NCBI GenBank assembly: GCA_019359375.1
Contig: JAHHHL010000013.1
Coordinates: forward strand, 1 to 64,000
Length of the DNA: 64,000 nucleotides
Reading direction: 5' to 3'
Source of the DNA: Lyngbya sp. HA4199-MV5
GTDB lineage: Bacteria; Cyanobacteriota; Cyanobacteriia; Leptolyngbyales; Leptolyngbyaceae
Shown here: piece by piece, positions 1 to 64,000 of the stretch
Layout of the letters: each line of letters opens with the position of its first letter
Numbering within the stretch: the first letter of the stretch is position 1
Translations under genes and position numbers: made by a program
The notes under the pieces: model-generated
The model's database searches: none
Told to the model about the DNA's origin: nothing
The model's input: the letters and a program-made list of their open reading frames with translations, nothing else

Positions 1-92
1 TTCAAGTGCCCTTGGAGGACTTGCTTTAATTCGCTATATTGGCTCATAGGGTTTCTCAAGAGTGTGGTAATTCTGATGAAACCCTACCCTCC

Positions 93-1196
93 TCATCTTT
101 TCAAGCTTTTTGTCCCGTACTTAGGCTCCAAATAGATAATTCCATTTAAGCGACCTCTTTTGACTTCACTCCATTTATCATTTAGCTGATTAAATATGTA
201 TTGTGCTTTAATGCTATATTGAAGAGCTTCTGTATGTCTTCTCAGTTTAATTAAAACTTCTGAAAGCTGTGTCTCTATAGTTGCAATCCACTCCTTCTCA
301 TCGACTGAGAGTGTTGCTAGTGCTTGTTTATAGTAGGTTATAGCCTCCTCTGGCTTGTCTTGATGCCAAGCTAAAAGTTCAGCAATCCGAAAAGCAGTTT
401 TTGCTTGTGCAAACTTTGTTGTCTTGCCTTCCCAAGGTTGTTCATTCTGTTGACTCCATAAAAGAAGCGCTTCCTTATAGGCTTGAATAGCCTGTTCCCA
501 CTTCTCTAATTGACTAGAAGAATCAGCCAGCCAATAGAGAGTATTTGCTGCTGCTGCCCATTGACCCGCCTTCTTCCACAACTTCAATGCTTGACTATAA
601 TGGTCTATTCCTGATTGCCATTGGTGCATATCATCATAAGCTGCTCCTAACGAGTGAAGTGTTTTTGCTTCATTTTCTTGATCTTTTACCGCTTCAAATA
701 GGCGCAGAGACTTTTTAAGGTAATTGACTGCTTCTTGAGGCTTCCGCAATTTTATATAAATAGCACCAATATTATTAAGAGCAGCACCTTCCAGGTTTTG
801 TTCTGCCGATTCTTTAAACAACCATTGTGCTCTTTCCAAAATTGGAATTGCTTACTCTAATAACTTCGGAGTGTTTTGATCTAAAAGTTTTCTACCTTCT
901 TGCAAGAGTTTGTATCTGTTCTCACCTAGCTGTGGCGTTGTAGTGGTTAGCTGTTGTGCCGATAAATCTGATTGTTGCGCCACTCTTGTCGGACTTGCCA
1001 ACGCTCCTTCAGCTAACCCTAACCCCAGCAAAATGTACCCAGCCAGTACCAAACCTTGACCACTTGACCGAACTAGCCACTGCAAATCTCGACAGCGTTT
1101 ACCAGAATTGGCGATTCGTGTAGAAAACCTTCCCTTGCTAAACCGTTCCATCCGCCTCCAACCCCCTAAGCAGCCCAGTTTCCCTTGCATCGCCAA
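93..1196 (-). pseudogene. Secreted TPR-repeat protein interrupted by an in-frame TAA
   Basis: Two reading frames lie head to tail in one phase. The upstream part (852-1196) has a basic N-terminus and a hydrophobic signal segment ending ALASP, followed by a linker. After TAA at 852-854 the same frame continues (AIPILERAQWLF) into about 250 residues of tetratricopeptide repeats with typical A-LNN-G-Y and A-A-Y-AL patterns. CAA to TAA is the simplest lesion, because LLEQAIPILERA would be a normal helix. The likely original start is the ATG near 1151. Cyanobacterial proteins of this layout often carry a CHAT protease after the repeats; here the frame ends after the TPRs with no CHAT domain. Protein-protein interaction outside the cytoplasm is the family expectation. 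It may be a pseudogene, or a sequencing error. Confidence 0.7.
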
Positions 1197-1250
1197 TTAT
1201 AGCGATAAAGCCTAGAGCCACAACCACCGTTACCGCTTAGGTAACCAGCT

Positions 1251-1676
1251 TTAATCTTTGGGGGGATGCCATCCACTCGATACCCATCGTTTTCGAGCTG
1301 CCCGAATGGTTGCTCGATTCATCTGCAACGCCACTACGGTAGCTCGTCCAATCCCCGTTAGCCCTTCCACTCGCGTACCATCTTCACTCCACGCAAAGTG
1401 TTCTACCCAACTTCGACCACGAGGATTAAACAGTGGCACAACGGTTCCAGTCAAAGGATCGGCAAATTCCGTCAAATCTGATTTGAATTCGTTGCAGGCT
1501 CGACACGCCAAGCAAATGTTTGCAAACGTCGTTTCTCCACCCTTTGACCTTGGCAGAATGTGGTCAAACGACAAATCAATCCCACTGACCACGGCTTGCG
1601 TCAAACAGTAACAACAACGACCGCGATCGCTTGCCTCAACTTGTTTACGTAACTCAACTGAAATGTAGCTAGACAC
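1251..1676 (-). CDS. HNH endonuclease
   Basis: The 141-residue protein has the classical small HNH layout: a CxxC zinc pair (C21, C24), the catalytic DHILPRSKGG segment (D38-H39), an asparagine at 53, and a second CxxC (C58, C61) followed by N62. The C-terminal half (residues 75-141) is basic and tryptophan-rich, as in the cyanobacterial HNH family that cleaves DNA nonspecifically or acts in mobile elements. Its start lies 6 bp downstream of the stop of the 133-residue gene at 1683-2084, so the two are probably one transcript. The real substrate is unknown. Confidence 0.88.
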   Translation of the reverse strand: MSSYISVELRKQVEASDRGRCCYCLTQAVVSGIDLSFDHILPRSKGGETTFANICLACRACNEFKSDLTEFADPLTGTVVPLFNPRGRSWVEHFAWSEDGTRVEGLTGIGRATVVALQMNRATIRAARKRWVSSGWHPPKD

Positions 1677-1682
1677 AAGTTT

Positions 1683-2084
1683 TCAAGGATGGGGAACCAG
1701 ATGACCGCGCCAGCGCAATAAAACTACTGTATGGGCTTTACGGAGCATAAAAGCATCTGCGGCTTGCCTTAACTCAGTCAACTCTAGTTTCTCGCTATCG
1801 CTCAAGGCACCTTCTTGGTTCCGGTCTAACAATTCATCATAGCGAGTCATTTCAGCCGAGGAGCGATGACTGCGAGCGATCGCCCAAAGTGCTGCATCAT
1901 CCAAGCGATCCAGCGCGGCTAAATTGGCTTGAAACTCTTCGGGAACATCATCCCAATCTGGCGGACTTCCCACCTTTAACGCATGAATAATCACCTCTTC
2001 CAACGGTCGCTGGGTCGCCTGAGCAGTGTTAACCAAGCGTTGATAGAGTCGTTCTGGAAGTTGTAGGGTAATAGGTGCAGGCAC
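1683..2084 (-). CDS. Small hypothetical protein upstream of the HNH nuclease
   Basis: The GTG at 2084 is preferred over an ATG at 2189, because residues from PAPITLQLPERLYQRL onward read as a compact domain: an N-terminal ribbon-helix-helix-like segment (LPERLYQRLVNTA), then helices with SDSEKLELTELRQAADAF. The same kind of leucine-glutamate-rich tail is seen in the protein at 60051-60401. Proteins of this kind often precede HNH genes in cyanobacteria, so an antitoxin-like or partner role is plausible, but that is inference from position. No catalytic motif is visible. Confidence 0.6.
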   Translation of the reverse strand: MPAPITLQLPERLYQRLVNTAQATQRPLEEVIIHALKVGSPPDWDDVPEEFQANLAALDRLDDAALWAIARSHRSSAEMTRYDELLDRNQEGALSDSEKLELTELRQAADAFMLRKAHTVVLLRWRGHLVPHP

Positions 2085-2231
2085 GAGTTTGATTTCTTTA
2101 AACCACCTGTATTGTATCGAATCAAGCGGTTTCCATGCCTTTCCTTCCTGGAAATGTACCGCATCAGCAAGACCCAACTGCTGGTTCAACCTGGGAAGTC
2201 GTCAAGCAACGATTAGGCTTCCCTCAATAAG

Positions 2232-2927
2232 CTACTTCTGCTCCGATAGCTGCTGTACAAACGCTGCTTGCTCTGGCGACACCAACCCTTCCTGCAACAC
2301 CATCAGCACTCGTGCCATACCCCCTGTCAACAAAGCCTCTACCGCTAGCCACAACCCCGGAAAGACCCGACTGCGAATCACCCCCTGCTCATCAACAGGC
2401 AGTGGCACATACTCTCCTTCCTGCAAATAAAACCAGTCCAGCTTTTGCTCAAAGACCTGCCAGACGATGTACTCCTTAATGCCATTGCGACGATACGCAC
2501 GTTTTTTATCCCCCAGATCGATCGCTGCGCTACTTGCCGCAATCTCTGCCACCAATTCCGGTGCCCCTTCCACATAATCATCCTCACTCAGCCGCGCCTG
2601 ACCACCGCACTGCTCCTCAATCAGCAACACCGCATCCGGTTGCGGTTCATTGTCCAAATCTAGACGCACCGTTGGGTTATCGCCAAGCTCGACACCTGGA
2701 GTGGCGATCTTATACGTCCACAGCCAACCTATGATATTGCCGTGGGGCTGTCCATGACTTCTAAACCGTAAAGCCGCTGCCACGTAGACTACTCCTTCGA
2801 TCAATTCGGCTTTTTTCAGATGAGGCATGGCATTATAACGCCGCTCAAATTCGTAGCGATTCAGGCGATCGCCACTTTCCAATTGAGGAATCGGTAGCGG
2901 CTTCTGTTGGGGCGGTGTTTTGACCAT
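2232..2927 (-). CDS. Uma2 family (DUF820) PD-(D/E)xK nuclease-like protein
   Basis: The order of segments matches Uma2: an N-terminal strand with KKAELIEGVVY, a conserved HG segment, LDLDNEPQPDAVLLIEE with the acidic D of the nuclease core, PELVAEIAASSAAIDLGDKK (the E-x-S-K region), and YIVW followed by a C-terminal tail on turnover. The family is hugely expanded in cyanobacteria; the fold is restriction-like but the biological role is unsettled. ATG 2927 is chosen; an in-frame GTG at 2963 would add 12 residues. Standalone gene on the minus strand. Confidence 0.85.
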   Translation of the reverse strand: MVKTPPQQKPLPIPQLESGDRLNRYEFERRYNAMPHLKKAELIEGVVYVAAALRFRSHGQPHGNIIGWLWTYKIATPGVELGDNPTVRLDLDNEPQPDAVLLIEEQCGGQARLSEDDYVEGAPELVAEIAASSAAIDLGDKKRAYRRNGIKEYIVWQVFEQKLDWFYLQEGEYVPLPVDEQGVIRSRVFPGLWLAVEALLTGGMARVLMVLQEGLVSPEQAAFVQQLSEQK

Positions 2928-3145
2928 CGTTTGTTTAGTGAGTTCGGGTTTCCAAACCGACACCTTTTAATCCTAGCGGCTATTTCTACAACTCTCCCCC
3001 AAGGTGGTCTTACGTTTCTCCTAACCCCTTTGAGGGAGTTTCGCCAACGGAGAATCGACTCCACTCAACTACTTACACGTTCTCTGTATGCGATGTATCT
3101 TAACGGCGGGTAATGGTTCATTCCGAGTAAGTCATCTTCCATCAG

Positions 3146-6100
3146 CTATTCCCACGCTTCGAGTTCAGTGACCCAATACTGAATAAGGGCGGAAATTTGC
3201 GATCGCCTTGCTTCAAACGTTGCCGCAATCCAGATGAAGATTAATCCCAGCAAAATGCCTAATGCCCACAGCAGCAGTGAGTAATCATCAATAAAGCGCC
3301 AGAGCTGACGCAACACCTGGAGCATAAAAACCGCTGTGCCGACAAACAGAAACGCCCGAATTCGCAAGACTAAACCCGCCAGAATGAATCCAAGCTGAAG
3401 CCCAATACTGAGAAAGCCCAGTAAGAGAGGTGAAACACCCGTAATGCCCACTTCTGCCTGGTAAAACGCCGTTAAGCAGACCAGAGCCGTTGCCAAGCTT
3501 CGTAAAAGATGGCGTTTGTCACGATCGCTCGCTGCACTCAATGCTGGATCAACCTGGGCGAGATACAGCAAAGACGCGCTGCCTAATGCTGCAACCCACA
3601 ATGGTTCAGTTGTTCCCAGCGAATCAAGCCACCGCAGCACTGCCCAATCTGCCAGCAATACCCCGATGTAACTGAGGCGCACCTGCCGTTCTGCTTTTGC
3701 CAACCACGCATAGAACGCTGCCACAATCAGCAGACCCTGAACCGCGATCGTGCCCAGCGTCAGCACCGTCACCGCAACGGGCAAAATCGCCGCCGATCGC
3801 TCCCACGGTTCACGCTGCCAGCCCCACCGTCGCCAAGGCAATCGATACAGCCCAAACGCTAGCCCTGCCGCGATCGTCCCTCCCCAGGTTAGCAATGTCG
3901 CATCGGGCAAGAACTGGTGGAGCAGATGAGTGAGCGCGGCGATCGCTTCAATGATGCCTGCGTAAATCCAGAAAGGGTGTGGGGTGTGGGGTGTGGGGTG
4001 TGGAATGGATGAAAACTCTCCCTCTGCCTCCCCTGCCCCTCTCTCCCCTCTCCCTTCTCCCCTCCCCTCTCTCCCCATTGCCAAGGCATACGCTGCTAAT
4101 ATCGCTACAATCCCCGTCCACAGCCATGCTCCAGAGCTACTCAGGGAGATGATCAGGGCTACAGGCATAAGCGCACTGCCCAGCACCCAATGCCCATGAG
4201 CGATGATGGCGACTTCTCGACCAGCTAAGCGTAAGTAAGGCACCAGCCAGCGTTGCAGAAGCCGAGTGACAATCGCGATCGCCGCTGCCAGTCCCGCCAT
4301 GAGGACAATTCCATCCCCTGCTTCGCCGCCTTTTGCCTGCGAAAGTTGATAAATCAACAGTTCATACGCCGCGATCGTTCCACCCAAGACCGACAGATAC
4401 ACCAGTGGCCTAAACGGTTGTCGCCGCCCTACGCCAATCCCTACAAGCACGGCTGCCAGAGTGTAAAGTCCAGTCGTTGCGGTGAAGGAACGATGCTGGA
4501 GGGACAATCCGATCAGGGCGTAGAGGAGAGGAATGAGGTGCCAACTGGAGGGAGGAGAAGGATAAAGGATAAAGGATGAAGGATGAGCTGGTTCTGTTTC
4601 AGGATTGCCCCTTAGACCCTCCTCATTCCCGACTCCCCGATTAACCATCCACCACTCTCCCAGCAATTGCGTTCCCAATCCCATCGCCAGATTGGCGATC
4701 GCCACCGCATCCAGCGATCGTCCAGTCAGTGAGACAATGCCTGTGATGATGAGTTCCAAGCTCCAGGCGATCGCGTAGAAGCTAGCATTCTGAGGTCGTC
4801 GCCAGGTGCGATAGCTGGTTGCAGCGAACAGAATACATGCCGCTGTTAGGTACTGCCAGTGAGGAGTTTCAAAGATGTAGACCGCCAGATGACAGAGCGT
4901 CAAGAAGATTAGGGTTAGTACTGCAAGCGCGATCGCCCATCCATCGGTTGCCTGTCGATAGAGAGTCGCTAACACCGTTTCTCGCGTTCTGAGCCAACCC
5001 CACAGTAACCAAAGCAGCAGCAGGGCGATCGCCAGCAGATTTACGCTCAGTTCAATGGTCAGCGAGTCTCCAACGCTTTCCCAGATGACATCGGCAGCAA
5101 ACGCCAGCCCAAAGCCGATCGTGATGATGGCTGTACTCAACTGTCGCAACTGATGGGTATTGATGACCATCAGCACAAACGCCGTTCCTAAACCAGTCAG
5201 TTGTGCTGGCATAGAATTGAACATCAAGACCTGCACTAAAAACAGGGCAATTACGCTCAGAACGCTTGCCGATCGACGTTGTGGCAAACCTCTGCGGCTT
5301 CCCAAGACTGTTAACGCGATCGGGGTCACTAACCAGATGCTGCCCCATACGGTTGTCGTTGGGTTCCAAAACAGGCGGCGCAAAAGCCCCCAAAGCGTCC
5401 ACTCAGGCAAAACACTGGCAAATAAGAGTAAGTAGCTGGTGGCAGCGAGAAGAAGACCTGCGTGCCAGGTGGTTTGTTGCCAGAGGGGGAGAGGTGTGAG
5501 GTGTGAGGTGTAAGGTGTGGGGGAGTCGGAGGGGGAAGGGGGTGTAGGGTGTGGGGTGTGGGGTGTGAGGAGGCTGGCGCTGAGTGTCCATTCGATGATC
5601 GCGCCGACGAGTAGAAGCGCTGCCCAGGTGTTTTGGCTGAGGTTAGGGAGGCACAGGTGGATGAGGGAGGCGATCGCGGCTAACCCGGTGCCATGTGTCA
5701 GATAAATGAGGAATGCTTCTGAACGAGTGCGCCCTCGTAAAACGCTAATCAGCGTGAAGGTGGAAAGAATCAGATTGAGCGATCGTGTCCACCCATTCCC
5801 AAAACTTACCGCTGTCAGGGCAAGCCCCAAGCCGAATGCCAGCCATTCTGCCTGTTTTGCCAGTTCTGGTTGTTGCCACCGACGGAGCCGACCCGACAGC
5901 CATACGGTTAACACCAGGTAGGGGAAAAACCATAGACCCAGTAGCGCGATCGGCATTCCTGCTTGACCCGCTAATCGAATACTGGTGCCAATCAGCCCTT
6001 GTTGCCAGGGGAGCGGTACCGCACGCCACAGCAGCCAAACGGTTTGCAGCCCCACAAACCAACCTGCTGTGAGATACGTCCCCTGCCCCGATCGTCGCCA

Positions 6101-7396
6101 AGAATCTGCCAGCAGCCACAGGCTCAACCCACTAATGGCGATCGCCTGCCAGGGTGGAGTCACCGTCACCGCAATCAGCCAGCCCACCAGCAGCAGCCCG
6201 ACACCACCCCGCTGCCACCCAAGCCGACTCGCATCCTGTCGCCCCAACCAGCACAGCAACCACCCACAGATTCCCACTGCCAAACCCAGTCGGTTAATGG
6301 GTACACCTGCGGCTAAAACGGCGCGAGCGAGGAGGAGCAGGGTGGCGATCGCGATCGTGATGGTGGAGAGGGAGAGAGGAGAGGGGAGAGGAGTGAGGAG
6401 TGAGATGGAGGAAGCAGGGGAAGCGGCTGGAGCAGGGGAAGAAACATCTACAGCCGCTGAATCTTCCTGAACCTCTGTCTCTTCAGATGCCGCTTCTGCC
6501 TCCTGCCTTCTGCCTCCTGCCTCCTGCCTTCCCACTCCCGACTCCCGACTCCCAACTCCCAACTCCCTATCTTGCCCAACCAACGCGATCGTTGCCCCAA
6601 TCGTCCCCACATACGTCGCTACCAGCGGAAAGCCATCCCAACCCCAACCCCAGTGCAGCCAGCTTAGAGCGATCGCCATCCCCAAGGTAAGCCTTTCCCT
6701 TTTCCCTACCCTCTCACCCCCACTCCCTACTCCCCGCTCCCCACTCGCTCCTTTCAACAACTGCATGGTGATTCCTGTCAAAACCAGCGCCGCGATCGCT
6801 GCGATCGCCCAGCCCAGACCACTGCTCAAAAGCCGAAAGCCATCCATCATCCAGAAGTTGACAGGAATGATCAGCAGCGTGGCGATCTGGAGCATTCGTG
6901 CTGTCAACCGCAAATTGGGCTGTCGTCCTGCCCAGGCACTCGCTGCCCAGAATGCCAGCGTGTAGGCAAATAAAATCCCGTACTGCCCGACTGGGGAGAA
7001 ATTGCGCCACTGAGTTGCCGCCAGCACCCCAGACGACACCACCACCATGAACACGCCCAAAAACAGCAGCCAGATCACGCTGACTTCCGCCATGAAGGAC
7101 TGGATGCCACGGGCGATCGGGCTTGGTTCTCTTGTTGGTTCTCTTGGCGCACCTGCTCCCACTGCTTCAGGTGCCGCTTCGGTCACAAAATCATTGGCAA
7201 CAACGAAATCATCCCCCGATCGCACCACAGCTACTGCTGGTAATGGGCACACGAGATGATCCGCGCAGATTTGCAGAACCGTTGCCTCCGACAGTAGCCC
7301 TAACCGCAGCCAAACGTCTAAGCCTTCCAAAAGGTTGGGATGTCCAGAGCGGACGACAAGCTCAAAAATAATGGGGCGATCGGACGGAGAAACCAT
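3146..7396 (-). CDS. Very large polytopic membrane protein with internal heptamer-encoded inserts
   Basis: The 1416-residue product has a soluble N-terminal part of about 100 residues (ELVVRSGHPNLLEGLD, then LRLGLLSEATVLQ) and then an almost unbroken series of hydrophobic helices to the C-terminus. It resembles the large DUF2157-like membrane proteins of cyanobacteria, but I am not sure of the family and no function is claimed. At least five hydrophilic, low-complexity stretches interrupt the helices, near 3975-4076, 4520-4650, 5488-5572, 6359-6580 and 6700-6750. They are encoded by 7-base repeats (PHTPHPT-, RRQEAEG- and GVGSRES-type peptides) and lie where extramembrane loops are expected. 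The frame is open throughout, so the gene looks functional. Confidence 0.8.
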   Translation of the reverse strand: MVSPSDRPIIFELVVRSGHPNLLEGLDVWLRLGLLSEATVLQICADHLVCPLPAVAVVRSGDDFVVANDFVTEAAPEAVGAGAPREPTREPSPIARGIQSFMAEVSVIWLLFLGVFMVVVSSGVLAATQWRNFSPVGQYGILFAYTLAFWAASAWAGRQPNLRLTARMLQIATLLIIPVNFWMMDGFRLLSSGLGWAIAAIAALVLTGITMQLLKGASGERGVGSGGERVGKRERLTLGMAIALSWLHWGWGWDGFPLVATYVGTIGATIALVGQDRELGVGSRESGVGRQEAGGRRQEAEAASEETEVQEDSAAVDVSSPAPAASPASSISLLTPLPSPLSLSTITIAIATLLLLARAVLAAGVPINRLGLAVGICGWLLCWLGRQDASRLGWQRGGVGLLLVGWLIAVTVTPPWQAIAISGLSLWLLADSWRRSGQGTYLTAGWFVGLQTVWLLWRAVPLPWQQGLIGTSIRLAGQAGMPIALLGLWFFPYLVLTVWLSGRLRRWQQPELAKQAEWLAFGLGLALTAVSFGNGWTRSLNLILSTFTLISVLRGRTRSEAFLIYLTHGTGLAAIASLIHLCLPNLSQNTWAALLLVGAIIEWTLSASLLTPHTPHPTPPSPSDSPTPYTSHLTPLPLWQQTTWHAGLLLAATSYLLLFASVLPEWTLWGLLRRLFWNPTTTVWGSIWLVTPIALTVLGSRRGLPQRRSASVLSVIALFLVQVLMFNSMPAQLTGLGTAFVLMVINTHQLRQLSTAIITIGFGLAFAADVIWESVGDSLTIELSVNLLAIALLLLWLLWGWLRTRETVLATLYRQATDGWAIALAVLTLIFLTLCHLAVYIFETPHWQYLTAACILFAATSYRTWRRPQNASFYAIAWSLELIITGIVSLTGRSLDAVAIANLAMGLGTQLLGEWWMVNRGVGNEEGLRGNPETEPAHPSSFILYPSPPSSWHLIPLLYALIGLSLQHRSFTATTGLYTLAAVLVGIGVGRRQPFRPLVYLSVLGGTIAAYELLIYQLSQAKGGEAGDGIVLMAGLAAAIAIVTRLLQRWLVPYLRLAGREVAIIAHGHWVLGSALMPVALIISLSSSGAWLWTGIVAILAAYALAMGREGRGEGRGERGAGEAEGEFSSIPHPTPHTPHPFWIYAGIIEAIAALTHLLHQFLPDATLLTWGGTIAAGLAFGLYRLPWRRWGWQREPWERSAAILPVAVTVLTLGTIAVQGLLIVAAFYAWLAKAERQVRLSYIGVLLADWAVLRWLDSLGTTEPLWVAALGSASLLYLAQVDPALSAASDRDKRHLLRSLATALVCLTAFYQAEVGITGVSPLLLGFLSIGLQLGFILAGLVLRIRAFLFVGTAVFMLQVLRQLWRFIDDYSLLLWALGILLGLIFIWIAATFEARRSQISALIQYWVTELEAWE
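3975..4076 (-). repeat. Heptamer (STRR) insert inside the polytopic membrane protein gene
   Basis: On the plus strand GGGGTGT units occur in tandem, followed by CCCCTCT/CCCTTCT-type units. In the gene they encode a G/R/E-rich stretch, then [10 protein letters not shown]. Three heptamers make seven codons, so the frame is kept over the block. Confidence 0.85.
5488..5572 (-). repeat. Heptamer insert (GGGGTGT/GTGAGGT type) in the membrane protein gene
   Basis: Degenerate GTGAGGT units pass into GGGGTGT units on the plus strand. The gene reads them as [15 protein letters not shown] and similar proline/histidine-rich sequence between two hydrophobic helices. Confidence 0.85.
6359..6580 (-). repeat. 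Long composite heptamer cassette in the membrane protein gene
   Basis: The cassette contains CTGCCTC/CTGCCTT units (about 6495-6531), then ACTCCCG/ACTCCCA units (6533-6568), flanked by GGAGAGG-type units (6365-6410). It encodes SRESGVGRQEAGGRRQ and an acidic/serine-proline stretch between membrane helices. Confidence 0.85.
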
Positions 7397-7511
7397 TGCG
7401 TGTTGAGAGAGTGAAACGTCATTAACTGTGAGGCAGCGTTAGGTTAGCGATGGGAATGGCAACCTGATGTATCTGTGAGTGTTCCAAATTCTGTGAGTGT
7501 TCCACATCAGG

Positions 7512-8117
7512 CTAGCCCGAAGCCTCTCTCAAAAGCAGGCTTAAGGCACGGCGAACATAGACCGTCCAGGCTTCCGATGTCGGTTGAAAGATCAAGGCAT
7601 AGAGCATAATGCCGCTCATCGTATCGAAGACTAAACCTGGATCTAGATCTTTCTGAACCTCATCTCTTGTCTTGGCTCGCTCAATCACAACCGCAAACGC
7701 TTGTCGTCGAGGTTGTAGGTATTTTGTCCAATAAATCTGAGCAAACCCAGAGTTACTTGCTGCACTGCTAATAATCATGGCAACCGTTTGTCGCCCAAGC
7801 GGACTGAGCGTAATTTGTGCCGCGTTCTCAATTAATACATCAATGTCACTCCAGAGGTTTCCTGTATTAGGAATGATCACTTTTTCACGGATGCTCTCAA
7901 TGGCATCAGCCACCAGTTCTTCCTTGCCGTTGTAGCGTCGATAGATAGTAGTCTTTCCGACACCCGCGCGAGCCGCGATCGCCTCAATGCTCATCACCTC
8001 AAAACCAACTTCTGCCAGCAACTCTAAAGCCGCTTGCAAGATAGCTTGATGAGATTGGGCGCTCCGTGGTCTTCCAGGCAGCTTTTTACTCGCGTCATCC
8101 ATAGATGCTATATTCAT
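7512..8117 (-). CDS. TetR/AcrR family transcriptional regulator
   Basis: Residues 13-65 form a TetR helix-turn-helix domain (QAALELLAEVGFEVMSIEAI, then ARAGVGKTTIYRRYNGKEEL), and the remaining 130 residues are an all-helical ligand/dimer domain. It is divergently transcribed from the COQ4-like gene with about 25 bp between the starts. That gap holds a perfect 7-4-7 palindrome, so autorepression and repression of the neighbour are likely (inference from the usual TetR arrangement). ATG 8102 (MDDASKK) is an alternative start. The ligand cannot be predicted. Confidence 0.9.
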   Translation of the reverse strand: MNIASMDDASKKLPGRPRSAQSHQAILQAALELLAEVGFEVMSIEAIAARAGVGKTTIYRRYNGKEELVADAIESIREKVIIPNTGNLWSDIDVLIENAAQITLSPLGRQTVAMIISSAASNSGFAQIYWTKYLQPRRQAFAVVIERAKTRDEVQKDLDPGLVFDTMSGIMLYALIFQPTSEAWTVYVRRALSLLLREASG

Positions 8118-8119
8118 AA

Positions 8120-8137
8120 CGATACGGTTTCGTATCG
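8120..8137. promoter_or_regulatory. Probable TetR operator between tetR and the COQ4-like gene
   Basis: CGATACG-GTTT-CGTATCG is a perfect inverted repeat with 7-bp arms, lying between the two divergent start codons. Its size, spacing and position fit a TetR dimer site. Confidence 0.8.
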
Positions 8138-8142
8138 AAATA

Positions 8143-8646
8143 ATGCGTCAACCAGGTATGAATCAATCCCCTCGCTATATAGAGAAAGACAGCACTCAAA
8201 CCCTCCGAGAAGGCTTAGAGGAATACTATGCGCTTAATCCTCATCTCACTCCACCCAGCACCCAACCACCTAAATTTGCCAAAATCTTGCTGGCTCATGA
8301 TGCTGGTCATGTGATCTACGGCTGTGATACAGGAATGCATGACGAATTAAAACTATTACCGTTGTTTTGGTGGACGAGTGAGTGTACTTTTCAGCGGTTC
8401 CGTGAGATGAGAAAGACACCTGCCGTTGATGTCATGTATGACGACATGATCAGAGAGAAGGGTATTCTTTGGCTTTACGGAGAAATCGTCAGGGTGCTTC
8501 CTCCACTCATTCCAGAGTTAGTCTCAATTTGGTTTAAAACCCGCAAACGCCGCAATCGTGTTCCTTTCCTGGAGTTTGAGCCATTGCTCGATCGCTCTCT
8601 TCTAGATATTCGCCAAGAGTTTGATCTTTTACCGCTGCTTAAATAA
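8143..8646 (+). CDS. COQ4-like protein with HDxxH-X11-E metal motif
   Basis: The 167-residue protein contains H52-D53-x-x-H56 followed by exactly 11 residues and E68, the zinc motif of the COQ4 family. In eukaryotes and some bacteria COQ4 acts in ubiquinone biosynthesis. Cyanobacteria make plastoquinone, so the true substrate here is unknown and may be another lipid-like quinone or polyketide. The C-terminal part (ELVSIWFKTRKRRNRVPFLE) is basic. ATG 8143 or ATG 8158 could be the start. The gene is divergent from the TetR gene and most likely controlled by it. Confidence 0.65.
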   Translation: MRQPGMNQSPRYIEKDSTQTLREGLEEYYALNPHLTPPSTQPPKFAKILLAHDAGHVIYGCDTGMHDELKLLPLFWWTSECTFQRFREMRKTPAVDVMYDDMIREKGILWLYGEIVRVLPPLIPELVSIWFKTRKRRNRVPFLEFEPLLDRSLLDIRQEFDLLPLLK

Positions 8647-8662
8647 TTGAGTATGAGCTATT

Positions 8663-9295
8663 CTACCGTTGCTGCTGTACCCACTGTCGGAAGTTGATCT
8701 CAGCAGACACTTCATCTAACAACGCCGCTTCTAGAAATCGATACAAATCTGTTTTTTCAACTAGAGGGAAAGTAGGCGAGCGATCGCGTTCAACATAAGC
8801 ACCATCCACCAAGCACAAAATTTTCCACGCCTGCCCATTAAACCGCCAAAATTCTGATACGCCCATGCTGGCATAGAGTCGATTTTTGTTGATATCTGTG
8901 TGCGTAATATCGACTTCAACGACAAGATCTGGAGGCGGATCGCGCTCTAAATCAATTTCGTGATCCGCAACTAGCGCGTAATTTTGAATGTAGTAACCGT
9001 TATCTGGCTCGGCACTTTTAAGTAAGTCTTCGCGATCGAGCGTTGTTGACCCCATCGTCTTGATTTTCATGCCCAGTTCTACTACCAGAATTAAGATAAA
9101 TCGTTCAATCAACCGTGCATAGCGCTCATGACTTTCAAGCGGCATGGTAATTTCTAACACTCCATCGTCATAAATGAAACGAGCACGGGTGCGCTCGGTG
9201 AGCAACTGCTGAATTTGCTTAAACGATTGCCAATCGAGATCACGAAAGGTAATACGCTTTTCGCCGATTGGTTTGGAAGGAGACTCTAGCAGCAT
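8663..9295 (-). CDS. Uma2 family protein
   Basis: The 210-residue product starts with the Uma2 pattern ITFRDLDWQSFKQIQQLL, RARFIYDDGVLEITMP and SHERYARLIERFI. The nuclease-like core is seen in DNGYYIQNYA and PPPDLVVEVDITHTDINK, and the protein ends with a FRQWVQQQR helix. It is a different subgroup from the Uma2 protein at 2232-2927, since sequence similarity is low. It converges with the COQ4-like gene (16 bp apart). Function unknown. Confidence 0.87.
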   Translation of the reverse strand: MLLESPSKPIGEKRITFRDLDWQSFKQIQQLLTERTRARFIYDDGVLEITMPLESHERYARLIERFILILVVELGMKIKTMGSTTLDREDLLKSAEPDNGYYIQNYALVADHEIDLERDPPPDLVVEVDITHTDINKNRLYASMGVSEFWRFNGQAWKILCLVDGAYVERDRSPTFPLVEKTDLYRFLEAALLDEVSAEINFRQWVQQQR

Positions 9296-9354
9296 GGCAA
9301 TGACCTCACCTCAGTGATAAAGGGGTAGGGACGTTACATAGACGAGAATTTAAG

Positions 9355-9505
9355 CAGGGTCATTTCATTGTGAAAATCGAGTTTTGTGAGCAACGGATTT
9401 AAGAGCCGATGAAGCGGATTGGTTGTCTGCGTAGAATATAAGTCATCTTGTTTCATCCGTTAACATCCGCTGCAAATAAGTGCTTTTGACAGAATGAAAT
9501 ACCCT
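9355..9505. mobile_element. MITE-like element, family 1, copy 1
   Basis: The ends are CAGGGTCATTTCATT and AATGAAATACCCT, which are imperfect terminal inverted repeats, about 151 bp apart. The element is flanked by perfect 10-bp direct repeats AGAATTTAAG (9345-9354 and 9506-9515), the signature of a target-site duplication. The interior can fold (GCGGA/TCCGC blocks) and codes for nothing. Diverged copies lie at 35920-36071 and 41527-41677. Confidence 0.82.
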
Positions 9506-9548
9506 AGAATTTAAGACTAACAACTAACAACCAGCAACTAAAAACTTC

Positions 9549-11066
9549 TTATATCTCTAGACGCTGCTTCAACGCCTCCTGCGCCTGCTCCCGATCGTCA
9601 AAATGAATCTTCTCTGTACCGAGAATCTGGTAATCTTCGTGTCCTTTTCCCGCAATCAGCACGCCATCGCCCGGTTGCGCTTCTAGAATCGCTAAGCGGA
9701 TCGCCTCAGCCCGATCGCCCAGCACCACAGGTTTGACTGACTCAGGAATCCCAGCGACCACATCTTGCAAAATGCGCTGTGGATTTTCGGTACGAGGATT
9801 ATCTGAGGTTACGATGACTCGATCGGCGAGGTCAGCCGCAATGCGACCCATCTGAGGACGTTTCCCGCGATCGCGATCGCCGCCACAGCCAAACACACAA
9901 ATCATCTTGCCCTGAATAAACGGTCGTGCGGCTCTCAGCAAATTCTCCAGACTATCGGGCGTATGGGCATAGTCCACAATCACGCTGATATCCTGGTTGG
10001 GTGTAATCTGCACCTGCTCCATCCGTCCCGGTACGCCGCCAAACTGAGGCAGCACCGTCACAATCTGATTAAGATCCAATCCTACATGCAACGCTGCCCC
10101 CACCGCTGCCAGCAGATTAGATAGATTGAACTGACCAACGAGGGGCGATCGAAACGCCGCTTCCCCTGCTGGCGTGTGCAAAATGCCGCTGACCCCATCC
10201 GCACCATACTTCAGATCGCTGGTGTAGAGGTCGGCTGTCGTCTCATGCGTACTGTAGCTCCAGACGCGATCGAGATTTTGAATGAGCTGCTGACCGTAGG
10301 GATCATCCAAATTGACTACAGCTCGTCCCTTAAGGTAGCTAGGGCTAAAGAGCAACGCCTTCGCTGCAAAATAATCATCCATATCCCGGTGAAAATCCAG
10401 ATGATCTTGCGTCAGGTTGGTAAAGACTGCCACTTCAAAGGTGCAGCCCAGCACCCTCCCCTGCGCCAACGCATGAGAACTGACCTCCATCACGCTAAAC
10501 TCGCAGCCTGCTGATAGAGCTTCCGCCAGTTGTTTTTGTAGATCCACCGCAAACGGAGTCGTATGGATTGCCGTCTGCTGAAACCCCTGCCAGCGCATAT
10601 AAAGCGTCCCCAACAGTGCTGTAGACTTGTGCGCCTGCTGCAACAAAAACTCAATCAAATGGGTGGTCGTCGTTTTGCCATTCGTACCCGTCACACCCAC
10701 CAGCTTCAACTGTTGCGCCGGATTGCCGTAGAATGTTGCTGCCAGTTGGGCAGAGGCTTGAACCATATCGTTAGCAGGAATAATGCAGGGTGTGGGGTGT
10801 GGGGTGTGGGGTATGGGGTGTGGAGAAACGCTTGCAACCTTCTGAGCGGCTTGAGGAGACACGATCGCGGCAATCGCCCCTGCTGCGATCGCTCCTGCCC
10901 AAAAATCGCCGCCGTCCACCCGCGTTCCTGGCATTCCAAGAAACAGGTCTCCCGGTTGGCAGGTATGCGAATTGGTTGACAAGCCCTTGACCTCTAGCTC
11001 CAACGCCGGATGATCAGGCAACGGCGCAAGGTTGGGAACGATCGCCAACAACTCTCGCAACTTCAT
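9549..11066 (-). CDS. murE: UDP-N-acetylmuramoyl-tripeptide synthetase (MurE)
   Basis: This is the cytoplasmic peptidoglycan ligase that adds meso-diaminopimelate to UDP-MurNAc-L-Ala-D-Glu. Seen: the Mur ATP loop GVTGTNGKTTTTHLIEF, the MEVSSHAL segment, a central domain with NLTQDHLDFH, the DNPRTENP motif that selects meso-DAP, and GKGHEDYQ near the C-terminus. Length (505) is slightly above normal because residues about 77-94 ([14 protein letters not shown]) are encoded by GGGGTGT heptamers. The start ATG 11066 has a strong AGAGAGGAAG ribosome site. Essential gene, so the inserted peptide must be tolerated. Confidence 0.96.
   Translation of the reverse strand: MKLRELLAIVPNLAPLPDHPALELEVKGLSTNSHTCQPGDLFLGMPGTRVDGGDFWAGAIAAGAIAAIVSPQAAQKVASVSPHPIPHTPHPTPCIIPANDMVQASAQLAATFYGNPAQQLKLVGVTGTNGKTTTTHLIEFLLQQAHKSTALLGTLYMRWQGFQQTAIHTTPFAVDLQKQLAEALSAGCEFSVMEVSSHALAQGRVLGCTFEVAVFTNLTQDHLDFHRDMDDYFAAKALLFSPSYLKGRAVVNLDDPYGQQLIQNLDRVWSYSTHETTADLYTSDLKYGADGVSGILHTPAGEAAFRSPLVGQFNLSNLLAAVGAALHVGLDLNQIVTVLPQFGGVPGRMEQVQITPNQDISVIVDYAHTPDSLENLLRAARPFIQGKMICVFGCGGDRDRGKRPQMGRIAADLADRVIVTSDNPRTENPQRILQDVVAGIPESVKPVVLGDRAEAIRLAILEAQPGDGVLIAGKGHEDYQILGTEKIHFDDREQAQEALKQRLEI
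10788..10823 (-). repeat. Heptamer insert inside murE
   Basis: Five GGGGTGT-type units in tandem lie in the N-terminal domain of MurE and keep the reading frame. The product reads [12 protein letters not shown]. Confidence 0.9.
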
Positions 11067-11157
11067 GGCAGTGCTTCCTCTCTAAGCTGTAAACGGTGCG
11101 GCTACTAAAGTCTAGATTTTAGAGCGTGAATAGACCTTTGCAACGTGAAGGAAACAA

Positions 11158-11191
11158 TCAGTAGGGACGTTCCATGGAACGTCCCTACTGA
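11158..11191. repeat. Perfect 34-bp palindrome (GTAGGGACGTT family)
   Basis: The arms TCAGTAGGGACGTTCCA pair perfectly with no loop. The palindrome lies 6 bp beyond the 3' end of the glutaredoxin-like gene and downstream of the murE promoter side. Related palindromes occur at 52358-52391 and 62533-62560, and a half copy at 9325-9340. Confidence 0.9.
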
Positions 11192-11196
11192 CCTCC

Positions 11197-11559
11197 CTAC
11201 AGATACTTGCGCAACATCTGTTCTAGCTGCTGCACCGTCGCACGCGGAGATGGGCGAGGGAGAGGGATAAAAGATGAAGGATAAAGGTCAAAGGATGAAA
11301 GATGAAGTTCCGAGTTTTGCATTGCTTCCCCTGCCTCCCCTGCTCCTTCTGCCTCCTGCCTTCTGCCTTCTGCCTCCTGCCTCTTCTCCAATACCAACAC
11401 TGGAATCTCATACTGATACGCCTGAAACCAATCATCGCGAGTCGTAATGTCGCGCACCTCCAGCTCAAGGTCGAGGCTCTGGATCTGTATGAGCTTTTCT
11501 TGCAACCCCTCGCAAAGGTGGCAACCCGGTTTGCTATAGAAAATGATATGAATACCCAA
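11197..11559 (-). CDS. Glutaredoxin-like (DUF836) protein with a heptamer insert
   Basis: The N-terminal 55 residues read FYSKPGCHLCEGLQEKL, DLELEVRDITTRDDW and EIPVLVLE, i.e. a thioredoxin-fold redox protein with a CxxC centre and a cis-proline. The last 20 residues (PSPRATVQQLEQMLRKYL) are the normal C-terminal helix. Between them (residues about 56-98) is a RRQEAEG repeat plus a serine/proline-rich stretch encoded by heptamers, so the thioredoxin fold is interrupted just before its last helix. The start is TTG at 11559. The family role is unsettled thiol redox chemistry. Confidence 0.8.
   Translation of the reverse strand: MGIHIIFYSKPGCHLCEGLQEKLIQIQSLDLELEVRDITTRDDWFQAYQYEIPVLVLEKRQEAEGRRQEAEGAGEAGEAMQNSELHLSSFDLYPSSFIPLPRPSPRATVQQLEQMLRKYL
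11255..11392 (-). repeat. Composite heptamer cassette inside the glutaredoxin-like gene
   Basis: On the coding strand the order is GGCAGAA units, GGAGCAGGGGAGGCAGG, an AAAACTC unit, then TTCATCC/TTTATCC units. The total keeps the frame. Confidence 0.9.
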
Positions 11560-11564
11560 ACTTT

Positions 11565-11720
11565 GCTCTTGCCTCCTGCCTCTCTCTGCCCCCTGCCTCC
11601 CTCTGCCCTCTCCTCGCTTCCTCTAACAACCAAAAACTAATAACTAACAACTTCCTTTGCTCTCTGCCTTCTGCCTCCTGCCTCCCTCTAGAACCCGATC
11701 GATTCTCACCTCCCCGCTTC
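11565..11720. repeat. Intergenic heptamer block
   Basis: CTGCCTC/CTGCCCC/CTGCCTT units alternate with AACAACT/AACTAAT units over most of the 222-bp gap before cysH. No gene or RNA is visible here. Confidence 0.85.
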
Positions 11721-11781
11721 CACAACGTTACCCTAGTTCGCTATCGTAGAGAATGCAGAAGACTTGAGGTAGCTCGTCGCG

Positions 11782-12513
11782 ATGACACAATCTACGAAAC
11801 CGCTGATTCAACCAGCCCAGCTTGACCTGAAAAAACTCAACCAGCGCTTTGAAAACGCTCATCCTAAAGACATTCTTGCCTGGAGCGTCGAGAACATCCC
11901 TACAGGGTTGGTGCAAACCAGCGCGTTTAACGTCGATGACATCCTGATTACCGATCTGTTTTACCGCGACTTAAAGCCAGCAACGCCTGTACCCGTCCTG
12001 TTTCTGGATACGCTCTTCCATTTTCCCCAAACGCTTGAACTGGTTGCCAAAGCGAAGGCACTGTACAACCTCAATTTGAAGGTTTACAAAACGACTGAGG
12101 TCGATAGCCGCGAAGCGTTCGCCGCGAAATATGGTGATGCCTTGTGGGATGCAGATATCGCTAAGTTCCACCAGGTGACCAAAATTGAACCGCTTCAGCG
12201 TGGCTTGGCAGACTTGGGCACGATCGCCTGGATTACGGGACGACGACGCGATCAGGCAAACACTCGTGCCGATATGCCCATCTTTGAACTTGACAACCAG
12301 CAGCGCCTGAAGCTGAACCCGATCGCCAACTGGACGCGCAAAGAAACCTGGGCATACGTCTTTGAGCACGATGTGATCTACAACCCACTGCACGACCAGG
12401 GCTATCCCAGCATTGGCGACGAACCCATTACAACAGCCATTGCCGAAGGTGAAGACGAACGCGCCGGACGCTGGCGGGGCATGGGTAAGACGGAGTGTGG
12501 GATTCATATTTGA
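11782..12513 (+). CDS. cysH: Phosphoadenylyl-sulfate (PAPS) reductase
   Basis: CysH reduces activated sulfate to sulfite with thioredoxin in the assimilatory pathway. Seen: the FNVDDILITDLF region, LFLDTLFHFPQTLEL, TGRRRDQANTRA, NPIANWTRKETWAY with LHDQGYPSIGDEPIT, and the catalytic KTECGIHI end. The only cysteine in the 243 residues is the one in the KTECGIH motif, so the iron-sulfur cysteine pairs of APS reductases are absent and PAPS is the expected substrate. It stands alone, after a heptamer block. Confidence 0.96.
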   Translation: MTQSTKPLIQPAQLDLKKLNQRFENAHPKDILAWSVENIPTGLVQTSAFNVDDILITDLFYRDLKPATPVPVLFLDTLFHFPQTLELVAKAKALYNLNLKVYKTTEVDSREAFAAKYGDALWDADIAKFHQVTKIEPLQRGLADLGTIAWITGRRRDQANTRADMPIFELDNQQRLKLNPIANWTRKETWAYVFEHDVIYNPLHDQGYPSIGDEPITTAIAEGEDERAGRWRGMGKTECGIHI

Positions 12514-12600
12514 GGGAGTGGGGAGTAGGGAATGGGGTAAAAGAGTTGTTAGTTGTTGGTTGTTGGTTTTTAGAGAAAGGCAGACGGCGAAAGCCAGAAG
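12514..12600. repeat. Heptamer-rich gap after cysH
   Basis: GGGGAGT and GTTGTTG/GTTGTTA units follow directly on the cysH stop codon. A further TCATCCC run precedes the next gene (about 12655-12685). Confidence 0.75.
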
Positions 12601-12689
12601 GGAAGAGCTAGCTGCTATTCGTTAAATTCAATTCCTCTCATGCAACTCAAAACTTCATCCCTCATCAATTCATCCCTCATCCCTCCCCC

Positions 12690-13532
12690 ATGACTCAAAC
12701 CATTCTCATCACAGGTGCTTCAACAGGCATTGGCTATGCAACGGCGCTATTGTTTCAGCAGCGAGGCTGGAATGTGGTGGCGACGATGCGTTCTCCTGAG
12801 AAGGCGAATACTCTTAGTTCTTTGGAGAACGTGTATTGCTTGCGGTTGGATGTGACCGATCCAGAGTCCATTCAGCGGGCGATCGCGCAGGCGTTGCAGC
12901 GATTTGGCACGATCGATGTACTGGTCAACAATGCAGGCTACGGCTTGATTGGTGCTTTTGAAGCCTGTAGCGTTGAGCAAATTGAGCGCCAGTTTGCGAC
13001 GAATGTGTTTGGTTTGATGGCAGTCACGCGATCGCTCTTGCCACATTTTCGAGATCAGCGATCGGGCATCATCATGAACGTGTCCTCGATCGGGGGACAC
13101 TTAGCATTTCCGCTGTACAGCCTGTATCACGCTACAAAATGGGCAGTGGAAGGCTTTTCAGACGCGCTGCAATACGAACTGGAGCCGTTCAATATCCGCG
13201 TCAAAATCATTGAACCGAGACCGATTAAGACTGATTTTTATGAGCGATCGGCTGACCTTGCCACAAAATCAGGCTTGACCGCTTATGACTCGTTTGTCGC
13301 GAAGGTGACAGCCGCGACGAAGAATGCAGGCAATACCGGCTCGCCACCAGAGGTCACGGCACAGGTCATTTATCGAGCAGCAACGGATGGCTCCAAGCGG
13401 CTGCGCTATCCAGCAGGAGGAAACGCGGGAGCCTTGCTTTTCTTACGCAAACTGTTGCCCGATCGCCTGTTCGGTGGCATCATCCGGGGAGCGATGCTGT
13501 CTGCGTTAACGAAATCAGATCGCGTTAGCTGA
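12690..13532 (+). CDS. Short-chain dehydrogenase/reductase
   Basis: Classical SDR: TGASTGIG cofactor loop at residues 8-15, LRLDVTDPESI, NNAGYG, a serine in MNVSSIGGH and the YHATK active site. The 280-residue length is normal. The segment after the active site (IEPRPIKTDFYERS) and the C-terminal helix match NADP-dependent SDRs that act on small carbonyl compounds, but the substrate is not predictable. It starts right after a TCATCCC heptamer run and is separated from sbcD by 70 bp. Confidence 0.92.
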   Translation: MTQTILITGASTGIGYATALLFQQRGWNVVATMRSPEKANTLSSLENVYCLRLDVTDPESIQRAIAQALQRFGTIDVLVNNAGYGLIGAFEACSVEQIERQFATNVFGLMAVTRSLLPHFRDQRSGIIMNVSSIGGHLAFPLYSLYHATKWAVEGFSDALQYELEPFNIRVKIIEPRPIKTDFYERSADLATKSGLTAYDSFVAKVTAATKNAGNTGSPPEVTAQVIYRAATDGSKRLRYPAGGNAGALLFLRKLLPDRLFGGIIRGAMLSALTKSDRVS

Positions 13533-13602
13533 TAATTTTGTACTATCTGGCAAGAGTGGCTCTACACTGGATAGCAGCTATCAGTCATCGCAGGCGCTTT
13601 GT

Positions 13603-14910
13603 GTGATCAAAATCCTCCATCTGTCAGATATTCACATGGGTAGCGGGTTTTCGCATGGTCGCGTGAACCCGGAAACCGGACTCAATTCTCGCCTGGAAGA
13701 TTTTGTTGCAACATTGGGACGCTGCATCGATCGCGCCCTTGCGGAACCCGTCGATCTCGTCCTCTTTGGTGGCGATGCCTTTCCCGATGCAACACCACCC
13801 CCCTTTGTGCAACAAGCCTTTGCCAGCCAGTTTCAACGCCTAGTCGCCGCGCAAATTCCGGCAGTCTTACTGGTCGGCAACCATGACCAGCACGCTCAGG
13901 GGCAAGGCGGCGCGAGTTTGTCCATCTACCGGACGTTAGCAGTGCCAAACTTTGTGGTGGGCGATCGGCTGGAAACTCATCGCATTCAAACGCAAAACGG
14001 TTTGGTACAGGTCATTACCCTTCCCTGGCTGACGCGATCGACCTTGCTGACAAGACCCGATGCCGAAGGACTTTCGCTTGGTGAAGTGGGTCAGTTGTTG
14101 ATCGATCGCCTGCGCGTTGCCCTGGAAGGTGAAATCCGCCGCCTCGATCCAGACAGTCCTACCGTGTTGCTGGCACACCTCATGGCAGACAATGCCCGCT
14201 TTGGAGCCGAGCGCTTTCTAGCAGTGGGCAAAGGCTTTACCGTCCCACTAGGATTGCTCTCGCGGGATTGCTTTGACTACGTGGCGTTGGGGCATGTGCA
14301 TCGTCATCAGGTGTTGTGCAAAAACCCGCCGATCGTCTATCCCGGCAGCATTGAGCGCGTCGATTTCAGCGAAGAAAAGGAAGACAAAGGCTTTGTGATG
14401 CTTTCACTGGCAAAAGGACAGACTACGTTTGAATTCTGTCCTCTCCCGGTACGAGCCTTTCGCACGATCGAAGTGAACCTCTCCGAAGCCGACGAGCCTC
14501 AAGCGACGCTCCTGCAAGCGCTCAAGCCAGATTTGCTTCAGGATGCCGTTGTGCGACTGGTGTACCATTTGCGATCGGAACAGCTTGACCAGATCGACAC
14601 CAACGCGATTCATCAAGCACTCACCCCAGCCCACACCTACACCATTCATCCCGAAATCATCAGCCAGTTTTCACGCGCTCGCCTGCCCGAACTCGGTAGC
14701 GGCACCACCATTGCCCCCCTCGATGCCCTCAAAGCCTATCTCGCCAACCGAGAAGACCTGCAGGATCTGGAAGAAGAAATGCTGGCAGTCGCCCAGAGTT
14801 TGTTAGCAGAAGAAGAACATGCCTGGTTGCGATCGGCGATCGCGGCTGAAGAAGAAACGGCATTCGATGCTCAAGTGGAACCTCAAGAGACGCAATTGCG
14901 GTTGCTTTAA
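13603..14910 (+). CDS. SbcD-like DNA repair exonuclease (calcineurin-like phosphoesterase)
   Basis: The five metallophosphoesterase motifs are in order: LSDIHMG, FGGDAFPD, VGNHDQHA, a histidine in LLAHLMAD and GHVHRHQ. The C-terminal 150 residues are the SbcD-type accessory region ending in an acidic coiled stretch (EDLQDLEEEMLAVAQS). SbcD works with the ATPase SbcC in processing hairpins and double-strand ends. No sbcC lies next to it here, which is common in cyanobacteria. The start is GTG at 13603. In a genome this rich in palindromes a hairpin nuclease is of interest. Confidence 0.88.
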   Translation: MIKILHLSDIHMGSGFSHGRVNPETGLNSRLEDFVATLGRCIDRALAEPVDLVLFGGDAFPDATPPPFVQQAFASQFQRLVAAQIPAVLLVGNHDQHAQGQGGASLSIYRTLAVPNFVVGDRLETHRIQTQNGLVQVITLPWLTRSTLLTRPDAEGLSLGEVGQLLIDRLRVALEGEIRRLDPDSPTVLLAHLMADNARFGAERFLAVGKGFTVPLGLLSRDCFDYVALGHVHRHQVLCKNPPIVYPGSIERVDFSEEKEDKGFVMLSLAKGQTTFEFCPLPVRAFRTIEVNLSEADEPQATLLQALKPDLLQDAVVRLVYHLRSEQLDQIDTNAIHQALTPAHTYTIHPEIISQFSRARLPELGSGTTIAPLDALKAYLANREDLQDLEEEMLAVAQSLLAEEEHAWLRSAIAAEEETAFDAQVEPQETQLRLL

Positions 14911-14955
14911 AATTGAACGAGGACGATCGCCCGTCTCCTGCTTCCGACAAGCGCT

Positions 14956-15387
14956 TTATTTGAAGGGATTCACGATCGTCAACCGCTGTTCAACTACTAA
15001 CCTATCTTGCATATCTTCCGAGTAAAGAATCTCTGCATTGGCAGATAATGCACTGGCAACAATCAAGCTATCCCAAAATGAGAAGCGATATCGCGATCGC
15101 AAACCAGAAGCAGTAAGCAGAGTCTCAATATCCAGAGCCACAATAGTGCAGCGACTTTGAAAAGATTCAATCAGGATCTGAATTTGTGCTTCCGTAAAAG
15201 CTGCTTTCCTTAACGCATTCGCGCAAACCTCATTGATCACTTGGGTACTGGTAATAATGTCTTGCGCTTCGGTCAGAGAAGAGGCGACAGTACGCTTTCG
15301 CTCACGCTCCTGAGCCTCTAGTGATTGATTATCTAGCAAACGATATAACCATACATTGGAGTCGAGGAAGTATGGTTTGTTGCTCAT
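14956..15387 (-). CDS. PIN domain toxin (VapC-like)
   Basis: Seen: FLDSNVWLY (first aspartate), INEVC (glutamate), FWDSLIVASAL (third acidic residue) and ILYSEDMQD. These are the PIN ribonuclease metal ligands in the right order over 143 residues. The start overlaps the stop of the upstream antitoxin-like gene by 4 bp (ATGA), the usual layout of a VapBC pair. The family cleaves RNA when not bound by its antitoxin. Confidence 0.9.
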   Translation of the reverse strand: MSNKPYFLDSNVWLYRLLDNQSLEAQERERKRTVASSLTEAQDIITSTQVINEVCANALRKAAFTEAQIQILIESFQSRCTIVALDIETLLTASGLRSRYRFSFWDSLIVASALSANAEILYSEDMQDRLVVEQRLTIVNPFK

Positions 15388-15605
15388 AGACTGCGATCGT
15401 GTATCTCATCTCTGGTCAAGAAGCGATCGACCTTCACCGGATTTTGCGCTAGTTCATCCATGATATCTGGTCTAGGAACCTGTTTCTGAGCTTGCTTCAG
15501 CACAATGACTTTCACTGTGTTCACGTCTGCCAGTGATTGCTTGTACTCGTCAGGCACCACAATGATACCGTTCTCAACCCTTGCCTGAAATTCTACAGGA
15601 ACCAT
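15384..15605 (-). CDS. Antitoxin partner of the PIN toxin
   Basis: The 73-residue protein opens with VEFQARVENGIIVVPDEYKQ, an AbrB/SpoVT-like strand pattern, and ends with a short region (ELAQNPVKVDRFLTRDEI) of the type that docks on a PIN domain. It overlaps the toxin by 4 bp. Binding to its own promoter is expected for the class; no operator palindrome stood out. Confidence 0.8.
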   Translation of the reverse strand: MVPVEFQARVENGIIVVPDEYKQSLADVNTVKVIVLKQAQKQVPRPDIMDELAQNPVKVDRFLTRDEIHDRSL

Positions 15606-15815
15606 ACCACCACTCCAACGTATGTAAGCCCATTTTACTCCTTAAACCCTGCACCCTACACCCTACACCCCACACCCTACTTCACCTTCCTCAACTCCTC
15701 CTCAGCCCATTGCTTGAGCGTCGGATCATCCAATCCTCCGAGTGCTGCTTTCAGGTCATCCGTAAAGACTCAAGGCGATCGTCACGCGTCTCACACGATC
15801 GCCTATGCTGAAACT

Positions 15816-16460
15816 ATGGAAGCAGCAACAGCCCCTCAACCGATTAGCAGCCTGAGTTTAAGTGATCTGCGAGAAACCTTTGCGCTCACTCGCGATCGTG
15901 CCGATCCATTTTTTGAGCAATGGCTCACGGCAGCAGAGCCACTGAACGACTTTGAGCAACAGGCATTGGCACGTCTCAAGCGTAATTACGAAAACATTAG
16001 CGAAACGAATCCCCTTGAAGAAGTCGTTAAGCTCGTTGTGGTTGCGCCGCTGTTGGATCTGGCTGGTTTTTATCAGCCGCCCTTCTCTATTCGCGCCGAA
16101 GTTTCAACGAAGCTGAGCGAAACGGATGCGGGGCAAACCTTCACGGGTAGCATTGACGTTTTGGTGGTGAAGCAGCGTTTGTGGGTGCTGGTCATTGAGT
16201 CGAAACAATCTCGCTTTGATGTGACGGTTGGCATTCCTCAGGCGTTAAGCTATATGCTCAGTCAGTCGGCTATTCAAACTCCAGAAAGCGGCGATCGCTT
16301 TGGCATGGTCACAAACGGACGAGAAGCCGTGTTTTTGAAGCTCACATTGCAACCGTCGCCAACCTACGCGCAATCGAGAATTTATCAGGTTATTGATGCC
16401 GATGCCGCGTTGACTGAGATTCTGCAAGGTCTGAAAGTCATTGGACAGCGATCGTTGTAA
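15816..16460 (+). CDS. Orphan HsdR-N-like restriction domain protein
   Basis: The 214-residue product carries the type I restriction N-terminal nuclease pattern: EEVVKLVVVAPLLDLAGFY, GSIDVLVVKQRLWVLVIESK (the D...ExK catalytic strand), then FGMVTNGREAVFLKL. No helicase, HsdM or HsdS follows, so it is a freestanding domain, as is frequent in cyanobacteria. ATG 15816 is chosen because the upstream in-frame extension is made of heptamer-repeat DNA. Its role may be in defence or may be vestigial. Confidence 0.8.
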   Translation: MEAATAPQPISSLSLSDLRETFALTRDRADPFFEQWLTAAEPLNDFEQQALARLKRNYENISETNPLEEVVKLVVVAPLLDLAGFYQPPFSIRAEVSTKLSETDAGQTFTGSIDVLVVKQRLWVLVIESKQSRFDVTVGIPQALSYMLSQSAIQTPESGDRFGMVTNGREAVFLKLTLQPSPTYAQSRIYQVIDADAALTEILQGLKVIGQRSL

Positions 16461-16514
16461 CGCTCCGATGGTTGGTAGCAATGCTAGTCAGCCAGTTTGA
16501 TTGAGGTAGAAGCC

Positions 16515-16859
16515 GTGACAACGCACAAAGAGTTAGAAGAACGGATGCTGGCGCTGAGTGCGATCGAAAAAGCCGACGCGATCCAAATCCTGACGAAAAC
16601 GTGAAGCGATCGCTCACCAGGTATCACGAAAACGCTTGGTGTGATGGGTGGCGATGCCTGTATTGCGAATACGCGCCTTTCAGTCTGGTTGTTTGTCAGC
16701 TTGCGTCAGCAAGGGGCAACCGATGCCAACTTATTTGAGGCGTATCCCAGTTTGACGGCGGCTGATCTGGTCAACGTTTGGGCGTATGCCGATGCCTATC
16801 CAGATGAAATCCAAACAGCGCTTGACGAGCAGGAAGCCGCGATGCAGGAAGACCTGTAG
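16515..16859 (+). pseudogene. DUF433 protein with an in-frame TGA
   Basis: From GTG 16515 a frame reads KELEERMLALSAIEKADAIQ up to TGA at 16602-16604, then continues in the same phase with PGITKT and the DUF433 core GGDACIANTRLSVWLFVS, ending at 16859. The family usually has a tryptophan at about this place, so TGG to TGA is the likely lesion. Translation could restart at ATG 16641 and give a 72-residue core. DUF433 proteins usually act as antitoxins beside a PIN-like DUF5615 toxin; no such partner is present. Confidence 0.75.
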
Positions 16860-16910
16860 CCGATGCGAGGCTTAGCTCCAAGCGAACGATCGCATCCAAG
16901 TAATCGTTTG

Positions 16911-17024
16911 TCAATAGACTTCATCATGACTGCCAATATTAATCAGCACGATCGCCTCTTCAAGTTCATCATCTAGCTGATGAAACCGAAAGATAATATC
17001 CTCACTCACCGTCTCCAAAAATAT
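16911..17024 (-). pseudogene. C-terminal remnant of a RelE/ParE-like toxin
   Basis: Downstream of the antitoxin, another frame reads ETVSEDIIFRFHQLDDELEE, then AIVLINIGSHDEVY and stop. This matches the last strands of RelE/ParE toxins (hydrophobic strand, acidic loop, I-G-x-H-D-x-x-Y end). The first two thirds of a toxin are missing, because the antitoxin frame reaches 17002 directly. Confidence 0.65.
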
Positions 17025-17229
17025 CTGCCATAATTTCTGCCGCAGTGCCGCGTTTGGCGGTGCCATTCTCAACGGCGATCATCGTATCGACAGCGCTTTG
17101 GGCGATATCTTTGCGGCGCGAGGCAATCCGTCGTTTCTGAATCAGATCAAATACCATATCTTGTTCCTCTTCAGAAAGTGCCTCAATGGATTCGATCGCA
17201 GTTTGGAGGGAGGAAACTGGGGTCAGCAT
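17002..17229 (-). CDS. Solitary antitoxin-like protein
   Basis: The 75-residue protein reads LQTAIESIEALSEEEQDMVF, then DLIQKRRIASRRKDIAQS, then a C-terminal docking-like segment AEIMADIFGDG. This is the common cyanobacterial antitoxin layout for RelE-like toxins. Its own toxin is reduced to the fragment at 16911-17024, so it is now an orphan. Confidence 0.7.
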   Translation of the reverse strand: MLTPVSSLQTAIESIEALSEEEQDMVFDLIQKRRIASRRKDIAQSAVDTMIAVENGTAKRGTAAEIMADIFGDGE

Positions 17230-17395
17230 AAATCTAGTCTTAGAAGATGATGACTGGTTACAGTATACCGTCCGTCCTACAAAATCGTGTTGGTATCGCT
17301 TCTCCGGAGGAGAATCGGGTATAGCAAGGCTTTATGCTGACGAGCAATTTCCACTACCTGTTGTGGGCGCTTTACGCCGTTTGGGTCGATAACCG

Positions 17396-19378
17396 CTACA
17401 GCGCAATCCCCCAGGCTGCCAAAACGGTTTTAATGCCTGCCGTAATCGTGGGCAAATAGTTCTCAGAGAACTCCAGCAGCCCATTGCCACGCTTGACGAT
17501 CGTCTCCAACGCATCCAGCGCACCATCCGCACGTTCCAGTAGATCAGGATTCTTGCGATCGCCCCCCAATTTGGCGATCGCGTCTAGATGCTTCAGCGCT
17601 TTCTCTTTGTCTTTTGCATCCAAGCCAGCGTCGGGTGTTTCGATCGCGGCTTTCAATTGCTTCAGCAGGTCTGCCAGTTTCAGCGCTTCGGGGTCTTGCG
17701 TTGCTTCTAATTGACCGAGTGTAAGCGTAAGAGTGCCGCTGATGTCGCCGCCTGCTGAGCCTGTAATGTCTTTGCCTACCACACCGCTAATGTCGCCGCC
17801 TGCGATGCCGCTGATGTCGCCTGTCACATTGGTCAATTCGATGTTGCTGCGTTTGTCTGACATGGTGTCACCTGTAAATTGTGAGTCAGGAGCGTAAATA
17901 ATTTGAGAGTTGGAAGCGTTAATTGACGCTCTGCTGAAACGGTCAGTTTGATAATGAAACAGGTCTCGCAAAAAGGCCAATTGCTCTCGATAGGCGGTGA
18001 GTTGACCTTTAGTATGATCCAGATCTTGCTGCAATGCTTGATCCTTTTCTCGCGGAGGTGCTGCTAGTTGTTGCATGGCTTGGTAGTCTTGCGTGAACTG
18101 CGCGTGCATCGGCGCTTTGTCTGCTGTGAGATTGGCAACGTTCAGTTTAACAAGCCGATCGCCATCGCCCACATCTACCAACGAATGTAGCGACAGGCCT
18201 TCATCCTTATACTCAGTGAGCAAGTTTTTGAGCGCCACATCAAACGCCTGCGCTTCGATGCCATTGCGAAAGAGAAAGTCGAGCGTTTGGGAGAATTGAC
18301 TGACCAGTTTGGCAAAATCTCCTGCCTGAAAGATGCCGCTGGCAGGTCGGCGCTCTTGCTGGTTTGGCTCTAAATAAATGTAGTCACAGCGAACATCATC
18401 GAAACGAGTGGCAGCGTTGATGCCCCAATGTTGAATGCAGGCTCCCGTTAATACGGCATTGGAAAAATTGGTTCCTAACGCCTGAGCGCCTTGCAAACTG
18501 GCTTCTCTTAAGTCCGCATATTGCAAGTCAGCGCCGCTCAAATCTGCTCCACTTAAGTTGGCGCGAGTCAGATCAGCCGCCGCCAAATGAAGATTTTTCA
18601 GATTGGCACCACGGTAATCATGCTTATAGCCATTACGGCTGGTACAAAGCGCTCGAATCGTACTGTCTTGAAAATGCTTGGGGAATTTACAACGGTAAAA
18701 CTTTGCACCAGTCCAATTAACATGATTCAATAAGCACCCAGAGAAGTCAGCATTTTGAAGCACTGCATTAGTAAAATTGGCTTCACTCAAATCCGCATTC
18801 TCGAATCTTGTACCTGGAAGAATCTTCAAAATTTTAAGCAATTCTAAAAAGCCATAGACTCCAAAGCCAAGAATCGCTAATGAGAATAAAAGATAACCCA
18901 TACCTATGGAAAAGAGATCTCGACTATAGCTGCTAGAAAATATTTGTTGAAAGTTAATTTCATTAAAGACAGACACTGCCTTAGTGGCAACTGCAACAGC
19001 CAACGCTAATGTTGTGGCAAAAGCACTACCAATAAGAATGACACCAGCCGCAATACTTTTGGCTAAAGGTTGATTCGCACGCACGAAAAGAACACCTGTC
19101 AAAGCAAATATGATGACAAAAGCCAACGAAGTAGCATAGCCGAATGCAGGGGCATAGCCCAAAGCACCAATTATAGATAAGGGTGCAAACACAGCAGATA
19201 TTGCAACAATTGCTCGACGGACAATAATCTGGGTTTGGGATTGGGCAGTATAAGCCCCTTGAAAATTAGCTTTAGTCAAGTCTGCTCCGCTGAAGTTTGC
19301 GCCGATCAGGTCTTGGTCTTTGAACGATCGGTTTCGCAAGTCGCGGTCACTATAGTCCAGATGTGGCGGTTGGGGCAT
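17396..19378 (-). CDS. Pentapeptide-repeat membrane protein with GDISG repeats
   Basis: 660 residues. A short pentapeptide block (residues 20-42, DLIGANFSGADLTKANF) is followed by four to five hydrophobic helices (50-180). A second, longer pentapeptide block (about 190-310) has repeated A(D/N)LSGADL units, then a mixed helical region with a coiled-coil stretch (EKDQALQQDLDHTKGQ). A third repeat type, GDISG (GGDISGVVGKDITG), spans about 550-585, and a helical C-terminal domain follows. Pentapeptide repeats fold as a right-handed square helix, so two solenoids flanking a membrane domain are expected. Function is unknown; the modular build resembles signalling or effector proteins. Confidence 0.8.
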   Translation of the reverse strand: MPQPPHLDYSDRDLRNRSFKDQDLIGANFSGADLTKANFQGAYTAQSQTQIIVRRAIVAISAVFAPLSIIGALGYAPAFGYATSLAFVIIFALTGVLFVRANQPLAKSIAAGVILIGSAFATTLALAVAVATKAVSVFNEINFQQIFSSSYSRDLFSIGMGYLLFSLAILGFGVYGFLELLKILKILPGTRFENADLSEANFTNAVLQNADFSGCLLNHVNWTGAKFYRCKFPKHFQDSTIRALCTSRNGYKHDYRGANLKNLHLAAADLTRANLSGADLSGADLQYADLREASLQGAQALGTNFSNAVLTGACIQHWGINAATRFDDVRCDYIYLEPNQQERRPASGIFQAGDFAKLVSQFSQTLDFLFRNGIEAQAFDVALKNLLTEYKDEGLSLHSLVDVGDGDRLVKLNVANLTADKAPMHAQFTQDYQAMQQLAAPPREKDQALQQDLDHTKGQLTAYREQLAFLRDLFHYQTDRFSRASINASNSQIIYAPDSQFTGDTMSDKRSNIELTNVTGDISGIAGGDISGVVGKDITGSAGGDISGTLTLTLGQLEATQDPEALKLADLLKQLKAAIETPDAGLDAKDKEKALKHLDAIAKLGGDRKNPDLLERADGALDALETIVKRGNGLLEFSENYLPTITAGIKTVLAAWGIAL

Positions 19379-19466
19379 GGGGTTGCAAAGCGGCAGGTGC
19401 GGCAGGCTTCTCGTTCATTATTGCCTTGCCAAGAGGTTTCGTCATCATAGTGGTCAGGGCTGACGC

Positions 19467-19500
19467 AAACCTCGGAGGTTTATAAAACCTCCGAGGTTTA
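19467..19500. repeat. AACCTCGGAGGTTT palindrome pair
   Basis: AAACCTCGGAGGTTT and its partner AAACCTCCGAGGTTT face each other across TAT, a long hairpin. The same sequence recurs at 43391-43483 (arms further apart) and as a half copy at 35639-35653. Confidence 0.85.
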
Positions 19501-19509
19501 GTCCGAGAC

Positions 19510-19742
19510 AATTGTGATGCATCGCCATACATTGCGATTGGATCACAATTCATTACGAATGGATCGGGTCACATTATCAATCGATCGGGTTGCATTGTGA
19601 ATGCATCGCGTCACATTGCCATTGTGTCGAGTCACAATCCGTTTGTCATGCCTCACATTGCGATTGCGTCGCCTCACATTGCTGTTGCGATCGGTCACAA
19701 TCCTTTTGCCATGCCTGACATTGCTTCTCATTGCCTGACATT
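19510..19742. repeat. 21-bp degenerate tandem array
   Basis: About eleven units of 20-22 bp follow a pattern close to TGCGATTGxATCGxGTCACAT. Units end in CACAT, CACAAT or GACAT, and the middle often holds a GATCG core. The array fills most of the gap between the pentapeptide gene and valS. Units differ by several bases, so there is no identical repeat and no spacer. Both strands are open in one frame because 21 is divisible by three, but no coding signal is seen. Confidence 0.8.
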
Positions 19743-19817
19743 GGTTTGGTCAGCCCCGATCGTGCCTTCCTCAACCGCGGCGTTAATGAAGAGACGCACA
19801 CCGCTTGAGAAGACGGT

Positions 19818-19892
19818 ACTGCCTCCTGCCTTCTGCCTCCTGCCCTCTGCCCTCTGCCTTCTACCCTCTGCCTCCTGCCCTCTGCCTCCTCC
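19818..19892. repeat. CTGCCTC heptamer run upstream of valS
   Basis: Ten or so CTGCCTY/CTGCCCT units in tandem lie about 75 bp before the valS start. Confidence 0.88.
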
Positions 19893-19965
19893 CCTCACCA
19901 TCCATTCGCATCCCAACCGCACATCATGGCAGAATGTATCAAAGTTAAATACACACGCTGCTCAC

Positions 19966-22848
<2,883 letters not shown>

Positions 22849-22996
22849 TATAGCGGTTCTTGAGCAGGTGAAGTACAGTCTCAGCAAGGCAGAAGGCAGA
22901 GGGCAGAGGGCAGAAGGTAAGAGAGGTGAGAATTTCCTTCTGCCTTCTGCCTTAAAACCCCAAAACTCATACATTACTAAAATGGAAACTGCTATA
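22849..22996. mobile_element. MITE-like element abutting the valS stop codon
   Basis: The element begins TATAGCGGTT immediately after the valS TGA and ends AACTGCTATA, giving 10-bp terminal inverted repeats (9 of 10 match). The interior starts TGAGCAGGTGAAGTACAG and then contains GGCAGAA heptamers. A related sequence (CTGTACTTCACTTGATT, then TGCTGTA) lies at about 41412-41438. Confidence 0.6.
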
Positions 22997-23018
22997 CCTG
23001 CTGTGCCAGCGCTTCACC

Positions 23019-23867
23019 ATGTCTTTCGACAATCTCTGTAAACTCCTGGCAGAAAAATACCCCGATCGCTTTATCACCTGGCTTTTAGGGGAAACGCCTG
23101 CCTCCGTCAGCGTGCTCAAAACTGAGTTGAGCATTGAACCCATTCGAGCCGATGCCGTCACGCTGTTGCAAACAGACCAACGCATTGTGCATCTGGAATT
23201 CCAGACCAGAATTGAGTCCAATCCTCCGCTGCCGCTCCGAATGTTGGACTATTGGGTCAGACTCTATCGGCTGTATCGCCTACCCATAAGCCAGGTTGTG
23301 ATTTTACTCCTGCCGCCATCGGATCTGGCAGAAATTGAAGCTGTATTCACAGTTGAGTCAACCCGTCATGAGTATCAAGTTCTGAGACTTTGGGAGCAAG
23401 ACCCGACGATTTTCCTGCATGATACAGCCTTGCTGCCTTTCGCCTCTTTAGCTGCAATGTCTAACCCATTGCAGTTGTTGCAGCAGGTAGCACAAGTGAC
23501 GAGTGAGATAGAATCAACTCAACAACGACAGGAGGTTTCCGGCTATGCTCAACTGTTGGCGGGGTTGAAGTTTGACAAGCCGTTGATTCGACAGGTGTTT
23601 ATGGAGGGAGCTATGCGAGAATCGGTTATTTATCAGGAAATTCTTCAAGAAGGCAGACAGGAAGGCAGACAGGAAGGCAGACAGGAAGGTAGGCGAGAAG
23701 AAGGGCTGGCATTAGTAATGCTGTTGCTGGAACAACGGGTTGGGCAGTTGCCGGATGAACTGCACGATCGCCTCTTAACCCTTGATCTCCCCCAGCTTGA
23801 AGCCCTGGCAGTCGCGCTGCTCAACTTTTCTAACGTTTCAGATTTGGTGACCTGGTTGGAACAGTAA
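23019..23867 (+). CDS. Rpn/DUF4351-type nuclease-like protein
   Basis: The N-terminal 100 residues show the PD-(D/E)xK-like pattern of this family (IRADAVTLL, then IVHLEFQTRIESNPPLPLRM, then a YWVRLYRLY helix). The C-terminal region after residue 200 contains four tandem QEGR units encoded by 12-bp repeats (GGCAGACAGGAA, 23651-23694), then a DUF4351-like helical end (LLLEQRVGQLPDELHDRLLT). Related proteins (RpnA type) stimulate recombination and have nuclease activity; many copies exist per cyanobacterial genome. Follows valS at 170 bp with a MITE-like element between. Confidence 0.85.
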   Translation: MSFDNLCKLLAEKYPDRFITWLLGETPASVSVLKTELSIEPIRADAVTLLQTDQRIVHLEFQTRIESNPPLPLRMLDYWVRLYRLYRLPISQVVILLLPPSDLAEIEAVFTVESTRHEYQVLRLWEQDPTIFLHDTALLPFASLAAMSNPLQLLQQVAQVTSEIESTQQRQEVSGYAQLLAGLKFDKPLIRQVFMEGAMRESVIYQEILQEGRQEGRQEGRQEGRREEGLALVMLLLEQRVGQLPDELHDRLLTLDLPQLEALAVALLNFSNVSDLVTWLEQ

Positions 23868-23880
23868 GGCGATCGCTCTC

Positions 23881-23910
23881 ACTTCACCTCATCACAAATA
23901 GGGCAATCGT
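23881..23910. repeat. Left direct repeat around the RelE-like pair
   Basis: CACTTCACCTCATCACAAAT then AGGGCAATCG. It matches the copy at 24541-24570 in 27 of 30 positions, 660 bp away. On the minus strand both copies end an open frame with PICD(E/G)VK and stop, so they may be tails of a lost gene. Confidence 0.8.
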
Positions 23911-23968
23911 TCTCTTTCACATTAGGATTGTCGGTCAAATAACCCCGCACCCAGTTGCTTAGGATGAC

Positions 23969-24238
23969 TCAATAGAGCTGATCATAACTACCAATATCGA
24001 CAAACACGACGTTCCCATTCTCAGTGAAGTAGAACAGTACTCTCTCGTCGTAATCGATGCTGAAGCTCCACATCTCCTTGAGCTTACCTGATAGTTTATG
24101 CGTCTTTAAACCTTGATCAAACGGATCGATCGTAAACTGCTCTACCTTCTGCCAGAATCTTGCTTCTAACTCCGCGTTGCCTCTAATTCGCTTCTTAAAA
24201 GCACGACGAAAAGATGTGCTGAAACTAACGTCGGTCAT
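23969..24238 (-). CDS. RelE/YafQ-like toxin
   Basis: 89 residues: FSTSFRRAFKKRIRGNAELE, HKLSGKLKEMWSFSIDYDER and VFVDIGSYDQLY. This is the typical RelE/YafQ fold sequence with basic residues and the G-x-x-D-x-x-Y end. The start overlaps the antitoxin stop by 4 bp. The family cleaves mRNA, usually at the ribosome. Confidence 0.9.
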   Translation of the reverse strand: MTDVSFSTSFRRAFKKRIRGNAELEARFWQKVEQFTIDPFDQGLKTHKLSGKLKEMWSFSIDYDERVLFYFTENGNVVFVDIGSYDQLY

Positions 24239-24456
24239 TCGTCTTCGATTAGTTGTTTAAGTTCAGCAAGATGAGAAGCAAATTTTAGTTCGCCGTTACG
24301 CTCTTCTACCTGTGCGGCTTGAAAGTTTTCATAAAACTCTGATCGACGCTCTTCGCGTAGATATTGCTGCAACAGCAGTTGAATTTCTTGTTTTTCTGCC
24401 ACCGAAAGCGCTTTGATGGCTTCGACCACATCGCTGAAACTCATAGCCTGAAACAC
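24235..24456 (-). CDS. Antitoxin of the RelE-like pair
   Basis: 73 residues: SFSDVVEAIKALSVAEKQEI, LLLQQYLREERRSEFYENF and a C-terminal acidic tail, with a 4-bp overlap with the toxin. It resembles the orphan antitoxin at 17002-17229 in layout (I-AL-S-EK/EEQ motif), so the two are likely distant relatives. The whole pair lies between direct repeats at 23881 and 24541. Confidence 0.82.
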   Translation of the reverse strand: MFQAMSFSDVVEAIKALSVAEKQEIQLLLQQYLREERRSEFYENFQAAQVEERNGELKFASHLAELKQLIEDE

Positions 24457-24540
24457 CCGTGAGTGCTTACCTGCTTAATCTAACACGACGATCGCAACCC
24501 AGATGAACGATCGCCCCTAGCCTACCCGCGATCGCGCTGT

Positions 24541-24570
24541 CACTTCACACCATCACAAATAGGGCGATCG
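24541..24570. repeat. Right direct repeat around the RelE-like pair
   Basis: CACTTCACACCATCACAAAT then AGGGCGATCG. It pairs with 23881-23910, and the toxin-antitoxin genes lie exactly between the two. Confidence 0.8.
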
Positions 24571-24680
24571 CTTTGAATCTTTAACGCATCTCTTAGGCAA
24601 TCTAACATCTGCTCTACCTTACTAATGTGTGTTTCTCCTTTTACTGCGTGGGGAATACTCAAGGGAGTCGATCGAGAAAA

Positions 24681-25544
24681 ATGATGAGCAGCATCGTACA
24701 GACGCAAAAACTAGGGATCGTTGATTTCGTCAAAATGATCCACGACGGACATCCTGAATACTCCCTTCTAGCAGTGAAAGCATCGATCGATGACGTTGTG
24801 CAGGCATTAATCGACCTGCGAGAAGGTCTGACGAAGCGCGATAAGCATGATTGGCGCACGATGAAATACAAGGAGTACCGGATTCAATCGCGTCAAGTGG
24901 GGTGGGAGAAAAACATCACACTCAAACCCTGTCCTGACAGTGATGAAGAGGAATACCCTGATGGTGAAATGTTAGAACCAGGCATACCCATCCTGCAAGT
25001 GCGTGGTACAGAGTGGACAGTTGTAATTCGATCACTCTCCTGGTTGGACATGGATGAAATTGAAGACGTTCCTAACGAAGCAAAAGCGCTCTCTGCGAGG
25101 TTTCAGACCAAAGCCATTACATTGATGGAAGAAGACACGTCTGTTTCAATAGGCTACGACCTCTTTGAGAATGGTGAGTCGGTAGAACGATTTGAAGCAG
25201 CGGATGACGTTCACTTCAAATCTAAACTGCGGGAAGCACCTGAAAACTTACCAAAATCTGACGAGGACGAGGACGAAGAATACAACCCTGACGAGGATGA
25301 CTTTGATGACGACACCGAACAGGAGTATAACGTCGCCACTCAATCGAGAGTCGTTTTTATCAACGAGTTTTTCTCCGAGTTAGGTATTTACCTTCCAGCA
25401 GTTTGGTACGACACCGAAAACGGTCAGCCAGCGCTGCAAGTAATGTCGTCGTCTGAAGGCACCATCGTGCGGGCAGATTGGCTCACTCTCAAAGAAGAAT
25501 GGACAACTGACGTTGAGCAACCGGACGACGATGATGCAGCCTAA
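24681..25544 (+). CDS. Acidic hypothetical protein coupled to an ankyrin protein
   Basis: About 287 residues, not recognised. The N-terminal part (IVDFVKMIHDGHPEYSLLAV, then ASIDDVVQALIDLR) and the WTVVIRSLSW strand suggest a mixed alpha/beta fold. Residues about 200-235 are a strongly acidic linker (DEDEDEEYNPDEDDFDDD), followed by a second folded part (VVFINEFFSELGIYLPAVWY) and an acidic end. ATG 24681 is used; the upstream in-frame sequence has no ribosome site. Its 3' end overlaps the start of the ankyrin gene by 14 bp, so the two are translationally coupled and probably act together. Confidence 0.72.
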   Translation: MMSSIVQTQKLGIVDFVKMIHDGHPEYSLLAVKASIDDVVQALIDLREGLTKRDKHDWRTMKYKEYRIQSRQVGWEKNITLKPCPDSDEEEYPDGEMLEPGIPILQVRGTEWTVVIRSLSWLDMDEIEDVPNEAKALSARFQTKAITLMEEDTSVSIGYDLFENGESVERFEAADDVHFKSKLREAPENLPKSDEDEDEEYNPDEDDFDDDTEQEYNVATQSRVVFINEFFSELGIYLPAVWYDTENGQPALQVMSSSEGTIVRADWLTLKEEWTTDVEQPDDDDAA

Positions 25545-26649
25545 TCTTAATGACATCATTGGCATGGTCTTTGATGCGATCACGGGGGAAGATGCTACGC
25601 CAACCGTCTCCGAAGCAGAAGCAAAAGCGGAGTTCGATCGGCTGTCGATCGCGGCTCAAGCAGGTGATACGGAACTCTTTCACGCCCTCGTCGCCGCAGA
25701 AAACCAACGGCAGCGCAAAAAGAGTGATCCGTCTCTTCTCATGAGTGCTGTCATGGCAGGACGAACCGACGTTGTGCGTGCCCTCATTGCAGCAGGTGCC
25801 GATGTCAACGCGAAAGTGGAAATGTTTTTCACCTTTGATGCTCTAGAGACGGCTGTTGACAAAGGCTATACCGAGATTGTGAAGCTCCTTTTAGACGCTG
25901 GCGCAGACCCAAACTGGAACAACCAGAATCCGGGTCTATGCCCAATTCGCAAAGCCTGCGAGAAGGGGCACACTGACATTGTGCGGTTGCTCATTCATGC
26001 AGGTGCAGCGGTGAAGTTTGACACTGGCTTTCGCCTCTTAGTAGATGCGGCGGAGAAGAGTAGTCAGCCTGAAATTATTCAGCTTTTGATTGATGCTGGC
26101 TGCAATGTCAATACTCGCAACTATCAGAGTGATACACCCCTGACTGCCGCCTGTCGTCGGGCACGGGTCAGCATTGTTCACACCCTCATTGCCGCAAAAG
26201 CAAATGTGAACAAGGTGGGAATGCATGATATGGCTCCCCTTGTCACCGTCTTTCTCGCGCCGAAGATGAATGAAGCGCTGGCAGGACACGGGCTGGCTGA
26301 GTCAGAGTCCGATGTACCGCAAAAAATTACCCAAATTGTAAACGCTCTAGTGACGGCAGGTGCCGACGTGAATGTTTACGATGTCATGGGCAAAACCGCT
26401 TTGATGCTGGCGATCGAGCAACGCAATTTTGATGCGGCTCAAGTATTGCTTAACGCAGGTGCCAATGTAAACGCCGTCATGCATCCTAACCGGGACAGCA
26501 TTTTTGTACGAGAGGCAACGATCGTCTGCGATTCTGCCTTGCATCTTGCTGCCAAAGCAAACGATACCGATGCGATCGCGCTTCTATTGAACGCAGGTGC
26601 TGATCCACAGCTTCTCAATAGTGATGGCATCCCTGCACTAAAGCCTTAA
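25531..26649 (+). CDS. Ankyrin repeat protein
   Basis: The 372-residue protein contains seven or more ankyrin repeats, recognisable by D(V/I)VRALIAAGADVNA, EIVKLLLDAGADPNW, DIVRLLIHAGA, IVNALVTAGADVNVYD and ALLLNAGADPQLLN. The first 40 residues (LNDIIGMVFDAITGEDA) are not repeats. ATG 25531 or 25534 lies inside the 3' end of the preceding acidic gene. Ankyrin proteins bind other proteins; the partner here may be the acidic product (inference). Confidence 0.88.
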   Translation: MMQPNLNDIIGMVFDAITGEDATPTVSEAEAKAEFDRLSIAAQAGDTELFHALVAAENQRQRKKSDPSLLMSAVMAGRTDVVRALIAAGADVNAKVEMFFTFDALETAVDKGYTEIVKLLLDAGADPNWNNQNPGLCPIRKACEKGHTDIVRLLIHAGAAVKFDTGFRLLVDAAEKSSQPEIIQLLIDAGCNVNTRNYQSDTPLTAACRRARVSIVHTLIAAKANVNKVGMHDMAPLVTVFLAPKMNEALAGHGLAESESDVPQKITQIVNALVTAGADVNVYDVMGKTALMLAIEQRNFDAAQVLLNAGANVNAVMHPNRDSIFVREATIVCDSALHLAAKANDTDAIALLLNAGADPQLLNSDGIPALKP

Positions 26650-27058
26650 ACCTCAAATGTTTGCAGCCTTCTCATCTGCGATATAGCCTCATCGCGCCTC
26701 AGTCATACCATCCTGCTCCACAGATCGCTACAATGCCAAAGGCGTTCCTTAGTACAGGTCACCGTAAGAGGGGTACGGAAATCAAGCGGCTTTGGCAGGC
26801 GTTGGTTGAGGATCACATTTTGCCATGATTTTTGGCTCTAAGTGAAGTTAATGCTTGTTAGCTCTTGAACATCGTGTAATCGTTGATCAGCAGTATACAT
26901 TTAGCTGCAGATGACCATCTGTGTCAATTGCGCCCATCAAGGTAAATGTTTTCATTCTTTCCACTGTGTCAAGTGATGCAATTTTAGCAAAGGATTTTTG
27001 AGCGATTGACCATTCTCAAATTTTAAAGGAGCGATCGTCCCCTACCATACGGGTTAAA
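26650..27058. other. Intergenic stretch, no clear gene
   Basis: Between the ankyrin gene and the converging GH57 gene. A 31-codon frame at 26733-26828 ends RGTEIKRLWQALVEDHILP, which looks like a protein tail, but there is no ribosome site. Nothing else is recognisable: no strong hairpin, no heptamer block. Confidence 0.5.
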
Positions 27059-28561
27059 TTAGCCGATCGCCGCTTCTCCTTGCTCATAAAAGGCACGAGC
27101 GTAATCAGTCCAGGCACCCTGTCCCCAGTAGCGGAAGCAGCTTGTTTGCAGCAGCAGGTTATACAGCAACGCTTTGCGGTAGCGAGTTGACTGCGTGACA
27201 GGTGTTTGTCCTGGTTCGGATGGTGCTTGCAGAAGCGGATCGAAGGTTTGGTGGAAGTGAGCGCTGAGTTGGTTCATGGGGGTCAGCACGTTGTCGTAAT
27301 CTTTGACCCAACTGCGATTGTTCGTCCACGAGGAACCTTCCATGTGGAAGTTGGGATTTTCTTGCTTGATCGCCCCGATCGCCGCTTCAACGGCTTCTGG
27401 TGTGCTCTTTTCGGGTGAGACACGCTGCCAGATTTGGTGTTGCCCGATCGCCTGACAGGTCGGAAAATCTTCTGCCTTCACACCTGCGGCTTCCAGTAAT
27501 TCCAGATATTCGGTGCCGTTCACGCCCACAACGCCCGATCTACCACCATTTTCTGCCATCTGATACCAGGCTTGTTTGAACGCAGGTGGAAATTCGTTCA
27601 TCATTACGCCACCGTTTTCACCATCGCCAATTTGCGAGACGATCGGGGGAATGGCGATGCCGTTGAGCGATCGACGGGACAGCGTTTTTGCTTCGTAGTA
27701 GGGCTGCATTTGCGCGACCAGCTTTGTATCTGACCCCTGCGTTTTAATCAGCACGGTAATGCTCACGGTTTCACCATGTGAATTACGGGCAATGAGTTGA
27801 TGGGGCAAATGCTTGTCTTGCAAAGGTTCTCCCTGAAGCGTTTCAACCGAATGTTCCTGCACCAGCAGCCAACGGTAGCCACATTCTTTCAGCGCTTTGA
27901 CCAAGGCATACAGCGTATCGGGTTGGTTGGGCAGATGCATTTCTGGCGGTGAAAAGCCCTTCACACGCGCCAACGCCTCCCAACCAAACACCGCTGCAAA
28001 GTAGTGCTGCCATGCCTGAATGTGCAGCTTGATATCGGGGATGGGCGTAGAAGGAACAACGGAATGGCTCCACATCGTTCCTAACCACTCGACGTAAGGT
28101 TGATAGGTGGGGTCGCAGGTGATGCGCTTCAGGTTATCGATAACATCGCCGCGCCCCATTTGCCGCAGCCCCCACAGCAGATTGCCAGAATAATCCAGCA
28201 TGACGTGGGGATTACAACCATTGCCCACCAATTCGGGGATGAAGTCGCCCATACGGGAGTAGCACCAGGCAAACGTGCCTGCATTGTGGTTGTCGCCTTC
28301 ACCAGAATGCTCGAACATGTGTTGCAGATGACCGATCGCCGCTCCATTCCAGCCAGTGGGAACGGTCGGCTGGTGCATGTGCAGGGCGATCGCAAATGTT
28401 GCCGTCAGGTCATCCAGACGTAGATTGGTTGTGGGCAGAAAAACAGAACGATGTTCGCTGGTGACTGCCTGCACGTCTGCTTCCCAGCCAGAAATGTTGG
28501 GCAAATCGTCAATCAGTTCAGGAATGGGTGCTGGTTTGATAGTCAATGTGGAGGAAACCAT
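27059..28561 (-). CDS. Glycoside hydrolase family 57 protein
   Basis: 500 residues. Seen: FAIALHMHQPTVP (the GH57 N-terminal strand with H-x-H), GTMWSHSVVPSTPIPDIKLH, FSPPEMHLPNQPD with the probable catalytic glutamate in PPEMHLP, YRWLLVQEHSVE, and MNEFPPAF. GH57 enzymes act on alpha-glucans (amylases, branching or 4-alpha-glucanotransferases). This subgroup, with the SHSVVPSTP segment, is cyanobacterial and its exact substrate is not known to me. Monocistronic. Confidence 0.88.
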   Translation of the reverse strand: MVSSTLTIKPAPIPELIDDLPNISGWEADVQAVTSEHRSVFLPTTNLRLDDLTATFAIALHMHQPTVPTGWNGAAIGHLQHMFEHSGEGDNHNAGTFAWCYSRMGDFIPELVGNGCNPHVMLDYSGNLLWGLRQMGRGDVIDNLKRITCDPTYQPYVEWLGTMWSHSVVPSTPIPDIKLHIQAWQHYFAAVFGWEALARVKGFSPPEMHLPNQPDTLYALVKALKECGYRWLLVQEHSVETLQGEPLQDKHLPHQLIARNSHGETVSITVLIKTQGSDTKLVAQMQPYYEAKTLSRRSLNGIAIPPIVSQIGDGENGGVMMNEFPPAFKQAWYQMAENGGRSGVVGVNGTEYLELLEAAGVKAEDFPTCQAIGQHQIWQRVSPEKSTPEAVEAAIGAIKQENPNFHMEGSSWTNNRSWVKDYDNVLTPMNQLSAHFHQTFDPLLQAPSEPGQTPVTQSTRYRKALLYNLLLQTSCFRYWGQGAWTDYARAFYEQGEAAIG

Positions 28562-28651
28562 AGGAAGCTTTGGGGTAAGTGGATGGGCGGTAAGCTGGCA
28601 ACCGATCGTGACACTTCACACTAACGCAGATTGAGTGTATCTAAACTCGTT

Positions 28652-28688
28652 TGAGCAGGCAGAAGGCAGAAGGCAGGAGGCAGAAGGA
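28652..28688. repeat. GGCAGAA heptamer run
   Basis: Five GGCAGAA/GGCAGGA units lie between the GH57 promoter side and the SGNH hydrolase 3' end. Confidence 0.85.
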
Positions 28689-28689
28689 G

Positions 28690-29442
28690 TCAAGACAGGA
28701 CGTAGGGATTGATGAGGTCTGCCCAACGTTGATAGGCAATGCCGTTGAGGTGAATGCCGTCTGAGGTGTATTTGGTATCAAGTTGCTGATTGGCATCCAA
28801 AAATTGGGAATGCAAATCGATGTAAGAATGGGAAAATTCATCCGCTAAGTGCTGAAGCAGTTCGTTTAAAGTACGAATATTCTTGTTAGTTACAAAGCCT
28901 AAAAACAGCTTTGGATTGATGGGTAAAACGCTTTGAATAAAGACATGCGTTTGAGGCGATCGCGCACGGATTTGAATCAGAATTTCTGTATAAGTTTGAA
29001 TGATTTCAGCGGGCGATCGTCCCAAATTCGACAAATCATTTACACCAATCATCAAGAATATCTTTTGCGGTTGAGGTGTGATGAGGTTGGGTAAGCGATC
29101 GAGCACGCCGATCGTTGTATCGCTAGAGATCCCACGATTGCGGATGGCTGAATTTGCCAGTAGCTCTGCCCATTCCCCTTCATCGGTAATGCTGTCTCCC
29201 AGAAAGACGATATTAGACGACTGAATCGGCAGCAGTACCAGTTGACTTTGACGATGATCGTAATAGGGAAAATTGAAAGAAGCAATCTGAACGATCGACA
29301 CGCCAAGCTTTTTTAGCAGTGGCACTCTCATCGCTAAATAAGGCAAACCACCCCGCTTGAGAATAAGCCAAACGCCAAAGGAAATGAAGAATGCATTCAA
29401 ACAAAGGGAAAGCCCTAACAAAGCCTGCATAGTCTGGTTCAT
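28690..29442 (-). CDS. SGNH/GDSL-type hydrolase with an N-terminal membrane anchor
   Basis: A hydrophobic helix at residues 5-30 (LLGLSLCLNAFFISFGVWLI) is followed by block I FLGDSITDEGEW (catalytic serine), an asparagine-containing block IGVNDLSNLG, and block V SDGIHLNGIAY (catalytic D and H). Esterase or lipase activity on acyl chains, at or outside the membrane, is the family expectation. Confidence 0.9.
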   Translation of the reverse strand: MNQTMQALLGLSLCLNAFFISFGVWLILKRGGLPYLAMRVPLLKKLGVSIVQIASFNFPYYDHRQSQLVLLPIQSSNIVFLGDSITDEGEWAELLANSAIRNRGISSDTTIGVLDRLPNLITPQPQKIFLMIGVNDLSNLGRSPAEIIQTYTEILIQIRARSPQTHVFIQSVLPINPKLFLGFVTNKNIRTLNELLQHLADEFSHSYIDLHSQFLDANQQLDTKYTSDGIHLNGIAYQRWADLINPYVLS

Positions 29443-29466
29443 CGTTACTCTTGCCCCTCAGACCTC

Positions 29467-29785
29467 CTAAGGATCGCGAATTAAATAATCTGTGCTTTTG
29501 ACTTTGATGGTTCCTTTGATGACCGTTGCCTTACTGTTGTCTTTGGATGACTTTCGTTCAAGAATCGGTCTAATGACTTCTAGCTGTTGCTGCCATTCCT
29601 CTTCGGTTTTGGGTGGCGTAAACCAGGTTGCCTCAGAATCGGGACTGCGGCGGGCGAAGAAAGCTTCTAGCGCATCCAAATCGTCTCGATGTTGCAGAAT
29701 AAAGCTCTTAGTTCTGACCAGGACATTGCATCGTAGTTGGGCTTCATGCAAGAACCTCCAGATTTCATCACGTAACATTACAAAA
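29467..29785 (-). pseudogene. Frameshifted DUF6887-like gene with a DUF6888-like tail in front
   Basis: ATG 29747 starts MKPNYDAMSWSELRA exactly as in the paralogue at 30335-30550. One base is missing near 29700-29702, and the HRDDLDALEAFFARRSPDSE part continues in another frame that is open to 29467. In that other frame the upstream DNA reads LRDEIWRFLHEAQL, the tail of the DUF6888-like gene that normally overlaps the start. This is a degraded fourth copy of the module. The frame C-terminal to ERK also differs from its paralogues (DNSKATVIKGTIKVKSTDYL). Confidence 0.75.
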
Positions 29786-29792
29786 CAAACGC

Positions 29793-29996
29793 TTAGAGTT
29801 CTCCATTGAGCTTTTGTCGGAAGATTTCTTCCATCTGCTGTCTGCCTTCTTCTGTGTGAGGAAAGTCGTAGCCTGTGGAATTGGGGCGAGGTTTGCAGCG
29901 ACGGATAAATGTATGAAAGGCTTCTGAATCGTCCCGACGATCGAGAATGTAGGCTCTTAGCTCTGTCCAGGGCATTGTCTCAAAGTCAGGTTTCAT
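29793..29996 (-). CDS. DUF6887-like protein, diverged copy
   Basis: 67 residues: MKPDFETMPWTELRAYILDR, RDDSEAFHTFIRR, PHTEEGRQQMEEIFRQKL. It shares the MKPxxxxMxxxELRAYIL start and the P-x-TEE-x-QQ helix with the copies at 30335 and 31781, but the middle is different (shorter, RCKPRPNSTGYDF). The start ATG lies inside the tail of a DUF6888-like remnant. The family seems to occur only as small cyanobacterial modules; role unknown. Confidence 0.75.
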   Translation of the reverse strand: MKPDFETMPWTELRAYILDRRDDSEAFHTFIRRCKPRPNSTGYDFPHTEEGRQQMEEIFRQKLNGEL

Positions 29997-30110
29997 CGAT
30001 AAAATCCCACTTTCCTTGACGATCGATCATAATCTGAAGGTCTTCGCCAGCAAAAATATGAATGTCACCTGTAATGTCACTAAACCGAAAGCGATCAGCG
30101 TTCTCTCAAA
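29986..30110 (-). pseudogene. Truncated DUF6888-like gene
   Basis: A frame beginning directly after the HicB-like stop at 30111 reads FRFSDITGDIHIFAGEDLQI, then MIDRQGKWDFIDET and stop. This equals the C-terminal half of the DUF6888-like proteins at 30534 and 31993 (L-FRY, G-IYIF-S-E-QIVI-R-G-W). The N-terminal CQMLSNYYR part is missing. Confidence 0.7.
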
Positions 30111-30338
30111 TCAAGCAACCTGGAGTGGTTGTCCGAGGGTTTTTGGCTCTGGTAACGGTGTTCCTTCCTGTGATGCAGACTCAACTAGCAGTTCCAGCAC
30201 TTCTTGAGCGTTTTTGAGGGCTTCTTCGTAGGTGTCGCCATGCGTGACGGGCTGCATCACAGTGTCCTGAAATTCAGGTAAGGTGACGACAAAACATCGA
30301 TCGTCTTCTGACCATTGAATGATGACGGTGTATTTTAT
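30111..30338 (-). pseudogene. HicB-like gene whose ATG has become ATA
   Basis: The sequence is nearly identical to the HicB-like gene at 31557-31784 (KYTVIIQWSEDDRCFVVTLP, then FQDTVMQPVTHGDTYEEALK), 75 codons, intact to the stop. The start codon position reads ATA. In the sister copy the junction is ATGA, shared by the stop of the upstream gene (TGA) and the start (ATG). Here it is ATAA: the upstream stop is kept as TAA, but the start is lost. Translation would need an ATA start or reinitiation, so it is probably silent. Confidence 0.75.
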
Positions 30339-30550
30339 TCGTTCACTTTAGGCTTGCGTTCAAGAATCGGTCTCACCATTTCCATCTGTTGCTGCCATTC
30401 TTCTTCGGTTTTGGGTGGCGTAAACCAGGTTGCTTCAGAATCGGGACTGCGACGAGCATACAGAGCTTCTAACGCATCTAAATCATCTCGATGCGACAGG
30501 ATGTAAGCTCGGAGTTCTGACCAGGACATTGCATCATAGTTGGGCTTCAT
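30335..30550 (-). CDS. DUF6887-like protein, copy B
   Basis: 71 residues: MKPNYDAMSWSELRAYILSH, RDDLDALEALYARRSPDSEA, PPKTEEEWQQQMEMVRPILE. It is a close paralogue of the gene at 31781. Its start lies inside the end of the DUF6888-like copy B, and its stop overlaps the degenerate HicB start. No known catalytic motif. Small size, overlap and pairing suggest a toxin-antitoxin-like unit (inference). Confidence 0.82.
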   Translation of the reverse strand: MKPNYDAMSWSELRAYILSHRDDLDALEALYARRSPDSEATWFTPPKTEEEWQQQMEMVRPILERKPKVNE

Positions 30551-30725
30551 CTAAAAACCTCCAATCCCCGTCAGGGGGTATCACGATTTGAAGCTCGTCA
30601 CTGGCAAAAATGTAAATGATGCCTGAGTGTGCGTTGTAGCGGAATAGTTGGATGTCTCGATAATAGTTCGATAGCATCTGGCAAACACAGACGCTGGCAA
30701 AGTTTTGCTCAATAGTCGGTAGAAT
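30534..30725 (-). CDS. DUF6888-like protein, copy B, probable ATT start
   Basis: Read from ATT 30725: ILPTIEQNFASVCVCQMLSN, YYRDIQLFRYNAHSGIIYIF and a QIVIPPDGDW end, 63 codons. An in-frame TGA just upstream excludes a longer protein. There is no ATG or GTG before the conserved CQMLSN core. The sequence GAGGGG lies 6 bases before ATT, an ideal ribosome-site distance. Copy A shows the same ATT and the same GAGGGG. The stop lies 16 bases inside the DUF6887-like gene. Confidence 0.65.
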   Translation of the reverse strand: MLPTIEQNFASVCVCQMLSNYYRDIQLFRYNAHSGIIYIFASDELQIVIPPDGDWRFLDEAQL

Positions 30726-30771
30726 AGCTCACCCCTCAATTCTAATCCTGCCATTTTATCCTTCATCCCCC

Positions 30772-30832
30772 CTCTTACCTTTTACCTTTTGCCTTTTACC
30801 TTTTGCCTTTTGCCTTTTACCTTTTACCTTCA
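30772..30832. repeat. CCTTTTA/CCTTTTG heptamer run
   Basis: Eight tandem units with a 7-base period lie between the duplicated modules. Confidence 0.9.
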
Positions 30833-30897
30833 ACAATTTCCCACAGCGCATCAATCCCCGCTCCCACATATTCCTTATCCTGATGCAATGCTCTGAT

Positions 30898-31155
30898 CTA
30901 AGCAACGATCAATTCGTAGTGCAACGCTAAAATTTCATCGGCGTTCAAGATTGCCATTGCGTATTCTTGTCCGTTGGAATCGGCAAATTCAACAAGATAC
31001 TGAGGTTGTTCGGCTGCATACAGTTCAACGATGGTGCCGACTTGACCAATTGGCAACTCTGCGATCGCCTGGTATTCCGGTTCCACTAACGTCAATCGAT
31101 CGCGGGAAATGGGCTTCAGCGTTGCGACAACCTCGAAAAGTTTATAGTCTGTCAT
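30898..31155 (-). CDS. DUF4926 protein
   Basis: 85 residues: MTDYKLFEVVATLKPISRDR, GQVGTIVELYAAEQPQYLVE, FADSNGQEYAMAILNADEIL. These are the DUF4926 landmarks (G-x-VGTIVE-Y and FxDxxG-x-ya). It lies 6 bp downstream of the DUF6883 gene and is most likely its partner, probably the antitoxin-like half. An SH3-like barrel is expected from the pattern. Confidence 0.82.
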   Translation of the reverse strand: MTDYKLFEVVATLKPISRDRLTLVEPEYQAIAELPIGQVGTIVELYAAEQPQYLVEFADSNGQEYAMAILNADEILALHYELIVA

Positions 31156-31161
31156 AGTGAT

Positions 31162-31491
31162 TTACTTGATAAATGCAGAAATTAAGCGTGGATGAGGATT
31201 GGCTGTTGTAATTTCCCAAAGAGTACGAAGGATGAGTCCATCGCTTTCTGGTACTGCCCAGTCAACTTTGAACACCTGTCCAAACTCTGTAATGTTTTGC
31301 TGAACCACCTCGCCTTCGATCGCAGCCCTCTGAATCAATTCTCGTAGATCATCGGCATTTTCAGCCGTGATACCTAACGCAGACGCAAACACTCTTGCTT
31401 TATGTTTTCCAGACTGATGTTCTGGATTGAGACAATAACCAATTAGCTTTTGCAAGGGAACATCAGCCCGATCGCCCTCCGGTAACTTCAT
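31162..31491 (-). CDS. DUF6883 protein
   Basis: 109 residues: KLIGYCLNPEHQSGKHKARV, FASALGITAENADDLRELIQ and FGQVFKVDWAVPESDG. The LNPxHxxGKHKARVF block is the hallmark, with conserved histidines and basic residues that could be catalytic. In other genomes this domain sits at the C-terminus of secreted toxins or next to DUF4926. A toxin-like role with DUF4926 as immunity or antitoxin is inferred. Confidence 0.82.
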   Translation of the reverse strand: MKLPEGDRADVPLQKLIGYCLNPEHQSGKHKARVFASALGITAENADDLRELIQRAAIEGEVVQQNITEFGQVFKVDWAVPESDGLILRTLWEITTANPHPRLISAFIK

Positions 31492-31556
31492 CCTTCATCC
31501 TTCATCCTTTAGCCTTCTCCTTCCACTATCTCCCACAGCGCATCAATCCCTAGAGT

Positions 31557-31784
31557 TTACGCAACCTGGAGTGGTTGTCCGAGCGTTTTGGGTTCTGGTA
31601 ATGGTGTTCCTTCCTCTGACGCAGACTCAACTAACAGTTCCAGTACCTCTTGAGCGTTTTTGAGGGCTTCTTCGTAGGTGTCGCCATGCGTGACGTGCTG
31701 CATCACAGTATCCTGAAATTCAGGTAAGGTGACGACAAAACATTGATCGTCTTTTGACCATTGAATAATGACGGTGTATTTCAT
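31557..31784 (-). CDS. HicB-like antitoxin without HicA
   Basis: 75 residues: MKYTVIIQWSKDDQCFVVTL, HVTHGDTYEEALKNAQEVLE and a short C-terminal tail (PLPEPKTLGQPLQVA). It is the partially degraded RNase-H-like HicB domain. The usual HicA (double-stranded RNA-binding toxin) is absent. Instead the gene follows DUF6887 with an ATGA overlap, so the three-gene order DUF6888-DUF6887-HicB may be the functional unit. Confidence 0.87.
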   Translation of the reverse strand: MKYTVIIQWSKDDQCFVVTLPEFQDTVMQHVTHGDTYEEALKNAQEVLELLVESASEEGTPLPEPKTLGQPLQVA

Positions 31785-31996
31785 TCGTTCTCTTTAGATC
31801 GCCGCTCAAGAAACGGTCTGGCGATTTCTAACTGTTGCTGCCATTCCTCTTCTGTTTTGGGTGGAGGGAAGAGGATTGCATCGGCATCAGGGCTACGACG
31901 CTGGAAGAAAGCCTCGATCGCATCCACATCATGACGGTTTTCTAGGATGTAGGCTCTCAGTTCAGTTTTTGTCATGGCATCGTAATTTGGTTTCAT
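31781..31996 (-). CDS. DUF6887-like protein, copy A
   Basis: 71 residues: MKPNYDAMTKTELRAYILEN, RHDVDAIEAFFQRRSPDADA and PPKTEEEWQQQLEIARPFLE. It overlaps the DUF6888-like gene in front (ATGA) and the HicB-like gene behind (ATGA). This copy is intact in all three genes and gives the template for judging the decayed copies downstream. Confidence 0.83.
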   Translation of the reverse strand: MKPNYDAMTKTELRAYILENRHDVDAIEAFFQRRSPDADAILFPPPKTEEEWQQQLEIARPFLERRSKENE

Positions 31997-32169
31997 ACGT
32001 ACCTCCAGGTTCCATCACGGTAAATCACAATTTGAATCTCGTCGCTTACAAAAATGTAGATTTCGCCGCTGCGATCGCTATACCGAAAAAGTTCAACATT
32101 GCGATAGCAGTTTGATAGCATTTGACAAACGCGGATACACGCAAAGCCCTGTGCAGCAGTTGGTAAAAT
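31993..32169 (-). CDS. DUF6888-like protein, copy A, probable ATT start
   Basis: 58 codons from ATT 32169: ILPTAAQGFACIRVCQMLSN, CYRNVELFRYSDRSGEIYIF, VSDEIQIVIYRDGTWRYV. A TGA two codons upstream blocks extension, and the first in-frame ATG is inside the conserved core. GAGGGG lies 6 bases before the ATT. The last four bases overlap the ATG of DUF6887 copy A. The strands and the GEIYIF core suggest a small beta-rich protein. Confidence 0.68.
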   Translation of the reverse strand: MLPTAAQGFACIRVCQMLSNCYRNVELFRYSDRSGEIYIFVSDEIQIVIYRDGTWRYV

Positions 32170-32234
32170 GGCTCACCCCTCAATTCTAGTCCCACCATTT
32201 TATCCTTCATCCTTTAGCCTTCATCCCTCATCCC

Positions 32235-35200
32235 TCATCCCTTCCCCTCCACTATCTCCCACAGCGCATCAATCCCCGCTCCCACACACTCCTCATCCTG
32301 ATGCTGCTCAATCCACTGAACGATCGCAGGCTCAACCAAGCCATTTTTTTTGCCTAGATTACTCAAGACCGCACTTGTATGAGAGCGAATGACATAGTCT
32401 GAGTGTTCGAGCAGAGCTAAAAGAGTTTTTAATACCTCACTTGAAATATTACTCATGCCTCCTAACCTTTCACACGCGCTGTAGCTTATAGAGTAGTTTT
32501 CGTGCGTGAGGAATTCTAAAAGTTCTTTTATTTCAGGGTTAGATTCTAATTTGAATTTAGAGGCTAAACCTAAGTTTCTTAACACCATACTCGTGCAGAA
32601 TTGTACACCTAGATCCTTATCATCAAGTTTTGCCAAAAGTTCTTGAAGTACTATGTTAGATTTATTGCCTAATTCACCCAACGCTACTACAGCTTCAGCA
32701 CGTATATCAGAATTTTCATCCTTTAATAAAGTTATTAAGGCTTGTGCTGCCTGATCAGATGCATCGTTAAAGCTACCTAGAGTATGAATTGCTTTAGAAC
32801 GCACATCACTATTTTTATCGTTGAGCAAAGCTGTCAGCGCCTGTGAGATATCGCTTGAAGTCTCACCTAAATGTGTCAAAGTATGAGCTGCCATTACGCG
32901 CACATTTGAATCATCATCAGCGATTAGTCGCCTAAGCGATTGCACTATAGAATTTGATAATTTTGTGGGAATGTCTGGGCTTCTGAAGACACAAAGCACA
33001 TCTGCTGCCTTAGAGCGTACATTAGCGTCACTGTTTTTAGTCAGTTCTATCCAATACTCGATCTCTTTTTCTTCTCCTAGAACCCCTCGATATTTGCATA
33101 ATCGGTACTCATGAATAAGTTTAGACTGATTATTTAAAGCTTGTAGAGCTATATTTTCAAATGTTGTTCCGCCTAAATTACAAATGACATATGAAACTTG
33201 GCTTCTAACTCTTGAGCTAGCTGTTTTCAAGATATTTATTTCAAGCTTAAGCAATTGCTCAAGAATCTCTGACGCAAGATCGAAATCTGCTCCTTGTAGT
33301 CCCTTTGGATCTTCGGCGAGACAACGACCTGCAAACAATACATCGCGGTGGAGCCATTGCTCGTAAGGACTATTGGCATTGAGAATCTTACGGATGGCTC
33401 TCGCGGCTTTTTTAGGGCTTTGTTGGGCGATAAGGAGGAGCAACACTTCGCGCCAGTGGGGGTCGTGGAGGTGTTGCTCGATGTGCGTGAGGACAATCGC
33501 GAAGTCGTCTTCGTTGTCTGCCTGGTAGTTGATGTCTTGCGCGGTGAGGTATTCCTGAAAGGTTTTGTGGACAAAGGCGTAGCAGTCCTGTCCCTGTTCG
33601 TTGAGGAGTCCGGTTCTGTCGCGGATGAACCTCACAAACCGTTCGGCTTCTGCTTTCGCTTCGTAGTGCTGGAGTTGTTTAAGCGTTTTGATTTCCTGGC
33701 AGAGTTTTTGGATGAGTTCGTCTTTGTCGATGAGGGTGCCGCCTTCGCGATCGCCCGTGTTGCCCTGCGTGTGAATCCAGTTGGCGAGGCTTTCCATCAA
33801 CCGTCGCAGGTCGTCCAGTTGCAGGTATTTGAGCACCGTCTGATTGCTCAGTTCTTTGTTGTCATCCCAGGCGGTGAGCAGCGTTTCCACCGCTTTGTCG
33901 TAGAGTTTGTAGCGTTCGCGGGGCAGTCGTGCCTGATAGCGATGAATCAGGGCAATGATCGTCAGCAGCAACGGATTCCGCGCCAACAATTTAATCCGAT
34001 CCTGCTGATTCAACGCCTTTTGCAAACTCTCTTTGCGTCGCTGCGCTTCTGCGGTGTCCTGTATCCGACTCCGATACCACCGATCGCAAAACTCCTCAAT
34101 TTTCCCATCATCAAACGGCTGCAACTCGTAGTGCGGAAACTCTTCGGTGCGGAAAAAGTCGCGCTTGTAGCCAGCAGGACGCGAGGTAATGATGGCGCGA
34201 TTCAGCGGATACTGTCCCAAAAAGTTTTCGATGCACTGCACCAGATGGTAGCGCTTCGCTTCTTCTGCCACTTCGTCTAACCCATCCAGGAGAATGAGCG
34301 CCCGTCCATTGTTCAGCCAGTGTTCAAAGAATCCCTTTGGCAACGGCTTGCAGGACATCGTGGTTTCCGCAAACTGCCGCGCATACTCAGGCAGCGTGAC
34401 ATCCGGCGTTCGTGCCCAATCCCGAATGCGAATCAAAATCGGCAGCAGCAATGCGTCTGCATCGGTCTGCAATGCCAATGGATCGAGTCGCAATCCTTCT
34501 GTATTCGGAACCATTCGAGTTCGATCGCGCTGCATTTGAGATCGATCGCGATCGCTTCCTTCTGCATCGTGATCGATTCGAGTTTGATCGCGATCGGTTC
34601 CTTCTGCATGGGCATCAATTCCTTCTGTATCCGGAACCATTCGAGGTTGATGCTTGAAATCTTGATCCCCCCTAGCCCCCCTTAAAAAGGGGGGAGTTTC
34701 TGAAGCCCCCTTTTTAAGGGGGTTGGGGGATCTCTCCTGCATCAGCCCTTCTGCATGTACATCGCTTGCATATGCGATCGCTCCCTGTTGCTCCGCCAAC
34801 GCCACCGCAAAGAAACTCATCAGCGTCGTTTTACCCGAACCCGGTGCGCCCAACAGCACAATCTTCTTCTGATGCTGATTAAGCAGTTGCCGCGCCGAAA
34901 ACTTGCGACCCGATCGCTCCAACTGCGCTCTCCACCGCTGCTCCTGCAAAAGCTCCCCCTGCCTCCCCTGCTCCCCCTGCTCCTCAAACAACGATCGCTC
35001 AAATGCCAGCCGCGATCGCCCTCCTCCATCCTCCTCTACATCCGGCATCACAAAGATCTGCGCCAAGCGTTCGGCTCGTTCCACGTCCTGTCCCGGCACC
35101 GCCACACCTGCAAACTTCACATCATCAAACCAGTTGGCGAGTTGTTTGAGATAATTTGCCTTTGCCACCTGAAAGCGAATCGCGGTAATGGCATCAAAGT

Positions 35201-35591
35201 ACGCGTTTGCAAAGGCTTTCAGCCAGGGTTCTAGAGTATTGCCTGAAATGTCCAGGGTCAGATCGACCGCAATGTGTTTGGCGACTTGCACCAGCATGGC
35301 GACATCGGGCGCACCGTCTTGCTCCAGTGGTTTCTGCAACTCGCGCTGCACCTCTGAATGTTCGAGCAACGCGGCTAGAAACTTATCCGTTCTTCCAGGC
35401 TCCCAGTAGTAGAACACTCGATTGTTGGCTTTTTGTCCACGATCGAACGCACCCGATTCCTGCAAGGCAACTGTGAGCGATCGTTGCAGTTGCGTTGGGT
35501 GCAGCTTGTCTTTAACGGCGGTTGCGATCGCCCCTGCCACCTTCGGCAACGCTGCTTTGACCAATCCACCTGCGATCGACTCAAATACCAT
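32235..35591 (-). CDS. NACHT ATPase with C-terminal HEAT repeats (STAND family)
   Basis: 1118 residues. An N-terminal helical region (1-225, FESIAGGLVKAALPKVAG) precedes the NACHT ATPase: Walker A LLGAPGSGKTTL near residue 250, Walker B LILLDGLDEVAE near 430, then IITSRPAGY and a LLLTIIALIHRY sensor region. A winged-helix/helical part follows, and from about 840 to the end there are HEAT repeats (DANVRSKAADVL, DSNVRVMAAHTLTHLG, NSDVRSKAIHTLGSF). STAND proteins of this build act as signal-sensing switches, including bacterial anti-phage NACHT proteins. Residues about 265-375, between Walker A and Walker B, contain an extra repeat-encoded stretch. It heads a same-strand run of small toxin-antitoxin-like genes. 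Confidence 0.88.
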   Translation of the reverse strand: MVFESIAGGLVKAALPKVAGAIATAVKDKLHPTQLQRSLTVALQESGAFDRGQKANNRVFYYWEPGRTDKFLAALLEHSEVQRELQKPLEQDGAPDVAMLVQVAKHIAVDLTLDISGNTLEPWLKAFANAYFDAITAIRFQVAKANYLKQLANWFDDVKFAGVAVPGQDVERAERLAQIFVMPDVEEDGGGRSRLAFERSLFEEQGEQGRQGELLQEQRWRAQLERSGRKFSARQLLNQHQKKIVLLGAPGSGKTTLMSFFAVALAEQQGAIAYASDVHAEGLMQERSPNPLKKGASETPPFLRGARGDQDFKHQPRMVPDTEGIDAHAEGTDRDQTRIDHDAEGSDRDRSQMQRDRTRMVPNTEGLRLDPLALQTDADALLLPILIRIRDWARTPDVTLPEYARQFAETTMSCKPLPKGFFEHWLNNGRALILLDGLDEVAEEAKRYHLVQCIENFLGQYPLNRAIITSRPAGYKRDFFRTEEFPHYELQPFDDGKIEEFCDRWYRSRIQDTAEAQRRKESLQKALNQQDRIKLLARNPLLLTIIALIHRYQARLPRERYKLYDKAVETLLTAWDDNKELSNQTVLKYLQLDDLRRLMESLANWIHTQGNTGDREGGTLIDKDELIQKLCQEIKTLKQLQHYEAKAEAERFVRFIRDRTGLLNEQGQDCYAFVHKTFQEYLTAQDINYQADNEDDFAIVLTHIEQHLHDPHWREVLLLLIAQQSPKKAARAIRKILNANSPYEQWLHRDVLFAGRCLAEDPKGLQGADFDLASEILEQLLKLEINILKTASSRVRSQVSYVICNLGGTTFENIALQALNNQSKLIHEYRLCKYRGVLGEEKEIEYWIELTKNSDANVRSKAADVLCVFRSPDIPTKLSNSIVQSLRRLIADDDSNVRVMAAHTLTHLGETSSDISQALTALLNDKNSDVRSKAIHTLGSFNDASDQAAQALITLLKDENSDIRAEAVVALGELGNKSNIVLQELLAKLDDKDLGVQFCTSMVLRNLGLASKFKLESNPEIKELLEFLTHENYSISYSACERLGGMSNISSEVLKTLLALLEHSDYVIRSHTSAVLSNLGKKNGLVEPAIVQWIEQHQDEECVGAGIDALWEIVEGKG
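34500..34660 (-). repeat. Degenerate repeats inside the NACHT gene
   Basis: Units with TTCCTTCTGCAT or GATCGCGATCG cores recur about every 21-42 bases and encode TEGIDAHAEGTDRDQTRIDH-like sequence. The G-ATCG-rich core and the 21-base step recall the array at 19510-19742. Confidence 0.7.
34664..34732 (-). repeat. 69-bp palindromic repeat inside the NACHT gene
   Basis: Arms GATCCCCCCTAGCCCCCTTA and TAAGGGGGTTGGGGGATC pair around a short loop. In frame it reads SPNPLKKGASETPPFLRGAR. The same NPLKKG-PPFLRGARGD peptide is familiar from other cyanobacterial proteins that have taken in this repeat. Confidence 0.9.
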
Positions 35592-35662
35592 AGGAGAGAT
35601 CCTTTTGCTCTGACCGTATTATGGCGTAACGGCATTAGACCTCGGAGGTTTTGAACTCGACT

Positions 35663-35872
35663 TTAGCCCTTTGCAGCTCTGACATCGATCAAAGGGTAAA
35701 GGAAACGGCGTAGAGCTTGCCAAGCACGGTCGGCTCTACGCCATTGTTTCAATTTAATGACCACAATCCACTGAAACTGTTCTGTATTGTCTGCCATCGG
35801 CTGCCCGTCGCTGTCGGGGTAGATGGTTTCTGCCTGGGTTGCTTCTGATGAAGTGGGAAAGAGCCGCGACAT
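35663..35872 (-). pseudogene. N-terminal remnant of a Uma2-like gene
   Basis: Reads ETIYPDSDGQPMADNTEQFQ WIVVIK, the start of a common cyanobacterial Uma2 subgroup, then departs into an unrelated basic tail. The rest of the nuclease core is absent. A hairpin with 10-bp perfect arms (GGCGTAGAGC, 35707-35716 and 35733-35742) lies at the break. A MITE-like element sits just upstream of the start. Confidence 0.65.
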
Positions 35873-35919
35873 AGCCTCAACCTCAAATGTGCAACAGTGC
35901 GATCGATCGTGTTTTTACT

Positions 35920-36071
35920 CAGGGTCATTTCATTCTAGAAGTCGAGTCCTGTAAGCAACGGATTCAGGAGCAGATGAAGCGGATGAGTTGTTTGCATAGG
36001 GTAGAAGATCATCTGTTTCATCCGTTAACGTCTGTTGCAAATGAGTGCCATTGACAGAATGAAATAGCCCT
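35920..36071. mobile_element. MITE-like element, family 1, copy 2
   Basis: The ends are CAGGGTCATTTCATT and AATGAAATAGCCCT. It is about 152 bp, and the interior is clearly homologous to copy 1 (AGCAACGGATT, GATGAAGCGGAT, CTGTTTCATCCGTTAACGTC). Possible degenerate 9-bp flanking repeats GTTTTTACT and GTTTCTTCT. Confidence 0.8.
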
Positions 36072-36093
36072 AGTTTCTTCTGCCGTCTTCCTA

Positions 36094-37233
36094 TTATTGA
36101 CGATTTGCCAGGAACTCTTGTACGCGCTGCCAAACCTGTTCTAATAGCGTTGGACTGTCAGCATCAAACCACTCGATCGCCGGATCAGCCCGGAACCAGG
36201 TGCGCTGCCGTTTGGCAAACTGGCGAGTATGCAGCACGATCAACGCTTGGGTTTCTTCTAGCGATCGCTCACCTGCCAGATATTGCTTGCATTCCGCGTA
36301 GCCCAGCGTGCTGAGTAGCGGCAAGTCGGCTCCATATTTTTGGCAGAGATATTCAACCTCCTGCACCAAACCCGCTGCCATCATTTGTTTGGTACGCTGC
36401 TCAATGCGCCGATCGCTCTCCTCCACGCTTCCACAATCCAGACCGATCTGCAAAATGGGATAAGTGGGCGGTTGCTCACCCTGCTGTGCCGACATGGGCT
36501 GTCCCGTCACGTAAAAAACCTCCAGTGATCGCAACGTCCGCACCTGATCGTTGGGATGAATCCTCCTTGACCCATCCGGATCAACCTGCTGCAAAAGCGC
36601 ATAAAGCTGTGATTGCCCCAACGCTTGCAACTGCGATCGCAACTCCGGTTGGGGAGCCACACGCGGAATTTTCAACCCACGGACGATCGAGCGGATGTAG
36701 AGACCCGTGCCGCCGACGAGGAAGAGGGGTGTGGGGTGTAGGGTGTGGGGTGTGGGGTGGGAGAGTTTTGAGTTTTGAGTCTTAACTTCTTCCCCTGCTT
36801 CCTCCGCTCCCCCTGCCTCCCTTGCTCCCTCCGCCTTCTGCCTCCTACCTTCTGCCTCCTGCCTCCTGCCTCCTGCCTCCTCCCCCTCAATCAACCCCTG
36901 CGCCTTCTGCTGATACTCCGCCACCGTCAACGTCTCAGTGGGATCGCAGATATCAATCAAATAATGGGGCACCTGCTGCTGTTCGGCGATCGAGGGTTTG
37001 GCGGTACCAATGTTAAAGTCTCGATACACCTGGCGCGAGTCGGCGCTGAGGATGGCAGAATCAACTCGTTTTGCTTCATAGAGGCGCTGGGTGAGGGCGA
37101 TCGCCAGACCTGATTTCCCCGTTGCGGTGGCACCACAAACCACGATTAGATATGGTACAAACGTATTGTTTTCGATTAAATTAGAAAGAGGCGTTGTTGA
37201 CACGGTAAAAAGAGACTGATCCATCCCCATCAT
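36094..37233 (-). CDS. miaA: tRNA dimethylallyltransferase (MiaA) with a repeat-encoded insert
   Basis: MiaA adds a dimethylallyl group to A37 of tRNAs that read UNN codons. Seen: P-loop CGATATGKSGLAIAL, SADSRQVYRDFNIGTAKP, HYLIDICDPTETLTVAEYQ, LVGGTGLYIRS and a C-terminal RRTWFRAD-type segment (KRQRTWFRADPAIEWFD). Normal length is near 300; here it is 379. The excess is residues about 111-170 ([37 protein letters not shown]), which lie between the substrate-binding region and LVGGTG. Its N-terminus has about 27 extra residues. Divergent from gyrB. Confidence 0.96.
   Translation of the reverse strand: MMGMDQSLFTVSTTPLSNLIENNTFVPYLIVVCGATATGKSGLAIALTQRLYEAKRVDSAILSADSRQVYRDFNIGTAKPSIAEQQQVPHYLIDICDPTETLTVAEYQQKAQGLIEGEEAGGRRQEAEGRRQKAEGAREAGGAEEAGEEVKTQNSKLSHPTPHTLHPTPLFLVGGTGLYIRSIVRGLKIPRVAPQPELRSQLQALGQSQLYALLQQVDPDGSRRIHPNDQVRTLRSLEVFYVTGQPMSAQQGEQPPTYPILQIGLDCGSVEESDRRIEQRTKQMMAAGLVQEVEYLCQKYGADLPLLSTLGYAECKQYLAGERSLEETQALIVLHTRQFAKRQRTWFRADPAIEWFDADSPTLLEQVWQRVQEFLANRQ
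36725..36890 (-). repeat. Four-block heptamer cassette inside miaA
   Basis: On the coding strand the order is GGCAGGA/GGCAGAA units, a GGAGCAAGGGAGGCAGGGGG purine block, ACTCAAA units, then CACCCCA units. This is the same order as in valS and larB. Confidence 0.93.
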
Positions 37234-37280
37234 AAACGGCGCTTGAAATTGCCCTAAAACCGCTTAAAACCCTTTTGTGT

Positions 37281-37307
37281 TATAATTTTGATAGATTTTG
37301 CTATTAT
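37281..37307 (+). promoter_or_regulatory. Probable gyrB promoter region (-10-like boxes)
   Basis: TATAAT (37281-37286) and TATTAT (37302-37307) lie 45-70 bp upstream of the gyrB ATG in the AT-rich 118-bp gap between the divergent miaA and gyrB. No good -35 match stands at 17 bp, so the exact start is undecided. Confidence 0.45.
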
Positions 37308-37309
37308 GA

Positions 37310-39289
<1,980 letters not shown>

Positions 39290-39346
39290 GGGCTGTTTCT
39301 CATTCCCTTCAAATTAGTTCCTGTTGCCAACAATGTGAGATTCTGA

Positions 39347-40342
<996 letters not shown>

Positions 40343-40347
40343 CGGTT

Positions 40348-40398
40348 AGATTGGGAGTAGGGAATAGGGAGTGGGGAGTCGGGAGTGGGGAGTCGGGC
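40348..40398. repeat. GGGGAGT heptamer run between por and the peptidase
   Basis: Seven GGGAGTA/GGGGAGT/CGGGAGT units lie immediately after the por stop, and the following peptidase frame stays open through them. Confidence 0.85.
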
Positions 40399-40418
40399 AT
40401 TCCGAAGCAGAAGAGCTA

Positions 40419-41264
40419 GTGAGGCTAAAGGAACAGCTCTACGTGCATCTCGTGCAGGTTGCTCGCGATCGTGACCCATACCTGGCAACAGCAGGGCACT
40501 TTTTTGTCCGCGAGTACGTTCGGGCGCAGTTGGCGCAGTGGGGCACGGTGGAAACCCATGCGTTTCAGCAGCAAGGCACTGAGTTTCAGAATTTGATCTT
40601 AAATTTGGCGGGACGATCGTCCAAGCCGCCCATTCTGATTGGTGCCCACTACGATGCGGTTCCTGGCTCACCAGGAGCGGATGACAATGCAACGGGAGTA
40701 GCAGTGCTGCTGGAACTGGCGCGATTCTTTGCAACTGAACCAGCACGTCATCCTCTTCGCCTGGTGGCATTTGATTTAGAAGAGACGAGTTACGATCGCG
40801 CTGGCAGCACCCGCTACGCCAATTTTTTACAGCAAGGCTTGCAGCAAGAACCGCTACGCCTCATGCTGTCTTTAGAAATGCTGGGCTACTGCGCTCACAC
40901 GCCTGGTTCGCAACGGTATCCAGCAGGCTTGCAGCATTTTTATCCAAATCAGGGAAATTTCATTGCGCTAATTGGTAACTTGAAAACGATTCCCGATTTA
41001 ATGCGGCTAAGCCATCATCTGCGATCGTGCGATGCGCCCTGTGAATGGCTGCCCGCTGGCAAACGAGGACTCATTTTACCGGAGACTCGACGGAGTGACC
41101 ATGCCGCTTTTTGGGATAAGGGCTACCGGGCGCTGATGGTGACAGATACATCCTTTCTTCGCAACCCGCACTATCACAAACGTAGCGATTGTCTGGAAAC
41201 ATTAAATCTCGATTTTCTGGCAAAAGTTTGTCGTGGTTTGATGCAAGGCATTCAGCAATTGTAG
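40419..41264 (+). CDS. M28 family zinc aminopeptidase-like protein
   Basis: Seen: LIGAHYDAVPGSPGADDNAT (two metal ligands H and D), LVAFDLEETSY (catalytic and metal-bound glutamates), SLEMLGYCA, and SDHAAFWDKGYRALMVTDT with the last histidine. The enzyme probably removes N-terminal residues or cleaves small peptides. GTG 40419 (preceded by AGAAGAG) is preferred to the upstream frame, which is heptamer DNA. 281 residues. Confidence 0.87.
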   Translation: MRLKEQLYVHLVQVARDRDPYLATAGHFFVREYVRAQLAQWGTVETHAFQQQGTEFQNLILNLAGRSSKPPILIGAHYDAVPGSPGADDNATGVAVLLELARFFATEPARHPLRLVAFDLEETSYDRAGSTRYANFLQQGLQQEPLRLMLSLEMLGYCAHTPGSQRYPAGLQHFYPNQGNFIALIGNLKTIPDLMRLSHHLRSCDAPCEWLPAGKRGLILPETRRSDHAAFWDKGYRALMVTDTSFLRNPHYHKRSDCLETLNLDFLAKVCRGLMQGIQQL

Positions 41265-41526
41265 CGTTTCTGTTTCAGCGCGATACGTGGCGATTTGAAA
41301 GAGAAGGCGCGCTTGGGGCGATAAAACTTTATGGCAACGCTGACAGCTACTTACAGCGTTTTCCAATTTGCTGAGGTACACCTTACTCCCTTGACTCCTG
41401 TACTCCCTGCATAGATCTGTACTTCACTTGATTAAAAATTGCTGTATGTGCTTGAAGCACGCTGGATCGATTCTACTCATGTCTCTGAGTCACCCTTTCA
41501 CAAAGACTTGAAGGCTTCATTCAAAC
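41265..41526. other. Gap after the peptidase
   Basis: No gene seen. Part of it (CTGTACTTCACTTGATT, then TGCTGTA, 41412-41438) resembles the end of the MITE-like element at 22849-22996 in reverse orientation. A few CTCCCTT/CTCCTGT heptamers lie before it. Confidence 0.5.
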
Positions 41527-41677
41527 CAGGGTCATTGTATTCTAAGCATCGAGTCCTATTGACAGCAGATTTGATAGCGGATGCAGCGGCTCAGCGATCG
41601 ACAAAAAGTGAAAAAAGCATCTGTTTCATCTGTTCTCATCCGCTGCTTGCCCATTGTTCGACAGAGTGAAATTGCCC
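41527..41677. mobile_element. MITE-like element, family 1, copy 3 (diverged)
   Basis: CAGGGTCATTGTATTCT and AGAGTGAAATTGCCC are the ends. Interior blocks CGAGTCCTATTGACAGCAG and ATCTGTTTCATCTGTTCTC match copies 1 and 2. TCATTCAA occurs on both sides (41517-41524 and 41680-41687), a probable 8-bp target duplication. Confidence 0.72.
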
Positions 41678-41868
41678 GGTCATTCAAGCCTTGAAGTGAG
41701 CGCATTTGATCAGGATGCTTTGGTAAGAAGCGCGCGCATAAATTTTTCGACCTGACCGCTTAACACAGAGATTTCATCCGAGCATTGCTGTTACAACTCC
41801 GCGAAATTAATGAGACCACTTATGCTTTTTAGAGCTATCGTGTAAGAACAGCGATTGGGGAGAGATTC

Positions 41869-42603
41869 ATGCGTAAACTTGTGTTTGTAGGACTTGCTGG
41901 CGCGATCGCGCTGACCGTTGCCAGTTGTTCGTCTGATTCAGGTGGCGATGTGGCGACTTCCCCATCCCCTGTTGCATCTGTTGCTGTTAAAAAACCCGCA
42001 ACGACTCAGCCATTTGGTGCAAAAGCAGCTCCACTGGTAGCCCAAAAGCCACCCGCTGGGAGTAGTATTCCTGGTTTGATTCAATCCACCAATGGCGACG
42101 AGCGCGCCAAGCAGGTGCAGGCAAGCATTGACAGCCAAAAAGGGAAAGACCCTTTTGCAGGACTGCCTGTGAAACTACAACAGCCTCGGACAGCGGTAAA
42201 TAGCCAGAATGTACCCACGGTGCGCCAGTTACCTGCTACACCAAGAGCCATTACTCGGAGACCGACGACGACTGCCTTTAATCCTAGAACGCCACTGCCA
42301 CCTGGAAGTTCAGGTGTTCCGGCAATCAAAACGCTACCACCATTGCCTTCTACCACGCTAGCAAGTGCGGTTGAAGTGAGCGGTGTGGTCATGGTCGGGA
42401 GAGTGGCACAGGCGATCGTGAAAGCGCCGAATGAAGAAACCAGTCGCTACGTGCGGGTGGGGCAGCGGCTCTCAAACGGACAGGTGTTGGTGAAGCGCAT
42501 TGAAATGAATGAAGGGTCTGATCCGATCGTCGTTCTGGAAGAAAACGGAGTTGAAGTATCCAGAGCCGTTGGGACGACCGTTGCAGCCAATAAACCTGCC
42601 TGA
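41869..42603 (+). CDS. Lipoprotein with a C-terminal PilP/GspC-like domain
   Basis: The signal peptide ends in a lipobox (LTVASC, cysteine at 24). Residues 25-165 are a low-complexity P/A/T/S-rich linker, suited to crossing the periplasm or cell wall. The last 80 residues (VEVSGVVMVGRVAQAIVKAP, then RYVRVGQRLSNGQVLV and VVLEENGVEVSR) show the strand pattern of PilP/GspC-type beta domains, which connect pilus or secretion machinery parts. The rest of a pilus operon is not nearby, so the role is open. Confidence 0.7.
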   Translation: MRKLVFVGLAGAIALTVASCSSDSGGDVATSPSPVASVAVKKPATTQPFGAKAAPLVAQKPPAGSSIPGLIQSTNGDERAKQVQASIDSQKGKDPFAGLPVKLQQPRTAVNSQNVPTVRQLPATPRAITRRPTTTAFNPRTPLPPGSSGVPAIKTLPPLPSTTLASAVEVSGVVMVGRVAQAIVKAPNEETSRYVRVGQRLSNGQVLVKRIEMNEGSDPIVVLEENGVEVSRAVGTTVAANKPA

Positions 42604-42707
42604 TACCTGCTGCCAACGATTTGCAACGACTCATATTCACTGTGATGACGTTGGCGCTAGAGTGAAAAGACACGTTTAGCGATCGCTTCTACCTGAAGTG
42701 CGCGATT

Positions 42708-43373
42708 ATGACACAGGCAACCACTCACCAACTGTCCTGGTTTTTGGGAGGAACCGATCTCGCTGATCTGCTGTTTGCACCCAACCAGCAACCCGATCCC
42801 CGCTTGACGCAGGATGCTGACTTGCTCCGTGCGTTCAATTTTGTGCCAGGGCTGAAAGAACTGCTCATGCTCCGCCAGGTTCACGCGTTGGAACACGCAA
42901 CCGTCTGGGTGCTCAGCAGTGGGGCAAAACCACATCAGTCGGCAGCAACCGTGTCAGACAATGAGTTACTCGGCGGTATCTCAACCGATCGCGGCTTTTA
43001 CCTCTATGGGCAGGTCAATCCGATCGAGTTACATCGAGCGGTTCAGGTTGCACTGCAGCGACTCACGGCTGGCGAGTGGCATTTAGCGGTTCACCCACGT
43101 TGTGGTACAAATTTGTCGGTAGGCATGCTACTGACAGCAGGCTTTGTCCTTGGTGCCGCCGCGCTGTTGCCTCGTAGCCCGATCGAGCAATTCGTTGGGT
43201 TAGGGGTAGCTGCTGCCACTGCCGCGCATCTGACCCCTGATTTGGGTCGCTTTGCTCAGCAGTACATTACGACTGCCATTCCGTTTAACCTGGCGATCGA
43301 GAGCATCACCTCCAGCAAAGATGCGATCGGTCGTCCAGCCCATTTCGTTCAGGTCAGTTGGAAAGACGTGTGA
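42708..43373 (+). CDS. Cyanobacterial conserved membrane protein (DUF6391-like)
   Basis: 221 residues: LKELLMLRQVHALEHATVWV, then the soluble GGISTDRGFYLYGQV and HPRCGTNLSVGMLLTAGFVL with one to two hydrophobic helices, ending in HFVQVSWKDV. The HALEHATVWVL and HPRCGTN motifs are characteristic, and the histidines could bind metal. Function unknown. Preceded by a 105-bp gap after the lipoprotein, same strand. Confidence 0.72.
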   Translation: MTQATTHQLSWFLGGTDLADLLFAPNQQPDPRLTQDADLLRAFNFVPGLKELLMLRQVHALEHATVWVLSSGAKPHQSAATVSDNELLGGISTDRGFYLYGQVNPIELHRAVQVALQRLTAGEWHLAVHPRCGTNLSVGMLLTAGFVLGAAALLPRSPIEQFVGLGVAAATAAHLTPDLGRFAQQYITTAIPFNLAIESITSSKDAIGRPAHFVQVSWKDV

Positions 43374-43390
43374 GAAGACAAAAGGACACG

Positions 43391-43483
43391 GCTTACGCAA
43401 ACCTCGGAGGTTTGAACCAGGCATCAGGTATCATCCCAACGTAGGCGCTTAAACCTCCGAGGCTTTGGTAAACATGCGTCAGC
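43391..43483. repeat. Palindromic element with AACCTCGGAGGTTT arms
   Basis: GCTTACGCAAACCTCGGAGG (left) is inverted as AAACCTCCGAGGCTTTGG, then ATGCGTCAGC (right), 93 bp overall. The outer ends GCTTACGCA and TGCGTCAGC also pair. This is the same family as 19467-19500, there with only TAT as loop. Confidence 0.8.
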
Positions 43484-43514
43484 TCTGAAGGATATCAAGG
43501 GACTTTTTTAGCCT

Positions 43515-44426
43515 TTATCCTTCAGCCTTTATCCTTTCTTTCAGCCTGTTCGCTGTCCGCAAAATTTGTCCTGCCAGGATTGCCGCGCCAAACCCATTGT
43601 CAATATTGACGACCCCAACGCCAGCAGCACAAGAGTTCAGCATCGTAAGTAGGGGGGCTAACCCGTTGAAACTGGCTCCATACCCAATGCTGGTGGGTAC
43701 TGCAATGACAGGACACTCTGCCAGCCCTGCAACGACGCTGGGCAGCGCCCCTTCCATCCCAGCTACCACAATGAGGACATCGGCTTGAGCGATCGCCCAG
43801 CGGTTTTCCAGCAGACGGTGGATGCCAGACACGCCCACATCCCACAGTCGATTGACCTTAAAGCCGCATAGATCAGCCGTCACAGCCGCTTCTTCCGCAA
43901 CGGGGAGATCAGCCGTGCCTGCGGAGAGAATGCTGATGGTGCCGGAGTGGGGTGTGGGGTGTGGGGTGTGGGGTGTGGGGTATGGAGTTTTGAGTTTTGA
44001 GTTTTGAGTTTGTTCTGCTGCCTCCTCCGCTCCCCTTGCTTCCCTTGCTTCTGCTGCCTCCTGCCCTCTGCCTTCTGCCTCCTGCCTTCTCTTCAACGCA
44101 CAAATGCGTGCTGTCGCGTAATACTCCACATCCGGTACACGATCCTTCAGTTGGGTATACACGTCTGGCTCGATGCGGGTTGCCATGACGATCGCCGATC
44201 GCTCTCGCATGACTTCCATAATTTGAGCAATTTGATCAGGCGTTTTACCCAAACCCCAGATGAATTCGGGAAAGCCAGTGCGGAGAGCGCGGTGATGGTC
44301 AATACGAGCAAAGTCTTCGACGGTTTCAAAGTTCAAGTTTTTAAGTTTGTCAAACGCAAGCTCTGGAGCGATTTCACCAGCGGCAACGGCGTGGAGGAGC
44401 TGCTTGAGATGGTCGGGTTGAGTCAT
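43515..44426 (-). CDS. larB: LarB-type AIR-carboxylase-domain protein with a repeat-encoded insert
   Basis: LarB carboxylates and hydrolyses nicotinate adenine dinucleotide in making the nickel-pincer cofactor. Seen: an N-terminal domain (ELAFDKLKNLNFETVEDFAR, DHHRALRTGFPEFIWG), then the PurE-like domain ISILSAGTADLPVAEEAAVT, DVGVSGIHRLLENRWAI, VVAGMEGALPSVVAGL, PTSIGYGASFNGLAPLLTML and NIDNGFGAA. Between them, residues about 110-160 are a foreign, heptamer-encoded stretch at the domain linker. No larC or larE lies next to it. Confidence 0.93.
   Translation of the reverse strand: MTQPDHLKQLLHAVAAGEIAPELAFDKLKNLNFETVEDFARIDHHRALRTGFPEFIWGLGKTPDQIAQIMEVMRERSAIVMATRIEPDVYTQLKDRVPDVEYYATARICALKRRQEAEGRGQEAAEAREARGAEEAAEQTQNSKLKTPYPTPHTPHPTPHSGTISILSAGTADLPVAEEAAVTADLCGFKVNRLWDVGVSGIHRLLENRWAIAQADVLIVVAGMEGALPSVVAGLAECPVIAVPTSIGYGASFNGLAPLLTMLNSCAAGVGVVNIDNGFGAAILAGQILRTANRLKERIKAEG
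43946..44091 (-). repeat. Four-block heptamer cassette inside larB
   Basis: In coding order: GGCAGRA units, a GGGGAGCGGAGGAGGCAGCAG purine block (shortened here), ACTCAAA units, CACCCCA units. It encodes [20 protein letters not shown] and [11 protein letters not shown]. Confidence 0.93.
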
Positions 44427-44772
44427 TTGAAGTAAGGAGAGAGGGGTGAGGGGTGAAGGGAGTTGTTGGTTTTTAGTTGTTAGTTGTTAGAAGGAGAGAG
44501 GAGTCAGGAGTGAAGGGAGTTGTTGGTTGTATAGCCTTTCGGGCATTCAAGAAAAGTTGTTAGTTGTTAGAAGGAGAGAGGGGGCGGGAGTCAGGCTTCA
44601 ACGTGAGCGCTCAGCCGAACGGAGTCAGGAGTCAGGAGTCAGCTTGAGAGTTTTTAGTTGTTGGTTGTTAGCGCATGAGCAGCTTCTGACTCTTTCTAGA
44701 AACTAACAACTAACAACCAACAACTCCATTGCCTTTAGCCTTCATACTTCCCCACTCCCTACTCCCCACTCC
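44427..44772. repeat. 346-bp gap filled with heptamers
   Basis: GTTGTTA/GTTGTTG, AGGAGAG, AGTCAGG and ACTCCCT/ACTCCCC units follow each other with few unique bases between. AGTTGTTGG-type and GAGTCAGGAG-type blocks each occur two to three times. No gene, tRNA or clear terminator is seen. Confidence 0.8.
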
Positions 44773-46752
44773 CTACTCCCTAATTCTAAGTTCTTGAATA
44801 TTCCACAGACCCCAACTGGGTAAACCTGTGTATTGCAGTCCTTGGACGCGATCGCGGACTGCCATCAAGGCGCGATCGTTGACGAGGTGGATCACGGGAA
44901 GTTGTTCTTGCACGATGCGCTGGAATTCTCCATAGATCGCTTTGCGCTTTGTGGTATCCAGTTCGCGTGCGCCTTCGATGAAGAGGCGATCGATGGTGGT
45001 TTCCCAGTCCTTGGGTGCCCAGTCTTGCAGGGGTGGTTGTCCAGGTTGTTGCTTGAGATTGAACCCATGCGAGGCACCGCTGCTCACCCACAAATTTGCG
45101 GCGGCGTGGGGTTCAATGCCGCCTGTAAACCCGATCATATGGGCATCCCAATCGCGGGTTGTGTTGACTTTCTCAATCAACACGTTGAAGTTGATGGGCG
45201 TATAGTCAACCTTGATGCCGATTTTGCCGAGATCTTGCTGCACCTGCGCCCCGATCGCGACTCTCACAGGATTATTGGCATTGGTAATCAAGCTGAACTG
45301 GACGCGGTGGTTCTCTGCATCGAACAACTGACCCTGAGCGTTGTACTTAAAACCTGCCTGCTTCAACAGGGTTCTGGCTTTTTCGGGGTCATAGTCATAC
45401 ACCTTGAGTCCGTCTTTGAGAAAGAACGGGCTTTGCACCGAAATCGGGGAGTTTTGAATGACACCCAAACCCCGAAACAGATTGTTGTTGATGCGCTGAC
45501 GATCGATCCCATACGCTACAGCCTGCCGAAACGCCAGTGTATTGAACCAGCCCGATTTAATTGGGTCTACCAGCGGTTTGCCCTTTTTATCTTTGGCGGT
45601 ATTGAGGTTAAAGGTGAGATAAAGGGTGCCTGACCACGGACCCCCATCGTGGATGGTAAACCCGCCGCGTTTTTCCTCCCGTTTGAGCAGGGGCACGTAC
45701 TCCGATCGCAGCGGTCGCACATCGCCGATGACATCCATATCTCCCGATCGAAACCGCAAAAGCTGGGTATCCAGGCTCTCGACCACTTGCCAAATGATGC
45801 GATCGACATAGGGCAGTTGGGTTCCCTGAGCATCTTTGCGCCAGTAGTAAGGATTGCGCCGAAAGATGAGCCGCTGTCCGGGAATGTAGCGCTCCATCAA
45901 GTAAGGACCATTCACGATCACCTTGGTTGGGTCAGTGTCGGTGCCCCAGGTAGACAGAAACTTCAGGTTGCCGTCTGAGCCTTTGGTTTTCAGCGTCTCT
46001 GCAAGGGCGTGCTTGGGCAAAATCACAATGCCGTCTGGTCCGGCGGTGGCGTTCAATAGCGGTGCAAACGGTTCTGGCAATAAGAACTCAACCCGCAAGT
46101 CATCCAGTTTCCGCACATCGGGATAGGCTTTATTGACTCCAATTTGAATGCCTTCTTTCGCATCGGTGGGCACATCCGGGTTTGCCACCACATCCCGGTA
46201 GGTAAACACCACATCATCCGCGGTGAGAGGTTCCCCATCAGACCATTTCAAGCCATCACGGAGCTTGAAGACGATTCGCTTATGGTCGGCTGAAATTTGC
46301 CAGGACTCTGCCAGGGATGGCTCGATCGCCCCCGTCACCCCGTTCTCCTGCGTCAGACAATCATAAGCAAACAGAAAAATGCTGGGAAAGGTATTTTTGT
46401 TCGCAAAGTTAAAGGTGTTGGGGTCGGTGATGGTGCTGAGAATCAACTGACTGCCTTGCGCAGCCTGTGTCCGCAACTGATCAGGTTGACAGCCAGTCAG
46501 CAAGCAAGCGAAGGCAAGTCCTAGCGCAAGACTAGAAAAAGCCTTCAGGGAGCGGTTTGCTAAACACAGTCTCCAGCCCGTTCTAGCGCGAACCTTGAGT
46601 GCCGCTGGTGCAAGTAAGCGCTGTCTATCCCGCTTTTGGACAGCTTCACCCTGGCGATCGTCCCCCGTTGAGCGATGATCGGACATGCCGATCGCGATCG
46701 CCCACCGAAACCAGTCGTGCAGCGTGTGAGCCAGGGAGATGACAAAAACCAT
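44773..46752 (-). CDS. Family-5 extracellular solute-binding lipoprotein (peptide/opine type)
   Basis: The mature protein starts at a lipobox (LALGLAFACLLTGC). The SBP_bac_5 pattern follows: NTFNFANKNTFPSIFLFAYD, EPSLAESWQISADHKRIVFK, LRDGLKWSDGEPLTADDVVF, GIDRQRINNNLFRGLG, YDPEKARTLLKQAGFKY and a final IHLVNDRALMA. It binds peptides or nickel-type ligands for an ABC importer whose permease genes are not adjacent. The N-terminal 60 residues before the lipobox helix are unusually long; the real start may be downstream of ATG 46752, but no better codon is clear. Confidence 0.88.
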   Translation of the reverse strand: MVFVISLAHTLHDWFRWAIAIGMSDHRSTGDDRQGEAVQKRDRQRLLAPAALKVRARTGWRLCLANRSLKAFSSLALGLAFACLLTGCQPDQLRTQAAQGSQLILSTITDPNTFNFANKNTFPSIFLFAYDCLTQENGVTGAIEPSLAESWQISADHKRIVFKLRDGLKWSDGEPLTADDVVFTYRDVVANPDVPTDAKEGIQIGVNKAYPDVRKLDDLRVEFLLPEPFAPLLNATAGPDGIVILPKHALAETLKTKGSDGNLKFLSTWGTDTDPTKVIVNGPYLMERYIPGQRLIFRRNPYYWRKDAQGTQLPYVDRIIWQVVESLDTQLLRFRSGDMDVIGDVRPLRSEYVPLLKREEKRGGFTIHDGGPWSGTLYLTFNLNTAKDKKGKPLVDPIKSGWFNTLAFRQAVAYGIDRQRINNNLFRGLGVIQNSPISVQSPFFLKDGLKVYDYDPEKARTLLKQAGFKYNAQGQLFDAENHRVQFSLITNANNPVRVAIGAQVQQDLGKIGIKVDYTPINFNVLIEKVNTTRDWDAHMIGFTGGIEPHAAANLWVSSGASHGFNLKQQPGQPPLQDWAPKDWETTIDRLFIEGARELDTTKRKAIYGEFQRIVQEQLPVIHLVNDRALMAVRDRVQGLQYTGLPSWGLWNIQELRIRE

Positions 46753-46949
46753 GCTGAAAATGATGAAAGGGAGAACTATTCTTTACCAGTTTGCGTCTAA
46801 AGTCCTTGTTCCGCGCATAAAATTCGTACCTTAACCCACAAGCAGAGGGCGATGAGCGATGATAGTAGAGTAATCGTCTGCGTATCATCGATTGAATGCA
46901 AGGCATTGCTTCACACATAAAACTCCGTTACAGCGGTGAGAGGAAGGTT

Positions 46950-47411
46950 ATGGCAAGTCGCTTACAGTGGAGTGGTTGGCTGATTTCACTCGGTGTTCTG
47001 GGGGCACTACCTGTGCTGGCACAGTCTAATTTTGGCGGCTTGACGCTGGGCAATGACAAGCAAGCAGGTACTTTATCAGGCTCGACTGGCGGCTCTACGT
47101 CGCTACCCGCGATCGTCAGCAATCACGATCGCAACAACAACACCTGTCTTGGCTTTGGCGATCCCACTCCCGACCACATTCTGGTTTTGCAGCAAAATTT
47201 TCCAACCCTGAACCTACGCGTCAACAGCGGTGGCGGTGGCACGACCCTGGTGATTCAAGGGGCGCGAGATGTTCGCTGTAGCGACAACAGCACCGCGAAG
47301 AAGGATGCCAGCCTTAGCGATACCGATTGGCAAGCTGGCACTTACAAAGTTTGGGTCGGCACAGCGGCTCCGGGTGCCCGTCGGAACTATACGCTCTCTG
47401 TAAAACCGTAG
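46950..47411 (+). CDS. Secreted hypothetical protein
   Basis: 153 residues. A signal peptide (MASRLQWSGWLISLGVLGAL, cleaved near LAQS) is followed by a serine/glycine/threonine-rich linker and a beta-rich domain with two cysteine-containing turns (NNNTCLGFGDPTPDHILVLQ, GARDVRCSDNST). ATG 46950 has a strong GAGAGGAAGG ribosome site. The fold resembles periplasmic beta-sandwich domains seen in many cyanobacterial orphan genes; no function is claimed. It ends 13 bp before the glycerate kinase start. Confidence 0.75.
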   Translation: MASRLQWSGWLISLGVLGALPVLAQSNFGGLTLGNDKQAGTLSGSTGGSTSLPAIVSNHDRNNNTCLGFGDPTPDHILVLQQNFPTLNLRVNSGGGGTTLVIQGARDVRCSDNSTAKKDASLSDTDWQAGTYKVWVGTAAPGARRNYTLSVKP

Positions 47412-47423
47412 TACCCCTTGCGT

Positions 47424-48506
47424 ATGGCTTCTCATGGGTTCTTAGCTGAATGGGTGACGCGGTTAGCCGTTGGTGAATCTTTAACAGCAGAGGCATGGCA
47501 GCAGCTAGAAGCGCGAGAACTTCAGGAGCCGTTACGGGCGATCGCGTTTGGCATCACCGCAGAAAACGTTGAGGCAGTCTTGCGGGAGCGATCGCGCTTG
47601 CTGCAAACGGTTTATCACAGCCTTGAACCATTCTGCCAGCAACATTTTCAGGAAACCGATCGTGTACTGAAAACGCTCTGGTCTTTCTGGTTGCCGTTGG
47701 CGCTCTGGTTGGCACATCACCGTCAGCAGCACGATCGACCCTGGATACAAGGCATATTGGGTGGACAGGGCACGGGCAAAACTACGCTGGGTGCAATTCT
47801 GACGCAACTGCTGGATGCCCTGGGCTACAAAACGCTTAGTTTATCCCTGGATGATCTGTACAAGACCTACGCCGATCGCCGTGTTCTCCAGATCCAAGAC
47901 CCGCGACTCCTCTGGCGAGGACCACCGGGAACGCATGATGTAGCGCTAGGCATCCAAGCCCTCGGTTCACTTCGACACCCAACGACTGATTGCCCGATCG
48001 CCATTCCTCGCTTCGACAAATCGCTTCACAATGGCGTGGGCGATCGCGTGGAGCCAGAACTGGTTACCAGTATTGACATCGTGCTGTTTGAAGGCTGGTT
48101 TGTGGGCGTGCGTCCAGTTGATCCAGCCGTTTTTGAAACCCCGCTCGCGCCCCTTTTTACAGAGGACGATCGCGTCTTTGCCCGCGACATGAATGCCAAA
48201 CTGCACGACTACTTACCTCTGTGGGAACGGCTTGATAGCTTGATGGTGCTGCATCCCATCGATTATCGCCTCAGCCAGCAGTGGCGCAAACAGGCAGAGC
48301 AGCAGATGCAAGCCAGCGGCAAACCGGGCATGAGCGATGCCGAGATTGATACCTTTGTCGAGTACTTCTGGAAAGCATTACACCCTGAACTGGTGATCAA
48401 TCCATTGATAAAAACGCCAGGTCAAGCAGCGCTAGTGGTTGAAATTCAGCCAGACCACTCAGTTGGTGCTGTGTATCGAGGGGGCGATCGTCCCTCGACT
48501 GTGTAA
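47424..48506 (+). CDS. glyK: D-glycerate 3-kinase
   Basis: This is the plant/cyanobacterial-type glycerate kinase, which closes the photorespiratory cycle by phosphorylating glycerate. Seen: P-loop GILGGQGTGKTTLGAI, SLDDLYKTYADR, DPRLLWRGPPGTHDV, PRFDKSLHNGVGDR, VLFEGWFVGVRP and the LPLWERLDSL segment. ATG 47424 (a TTG lies 6 bp earlier). With the glycine cleavage genes in the same window, this fits photorespiration, though the two loci are not in one operon. Confidence 0.92.
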   Translation: MASHGFLAEWVTRLAVGESLTAEAWQQLEARELQEPLRAIAFGITAENVEAVLRERSRLLQTVYHSLEPFCQQHFQETDRVLKTLWSFWLPLALWLAHHRQQHDRPWIQGILGGQGTGKTTLGAILTQLLDALGYKTLSLSLDDLYKTYADRRVLQIQDPRLLWRGPPGTHDVALGIQALGSLRHPTTDCPIAIPRFDKSLHNGVGDRVEPELVTSIDIVLFEGWFVGVRPVDPAVFETPLAPLFTEDDRVFARDMNAKLHDYLPLWERLDSLMVLHPIDYRLSQQWRKQAEQQMQASGKPGMSDAEIDTFVEYFWKALHPELVINPLIKTPGQAALVVEIQPDHSVGAVYRGGDRPSTV

Positions 48507-48598
48507 TCAATATGCAAATCTACACGCCTGATGGAGTTTGTAACTCACACCGATCTATACCAATTCTCTAAATTTCGATGACCAATCCTCGTAGTAGC

Positions 48599-49069
48599 TT
48601 ACGGACGTAAAGCCTCTCTAGACGTGCTTCTAATGTCATGCCGTCGGGCTGCTAGCTCAGTGACGATCGCTACAAATTCATCCACATCCGTCGGTTTTAC
48701 AAGTGCGCGCTGAAATCCTGCCGCCAGTATCTTTAGGCGCGTCTGCTCATCTGCAAAACCTGTAATCGCCATAGCTGGAATCTGTGCCTTCGCGTCTGCT
48801 GCTAATGCCCTCACCTGACGAAGTAGCTTGTAGCCGTCAACATCTGGAAGCCCAATATCACTAATGAGTAGGTCAAACGACTCTCTTTCCATCTCTATCA
48901 GCGCCGCCTGAGCCGAAGCCACTTCGCTTACCATTGCCCCTTGCTCGGTGAGGACAAAGTTATACAGCACTCTTGTATCGGGATCATCCTCAACGGTCAG
49001 CACTCGTAGACCGTTGAGAACTGGAAAATCAACAGATGCCTCGTATGCTCCACAGTTAGCCGAGTTCAT
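48599..49069 (-). CDS. Response regulator receiver-domain protein
   Basis: 156 residues with one REC domain: acidic pocket VEDDPDTR, the phosphorylated aspartate in LLISDIGLPDVDG, and lysine in LVKPTD. The tail (30 residues, basic) has no known output domain, so it may act by protein-protein contact. No kinase gene is adjacent. Confidence 0.9.
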   Translation of the reverse strand: MNSANCGAYEASVDFPVLNGLRVLTVEDDPDTRVLYNFVLTEQGAMVSEVASAQAALIEMERESFDLLISDIGLPDVDGYKLLRQVRALAADAKAQIPAMAITGFADEQTRLKILAAGFQRALVKPTDVDEFVAIVTELAARRHDIRSTSREALRP

Positions 49070-49125
49070 TTCAAATAGGAAACCTTTTGCGTTGTTGAAG
49101 ACTCTGCCGAATTTAGCCGCTCAAG

Positions 49126-49219
49126 CACATCCCAATTTTGTATCAAGAGTGTGAGCGTCTCGCTCGCGAGCGAGACGCTCGCACTCCGAAAAACCTTAAC
49201 CCTGCAAAATTGGGATGTA
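49126..49219. mobile_element. MITE-like element, family 2, copy A
   Basis: The ends CACATCCCAATTTTGTA and TGCAAAATTGGGATGTA are inverted repeats. The middle is a nearly perfect hairpin around CTCGCTCGCGAGCGAG. It is 94 bp. No clean flanking duplication was found for this copy. Copy B at 60422-60514 shares the ends and the centre. Confidence 0.8.
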
Positions 49220-49415
49220 CCCCGGCAGAATCGCTAACTGCAACTCGATGGATAAACCTGCTTCGGCTCTGGTTAAGACAGGTTTTTGGTGCCCAACGCT
49301 TAAATACTCCGCGCAACTCTATCTGAAGGAGCAGGTAGTTCTGAGCAAAAGAAATGACCATAACGGTATATAACAACGTTGCTCAAATTCCTTCTTTAAG
49401 AAACGCTCACCTCCA

Positions 49416-49790
49416 ATGAAGCCCGCTCAGAATTACACTATTCTAATTGTTGACGATATTGCCGACAATCTCCTTTTAATGCAACTTTTTTTGGAACCCG
49501 AAGGGTATCAAGTTGAAGTAGCCAGTAGTGGCAATACAGCGATCGCTAAAATTGAAGCGTCATTACCCGATCTTGTGCTGCTAGACGTGATGATGCCTGA
49601 CATGAACGGGCTTGAAGTGACGCAGCGTCTACGCGAGAACAGCAGCTTTTTATCGCTGCCGATCGTACTCATTACGGCTAATCAAGAAATTGATTTCGAG
49701 CAGGCGCGTGAGGTGGGAGCGAATGATTTAATCTGTAAGCCAGTCGATATGGATGAGCTTTTGAGCAGAATTAGCATTTGGTGTTACTAA
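49416..49790 (+). CDS. Response regulator receiver-domain protein (CheY-like)
   Basis: 124 residues: ILIVDDIADNLLLM, the aspartate in LVLLDVMMPDMNG, T in LITANQE and lysine in LICKPVDMDELL. A lone receiver domain without output module. It lies 346 bp past the divergent receiver gene at 48599-49069, with the MITE-like element between. Confidence 0.92.
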   Translation: MKPAQNYTILIVDDIADNLLLMQLFLEPEGYQVEVASSGNTAIAKIEASLPDLVLLDVMMPDMNGLEVTQRLRENSSFLSLPIVLITANQEIDFEQAREVGANDLICKPVDMDELLSRISIWCY

Positions 49791-49961
49791 CCTACTGAAA
49801 GTAAAGATAGCCCTTTCTGAGTCAGACTTCTGTACGGTGTTAAACAGTAGCTCCTGGTTGACTGACAAACCCTTTTGATAGGTTGGGTTAAACAACGTGA
49901 AACCCAACACTATCAGTGGTTGCGTTGGGGTTTATGCTTCAACCCGACCTACATTGATCAT

Positions 49962-50696
49962 CTAATTCCGCTGACTCACCTGGTTGTCAAAATCGTATAA
50001 CAAGGCAAATTCGCCTCGAACGACGGCATAGCACTCGCAGGCAAAATCCTCTAAACCTGGACGATCGACAATTTCAATGTGACCACGCGCGTAGCGAATT
50101 AGCTCAGCATGACTCAGGGCACCCGCTGCGATCGTTACACCCGATCGACGGACACCAATCATCTGGGCAATAAATTCTTGTGTGAGCGGAAAGGTGTCAG
50201 ACCCAATGCAATCAGCCACTAGCAGCAACCAACGGGCGAGTCGTTCTTCGGTGGTATGAAACCGACTGCAAACGCCTGTCTGTGCAACCTGGGTAAACAG
50301 TGCTGGAAAGTAGCGAAGCAGCTTTTGAAGGGCACCGCCGCGATCGAACTCGGTCTGGATGATCGACACCTTCACACGCCATCCTTCGCCAGCAACTTGC
50401 ACAAAGGCACGATGCGCTTTCGTCATGCCGCCCAGCAAGGCTAGTATACCGGCCATACCTTCCTGCCCAACCAAGCCAGCTTCCATCGTTGAGCCATCTT
50501 CTAGAGTGGCAACTAACGAGATGATGGCATTGCGCGGAAAGTAAACGTAGGTAATTGGATCGCCTGCTTCATAGACGGTCTGCTGTAGCGGAAGCGTTAC
50601 CAACTCTAAGTGAGGCTGAAGGCGCTCATAGTCAGCTTTGGGCAATGTCGCTAGCAGCCGATTTTCTGGCAAATAAACCGTTTGAACATCAGACAT
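49962..50696 (-). CDS. Crp/Fnr family transcriptional regulator
   Basis: An N-terminal cyclic-nucleotide-binding-type barrel (residues 25-130: HLELVTLPLQQTVYEAGDPI, EAGLVGQEGMAGILALLGG) lacks a clear phosphate-binding RxxxE cassette. A helical hinge and a Crp-type HTH (TEERLARWLLLVADCIGSDT, then FIAQMIGVRRSGVTIAAGAL) follow. It may sense something other than cAMP. 244 residues, typical length. The upstream gap is 620 bp and carries a structured element. Confidence 0.88.
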   Translation of the reverse strand: MSDVQTVYLPENRLLATLPKADYERLQPHLELVTLPLQQTVYEAGDPITYVYFPRNAIISLVATLEDGSTMEAGLVGQEGMAGILALLGGMTKAHRAFVQVAGEGWRVKVSIIQTEFDRGGALQKLLRYFPALFTQVAQTGVCSRFHTTEERLARWLLLVADCIGSDTFPLTQEFIAQMIGVRRSGVTIAAGALSHAELIRYARGHIEIVDRPGLEDFACECYAVVRGEFALLYDFDNQVSQRN

Positions 50697-51017
50697 ACGA
50701 ACTAAGCCCCTGAAACGTCAGCAAGAGAAAAGACACTGACGTGACAAGGAAAAGAGTGTTAAACCAAGCCCTGATGTCAAAAAATGCGTTTTCTAGCCAG
50801 AAGGTGTCTGGCTCCCTACCCTCACAGTAGAACAAATACAAATTTATGCCCTAAAAAAAGCTAATCTGTACAGGTTTAAACATAGAAAGTTACATGGTTG
50901 AAAGCGGCATGGAGCGACATGCGCCTAAAGGCTGTACCAGAAGCGTACTGAGCGCTTTGTCCTCAATCAAGATAACTAAATAGATTTGTACTTCTGGCGC
51001 ATAGCACTGAACGAAAA

Positions 51018-51110
51018 AGCCCCAAAAGCTACACACTAGGGGCTGACATCAATTACAACTACACATGCCTCTTAGAAAGGGTTCCAGCCCCTAGCCTGGT
51101 ATTCTGGGGC
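51018..51110. promoter_or_regulatory. Structured intergenic element with mutually exclusive stems
   Basis: AGCCCC (51018), CTAGGGGCTG (51036), CAGCCCCTAG (51085) and CTGGGGC (51104) can pair in more than one way, like a switch. On the minus strand AGCCCC...GGGGCT is followed by TTTTTC (intrinsic-terminator-like). The rest of the gap (50697-51316) holds no gene that I can see. Confidence 0.5.
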
Positions 51111-51316
51111 GGGCGAGACAAGGCTGATACCGCAAGATTTTGGAGCTAATTGATGACGCGCCCTAGCTACAGATGCGATCGAGCACTTCTACTAAAGGGT
51201 ATGCCTAAAGGTAGAAATTCTTGCCAGGTCTCTATCAATGTTTAAAGGTGTACCGACTAACCTCGTGACAATTTGTTTAAATGCTTATTTAAGACCATTT
51301 ATTTGAGTTCAATCGT

Positions 51317-51499
51317 GTGTTCTATTCCGTTTATCTCACTAATGGTTTTGTTGAACTTCACCAGTTAGACCAGGAATTTGTGGCAACCACTCAAAAAGGT
51401 CGCCTGATTTCAACTCAAAAGAGTTACCAGAGTGCCTGGGAGTTTGCGATCGCTTTAGCCAAAGAAAAGCAGTTGCCATTGGTCGATCGCACAACGTAG
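51317..51499 (+). CDS. Small hypothetical protein
   Basis: 60 residues from GTG 51317: FYSVYLTNGFVELHQLDQEF, then VATTQKGRLISTQKSYQSAW and EFAIALAKEKQLPLVDRT. The composition is protein-like, with an N-terminal strand pair and a C-terminal helix, but no family is recognised. It ends 98 bp before the NarL-type regulator gene. The start and the gene itself are tentative. Confidence 0.5.
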   Translation: MFYSVYLTNGFVELHQLDQEFVATTQKGRLISTQKSYQSAWEFAIALAKEKQLPLVDRTT

Positions 51500-51597
51500 C
51501 CGTCAACAGTAGCAGAACCAGAGCATTTTGACCAACGCGTTTTAGCCTCCCTGGGGCGATCGTTTTTGTCAGTAAAGCAAACAGGAGGCATAAGGTC

Positions 51598-52305
51598 ATG
51601 CATAAAATTCGTATCGCCCTCATTGAAGATCATGACTTGACTCGCCTTGGTCTACGTCTGATTTTTCAGCAGTATCCTGAGATTGAGATTGTTGGCGAAG
51701 CCGCCGACGGTGTAGTTGGTGCAACGCTTTTAAAGACGATGAACCCTGATGTTACCGTGCTGGATCTGGGTCTTCCAGGCATGAGTGGTATCGAAGTGAT
51801 CAACCACTACAAGCGATCTTGCGATGCGGCGACAACTCAAACTAAATTCATGGTCTTGACTCTACAAGAAGAGGCACAAACGGTTTTAGCCGCAATTGCA
51901 GCCGGAGCAGACTCTTACTGCTTGAAAAACTTGCCGGGTGAGCAGCTTGTGGAAGCGCTTCAAAGTACTTATGAGGGAGACAACTGGCTTGATCCCACCA
52001 TTACCCGCTTGATCTTAGACCAGCAGCGATCGGCGGCGATCAGCGCTGCTTCTAAAGCAGGTCAGGTGAACATTACAGCCGATGAAACCCAACAGGCAAT
52101 CTTAGCCTCCTATCCATTGACGCGGCGGGAGTTGGAGATTCTAACCATGATTGTGGAAGGGTCTAGCAATGCCCGTATTGCTGAAACGTGTTACATCACG
52201 ATCGGCACCGTCAAAACGCATGTTCGGAATATTCTTAATAAGCTGAGTGTGGACGATCGCACCCAGGCAGCCGTGCGCGCTTTACGCTCTGGGCTAGTCG
52301 CTTAA
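51598..52305 (+). CDS. NarL/FixJ-type response regulator
   Basis: A REC domain (IALIEDHDLTRLGLRLIF, aspartate in VTVLDLGLPGMSG, T in MVLTLQEE) is joined to a LuxR HTH (LTRRELEILTMIVEGSSNAR, TIGTVKTHVRNILNKL, VDDRTQAAVRAL). A strong AGGAGG ribosome site lies 9 bp before ATG. The cognate kinase is not in the window. 235 residues, slightly long, with a 20-residue linker insert. Confidence 0.95.
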   Translation: MHKIRIALIEDHDLTRLGLRLIFQQYPEIEIVGEAADGVVGATLLKTMNPDVTVLDLGLPGMSGIEVINHYKRSCDAATTQTKFMVLTLQEEAQTVLAAIAAGADSYCLKNLPGEQLVEALQSTYEGDNWLDPTITRLILDQQRSAAISAASKAGQVNITADETQQAILASYPLTRRELEILTMIVEGSSNARIAETCYITIGTVKTHVRNILNKLSVDDRTQAAVRALRSGLVA

Positions 52306-52357
52306 ATGAGTCGGCATCTTCTCTAACCGGGTAGTGTTTCAAACGTCTGGTTGGCGG

Positions 52358-52391
52358 TCTGTAGGGACGTTACATGTAACGTCCCTACAGA
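52358..52391. repeat. Perfect 34-bp palindrome (GTAGGGACGTT family)
   Basis: The arms TCTGTAGGGACGTTACA are perfectly paired with no loop. It lies 53 bp after the NarL-type gene and may end transcripts from both sides, though no U-tract is present. Confidence 0.9.
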
Positions 52392-52442
52392 GATCGTGAA
52401 CAACATTTCTAGAACATCAGCTCCAGTCGAAGCAGCTAACCA

Positions 52443-53228
52443 TTACGCCAGCGACTTGCCTGTTTTGCTCAGCAGTTTGCCAAACTTCTGAATGGGACCT
52501 TTGAGACCGCGATGTGCCTCAGAGGCGGCTTCAGTGGTTTGTTCACCAATTTTGGTTAGGGCTTCAGCAATGTCAGAGGCATCCGCGTTTTTACGCTTCA
52601 GCAGTTGCTTCAATTCCTTCAACCCATTGGAGATTTCTTTCAAACTCTCGTTGTCGGACTTGTGCAGAAGACCGTACCAGTGGTCGATCGCACCCACAGC
52701 CGTATCGGTATCAACCTTGGTCAGATCGCCTTCCAGCGTTTCGCTCAACGACTCGATTTGTTCAGCGGCTTCTCTGTCTTCGGCTTTACCGAGCGCCTGC
52801 CCTGCTTTAGACAACTGCTTCCCCAACTTCTGGAGAGAGGTTTTTACACCTTTGTCCGCATCAGACGCAAGATCGCTGGTTTGATCGCCAATGTGAGTAA
52901 GCACTTCGCCAATATCATGTCCTGTCGCTTTGCCACCTTTCAGGAGTTGCTTGAGTTCCTTCAATCCACTCGCAAGTTCCTTAAGCTCTGGCTCTTTGGC
53001 TTTTTGCAACACGCCATGCCACTCGTCGATCGCACCCAGCGCTGCATCCGTGTCGATCGAGGTCAAATCGCCGCTTAATGTCTCCAGTAAAGCGTCTAAT
53101 GCCTGCGTATCATCACTTGCATCACGATCGGTCGCAACGGCTTTTGACGAAGCGTCGCTTTGATTGTGTTTCTGGTTGTCTTCCTGGGAAGCACTCTGCT
53201 TGCTCTTGGGATCTTGCTTGGTAGCCAT
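52443..53228 (-). CDS. Hypothetical protein with two tandem homologous domains
   Basis: 261 residues. After a Q/S/K-rich N-terminus (1-40) there are two copies of a domain of about 95 residues: LETLSGDLTSIDTDAALGAI, then ELASGLKELKQLLKGG, then DIGEVLTHIGDQTSDLASDA; and SETLEGDLTKVDTDTAVGAI, then EISNGLKELKQLLKRKN, then DIAEALTKIGEQTTEAASEA. Both halves end in a G(L/V)K-QK(F/L)GK-LSK-G region. It is all-helical and charged; the domain is not known to me. ATG 53228 is chosen. Confidence 0.75.
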   Translation of the reverse strand: MATKQDPKSKQSASQEDNQKHNQSDASSKAVATDRDASDDTQALDALLETLSGDLTSIDTDAALGAIDEWHGVLQKAKEPELKELASGLKELKQLLKGGKATGHDIGEVLTHIGDQTSDLASDADKGVKTSLQKLGKQLSKAGQALGKAEDREAAEQIESLSETLEGDLTKVDTDTAVGAIDHWYGLLHKSDNESLKEISNGLKELKQLLKRKNADASDIAEALTKIGEQTTEAASEAHRGLKGPIQKFGKLLSKTGKSLA

Positions 53229-53502
53229 AGGATTGTGTGACAAAAAATGAAGTACAGGCATCAGCCTACAAAGCAAATGACATCGATCCCTCCTACTAAA
53301 GAGCCAACATCAGAGCCAGTTGTCGTTGACTAGATGACTCGATCGAAAGAGGTTGCATTTCGCTCTTTCATCTGTTGGTGCTTGCTACCATCCTTGAACC
53401 TTCGTTCGCATCTGTCCGCTCTGCTGAACACCTCTGTCGCACTATAGATTCATCGATCTGCGAGAGTCATTACAGTGGCGATATTGCAATGTAGGAAACG
53501 CA

Positions 53503-54243
53503 ATGTCGGAAGAACCACGTTTGGATGAACAGGTCATTTCGCAGGTAGCGCAAGTGGGCTTGTCTAGCCAGGTAGAGGAAGCAGAAGACCTCAACGTTGG
53601 TGTGCAAACAGACGTATTGAAAGCTGCTCAGGGCAAAGCCGATTCCATATCGATGAGTGGTCAGGGCGTTGTTGTGCAAGATGTGCGGGTACAAGATATA
53701 GCGGTACAGACCGATCGCCTTTCCTTTAACCCATTGAGCCTTTTGCTAGGGCAGTTAAAACTGGATCATCCCCTCGATGCAACGGCTCAGATCACGCTGA
53801 CAGAAGCCGATTTGAATCGAGCCATGCAAGCAGAGACCGTTACCAGTAAGCTACCAGCTTTAGAAATCAATGTTGAAGGAGAACCTGTCACGGTGGAGTT
53901 GGTGCATCCGATCGCCGTCAAACTACCAGCAGACGGCAAGATTGCGCTCAAGGGTGCTGCCCTTTTGCATGAACGGAAGCGTGTTCGCCAGCTTGAGTTT
54001 GCGGTGGTGTTGCTTCCCCGTAGTGCTGAGCAACCCGTACTATTAGAATCGTTTGTCTGTGAGCCAGGAGAAGCGCTTTCGATCGAATTCATCATCGCGC
54101 TTATGCAAACCTTCCAAAAAATATTGCAATTACCGTATGTCGAAATTGAAGGCATGGCAGTTCGTATCAAGCAGTTAAGCATCCAGTCCGGCAAACTGTT
54201 GATAGAAACTGAGGCTCACATTCCCCACATACCTTCACTATAA
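53503..54243 (+). CDS. DUF2993 (LmeA-type) lipid-binding protein
   Basis: 246 residues: an amphipathic N-terminal region, then DVRVQDIAVQTDRLSFNPLS and LLGQLKLDHPLDATAQITLT, DLNRAMQAETV, and a C-terminal LPYVEIEGMAVRIKQLSIQS GKL pattern. DUF2993 proteins are membrane-associated, bind phospholipids and are widespread in cyanobacteria. No signal peptide is seen. Role unknown. Confidence 0.82.
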   Translation: MSEEPRLDEQVISQVAQVGLSSQVEEAEDLNVGVQTDVLKAAQGKADSISMSGQGVVVQDVRVQDIAVQTDRLSFNPLSLLLGQLKLDHPLDATAQITLTEADLNRAMQAETVTSKLPALEINVEGEPVTVELVHPIAVKLPADGKIALKGAALLHERKRVRQLEFAVVLLPRSAEQPVLLESFVCEPGEALSIEFIIALMQTFQKILQLPYVEIEGMAVRIKQLSIQSGKLLIETEAHIPHIPSL

Positions 54244-54383
54244 ACTCCACCGCTTCAGCGTTTGCCTGAGCAGGAGAGGCTAACTCGCTTCACCCGAATC
54301 AAGGACAGTATCGGCTTTGCCTTCTTTCTCCGGTCTTATCTAATCCACGATCCTACGTTTTTTGGCTACTTCAGTGGATTGCT

Positions 54384-54824
54384 TTAGCCCGCCTCAAACC
54401 GATTTTTGTCAACGTCCTCGTTCTCTGTGTGAAACCCTAATTCCAGGAGAGCTTTGCGAATTTTGGCTTTTGAGGGGCGGCTTTTGGGAGGGGTCAAGCC
54501 CATCTCTCTGGCGTTCTCAAGCAGTTCTCGAATTAAGACATCCAGGGACGTATCATCCGTATCGTCTGGGACGGTTTCGATTCTTCCCTCATAGGCCAGT
54601 GTATAGAGTTCCAGGTGATGCTTTCCCACTACTTTAGACAGCTTTCTCAAGGTTTCGGGGGTAGGGCAGGTGCCCTTAAAGCACGCCCCTCGAAGTCTTG
54701 GCTGAGGAATACCAGACAATTCAGCCAGACGGTTCATGCTTGTCTCCTGCTCTTCTAAGTAGTGCAGGATAAATTGTCCCAAGGGAGAGCAGTCTTCAGC
54801 TTTTATTTGCAACCTTGCTGGCAT
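54384..54824 (-). CDS. HTH (XRE-like) protein
   Basis: 146 residues. Residues 12-68 (LGQFILHYLEEQETSMNRLA, ELSGIPQPRLRGACFKG, TPETLRKLSKVVG) read as an XRE/Cro helix-turn-helix domain with an insertion, followed by a helical acidic part and a basic KSRPSKAKIRKALLELGF segment. It could be an antitoxin or a phage-type regulator; no partner is adjacent. Confidence 0.72.
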   Translation of the reverse strand: MPARLQIKAEDCSPLGQFILHYLEEQETSMNRLAELSGIPQPRLRGACFKGTCPTPETLRKLSKVVGKHHLELYTLAYEGRIETVPDDTDDTSLDVLIRELLENAREMGLTPPKSRPSKAKIRKALLELGFHTENEDVDKNRFEAG

Positions 54825-55039
54825 TGGCTTGTGGTCAAGAAACGACTGGTGGCATTGCTAAAAGGAATTTTACGAATGGAGTAAGTGGTGATCGTTTGAG
54901 CCTGGTCTGGTATCAGTTTCAACGGTAGCGATGATCCTATCGCATTCTTCAACTGTGAAAGCGATTGAAGGAGGGGGGGTTGGCGATCGAATTGTAACCT
55001 GAAGCAGTTCCAAGAGTGTTTTTGGGGCTTGTGCCTTAA

Positions 55040-55111
55040 AGCCGATGGGGGGATTTGAACCCCCGACCGCTCGATTACGAATCGAGTGCTCTACCACTGA
55101 GCCACATCGGC
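55040..55111 (-). tRNA. tRNA-Thr (CGT anticodon)
   Basis: The cloverleaf is seen: acceptor GCCGATG/CATCGGC, D loop GCTCAGTGGTAGAGC, anticodon stem CTCGA-TTCGTAA-TCGAG with anticodon CGT, and T arm GGGGGTTCAAATCCCCC. CCA is not encoded. The discriminator is U. Confidence 0.96.
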
Positions 55112-55163
55112 ATGACGACTAATAAGTATAGCAGGCTTGGCGGTTTCACAGAGTAGAGAATGA

Positions 55164-55217
55164 GCAGCCTAACTTTCATAAGCAGCCTAACTTTCATAAG
55201 CAGCCTAACTTTCATAA
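55164..55217. repeat. Three 18-bp repeats spanning the gcvP stop codon
   Basis: GCAGCCTAACTTTCATAA occurs three times in a row. On the gene strand each unit reads TATGAAAGTTAG, the last codons (Y-E-S-stop) of gcvP. Confidence 0.9.
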
Positions 55218-58186
55218 GCAGACAGCGGCGGGCAGGTGCAAATGAGGTTGCGATCGCCATACGCCTGATCAATCCGTCCAACGGCTGCCCAGAACTTGTT
55301 ATCGCGTGTCCAGGGGGTAGGGTAGGCGGCTTGTTCACGGGTGTAGGGACGATTCCAGGTATCTGTGAGAAGCGCTGCGGCGGTATGGGGTGCGTGTTTG
55401 AGGAGATTATTTTGGCGATCGACCTTGTCCTCTTCGATCGCGCGGATCTCAGCTCGAATGGCAATCATGGCATCACAGAAGCGATCGAGTTCCTGTTTCG
55501 ACTCGCTTTCAGTCGGTTCCACCATGATGGTGCCTGCCACGGGCCACGACACCGTAGGCGGATGGAAGCCATAGTCAATCAGCCGTTTGGCAATATCGTC
55601 AACCTCAATTTCAGCCTTTTTTTTGAACTGGCGCAAATCGAGAATACATTCGTGTGCCACCAAACCGTTTTTACCTTTGTACAGTACCGGGTAGTGTCCC
55701 TCTAGCCGTTTCGCTATGTAGTTGGCGTTCAAAATGGCGACCTGGGTGGCTTTGGTCAACCCTTCTACTCCCATCAACGCAATGTAGACCCAGGAAATGG
55801 GAAGAATGCTGGGGCTACCCCAGGGAGCGGCTGACACAGCACCAATGCCCTGTTTGCCACCGACCTGGACGATCGGGTGCTTGGGCAAAAAGGGCACCAG
55901 ATGCGACGCAACGCCGATCGGCCCCATCCCAGGACCACCACCGCCGTGGGGAATGCAGAAGGTTTTGTGCAGGTTCAAATGGCACACATCCGCGCCAAGA
56001 TCACCGGGACGACACAGCCCGACTTGCGCGTTCAGGTTGGCACCATCCATATATACCTGTCCACCGTTGGCGTGAATGCACTCGCAGATGGTTTGAATGC
56101 TTTCTTCAAACACCCCGTGGGTAGAGGGATACGTCACCATCAGCGCGGCAAGCTTGTCTCCATACTGCTCGGCTTTTGCCTTCAGGTCTGCCACGTCGAT
56201 ATTGCCATCGCGATCGCACGCTACAGCTACAACCTTTAGCCCAGCCATCACCGCACTGGCGGGATTCGTCCCGTGAGCGGATTGGGGGATCAGGCAAATG
56301 TTGCGATGCCCGTCGCCCCGCTGCTCGTGGTATTGCCGAATCACCAGCAGCCCCGTGTATTCGCCCTGGGAGCCTGCATTGGGCTGGAGCGAGATGCCTG
56401 CAAAGCCCGTGATTTCTGCCAGCCAGTGTTCGAGTTGCTCAAAGAGGGTCTGGTAGCCGTGGGTTTGGTCGAGCGGCGCAAAGGGATGGATTTGCCCAAA
56501 CTCTGCCCAGGTAATTGGCACCATTTCGGCGGTGGCGTTGAGCTTCATGGTGCAGGAGCCGAGGGGAATCATCGCGGTCGTGAGCGATAAATCTTTGGTC
56601 TCCAACCGATGCAGGTAGCGCAGCAGTTCTGTTTCGGAATGATAGGTGTTAAAAACCGGGTGGGTCAGATACGGCGTGGTACGGAGAAGCGCCTCTGGCA
56701 GCAGGGAACGAGAGGAAGCCGTGAGCAGATCTTCAGGCGTGAAGTGGGTGACTTCTGCGCCTGCAAACACCTGGAAAAGCGCCAGCAGATCATCGGACGA
56801 AACGGTTTCATCCAGCGCGATCGTGAAGGTGTGGGCATCCAGTTGCCGCAGGTTGATTTGATGGGAATGTGCCCGCCGCACGACTTCAGAGGCTTTGCCG
56901 TCTGGCACGGTGACACGCAGCGTATCGAAAAACGGTTCGGGACTGGGTGCATACCCCAAGCGGCGCAACCCTTCCGCCAGAATGACGGTCAGGTGATGCA
57001 CCCGATCGCCAATGCGCCGCAGACCTTCGGCACCGTGATACACCGCATACATACTCGCCACGATCGCCAAAAGCACCTGTGCCGTACAAATATTGCTGGT
57101 GGCTTTGTCTCGTCGAATATGTTGCTCACGGGTTTGCAGGGCGAGACGTAAGGCAGGCGAACCATGCACGTCTTTAGACACTCCCACCAAGCGACCGGGC
57201 AACTGGCGCTTGAAGGCATCCTTGGTGGCAAAGTAGGCGGCATGAGGTCCCCCATAGCCTAGCGGTACGCCAAACCGTTGCGTGTTGCCGATCGCAATAT
57301 CCGCACCAAATTCTCCCGGTGGCACAAGCAGCGTCAGGCTGAGCAAATCGGCGGCAACGGTGACTAAGGCTCCAGCGGCATGGGCGCGATCGCAAAACTC
57401 CCGGTAGTCGTAAATCGCCCCATCGGTGGCTGGGTATTGCAGCAGCACCCCAAACACAGGCTGATCAAACGAAAAGGTGCGGTGATCGCCCACGATGACT
57501 TCAATGCCCAGCGGTCTGGCACGCGTTTGCACCACGGCGATCGTCTGGGGATGACAGGCTTCAGAGACCCAAAAGGCATTTGCCTTCGTCTTGCTTGCGC
57601 CGTAGCTCAGAGTCATGGCTTCCGCTGCCGCCGTAGCTTCATCCAGCAGAGACGCATTGGCAATTTCCAAGCCCGTCAGATCCGTCACCATTGTCTGGAA
57701 GTTGAGCAGTGCCTCCAGTCGTCCCTGAGCAATTTCGGGCTGGTAGGGCGTGTATTGGGTGTACCAACCCGGATTTTCGAGAATGTTGCGCTGAATGACG
57801 GGCGGCGTAATGCAGTTGGAGTAGCCCATCCCAATGAAGGATCGGAAAACGTGATTTTCCTGCGCCAGTTCCTTCAGCTCTGCCAGCAGATCGTATTCCG
57901 CTTTGCCCGATTCTAGCCGGAGCGGTTTCCGTAGCCGAATGCCACGGGGAATGGCAGCATCCATCAAGGCTTCCAGACTATCGAAGCCGATCGCGACGAG
58001 CATCTCGTCAATATCGCTGTCACGCGGACCGATGTGGCGATCGGCAAATGTATCGGTGTAGGAGAGGGGGGTGTGGGGTGTGGGGTGTGGGGTGTAGGGT
58101 ATAGACACAGAGCCGTTTGCCTGTTTGAACACAGCGCCAGTTGGGTCAGTGGTCTTACTCACGCTGGGTTGGGACGGTTCTAGCAT
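55205..58186 (-). CDS. gcvP: Glycine dehydrogenase (decarboxylating), P-protein
   Basis: The P-protein decarboxylates glycine with pyridoxal phosphate and passes the aminomethyl group to GcvH. Seen: [20 protein letters not shown] at the start of the domain, [19 protein letters not shown], the PLP-lysine loop [20 protein letters not shown], and the [17 protein letters not shown] tail. Length 993 is normal plus a short N-terminal stretch (27-42, PHPTPHTP) encoded by heptamers. The C-terminus lies in a tandem repeat. Follows gcvH at 123 bp. Confidence 0.97.
58066..58103 (-). repeat. Heptamer insert near the GcvP N-terminus
   Basis: Four to five GGGGTGT units (plus strand) keep the frame between a Q/S/V-rich leader and the conserved FADRHIGP start of the domain. 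Confidence 0.9.
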
Positions 58187-58309
58187 AGACGGCTCTGGCT
58201 GTAGGGTTTTAGCAAAAAGAGTTGGGTGCGATCGCAGTGGTCGGTAAAGTGCAACACATTACAACAGACCACCTTCATATTCTGCAATATTTGAGCAAAA
58301 AATTTCCCC

Positions 58310-58699
58310 CTACTCCCCTTCTGCCAGTGCCCGATACTCGTCTGCCGAGAGTGCATCATCCAGATCACCAGGATCGTTGACTCTCACTTTGAGCAACCAC
58401 CCTTCGCCGTAGGGGGCTTCTGCAAGCTGTTCGGGTGCATCAATGAGGGGTGCGTTCACTTCGATGACGGTACCTGTGACGGGAGAGTTAAGGTCTTCGA
58501 CTGCTTTAACCGATTCGACGGTGCCGAATTTTTCGCCTTTTTCCAGCGCGTCGCCCATCTCCGGTAATTCCAAGAACACAATGTCACCCAATTGATCCAC
58601 CGCAAAGGCGCTAATGCCGATCGTGGCAATTTCCCCTTCTAACCGGGCATATTCGTGCGAGTCCAGGTACTTCAAATCACCAGGATAATCAAAAGCCAT
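58310..58699 (-). CDS. gcvH: Glycine cleavage system H-protein
   Basis: 129 residues with the lipoylated lysine in [15 protein letters not shown] (VESVKA), and the conserved YTKEH-equivalent region at the start ([15 protein letters not shown]). Strong GAGGAGACAAC ribosome site. The H-protein shuttles the aminomethyl group between P, T and L proteins. Confidence 0.97.
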
Positions 58700-58731
58700 G
58701 TTGTCTCCTCGAAACAGTGTAGAAGTCAGCG

Positions 58732-59850
58732 CTAAGAAGCCCGTCGATAGAACGGTTTTTTGACCACCGTCGCCGGATAAAGTTTACCGCGAATTTCTAC
58801 GTCAAGCACCTGACCTGGTTTCGATAGCGCTGTAGGGACATAAGCCAGCCCGATCGCAGTCCCCAAAGTAGGCGATTGAGTGCCACTGGTCACTTCGCCA
58901 ACAGGCTGCCCCTCATAAAACACTCGGTAGCCGTGACGAGCAATGTTACGCCCTTGCATTTGCAGCCCCACCAGTCGCCGCTGGACACCTGTTTGCTTTT
59001 GCTGCTCCAGCACCGATCGCCCAATAAAATCCCCTTTGCTATCCAGATGCACCAGCCAACCAAGTCCCGCTTCGAGTGGTGTAGTGGTGTCGTCAATATC
59101 CTGCCCATAAAGCGCCATTGCTGCCTCTAACCGCAAGGTATCGCGGGCACCCAGACCGCAGGGAGTCACGCCTGCATCCAGGAGCGATCGCCACAGTTCT
59201 ACCCCGATCGCCGGCTCGACCATCACCTCAAACCCATCCTCGCCCGTGTAGCCTGTCCGTGCCAGAAAGCCTGGTTGACCCAGCACAGTGCCCTCCAAAT
59301 GCCCAAACGCTGGAATAGGGGTTAGATCTTCCTGCACAAACGGCTGCAATTGCTTCACGGCTTCTGGTCCCTGCACGGCTAGCAGCACATGCGTTGGGGA
59401 AATATCCTGAAACGTTAGCCGACTTTGATCGAGATGTTCCAGCAGCCAGGTTTTGTCCTTGAGCGTCGTGCCAGCATTGACGATCGCAAACCAGCGCTGG
59501 TGTCCCGACTCATTCAACCCCTGGTAGTAAAAAATCAGGTCATCCACAATGCCTGCCTGAGGATTGAGCAGTACCGTATATTGCGCCTGTCCGGGCTGGA
59601 GGCGGCTCAGGTCAGAAGGCACCAGGGTTTGCAACTGTTCGACGACCCGATCGCCCGTTAGCACAAACTTGCCCATGTGGGAAATATCAAACATGCCAGC
59701 GGACGATCGCACTACCTGATGTTCGTGGGTAATGCCGCTGTACTGCACTGGCATCTCCCAACCAGAAAACCCCGTCATCCGCGCTTTGAGGCTCATCCCT
59801 AAATCAAACAGCGGCGTTCGTGCTAAGGGAATGGGTACATCAGTTGACAT
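58732..59850 (-). CDS. gcvT: Aminomethyltransferase, glycine cleavage T-protein
   Basis: Folate-dependent T-protein. Seen: [70 protein letters not shown] and a [20 protein letters not shown] tail. Start ATG 59850 ([13 protein letters not shown]); ATG 59913 is an alternative that adds 21 residues. gcvT-gcvH-gcvP run together on the minus strand, 32 and 123 bp apart. No riboswitch-like structure was recognised upstream. Confidence 0.95.
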
Positions 59851-60050
59851 GGCTTGCTGGCTGCGATTCGGCTCTGCCACAGGTTTTGCGTTCCTTACGT
59901 TGACACCCTTCATCCTAAGGGAAAGGGGCTGGCGATCGCTATACAGCTAACTGTGAAAGTTCTCTGTGACCCATCCGTTCTCGTTGCCTGAAACCCTCAT
60001 TAGGGGTTGCGCAGAACTATAATTTGAGACAACCGACTCAGGTTGAAGAC

Positions 60051-60401
60051 ATGACGACAGTAGCAATCTTACCAATCTCTAATGCCAGCGGTGAGAAGGC
60101 TTATCGGACGGTTGCTGGGGACAAACAATCTGTTGGCAAAACGGCTGGACAGGCGTTAGATGCACTGACAGACCAATTGGATGAGACTGAATTTAGTGGG
60201 TTACTGGTCATTCAAAGCTTTCACCCCGATCGCTGGTTCAGTGCTGAGCAACAAGAACGATTGTCAGAGCTAATGCATTTATGGCGGTTAGCACGCGATC
60301 AGGAGCAGGGGTTGCCTCCAGATCAGCAAGAAGAATTAGACCAGTTAGTTGAGGCTGAATTAAGGGCAGCTACAGTCCGCACTGCCACTTTGATGCAGTA
60401 A
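60051..60401 (+). CDS. Small hypothetical protein of HNH-partner type
   Basis: 116 residues: FSGLLVIQSFHPDRWFSAEQ, RLSELMHLWRLARDQEQGLP, LDQLVEAELRAATVRTATLM. Its Q/E-L-D-L-V-E-A helical end and lack of cysteine recall the protein at 1683-2084 that precedes an HNH nuclease. No HNH gene follows here; 20 bp past the stop a MITE-like element begins. It may have lost its partner, or be independent. Confidence 0.55.
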   Translation: MTTVAILPISNASGEKAYRTVAGDKQSVGKTAGQALDALTDQLDETEFSGLLVIQSFHPDRWFSAEQQERLSELMHLWRLARDQEQGLPPDQQEELDQLVEAELRAATVRTATLMQ

Positions 60402-60421
60402 GAAATTACATGAATCCTTTC

Positions 60422-60514
60422 GAGTGCATCCCAGTTTTGTATCAATAGTGCGAGCGTCCCGCTCGCGAGCGAGACTATTGAAAAACCTTCACTCTGCAAA
60501 ATTGGGATGCACCC
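60422..60514. mobile_element. MITE-like element, family 2, copy B
   Basis: The ends GAGTGCATCCCAGTTTTG and CAAAATTGGGATGCACCC are inverted repeats. AATCCTTTC occurs perfectly on both sides (60413-60421 and 60515-60523), a 9-bp target duplication. The core CTCGCTCGCGAGCGAG-like hairpin is shared with copy A (here slightly shortened). Confidence 0.88.
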
Positions 60515-60569
60515 AATCCTTTCTATCCTGCGATCGCGGCACGAGCCAACCATCGTTGTGAGTACTTTA

Positions 60570-62426
60570 TCACTGCTTTGCCTTCAACGTGAACTCATCA
60601 AATTTAATCACCGCAGATTTTGGCTCGCGGGTGTCAAAGCGATAGCTGCCGATGGTGCCTGTGCCTGTATCGAAAATGCTAAAGGCAGTGATATCATTGC
60701 TGGCGATATAGGGCATGGGCTGCTTTTTCTCATTGAGGAGAGGGGCGATCGTCGGCACGATCGGCTCTAACCCATTGGGATTGCCCGTCGCAGCGTAGGT
60801 TTCCTTGTAGCCTGTGGGCACATTGCGCTTAATATCACCCACAAACGCACCGTAGGAGTTTCCCACATTAGAGGTTTCCAAAAAGTGCATGCCGCTAGGA
60901 CTCACAAACCGATTCCACAAATGGGAGTGCCCGTAAAACACCAATTGCACATTCGCTTTCTCTAAGAGCGGCACCACGTCTCGAATGATGTAATCGTCCT
61001 TGATGGGATACTCATAGCGAATGGCTTTGGTGATGGTTTGTTTGATGGGTTTAGATAGCTCTAGCGGCGGCAGATTGCCAAGGTAAGCGTTCCCCCTTGA
61101 GCCGTCTGGCTTAGCGTCCACCTCTTCTGTATCCATAACTTGCACTGGATCGGTGTAAGCAGGAACGATGTTTTCACCTAAAGAATGAGGTGGATGATGG
61201 AACATAACCAGCTTATATTTGGCTTGTTTGAACGCTGGGCTATTGAGTTCTTGTTTTAGCCAGTTGTATTGAGGGCTGTCTTTGGCGATCGGCTCAAACA
61301 AATGCTGCCCCCAACCCCAGTGTTCTTTGGCGTGGACATCTTTAATATCCTGATCCCGTTCCCGGTATTTTCCTTTTGCATCTGCATCAAGGCTGGGCGT
61401 GCGCCAGACATTGGTGATGTAGAGAACGACCAAACGCAGATCACCAAAGGTTTCTGCATAGTACCGCTTGCCACCTTGAGGACTTTTAGGCAATGTGAAA
61501 ATCTCTTCGTAGGTATCTGTGTTAAACGAATGGTCTTTCACCCACCGCTTAAGTTTAACTGGATCATTTGTTGGATTGATGGTTCTAAAATCGGCATTGT
61601 GAAACGCTTCTGCAATGTCATAGGGCACGGTATTGTAAAACTGCTCGTTTAAAGGCTCTTCGGTGGAGAAGCGTCCCATCACTTCGTGGTTGCCGATCGC
61701 GGTATACATCGGTGCATATTGAATGATGGCTCCCCCTTTGTAGCGAGTCTTCACGCCATTTTTTTCTAGCTCGTAGCAGGCGCGACCTTGCAGACCGGGA
61801 AAGAGCGAACCACCGCAGGCATCGTCAAACCATTCGGAGGCACGATCGGCAACGTTGATCAAATCTCCGGCAAAGAGGACGAGATCAACCTGTCCGATCG
61901 TTTCCACCACTTTTTGCAGGTTCGCTGCCACCATCGGTTTAATTTGATGATCGGAGGTGAGCAGAATTTTGAGAGGCTTACCGGGAGATGGTTTCGCTGT
62001 AAGGGTATAGGTTCCGCTTGCAACGGCTGCACCATCTTCGCGCACGCTGGTCACGCGATAGGGCACTTTGCGATCAGGCTTCAACCCTGTGACTTCTGCC
62101 TCATGTCGCCAGATGGGGCGCACCGTCACGCGATCGTATTTTTTTGCCAGTTTGGATGCGGCATCTTCACGGGTGCGGCTTAGCTGAGTTGTGTTCGCCG
62201 TTGCAGTGCTGCTCAACCCATCCCCATAGGCAACCGTATGTTTCGTGCCTGCAAATTCAGTGAACCACACCACGCGCACAGAAGACTCTGAGGGCAATTG
62301 CAAAAATGGCTCCGTCAGGAGGGTGGGTTTGGCAGACATTGCAGGCGCGAGGGTTGAGTAAACAAGACTGAGTATGACCAATAGCACAGCCACCAGCAGC
62401 ATACGACGAGTCAGGTGTTTCAGCAT
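60570..62426 (-). CDS. Secreted calcineurin-like metallophosphoesterase
   Basis: About 618 residues. A hydrophobic N-terminal signal (MLLVAVLLVILSLVYSTLAP) is followed by a purple-acid-phosphatase-like fibronectin domain (PSESSVRVVWFTEF), then LLTSDHQIKP, LFAGDLINVADR, AIGNHEVMGRF, MFHHPPHSL and YGHSHLWN, the metal-binding motifs. It probably hydrolyses phosphate esters outside the cytoplasmic membrane. ATG 62426 is preferred over 62468. Confidence 0.88.
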   Translation of the reverse strand: MLKHLTRRMLLVAVLLVILSLVYSTLAPAMSAKPTLLTEPFLQLPSESSVRVVWFTEFAGTKHTVAYGDGLSSTATANTTQLSRTREDAASKLAKKYDRVTVRPIWRHEAEVTGLKPDRKVPYRVTSVREDGAAVASGTYTLTAKPSPGKPLKILLTSDHQIKPMVAANLQKVVETIGQVDLVLFAGDLINVADRASEWFDDACGGSLFPGLQGRACYELEKNGVKTRYKGGAIIQYAPMYTAIGNHEVMGRFSTEEPLNEQFYNTVPYDIAEAFHNADFRTINPTNDPVKLKRWVKDHSFNTDTYEEIFTLPKSPQGGKRYYAETFGDLRLVVLYITNVWRTPSLDADAKGKYRERDQDIKDVHAKEHWGWGQHLFEPIAKDSPQYNWLKQELNSPAFKQAKYKLVMFHHPPHSLGENIVPAYTDPVQVMDTEEVDAKPDGSRGNAYLGNLPPLELSKPIKQTITKAIRYEYPIKDDYIIRDVVPLLEKANVQLVFYGHSHLWNRFVSPSGMHFLETSNVGNSYGAFVGDIKRNVPTGYKETYAATGNPNGLEPIVPTIAPLLNEKKQPMPYIASNDITAFSIFDTGTGTIGSYRFDTREPKSAVIKFDEFTLKAKQ

Positions 62427-62532
62427 GGTTCCCTGGACGACATTAAGGGCAAACGGCAGGTTACTCAAACGCCAGGTTACTCAACCCATTGCGGCATTAT
62501 ACCAATTCTCTAAATTCGGTTTACAAATCCCC

Positions 62533-62560
62533 GTAGGGGCATACGGCCGTATGCCCCTAC
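62533..62560. repeat. Perfect 28-bp palindrome GTAGGGGCATACGG
   Basis: GTAGGGGCATACGG and its complement with no loop, in the gap between the phosphoesterase and the 40-codon gene. Confidence 0.88.
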
Positions 62561-62566
62561 AGACGA

Positions 62567-62689
62567 TCACTTCTGGGTGAGTTGTGTAGAAGACAGGTCA
62601 AACGGGGCTTTTGTGGCTCCACACAGCAAGAGAAACAGTTCAATTTTTGAGAGCTGTTTGAGCGTGCTTAAATCAACCTTGATCTTCAT
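62567..62689 (-). CDS. 40-residue peptide gene with a strong ribosome site
   Basis: ATG 62689 is preceded by AAAGGAG at 6 bp. The product is MKIKVDLSTLKQLSKIELFL, then LLCGATKAPFDLSSTQLTQK and stop, with one cysteine at position 23. The first half is an amphipathic/hydrophobic helix with KL and IEL motifs like a leader; the second half is polar and could be a core. It lies between the S10 peptidase and the phosphoesterase, all on the minus strand. No maturation enzyme of a known RiPP class is next to it. Confidence 0.65.
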   Translation of the reverse strand: MKIKVDLSTLKQLSKIELFLLLCGATKAPFDLSSTQLTQK

Positions 62690-62835
62690 GGCAACTCCTT
62701 TGCTGGTGAAACGAAAGGCTGGTGAAGCCATTGACTTCACCAATGTCTCATAGCGTAGGAGTTGGTCTTGACCGATCGCATGAATCGGACTTCCTGAAGT
62801 AGTTGATGACTAAAGTACTGAAGCGTTCTTCGTCC

Positions 62836-64000
62836 TTATGTCGTCGCGTGTTGATAGAAGGCTTGCATGGCAGTAAACCACTGCTGGCGCGATCGCTCCC
62901 AGGTGTAGAACATGTGACCGCCCTCGTAATGCTGCAACGTGAGATTGGGACGCAGTTCGGGGTTGAGTTTCATCAACGCTGCCAGGTGGTTGGAGGCGAA
63001 ATAGGGTGTGACCAGATCAAAAAAGCCATGCGTGATGTAGACCTGCATGTAGGGATTGAGCGTCATCCCAACGCGTAAATCGTCTACGGCACCAATGAAC
63101 CCCTGCCTTAGCTCACCTTTGAGGTCAAACTTCCAGGCTTTGAAGACTTCGTAGTTGAGCAGGTGATACGACAGATCGGTTTCAATGGCAAGCGTATCCC
63201 GCAGATGGCTGTTAATGGCACCTGTGAATAGGCGATCGATGCCGTCCAGGGTGGGGTCAATGCCCTCGTAGTGGATGCGATCGGGAAAGGGATCGATCGC
63301 GGTCAAGGACGCATCGTACAGCCCCACAATCCGCTGCTGGTCGCGCAAGAGTTCACGAGCAAACACTTCGATGTCCACCCGTCCGCCCTGCCGTTCTACT
63401 AATGAGAGTGGCAAGCCGATCAATCTGGCAAGCTGTTGATACGCCGTCTGCCGCTCATCGGGTGAACTCAAGTCTCCCGCTGCCAATACGGGAATGAGGG
63501 TTTTGAGGGCAAAGCGTTCGGCAGCAGCGGTGTGTGCTTGCAGATCACCCGGATTGCCTGCCCACTGAGCGCGATCGTGATGCGCGGCTGAGGCGGCTAA
63601 GGAGGGCAGCAAGGTCGCCCAGGCGGTCAGGTCATAATCGCTGCCACCCAGTAAGCTAAACTCCAGCGCGGGCGAAATGAGAATGGCACCCGACAACCCA
63701 ATGCCAAATTCTTGCTGTAGCTTGCGGGCTAGACGCGCTACCCGAAAGCCACCATAGCTTTCGCCTGCAATAAAAATGGGCGAGAGCCAGCGCTTCTGAC
63801 GGGAGAGAAACCGCTGAATAAATTCTCCCAATGACTTTAGATCTCGTTCAACTTCCCAAAACTCGGTTTCTTTGGGTGTTTTTGAATCAGGTGAACTTTC
63901 TTTTTCTTCAGATGCTTTGTCAGACGGTAAGCTGCGGCTAAAGCCTGTGCCGATCGGATCGATGAACACTAAATCGGTAAAGCTCAGCCAGCTTTCCAGG
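62836..64000 (-). CDS. S10 serine carboxypeptidase (5' end outside the window)
   Basis: Partial: the frame is open to the window edge (LESWLSFTDLVFIDPIGTGF). Seen: the serine nucleophile in FIAGESYGGFR, an aspartate near THGFFDLVTPYF and the histidine in HYEGGHMFYTW. These are the S10 triad in order, and the 63 bases beyond 63930 encode further conserved residues. Cyanobacterial S10 proteins are usually secreted peptidases. The 3' end lies 146 bp before the 40-codon gene. Confidence 0.9.
   Translation of the reverse strand, partial: LESWLSFTDLVFIDPIGTGFSRSLPSDKASEEKESSPDSKTPKETEFWEVERDLKSLGEFIQRFLSRQKRWLSPIFIAGESYGGFRVARLARKLQQEFGIGLSGAILISPALEFSLLGGSDYDLTAWATLLPSLAASAAHHDRAQWAGNPGDLQAHTAAAERFALKTLIPVLAAGDLSSPDERQTAYQQLARLIGLPLSLVERQGGRVDIEVFARELLRDQQRIVGLYDASLTAIDPFPDRIHYEGIDPTLDGIDRLFTGAINSHLRDTLAIETDLSYHLLNYEVFKAWKFDLKGELRQGFIGAVDDLRVGMTLNPYMQVYITHGFFDLVTPYFASNHLAALMKLNPELRPNLTLQHYEGGHMFYTWERSRQQWFTAMQAFYQHATT

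Follow-up and report, generated by a model that had tools for sequence, protein, structure and literature searches.

The HicAB, BrnTA and HigBA systems are type II toxin-antitoxin modules in which the toxin gene stands first. A cyanobacterial gene pair encoding the families DUF6888 and DUF6887 is reminiscent of such modules in that its genes are small, overlapping or tightly spaced, patchily distributed and multi-copy, and in that the effector-like DUF6888 is not kept without its partner while the antitoxin-like DUF6887 is often solitary. It departs from them in that neither protein matches any known toxin or antitoxin in sequence or, to a significant degree, in structure, any toxicity being putative, and in that DUF6888 often appears to begin at AUU, a codon that very rarely serves as a start. 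As for HicAB itself, hicB occurs twice in the window (the whole 64,000-nucleotide stretch of Lyngbya sp. DNA analyzed), yet HicA is absent there and HicB lies outside the conserved pair. A second comparable system is sigR-rsrA of Streptomyces, in which sigR starts at GTC, rsrA is produced in excess through a ribosome site of its own and control by IF3 has been shown (PMC5472188). DUF6888 would likewise be a first gene with a non-canonical start; unlike that system, it would use AUU instead of GTC, belongs to a multi-copy family rather than a single sigma/antisigma pair, and would be under IF3 control only by analogy (PMC5472188). The same paper gives ATT as the start of Escherichia coli infC, whose AUU start matches the apparent one of DUF6888, but which is the gene for IF3 itself and is autoregulated (PMC5472188).

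The array in the window (minus strand, positions 29,467-32,169) consists of two DUF6888-DUF6887-hicB units, A and B, and two decayed remnants, C and D, beside a NACHT-HEAT gene; a DUF6883-DUF4926 pair and two extra copies of the NACHT 3' tail are interspersed among the units (Table 1). At the curated Pfam cut-offs (27 for PF21828, 24.2 for PF21826 and 27 for PF15919) we recovered DUF6888 in A and B, DUF6887 in all four copies and HicB in A. The copies are much as the original prediction had them: both ATGA overlaps of the intact copy A are present in the sequence and its family names were confirmed by Pfam, copy B keeps DUF6888 and DUF6887 with ATA at the position of the hicB ATG of copy A, and the remnants comprise the last half of DUF6888 in C and, in D, a DUF6888 tail (read by eye) with a frameshifted DUF6887. 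The array was also said to lack HicA, and we obtained no match to HicA (PF07927) within the window at E 1e-3; the contig's single match is beyond it, at 90290.

Table 1. Features of the DUF6888-DUF6887 array and its surroundings (positions in the window)
Feature	Coordinates	Strand	Evidence and remarks
NACHT-HEAT (NNH2) gene	32235..35591	-	Pfam NNH2, NACHT, HEAT; immediately upstream of array; original of repeated tail
Copy A Shine-Dalgarno-like GAGGGG	32176..32181	-	Sequence; GAGG ends 8 nt before ATT
Copy A DUF6888, 58 aa	31993..32169	-	Pfam PF21828, 83.2 bits, 1.1e-23; start ATT, 32169-32167
Copy A DUF6887, 71 aa	31781..31996	-	Pfam PF21826, 67 bits, 1.9e-18; ATGA overlap with DUF6888
Copy A hicB, 75 aa	31557..31784	-	Pfam PF15919 (HicB_lk_antitox), 34.2 bits, 3.2e-8; ATGA overlap with DUF6887; no hicA
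NACHT gene 3' tail, second copy, and short tandem repeat	31486..31550	-	Repeat family D4
DUF6883, 109 aa	31162..31491	-	Pfam PF21814, 83.3 bits
DUF4926, 85 aa	30898..31155	-	Pfam PF16277, 48.9 bits; adjoins DUF6883
NACHT gene 3' tail, third copy	30824..30886	-	Repeat families D4, D7; alignment
Copy B DUF6888, 63 aa	30534..30725	-	Pfam PF21828, 83.6 bits, 8.3e-24; start ATT, 30725-30723
Copy B DUF6887, 71 aa	30335..30550	-	Pfam PF21826, 68.8 bits, 4.9e-19; overlaps DUF6888
Copy B hicB	30111..30338	-	Alignment with copy A; ATA replaces ATG, rest open
Copy C DUF6888 remnant	30004..30090	-	Model 27-55; 24.4 bits, under Pfam cut-off 27
Copy C DUF6887, 67 aa, intact	29793..29996	-	Pfam PF21826, 72.4 bits, 3.7e-20
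Copy D DUF6888 tail and frameshifted DUF6887, one open frame, 103 aa	29467..29778	-	Pfam PF21826, 37.3 bits, 3.5e-9, model 13-56 only; tail read by eye

Beyond the window the conserved unit is the DUF6888-DUF6887 pair and not the triplet. In a sample of 117 cyanobacterial genomes (95 clusters, with every listed match place fetched or inside the window) DUF6888 was detected in 24 genomes (23 over the cut-off), all of which also have DUF6887, and DUF6887 in 26; the window's own genome holds 9 and 18 matches, respectively. In paired loci the order DUF6888 to DUF6887 is fixed, with the genes overlapping or tightly spaced, and in a biased set of 79 named loci DUF6887 stands next to DUF6888 in 82 of 85 cases, two of the three exceptions (L182 and L223) holding a DUF6888 domain that spans the whole model but has no DUF6887. 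Decay, computed directly from the 117-genome sample, is one-sided: none of 52 intact DUF6888 genes is without an intact DUF6887 neighbor, whereas 29 of 81 intact DUF6887 genes are without an intact DUF6888, which is broken in 11 cases and absent in 18. This asymmetry is as expected of an effector and its inhibitor. Among 18 solitary DUF6887 genes scored for a scrap of the DUF6888 C-terminus (17 intact and one partial, with L252-L254 left out), 5 have one and 13 have no clear scrap; since the null includes real DUF6888-DUF6887 junctions, the p values are conservative. No common family was seen by eye upstream of solitary DUF6887. Within genomes, the two genes of paralogous pairs diverge in step (r 0.40, a value reached by 5 of 5000 permutations), as is also expected from linkage alone. 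Plasmid records carry the families as well (2 with DUF6888, 4 with DUF6887); with DUF6888 as the query, phages gave no match at E 0.01 and viral contigs, in a single-protein search, no confirmed relative.

We propose, with about even confidence, that DUF6888 and DUF6887 form a toxin-antitoxin-like pair in which a near-cognate start throttles the first gene. DUF6888 would be the effector, harmful or costly when unpartnered, and DUF6887 its keeper, presumably by binding it. In many members DUF6888 would be translated from AUU, AUA or AUC (AUH) behind a good Shine-Dalgarno sequence and be kept weak by IF3, and DUF6887 from an AUG that in most cases follows a Shine-Dalgarno-like word close to the DUF6888 end. 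With a weak AUH start on the one and an AUG and ribosome site on the other, the keeper would be made in excess. A different function is conceivable for such a pair: DUF6888 might bind nucleic acid and DUF6887 modulate it, with their ratio fixed by the start codon, as it is for SigR and RsrA. This two-protein regulator, which we consider unlikely, has in its favor the logic of sigR-rsrA, where likewise a non-canonical codon starts the first gene and the partner, with its own ribosome site, is made in surplus (PMC5472188). It also draws on the best structural match of DUF6888, a middling one to the DNA-binding domain of T4 MotA (Z 6.2, rmsd 1.7, 56 residues), but a Z below 8 may reflect merely a common arrangement, and the patchy spread, multiple copies and frequent decay of the pair fit addiction or conflict modules better.

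DUF6888 is predicted to adopt, in about 58 residues, a single-chain fold of a helix and four strands, and DUF6887 a helical N-terminal core with a long, variable C-terminal part. Foldseek recovered no match for DUF6888 at E 0.001 and a single one, at E 4.9, for DUF6887; the RnlA N-terminal domain (TMq 0.61, Z 4.5-4.8) appeared among unrelated matches of DUF6888. Among the solved toxin and antitoxin folds listed for comparison neither protein had a significant match, and sequence searches of solved structures remained empty for DUF6888 even at E 10 and gave only chance-level matches for DUF6887. Five small proteins of the window matched neither PADLOC defence-system models nor NCBIfam. Open literature, with most subscription journals outside the search, yielded no mention of DUF6888 or DUF6887 and, by title or start of abstract, no work on such a family combining an AUU start codon with cyanobacteria or toxins.

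The DUF6888 genes of copies A and B are without an ATG, GTG or TTG start at the conserved N-terminus; an in-frame TGA is followed by one codon and then ATT, with a properly spaced ribosome site ahead. Of 52 sampled DUF6888 genes, 22, among them A and B, have an apparent AUH start, as do 64 of 84 window-like ones. Shine-Dalgarno words accompany 17 of these 22 and 62 of these 64 starts (79/86 together), compared with 9/28 sampled and 3/19 window-like genes starting at ATG, GTG or TTG, and among the 73 AUH genes with a GAGG, the distance between it and the AUH codon is 7 or 8 nt in 63. At the same loci DUF6887 starts at ATG in 70/76 sampled and 87/88 window-like cases, with Shine-Dalgarno words in 60/76 and 61/88; in copy A a GGAGG within the last codons of DUF6888 stands ahead of it. 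Many DUF6888 genes thus appear, on sequence grounds, to initiate at AUU, AUA or AUC. As 28 of the 52 sampled genes have canonical starts, the unit can do without AUU; furthermore, start classes cluster on a poorly resolved tree (12 changes against a shuffled mean of 38.3, with starred branches forcing at least 4), so that the start-codon counts are not independent. An ATG is available near the expected start of infC in the window's genome, and AUU-based feedback on IF3 is therefore not evident.

The AUU could instead be a plain isoleucine codon or leader DNA, and DUF6888 be translated, if at all, from an internal ATG. The window subfamily does have an ATG in its conserved VCQMLSN motif, about 14 codons past the conserved Pro-Thr, and a plain list of open reading frames begins DUF6888 there. 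However, substitution of a codon type sets in at the AUH codon (synonymous share 0.78 in frame versus 0.20 and 0.14 in the other frames, with no periodicity in the 24 nt upstream), covering the stretch before the internal ATG; relatives with a good ATG or TTG begin at the same place as the AUH codon; and a canonical start upstream is excluded in 27 of 86 AUH genes by a stop within 12 codons, none being present before the Pro-Thr. We therefore judge it quite improbable.

Returning to the throttled pair, we suggest more tentatively, and on balance with some doubt, that it represents an unrecognised addiction-like family in which the near-cognate start, kept across many cyanobacterial families, serves as a built-in throttle on the effector through IF3; conditions under which IF3 discriminates less or ribosomes lose fidelity would then shift the balance of effector to keeper. 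To our knowledge, DUF6888 may outnumber every other bacterial gene family that depends on AUU, AUA or AUC initiation. Should this hold, gene finders, which assume ATG, GTG or TTG (a limit that PMC5472188 also points out), may be missing dozens of cyanobacterial genes or predicting them too short. Start-codon choice, besides binding strength, would become testable as a setter of the ratio of effector to inhibitor in small gene pairs, and two unnamed Pfam families would gain a concrete hypothesis.

The visible series of duplication and loss that had been predicted holds as regards the copies and their decay, but A and B are a mosaic and no simple duplication series. Their leaders and hicB genes are 90-95% alike (hicB dN 0.024, dS 0.255), and the hicB of B differs from that of A at 4 of 74 residues after the start, all 75 codons being open apart from the ATA; the DUF6888 and DUF6887 genes that these flanks enclose are synonymously saturated. 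A plain tandem duplication of A and B was rejected on dS, as a saturated core between such similar flanks is more than duplication and drift alone can account for. For the same reason simple tandem duplication and neutral loss, leaving decaying genes of no present function, seems a poor explanation; it would accommodate the partly broken C and D and the missing ATG of hicB in B, but both DUF6888 and DUF6887 remain intact in A and B.

HicB accompanies the pair only locally, as a passenger. Of 178 DUF6888/DUF6887 clusters, 10 have a HicB of the window type in the 1 kb downstream; two of these are the window's own and eight belong to Nostoc and its kin. Rare co-occurrence elsewhere, named in advance as a refutation, largely holds for the triplet but not for the pair, and a three-gene unit was rejected on this co-occurrence. 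Two Nostoc relatives carry a hicA gene between DUF6887 and hicB (intact in L232, broken in L185), and on this ground replacement of HicA by either DUF was rejected; what remains of the toxin-antitoxin-like system originally proposed is a set of small, overlapping genes whose multiplication and decay resemble those of toxin-antitoxin genes, and the dependence of DUF6888 on DUF6887. In L192 the pair is instead preceded directly by an intact hicA-hicB. Third genes elsewhere include unrelated ones for ParE (L126, L128) and, named by eye, Uma2-like (L098) and RlmN-like (L103) proteins, and a HicB of another type (UPF0150) follows the pair in L092. With these counts and neighbors against it, joint action of DUF6888, DUF6887 and HicB, one DUF replacing HicA, is very improbable despite the tight ATGA overlaps across all three genes of copy A and the strong conservation of hicB between A and B. 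The window's genome has 16 HicB-like matches (13 over the cut-off), 8 of which, compared by eye, are without an adjoining HicA match, so that solitary HicB is common there; the hicB genes of the window may be leftovers of a neighboring hicAB module.

As part of the preferred explanation, which as a whole we consider evenly poised, the window pair would sit in an accretion site of small modules behind the NACHT-HEAT gene. Linkage to NACHT-HEAT genes as a general trait was rejected; such a gene precedes the pair in the window and in six loci of Nostoc and its kin (L185, L186, L192, L195, L237 and L244).

The conserved unit of the array is the DUF6888-DUF6887 pair. In a sample of 117 cyanobacterial genomes drawn evenly across the phylum, DUF6888 matches occur in 24 (23 over the cut-off) and DUF6887 matches in 26, and both families are present in all 24 DUF6888-bearing genomes; the window's own genome has nine DUF6888 matches, the ninth being the remnant of copy C, which scores under the cut-off, and 18 DUF6887 matches. 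All listed places of the sample, fetched or lying in the window, were rescanned with profiles built in this analysis, giving 95 clusters (window copies C and D counted as one). With intactness defined as model 4-50 or better for DUF6888 and 5-37 or better for DUF6887, an intact DUF6887 lies directly downstream of every intact DUF6888 (52/52), 29 of the 81 intact DUF6887 genes are without an intact DUF6888 (broken in 11, absent in 18), and 14 clusters lack any intact member. At one relative locus, L159, DUF6888 stands alone (model 4-48), and both its ends look degenerate by eye. A single motif of the window's subfamily gave a second set of 79 loci of named organisms (best 80 of 97 retained), in which DUF6887 adjoins DUF6888 in 82 of 85 cases; in L182 and L223 the DUF6888 domain persists with no DUF6887, and L221 has both genes damaged. 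This asymmetry of decay says that DUF6888 is not retained without DUF6887. A scrap of the DUF6888 C-terminus is clear before the start of five of the 18 solitary DUF6887 genes scored, and no clear scrap was found in the other 13. In four genomes that each carry six or seven pairs, paralogue distances of the two families correlate within the genome (r 0.40 over 72 comparisons, a value reached in 5 of 5000 permutations), a co-divergence that linkage alone could explain.

Variants of the pair were also encountered. L172 600-4460 (Leptolyngbyaceae cyanobacterium SM1_4_3) holds a second array with four DUF6887 and three full and two truncated DUF6888 genes, in which two genes, including one for an HNH-like protein (named by eye), lie between one DUF6888 and its DUF6887. 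At L251 3303-3651 a single open frame, apparently a deletion fusion, matches DUF6888 (model 1-48) and DUF6887 (model 15-52). In L125 and L127 DUF6887 forms the N-terminal end of a roughly 180-aa protein, whose extra C-terminal part is similar in both loci and had no Pfam match in the one locus tested.

The original prediction saw a three-gene DUF6888-DUF6887-HicB unit lacking HicA. The absence of HicA is confirmed by a profile search, which gave no match within the window, and the two-gene order recurs in cyanobacteria as counted above; the three-gene unit does not hold, as only 10 of 178 clusters of the sample and named set mixed have a window-type HicB in the 1 kb downstream of them (two are the window's own and eight belong to Nostoc and kin), a count that other HicB types would escape. 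HicB is a local passenger. In the window's genome half of the 16 HicB-like matches adjoin a HicA match and the other eight do not. At other loci, with hicA named by eye, the order is DUF6888-DUF6887-hicA-hicB (L232), hicA is broken (L185) or lies broken between two hicB genes (L195), or an intact hicA-hicB stands upstream of the pair (L192); in L206 DUF2281-like and RelE-like genes (names by eye) stand between. In L126 (3519-4201) and L128 (3479-4158) a DUF6887 with a longer C-terminus overlaps a ParE-family toxin gene, in the order DUF6888-DUF6887-ParE.

Features of the array and its surroundings in the window
Feature	Position	Strand	Source
NACHT-HEAT gene, 1118 aa	upstream of array		
NACHT-HEAT 3' tail (ALWEIVEG...), three occurrences	32242-32304, 31486-31550, 30824-30886		
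Copy A, DUF6888-DUF6887-hicB	within 29467-32169	minus	
DUF6883-DUF4926 pair, between copies A and B	30898-31491	minus	Pfam
Copy B, DUF6888-DUF6887-hicB, second occurrence	within 29467-32169	minus	
Copy C, DUF6888 remnant and intact DUF6887	within 29467-32169	minus	
Copy D, frameshifted DUF6887 in a single open frame with DUF6888 tail (tail by eye)		minus	

Pfam scores of copies A and B are far over the cut-off. DUF6883 and DUF4926 may form another toxin-antitoxin-like or toxin-immunity pair. The 3' end of the NACHT-HEAT gene, with a short repeat, has two extra copies, ahead of DUF6883 and ahead of copy B; each tail copy leads into a short tandem repeat, beyond which lies a small gene pair, as though small modules had been added behind the tail. 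When the genome of the window was searched at the DNA level with the A/B block (40 of 372 first-look candidates scored), 45 places came up beyond the block itself and copy D, nearly all of them in the short repeat; none of the 45 includes the tail's first 33 bases.

Copies A and B are a mosaic. In end-to-end alignment the leader before DUF6888 is identical at 39 of 43 positions and hicB at 54-57 of 60 per block, and between them the DUF6888 and DUF6887 blocks fall to about 62-80% identity. Both core genes are synonymously saturated (28.8 changes over 36.8 sites and 33.7 over 44.3, respectively), against a dS of 0.255 for hicB, a pattern not produced by plain duplication with drift. Either DUF6888-DUF6887 was swapped while the flanks around it stayed conserved, or homogenisation made the flanks alike. 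As predicted, hicB of copy B has lost its start codon, with ATA in place of copy A's ATG; it retains 75 open codons, and four of 74 later residues differ from A.

DUF6888 in A and B has no ATG, GTG or TTG; after an in-frame stop come a single codon and then ATT, Leu and Pro-Thr. Relatives have ATG, TTG or GTG, or else ATT, ATA or ATC (AUH), at the same position. Classed by the codons within five of the Pro-Thr motif, the sample (n=52, window A and B included) has 28 canonical, 22 AUH and two other starts, and the named set (n=84) 19, 64 and one. Shine-Dalgarno-like words precede 17/22 and 62/64 AUH starts in sample and named set, versus 9/28 and 3/19 starts of the canonical class (Fisher p 0.002 and 3e-12, kinship ignored). 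They also precede 60/76 and 61/88 neighbouring DUF6887 genes, which start at ATG in 70/76 and 87/88 cases, so that AUH starts are not general to these genomes or to the method. No ATG, GTG or TTG occurs from the upstream stop to Pro-Thr in 19/52 and 41/84 genes; 27 of 86 AUH genes combine a stop within 12 codons with no canonical start before Pro-Thr, and of the 73 AUH genes with a GAGG, 63 have it at a distance of 7-8 nt from the AUH codon. The first 14 codons from Pro-Thr in AUH genes change in coding fashion: in a substitution test that set the cut at four codons (74 distinct sequences among 88 AUH rows) 78% of single-base codon differences were synonymous, compared with 20% and 14% when the other frames were read. 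The 24 nt upstream of the AUH starts showed no codon periodicity in the 74 distinct sequences. The AUH class is spread over many named families, and its label requires 12 changes on a 126-protein tree of poor resolution. It may be undercounted, because some genes called canonical (L183, L184 and L210) share this ATT and leader, with a GTG two codons ahead.

DUF6888 is predicted to fold as a helix and four strands (mean pLDDT 93.3), and DUF6887 as helices 10-19 and 24-32 with a long C-terminal helix 49-70 (mean pLDDT 82.7, pTM 0.47). A structure search gave neither a significant match to solved structures; DUF6888 resembles the T4 MotA DNA-binding domain at Z 6.2 and the RnlA N-terminal domain at Z 4.8 (TMq 0.61), values that commonly shared arrangements also reach. 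A search of open-access literature by family name found no paper that mentions either family. We give even chances to the pair being toxin-antitoxin-like, the main rival being a regulator pair. DUF6888 would initiate weakly at AUU, and DUF6887 strongly at AUG, from a site that lies within the last part of DUF6888. Among documented cases sigR-rsrA follows the most similar logic: there the first gene has a non-canonical start, which through IF3 helps to keep its partner in excess (PMC5472188).

The stretch TATGTCACAATTGAGGAA before the near-cognate start recurs, reaching well past the ribosome site, upstream of DUF6888 in L185, L195, L207, L232 and other loci, and may be a promoter or operator.
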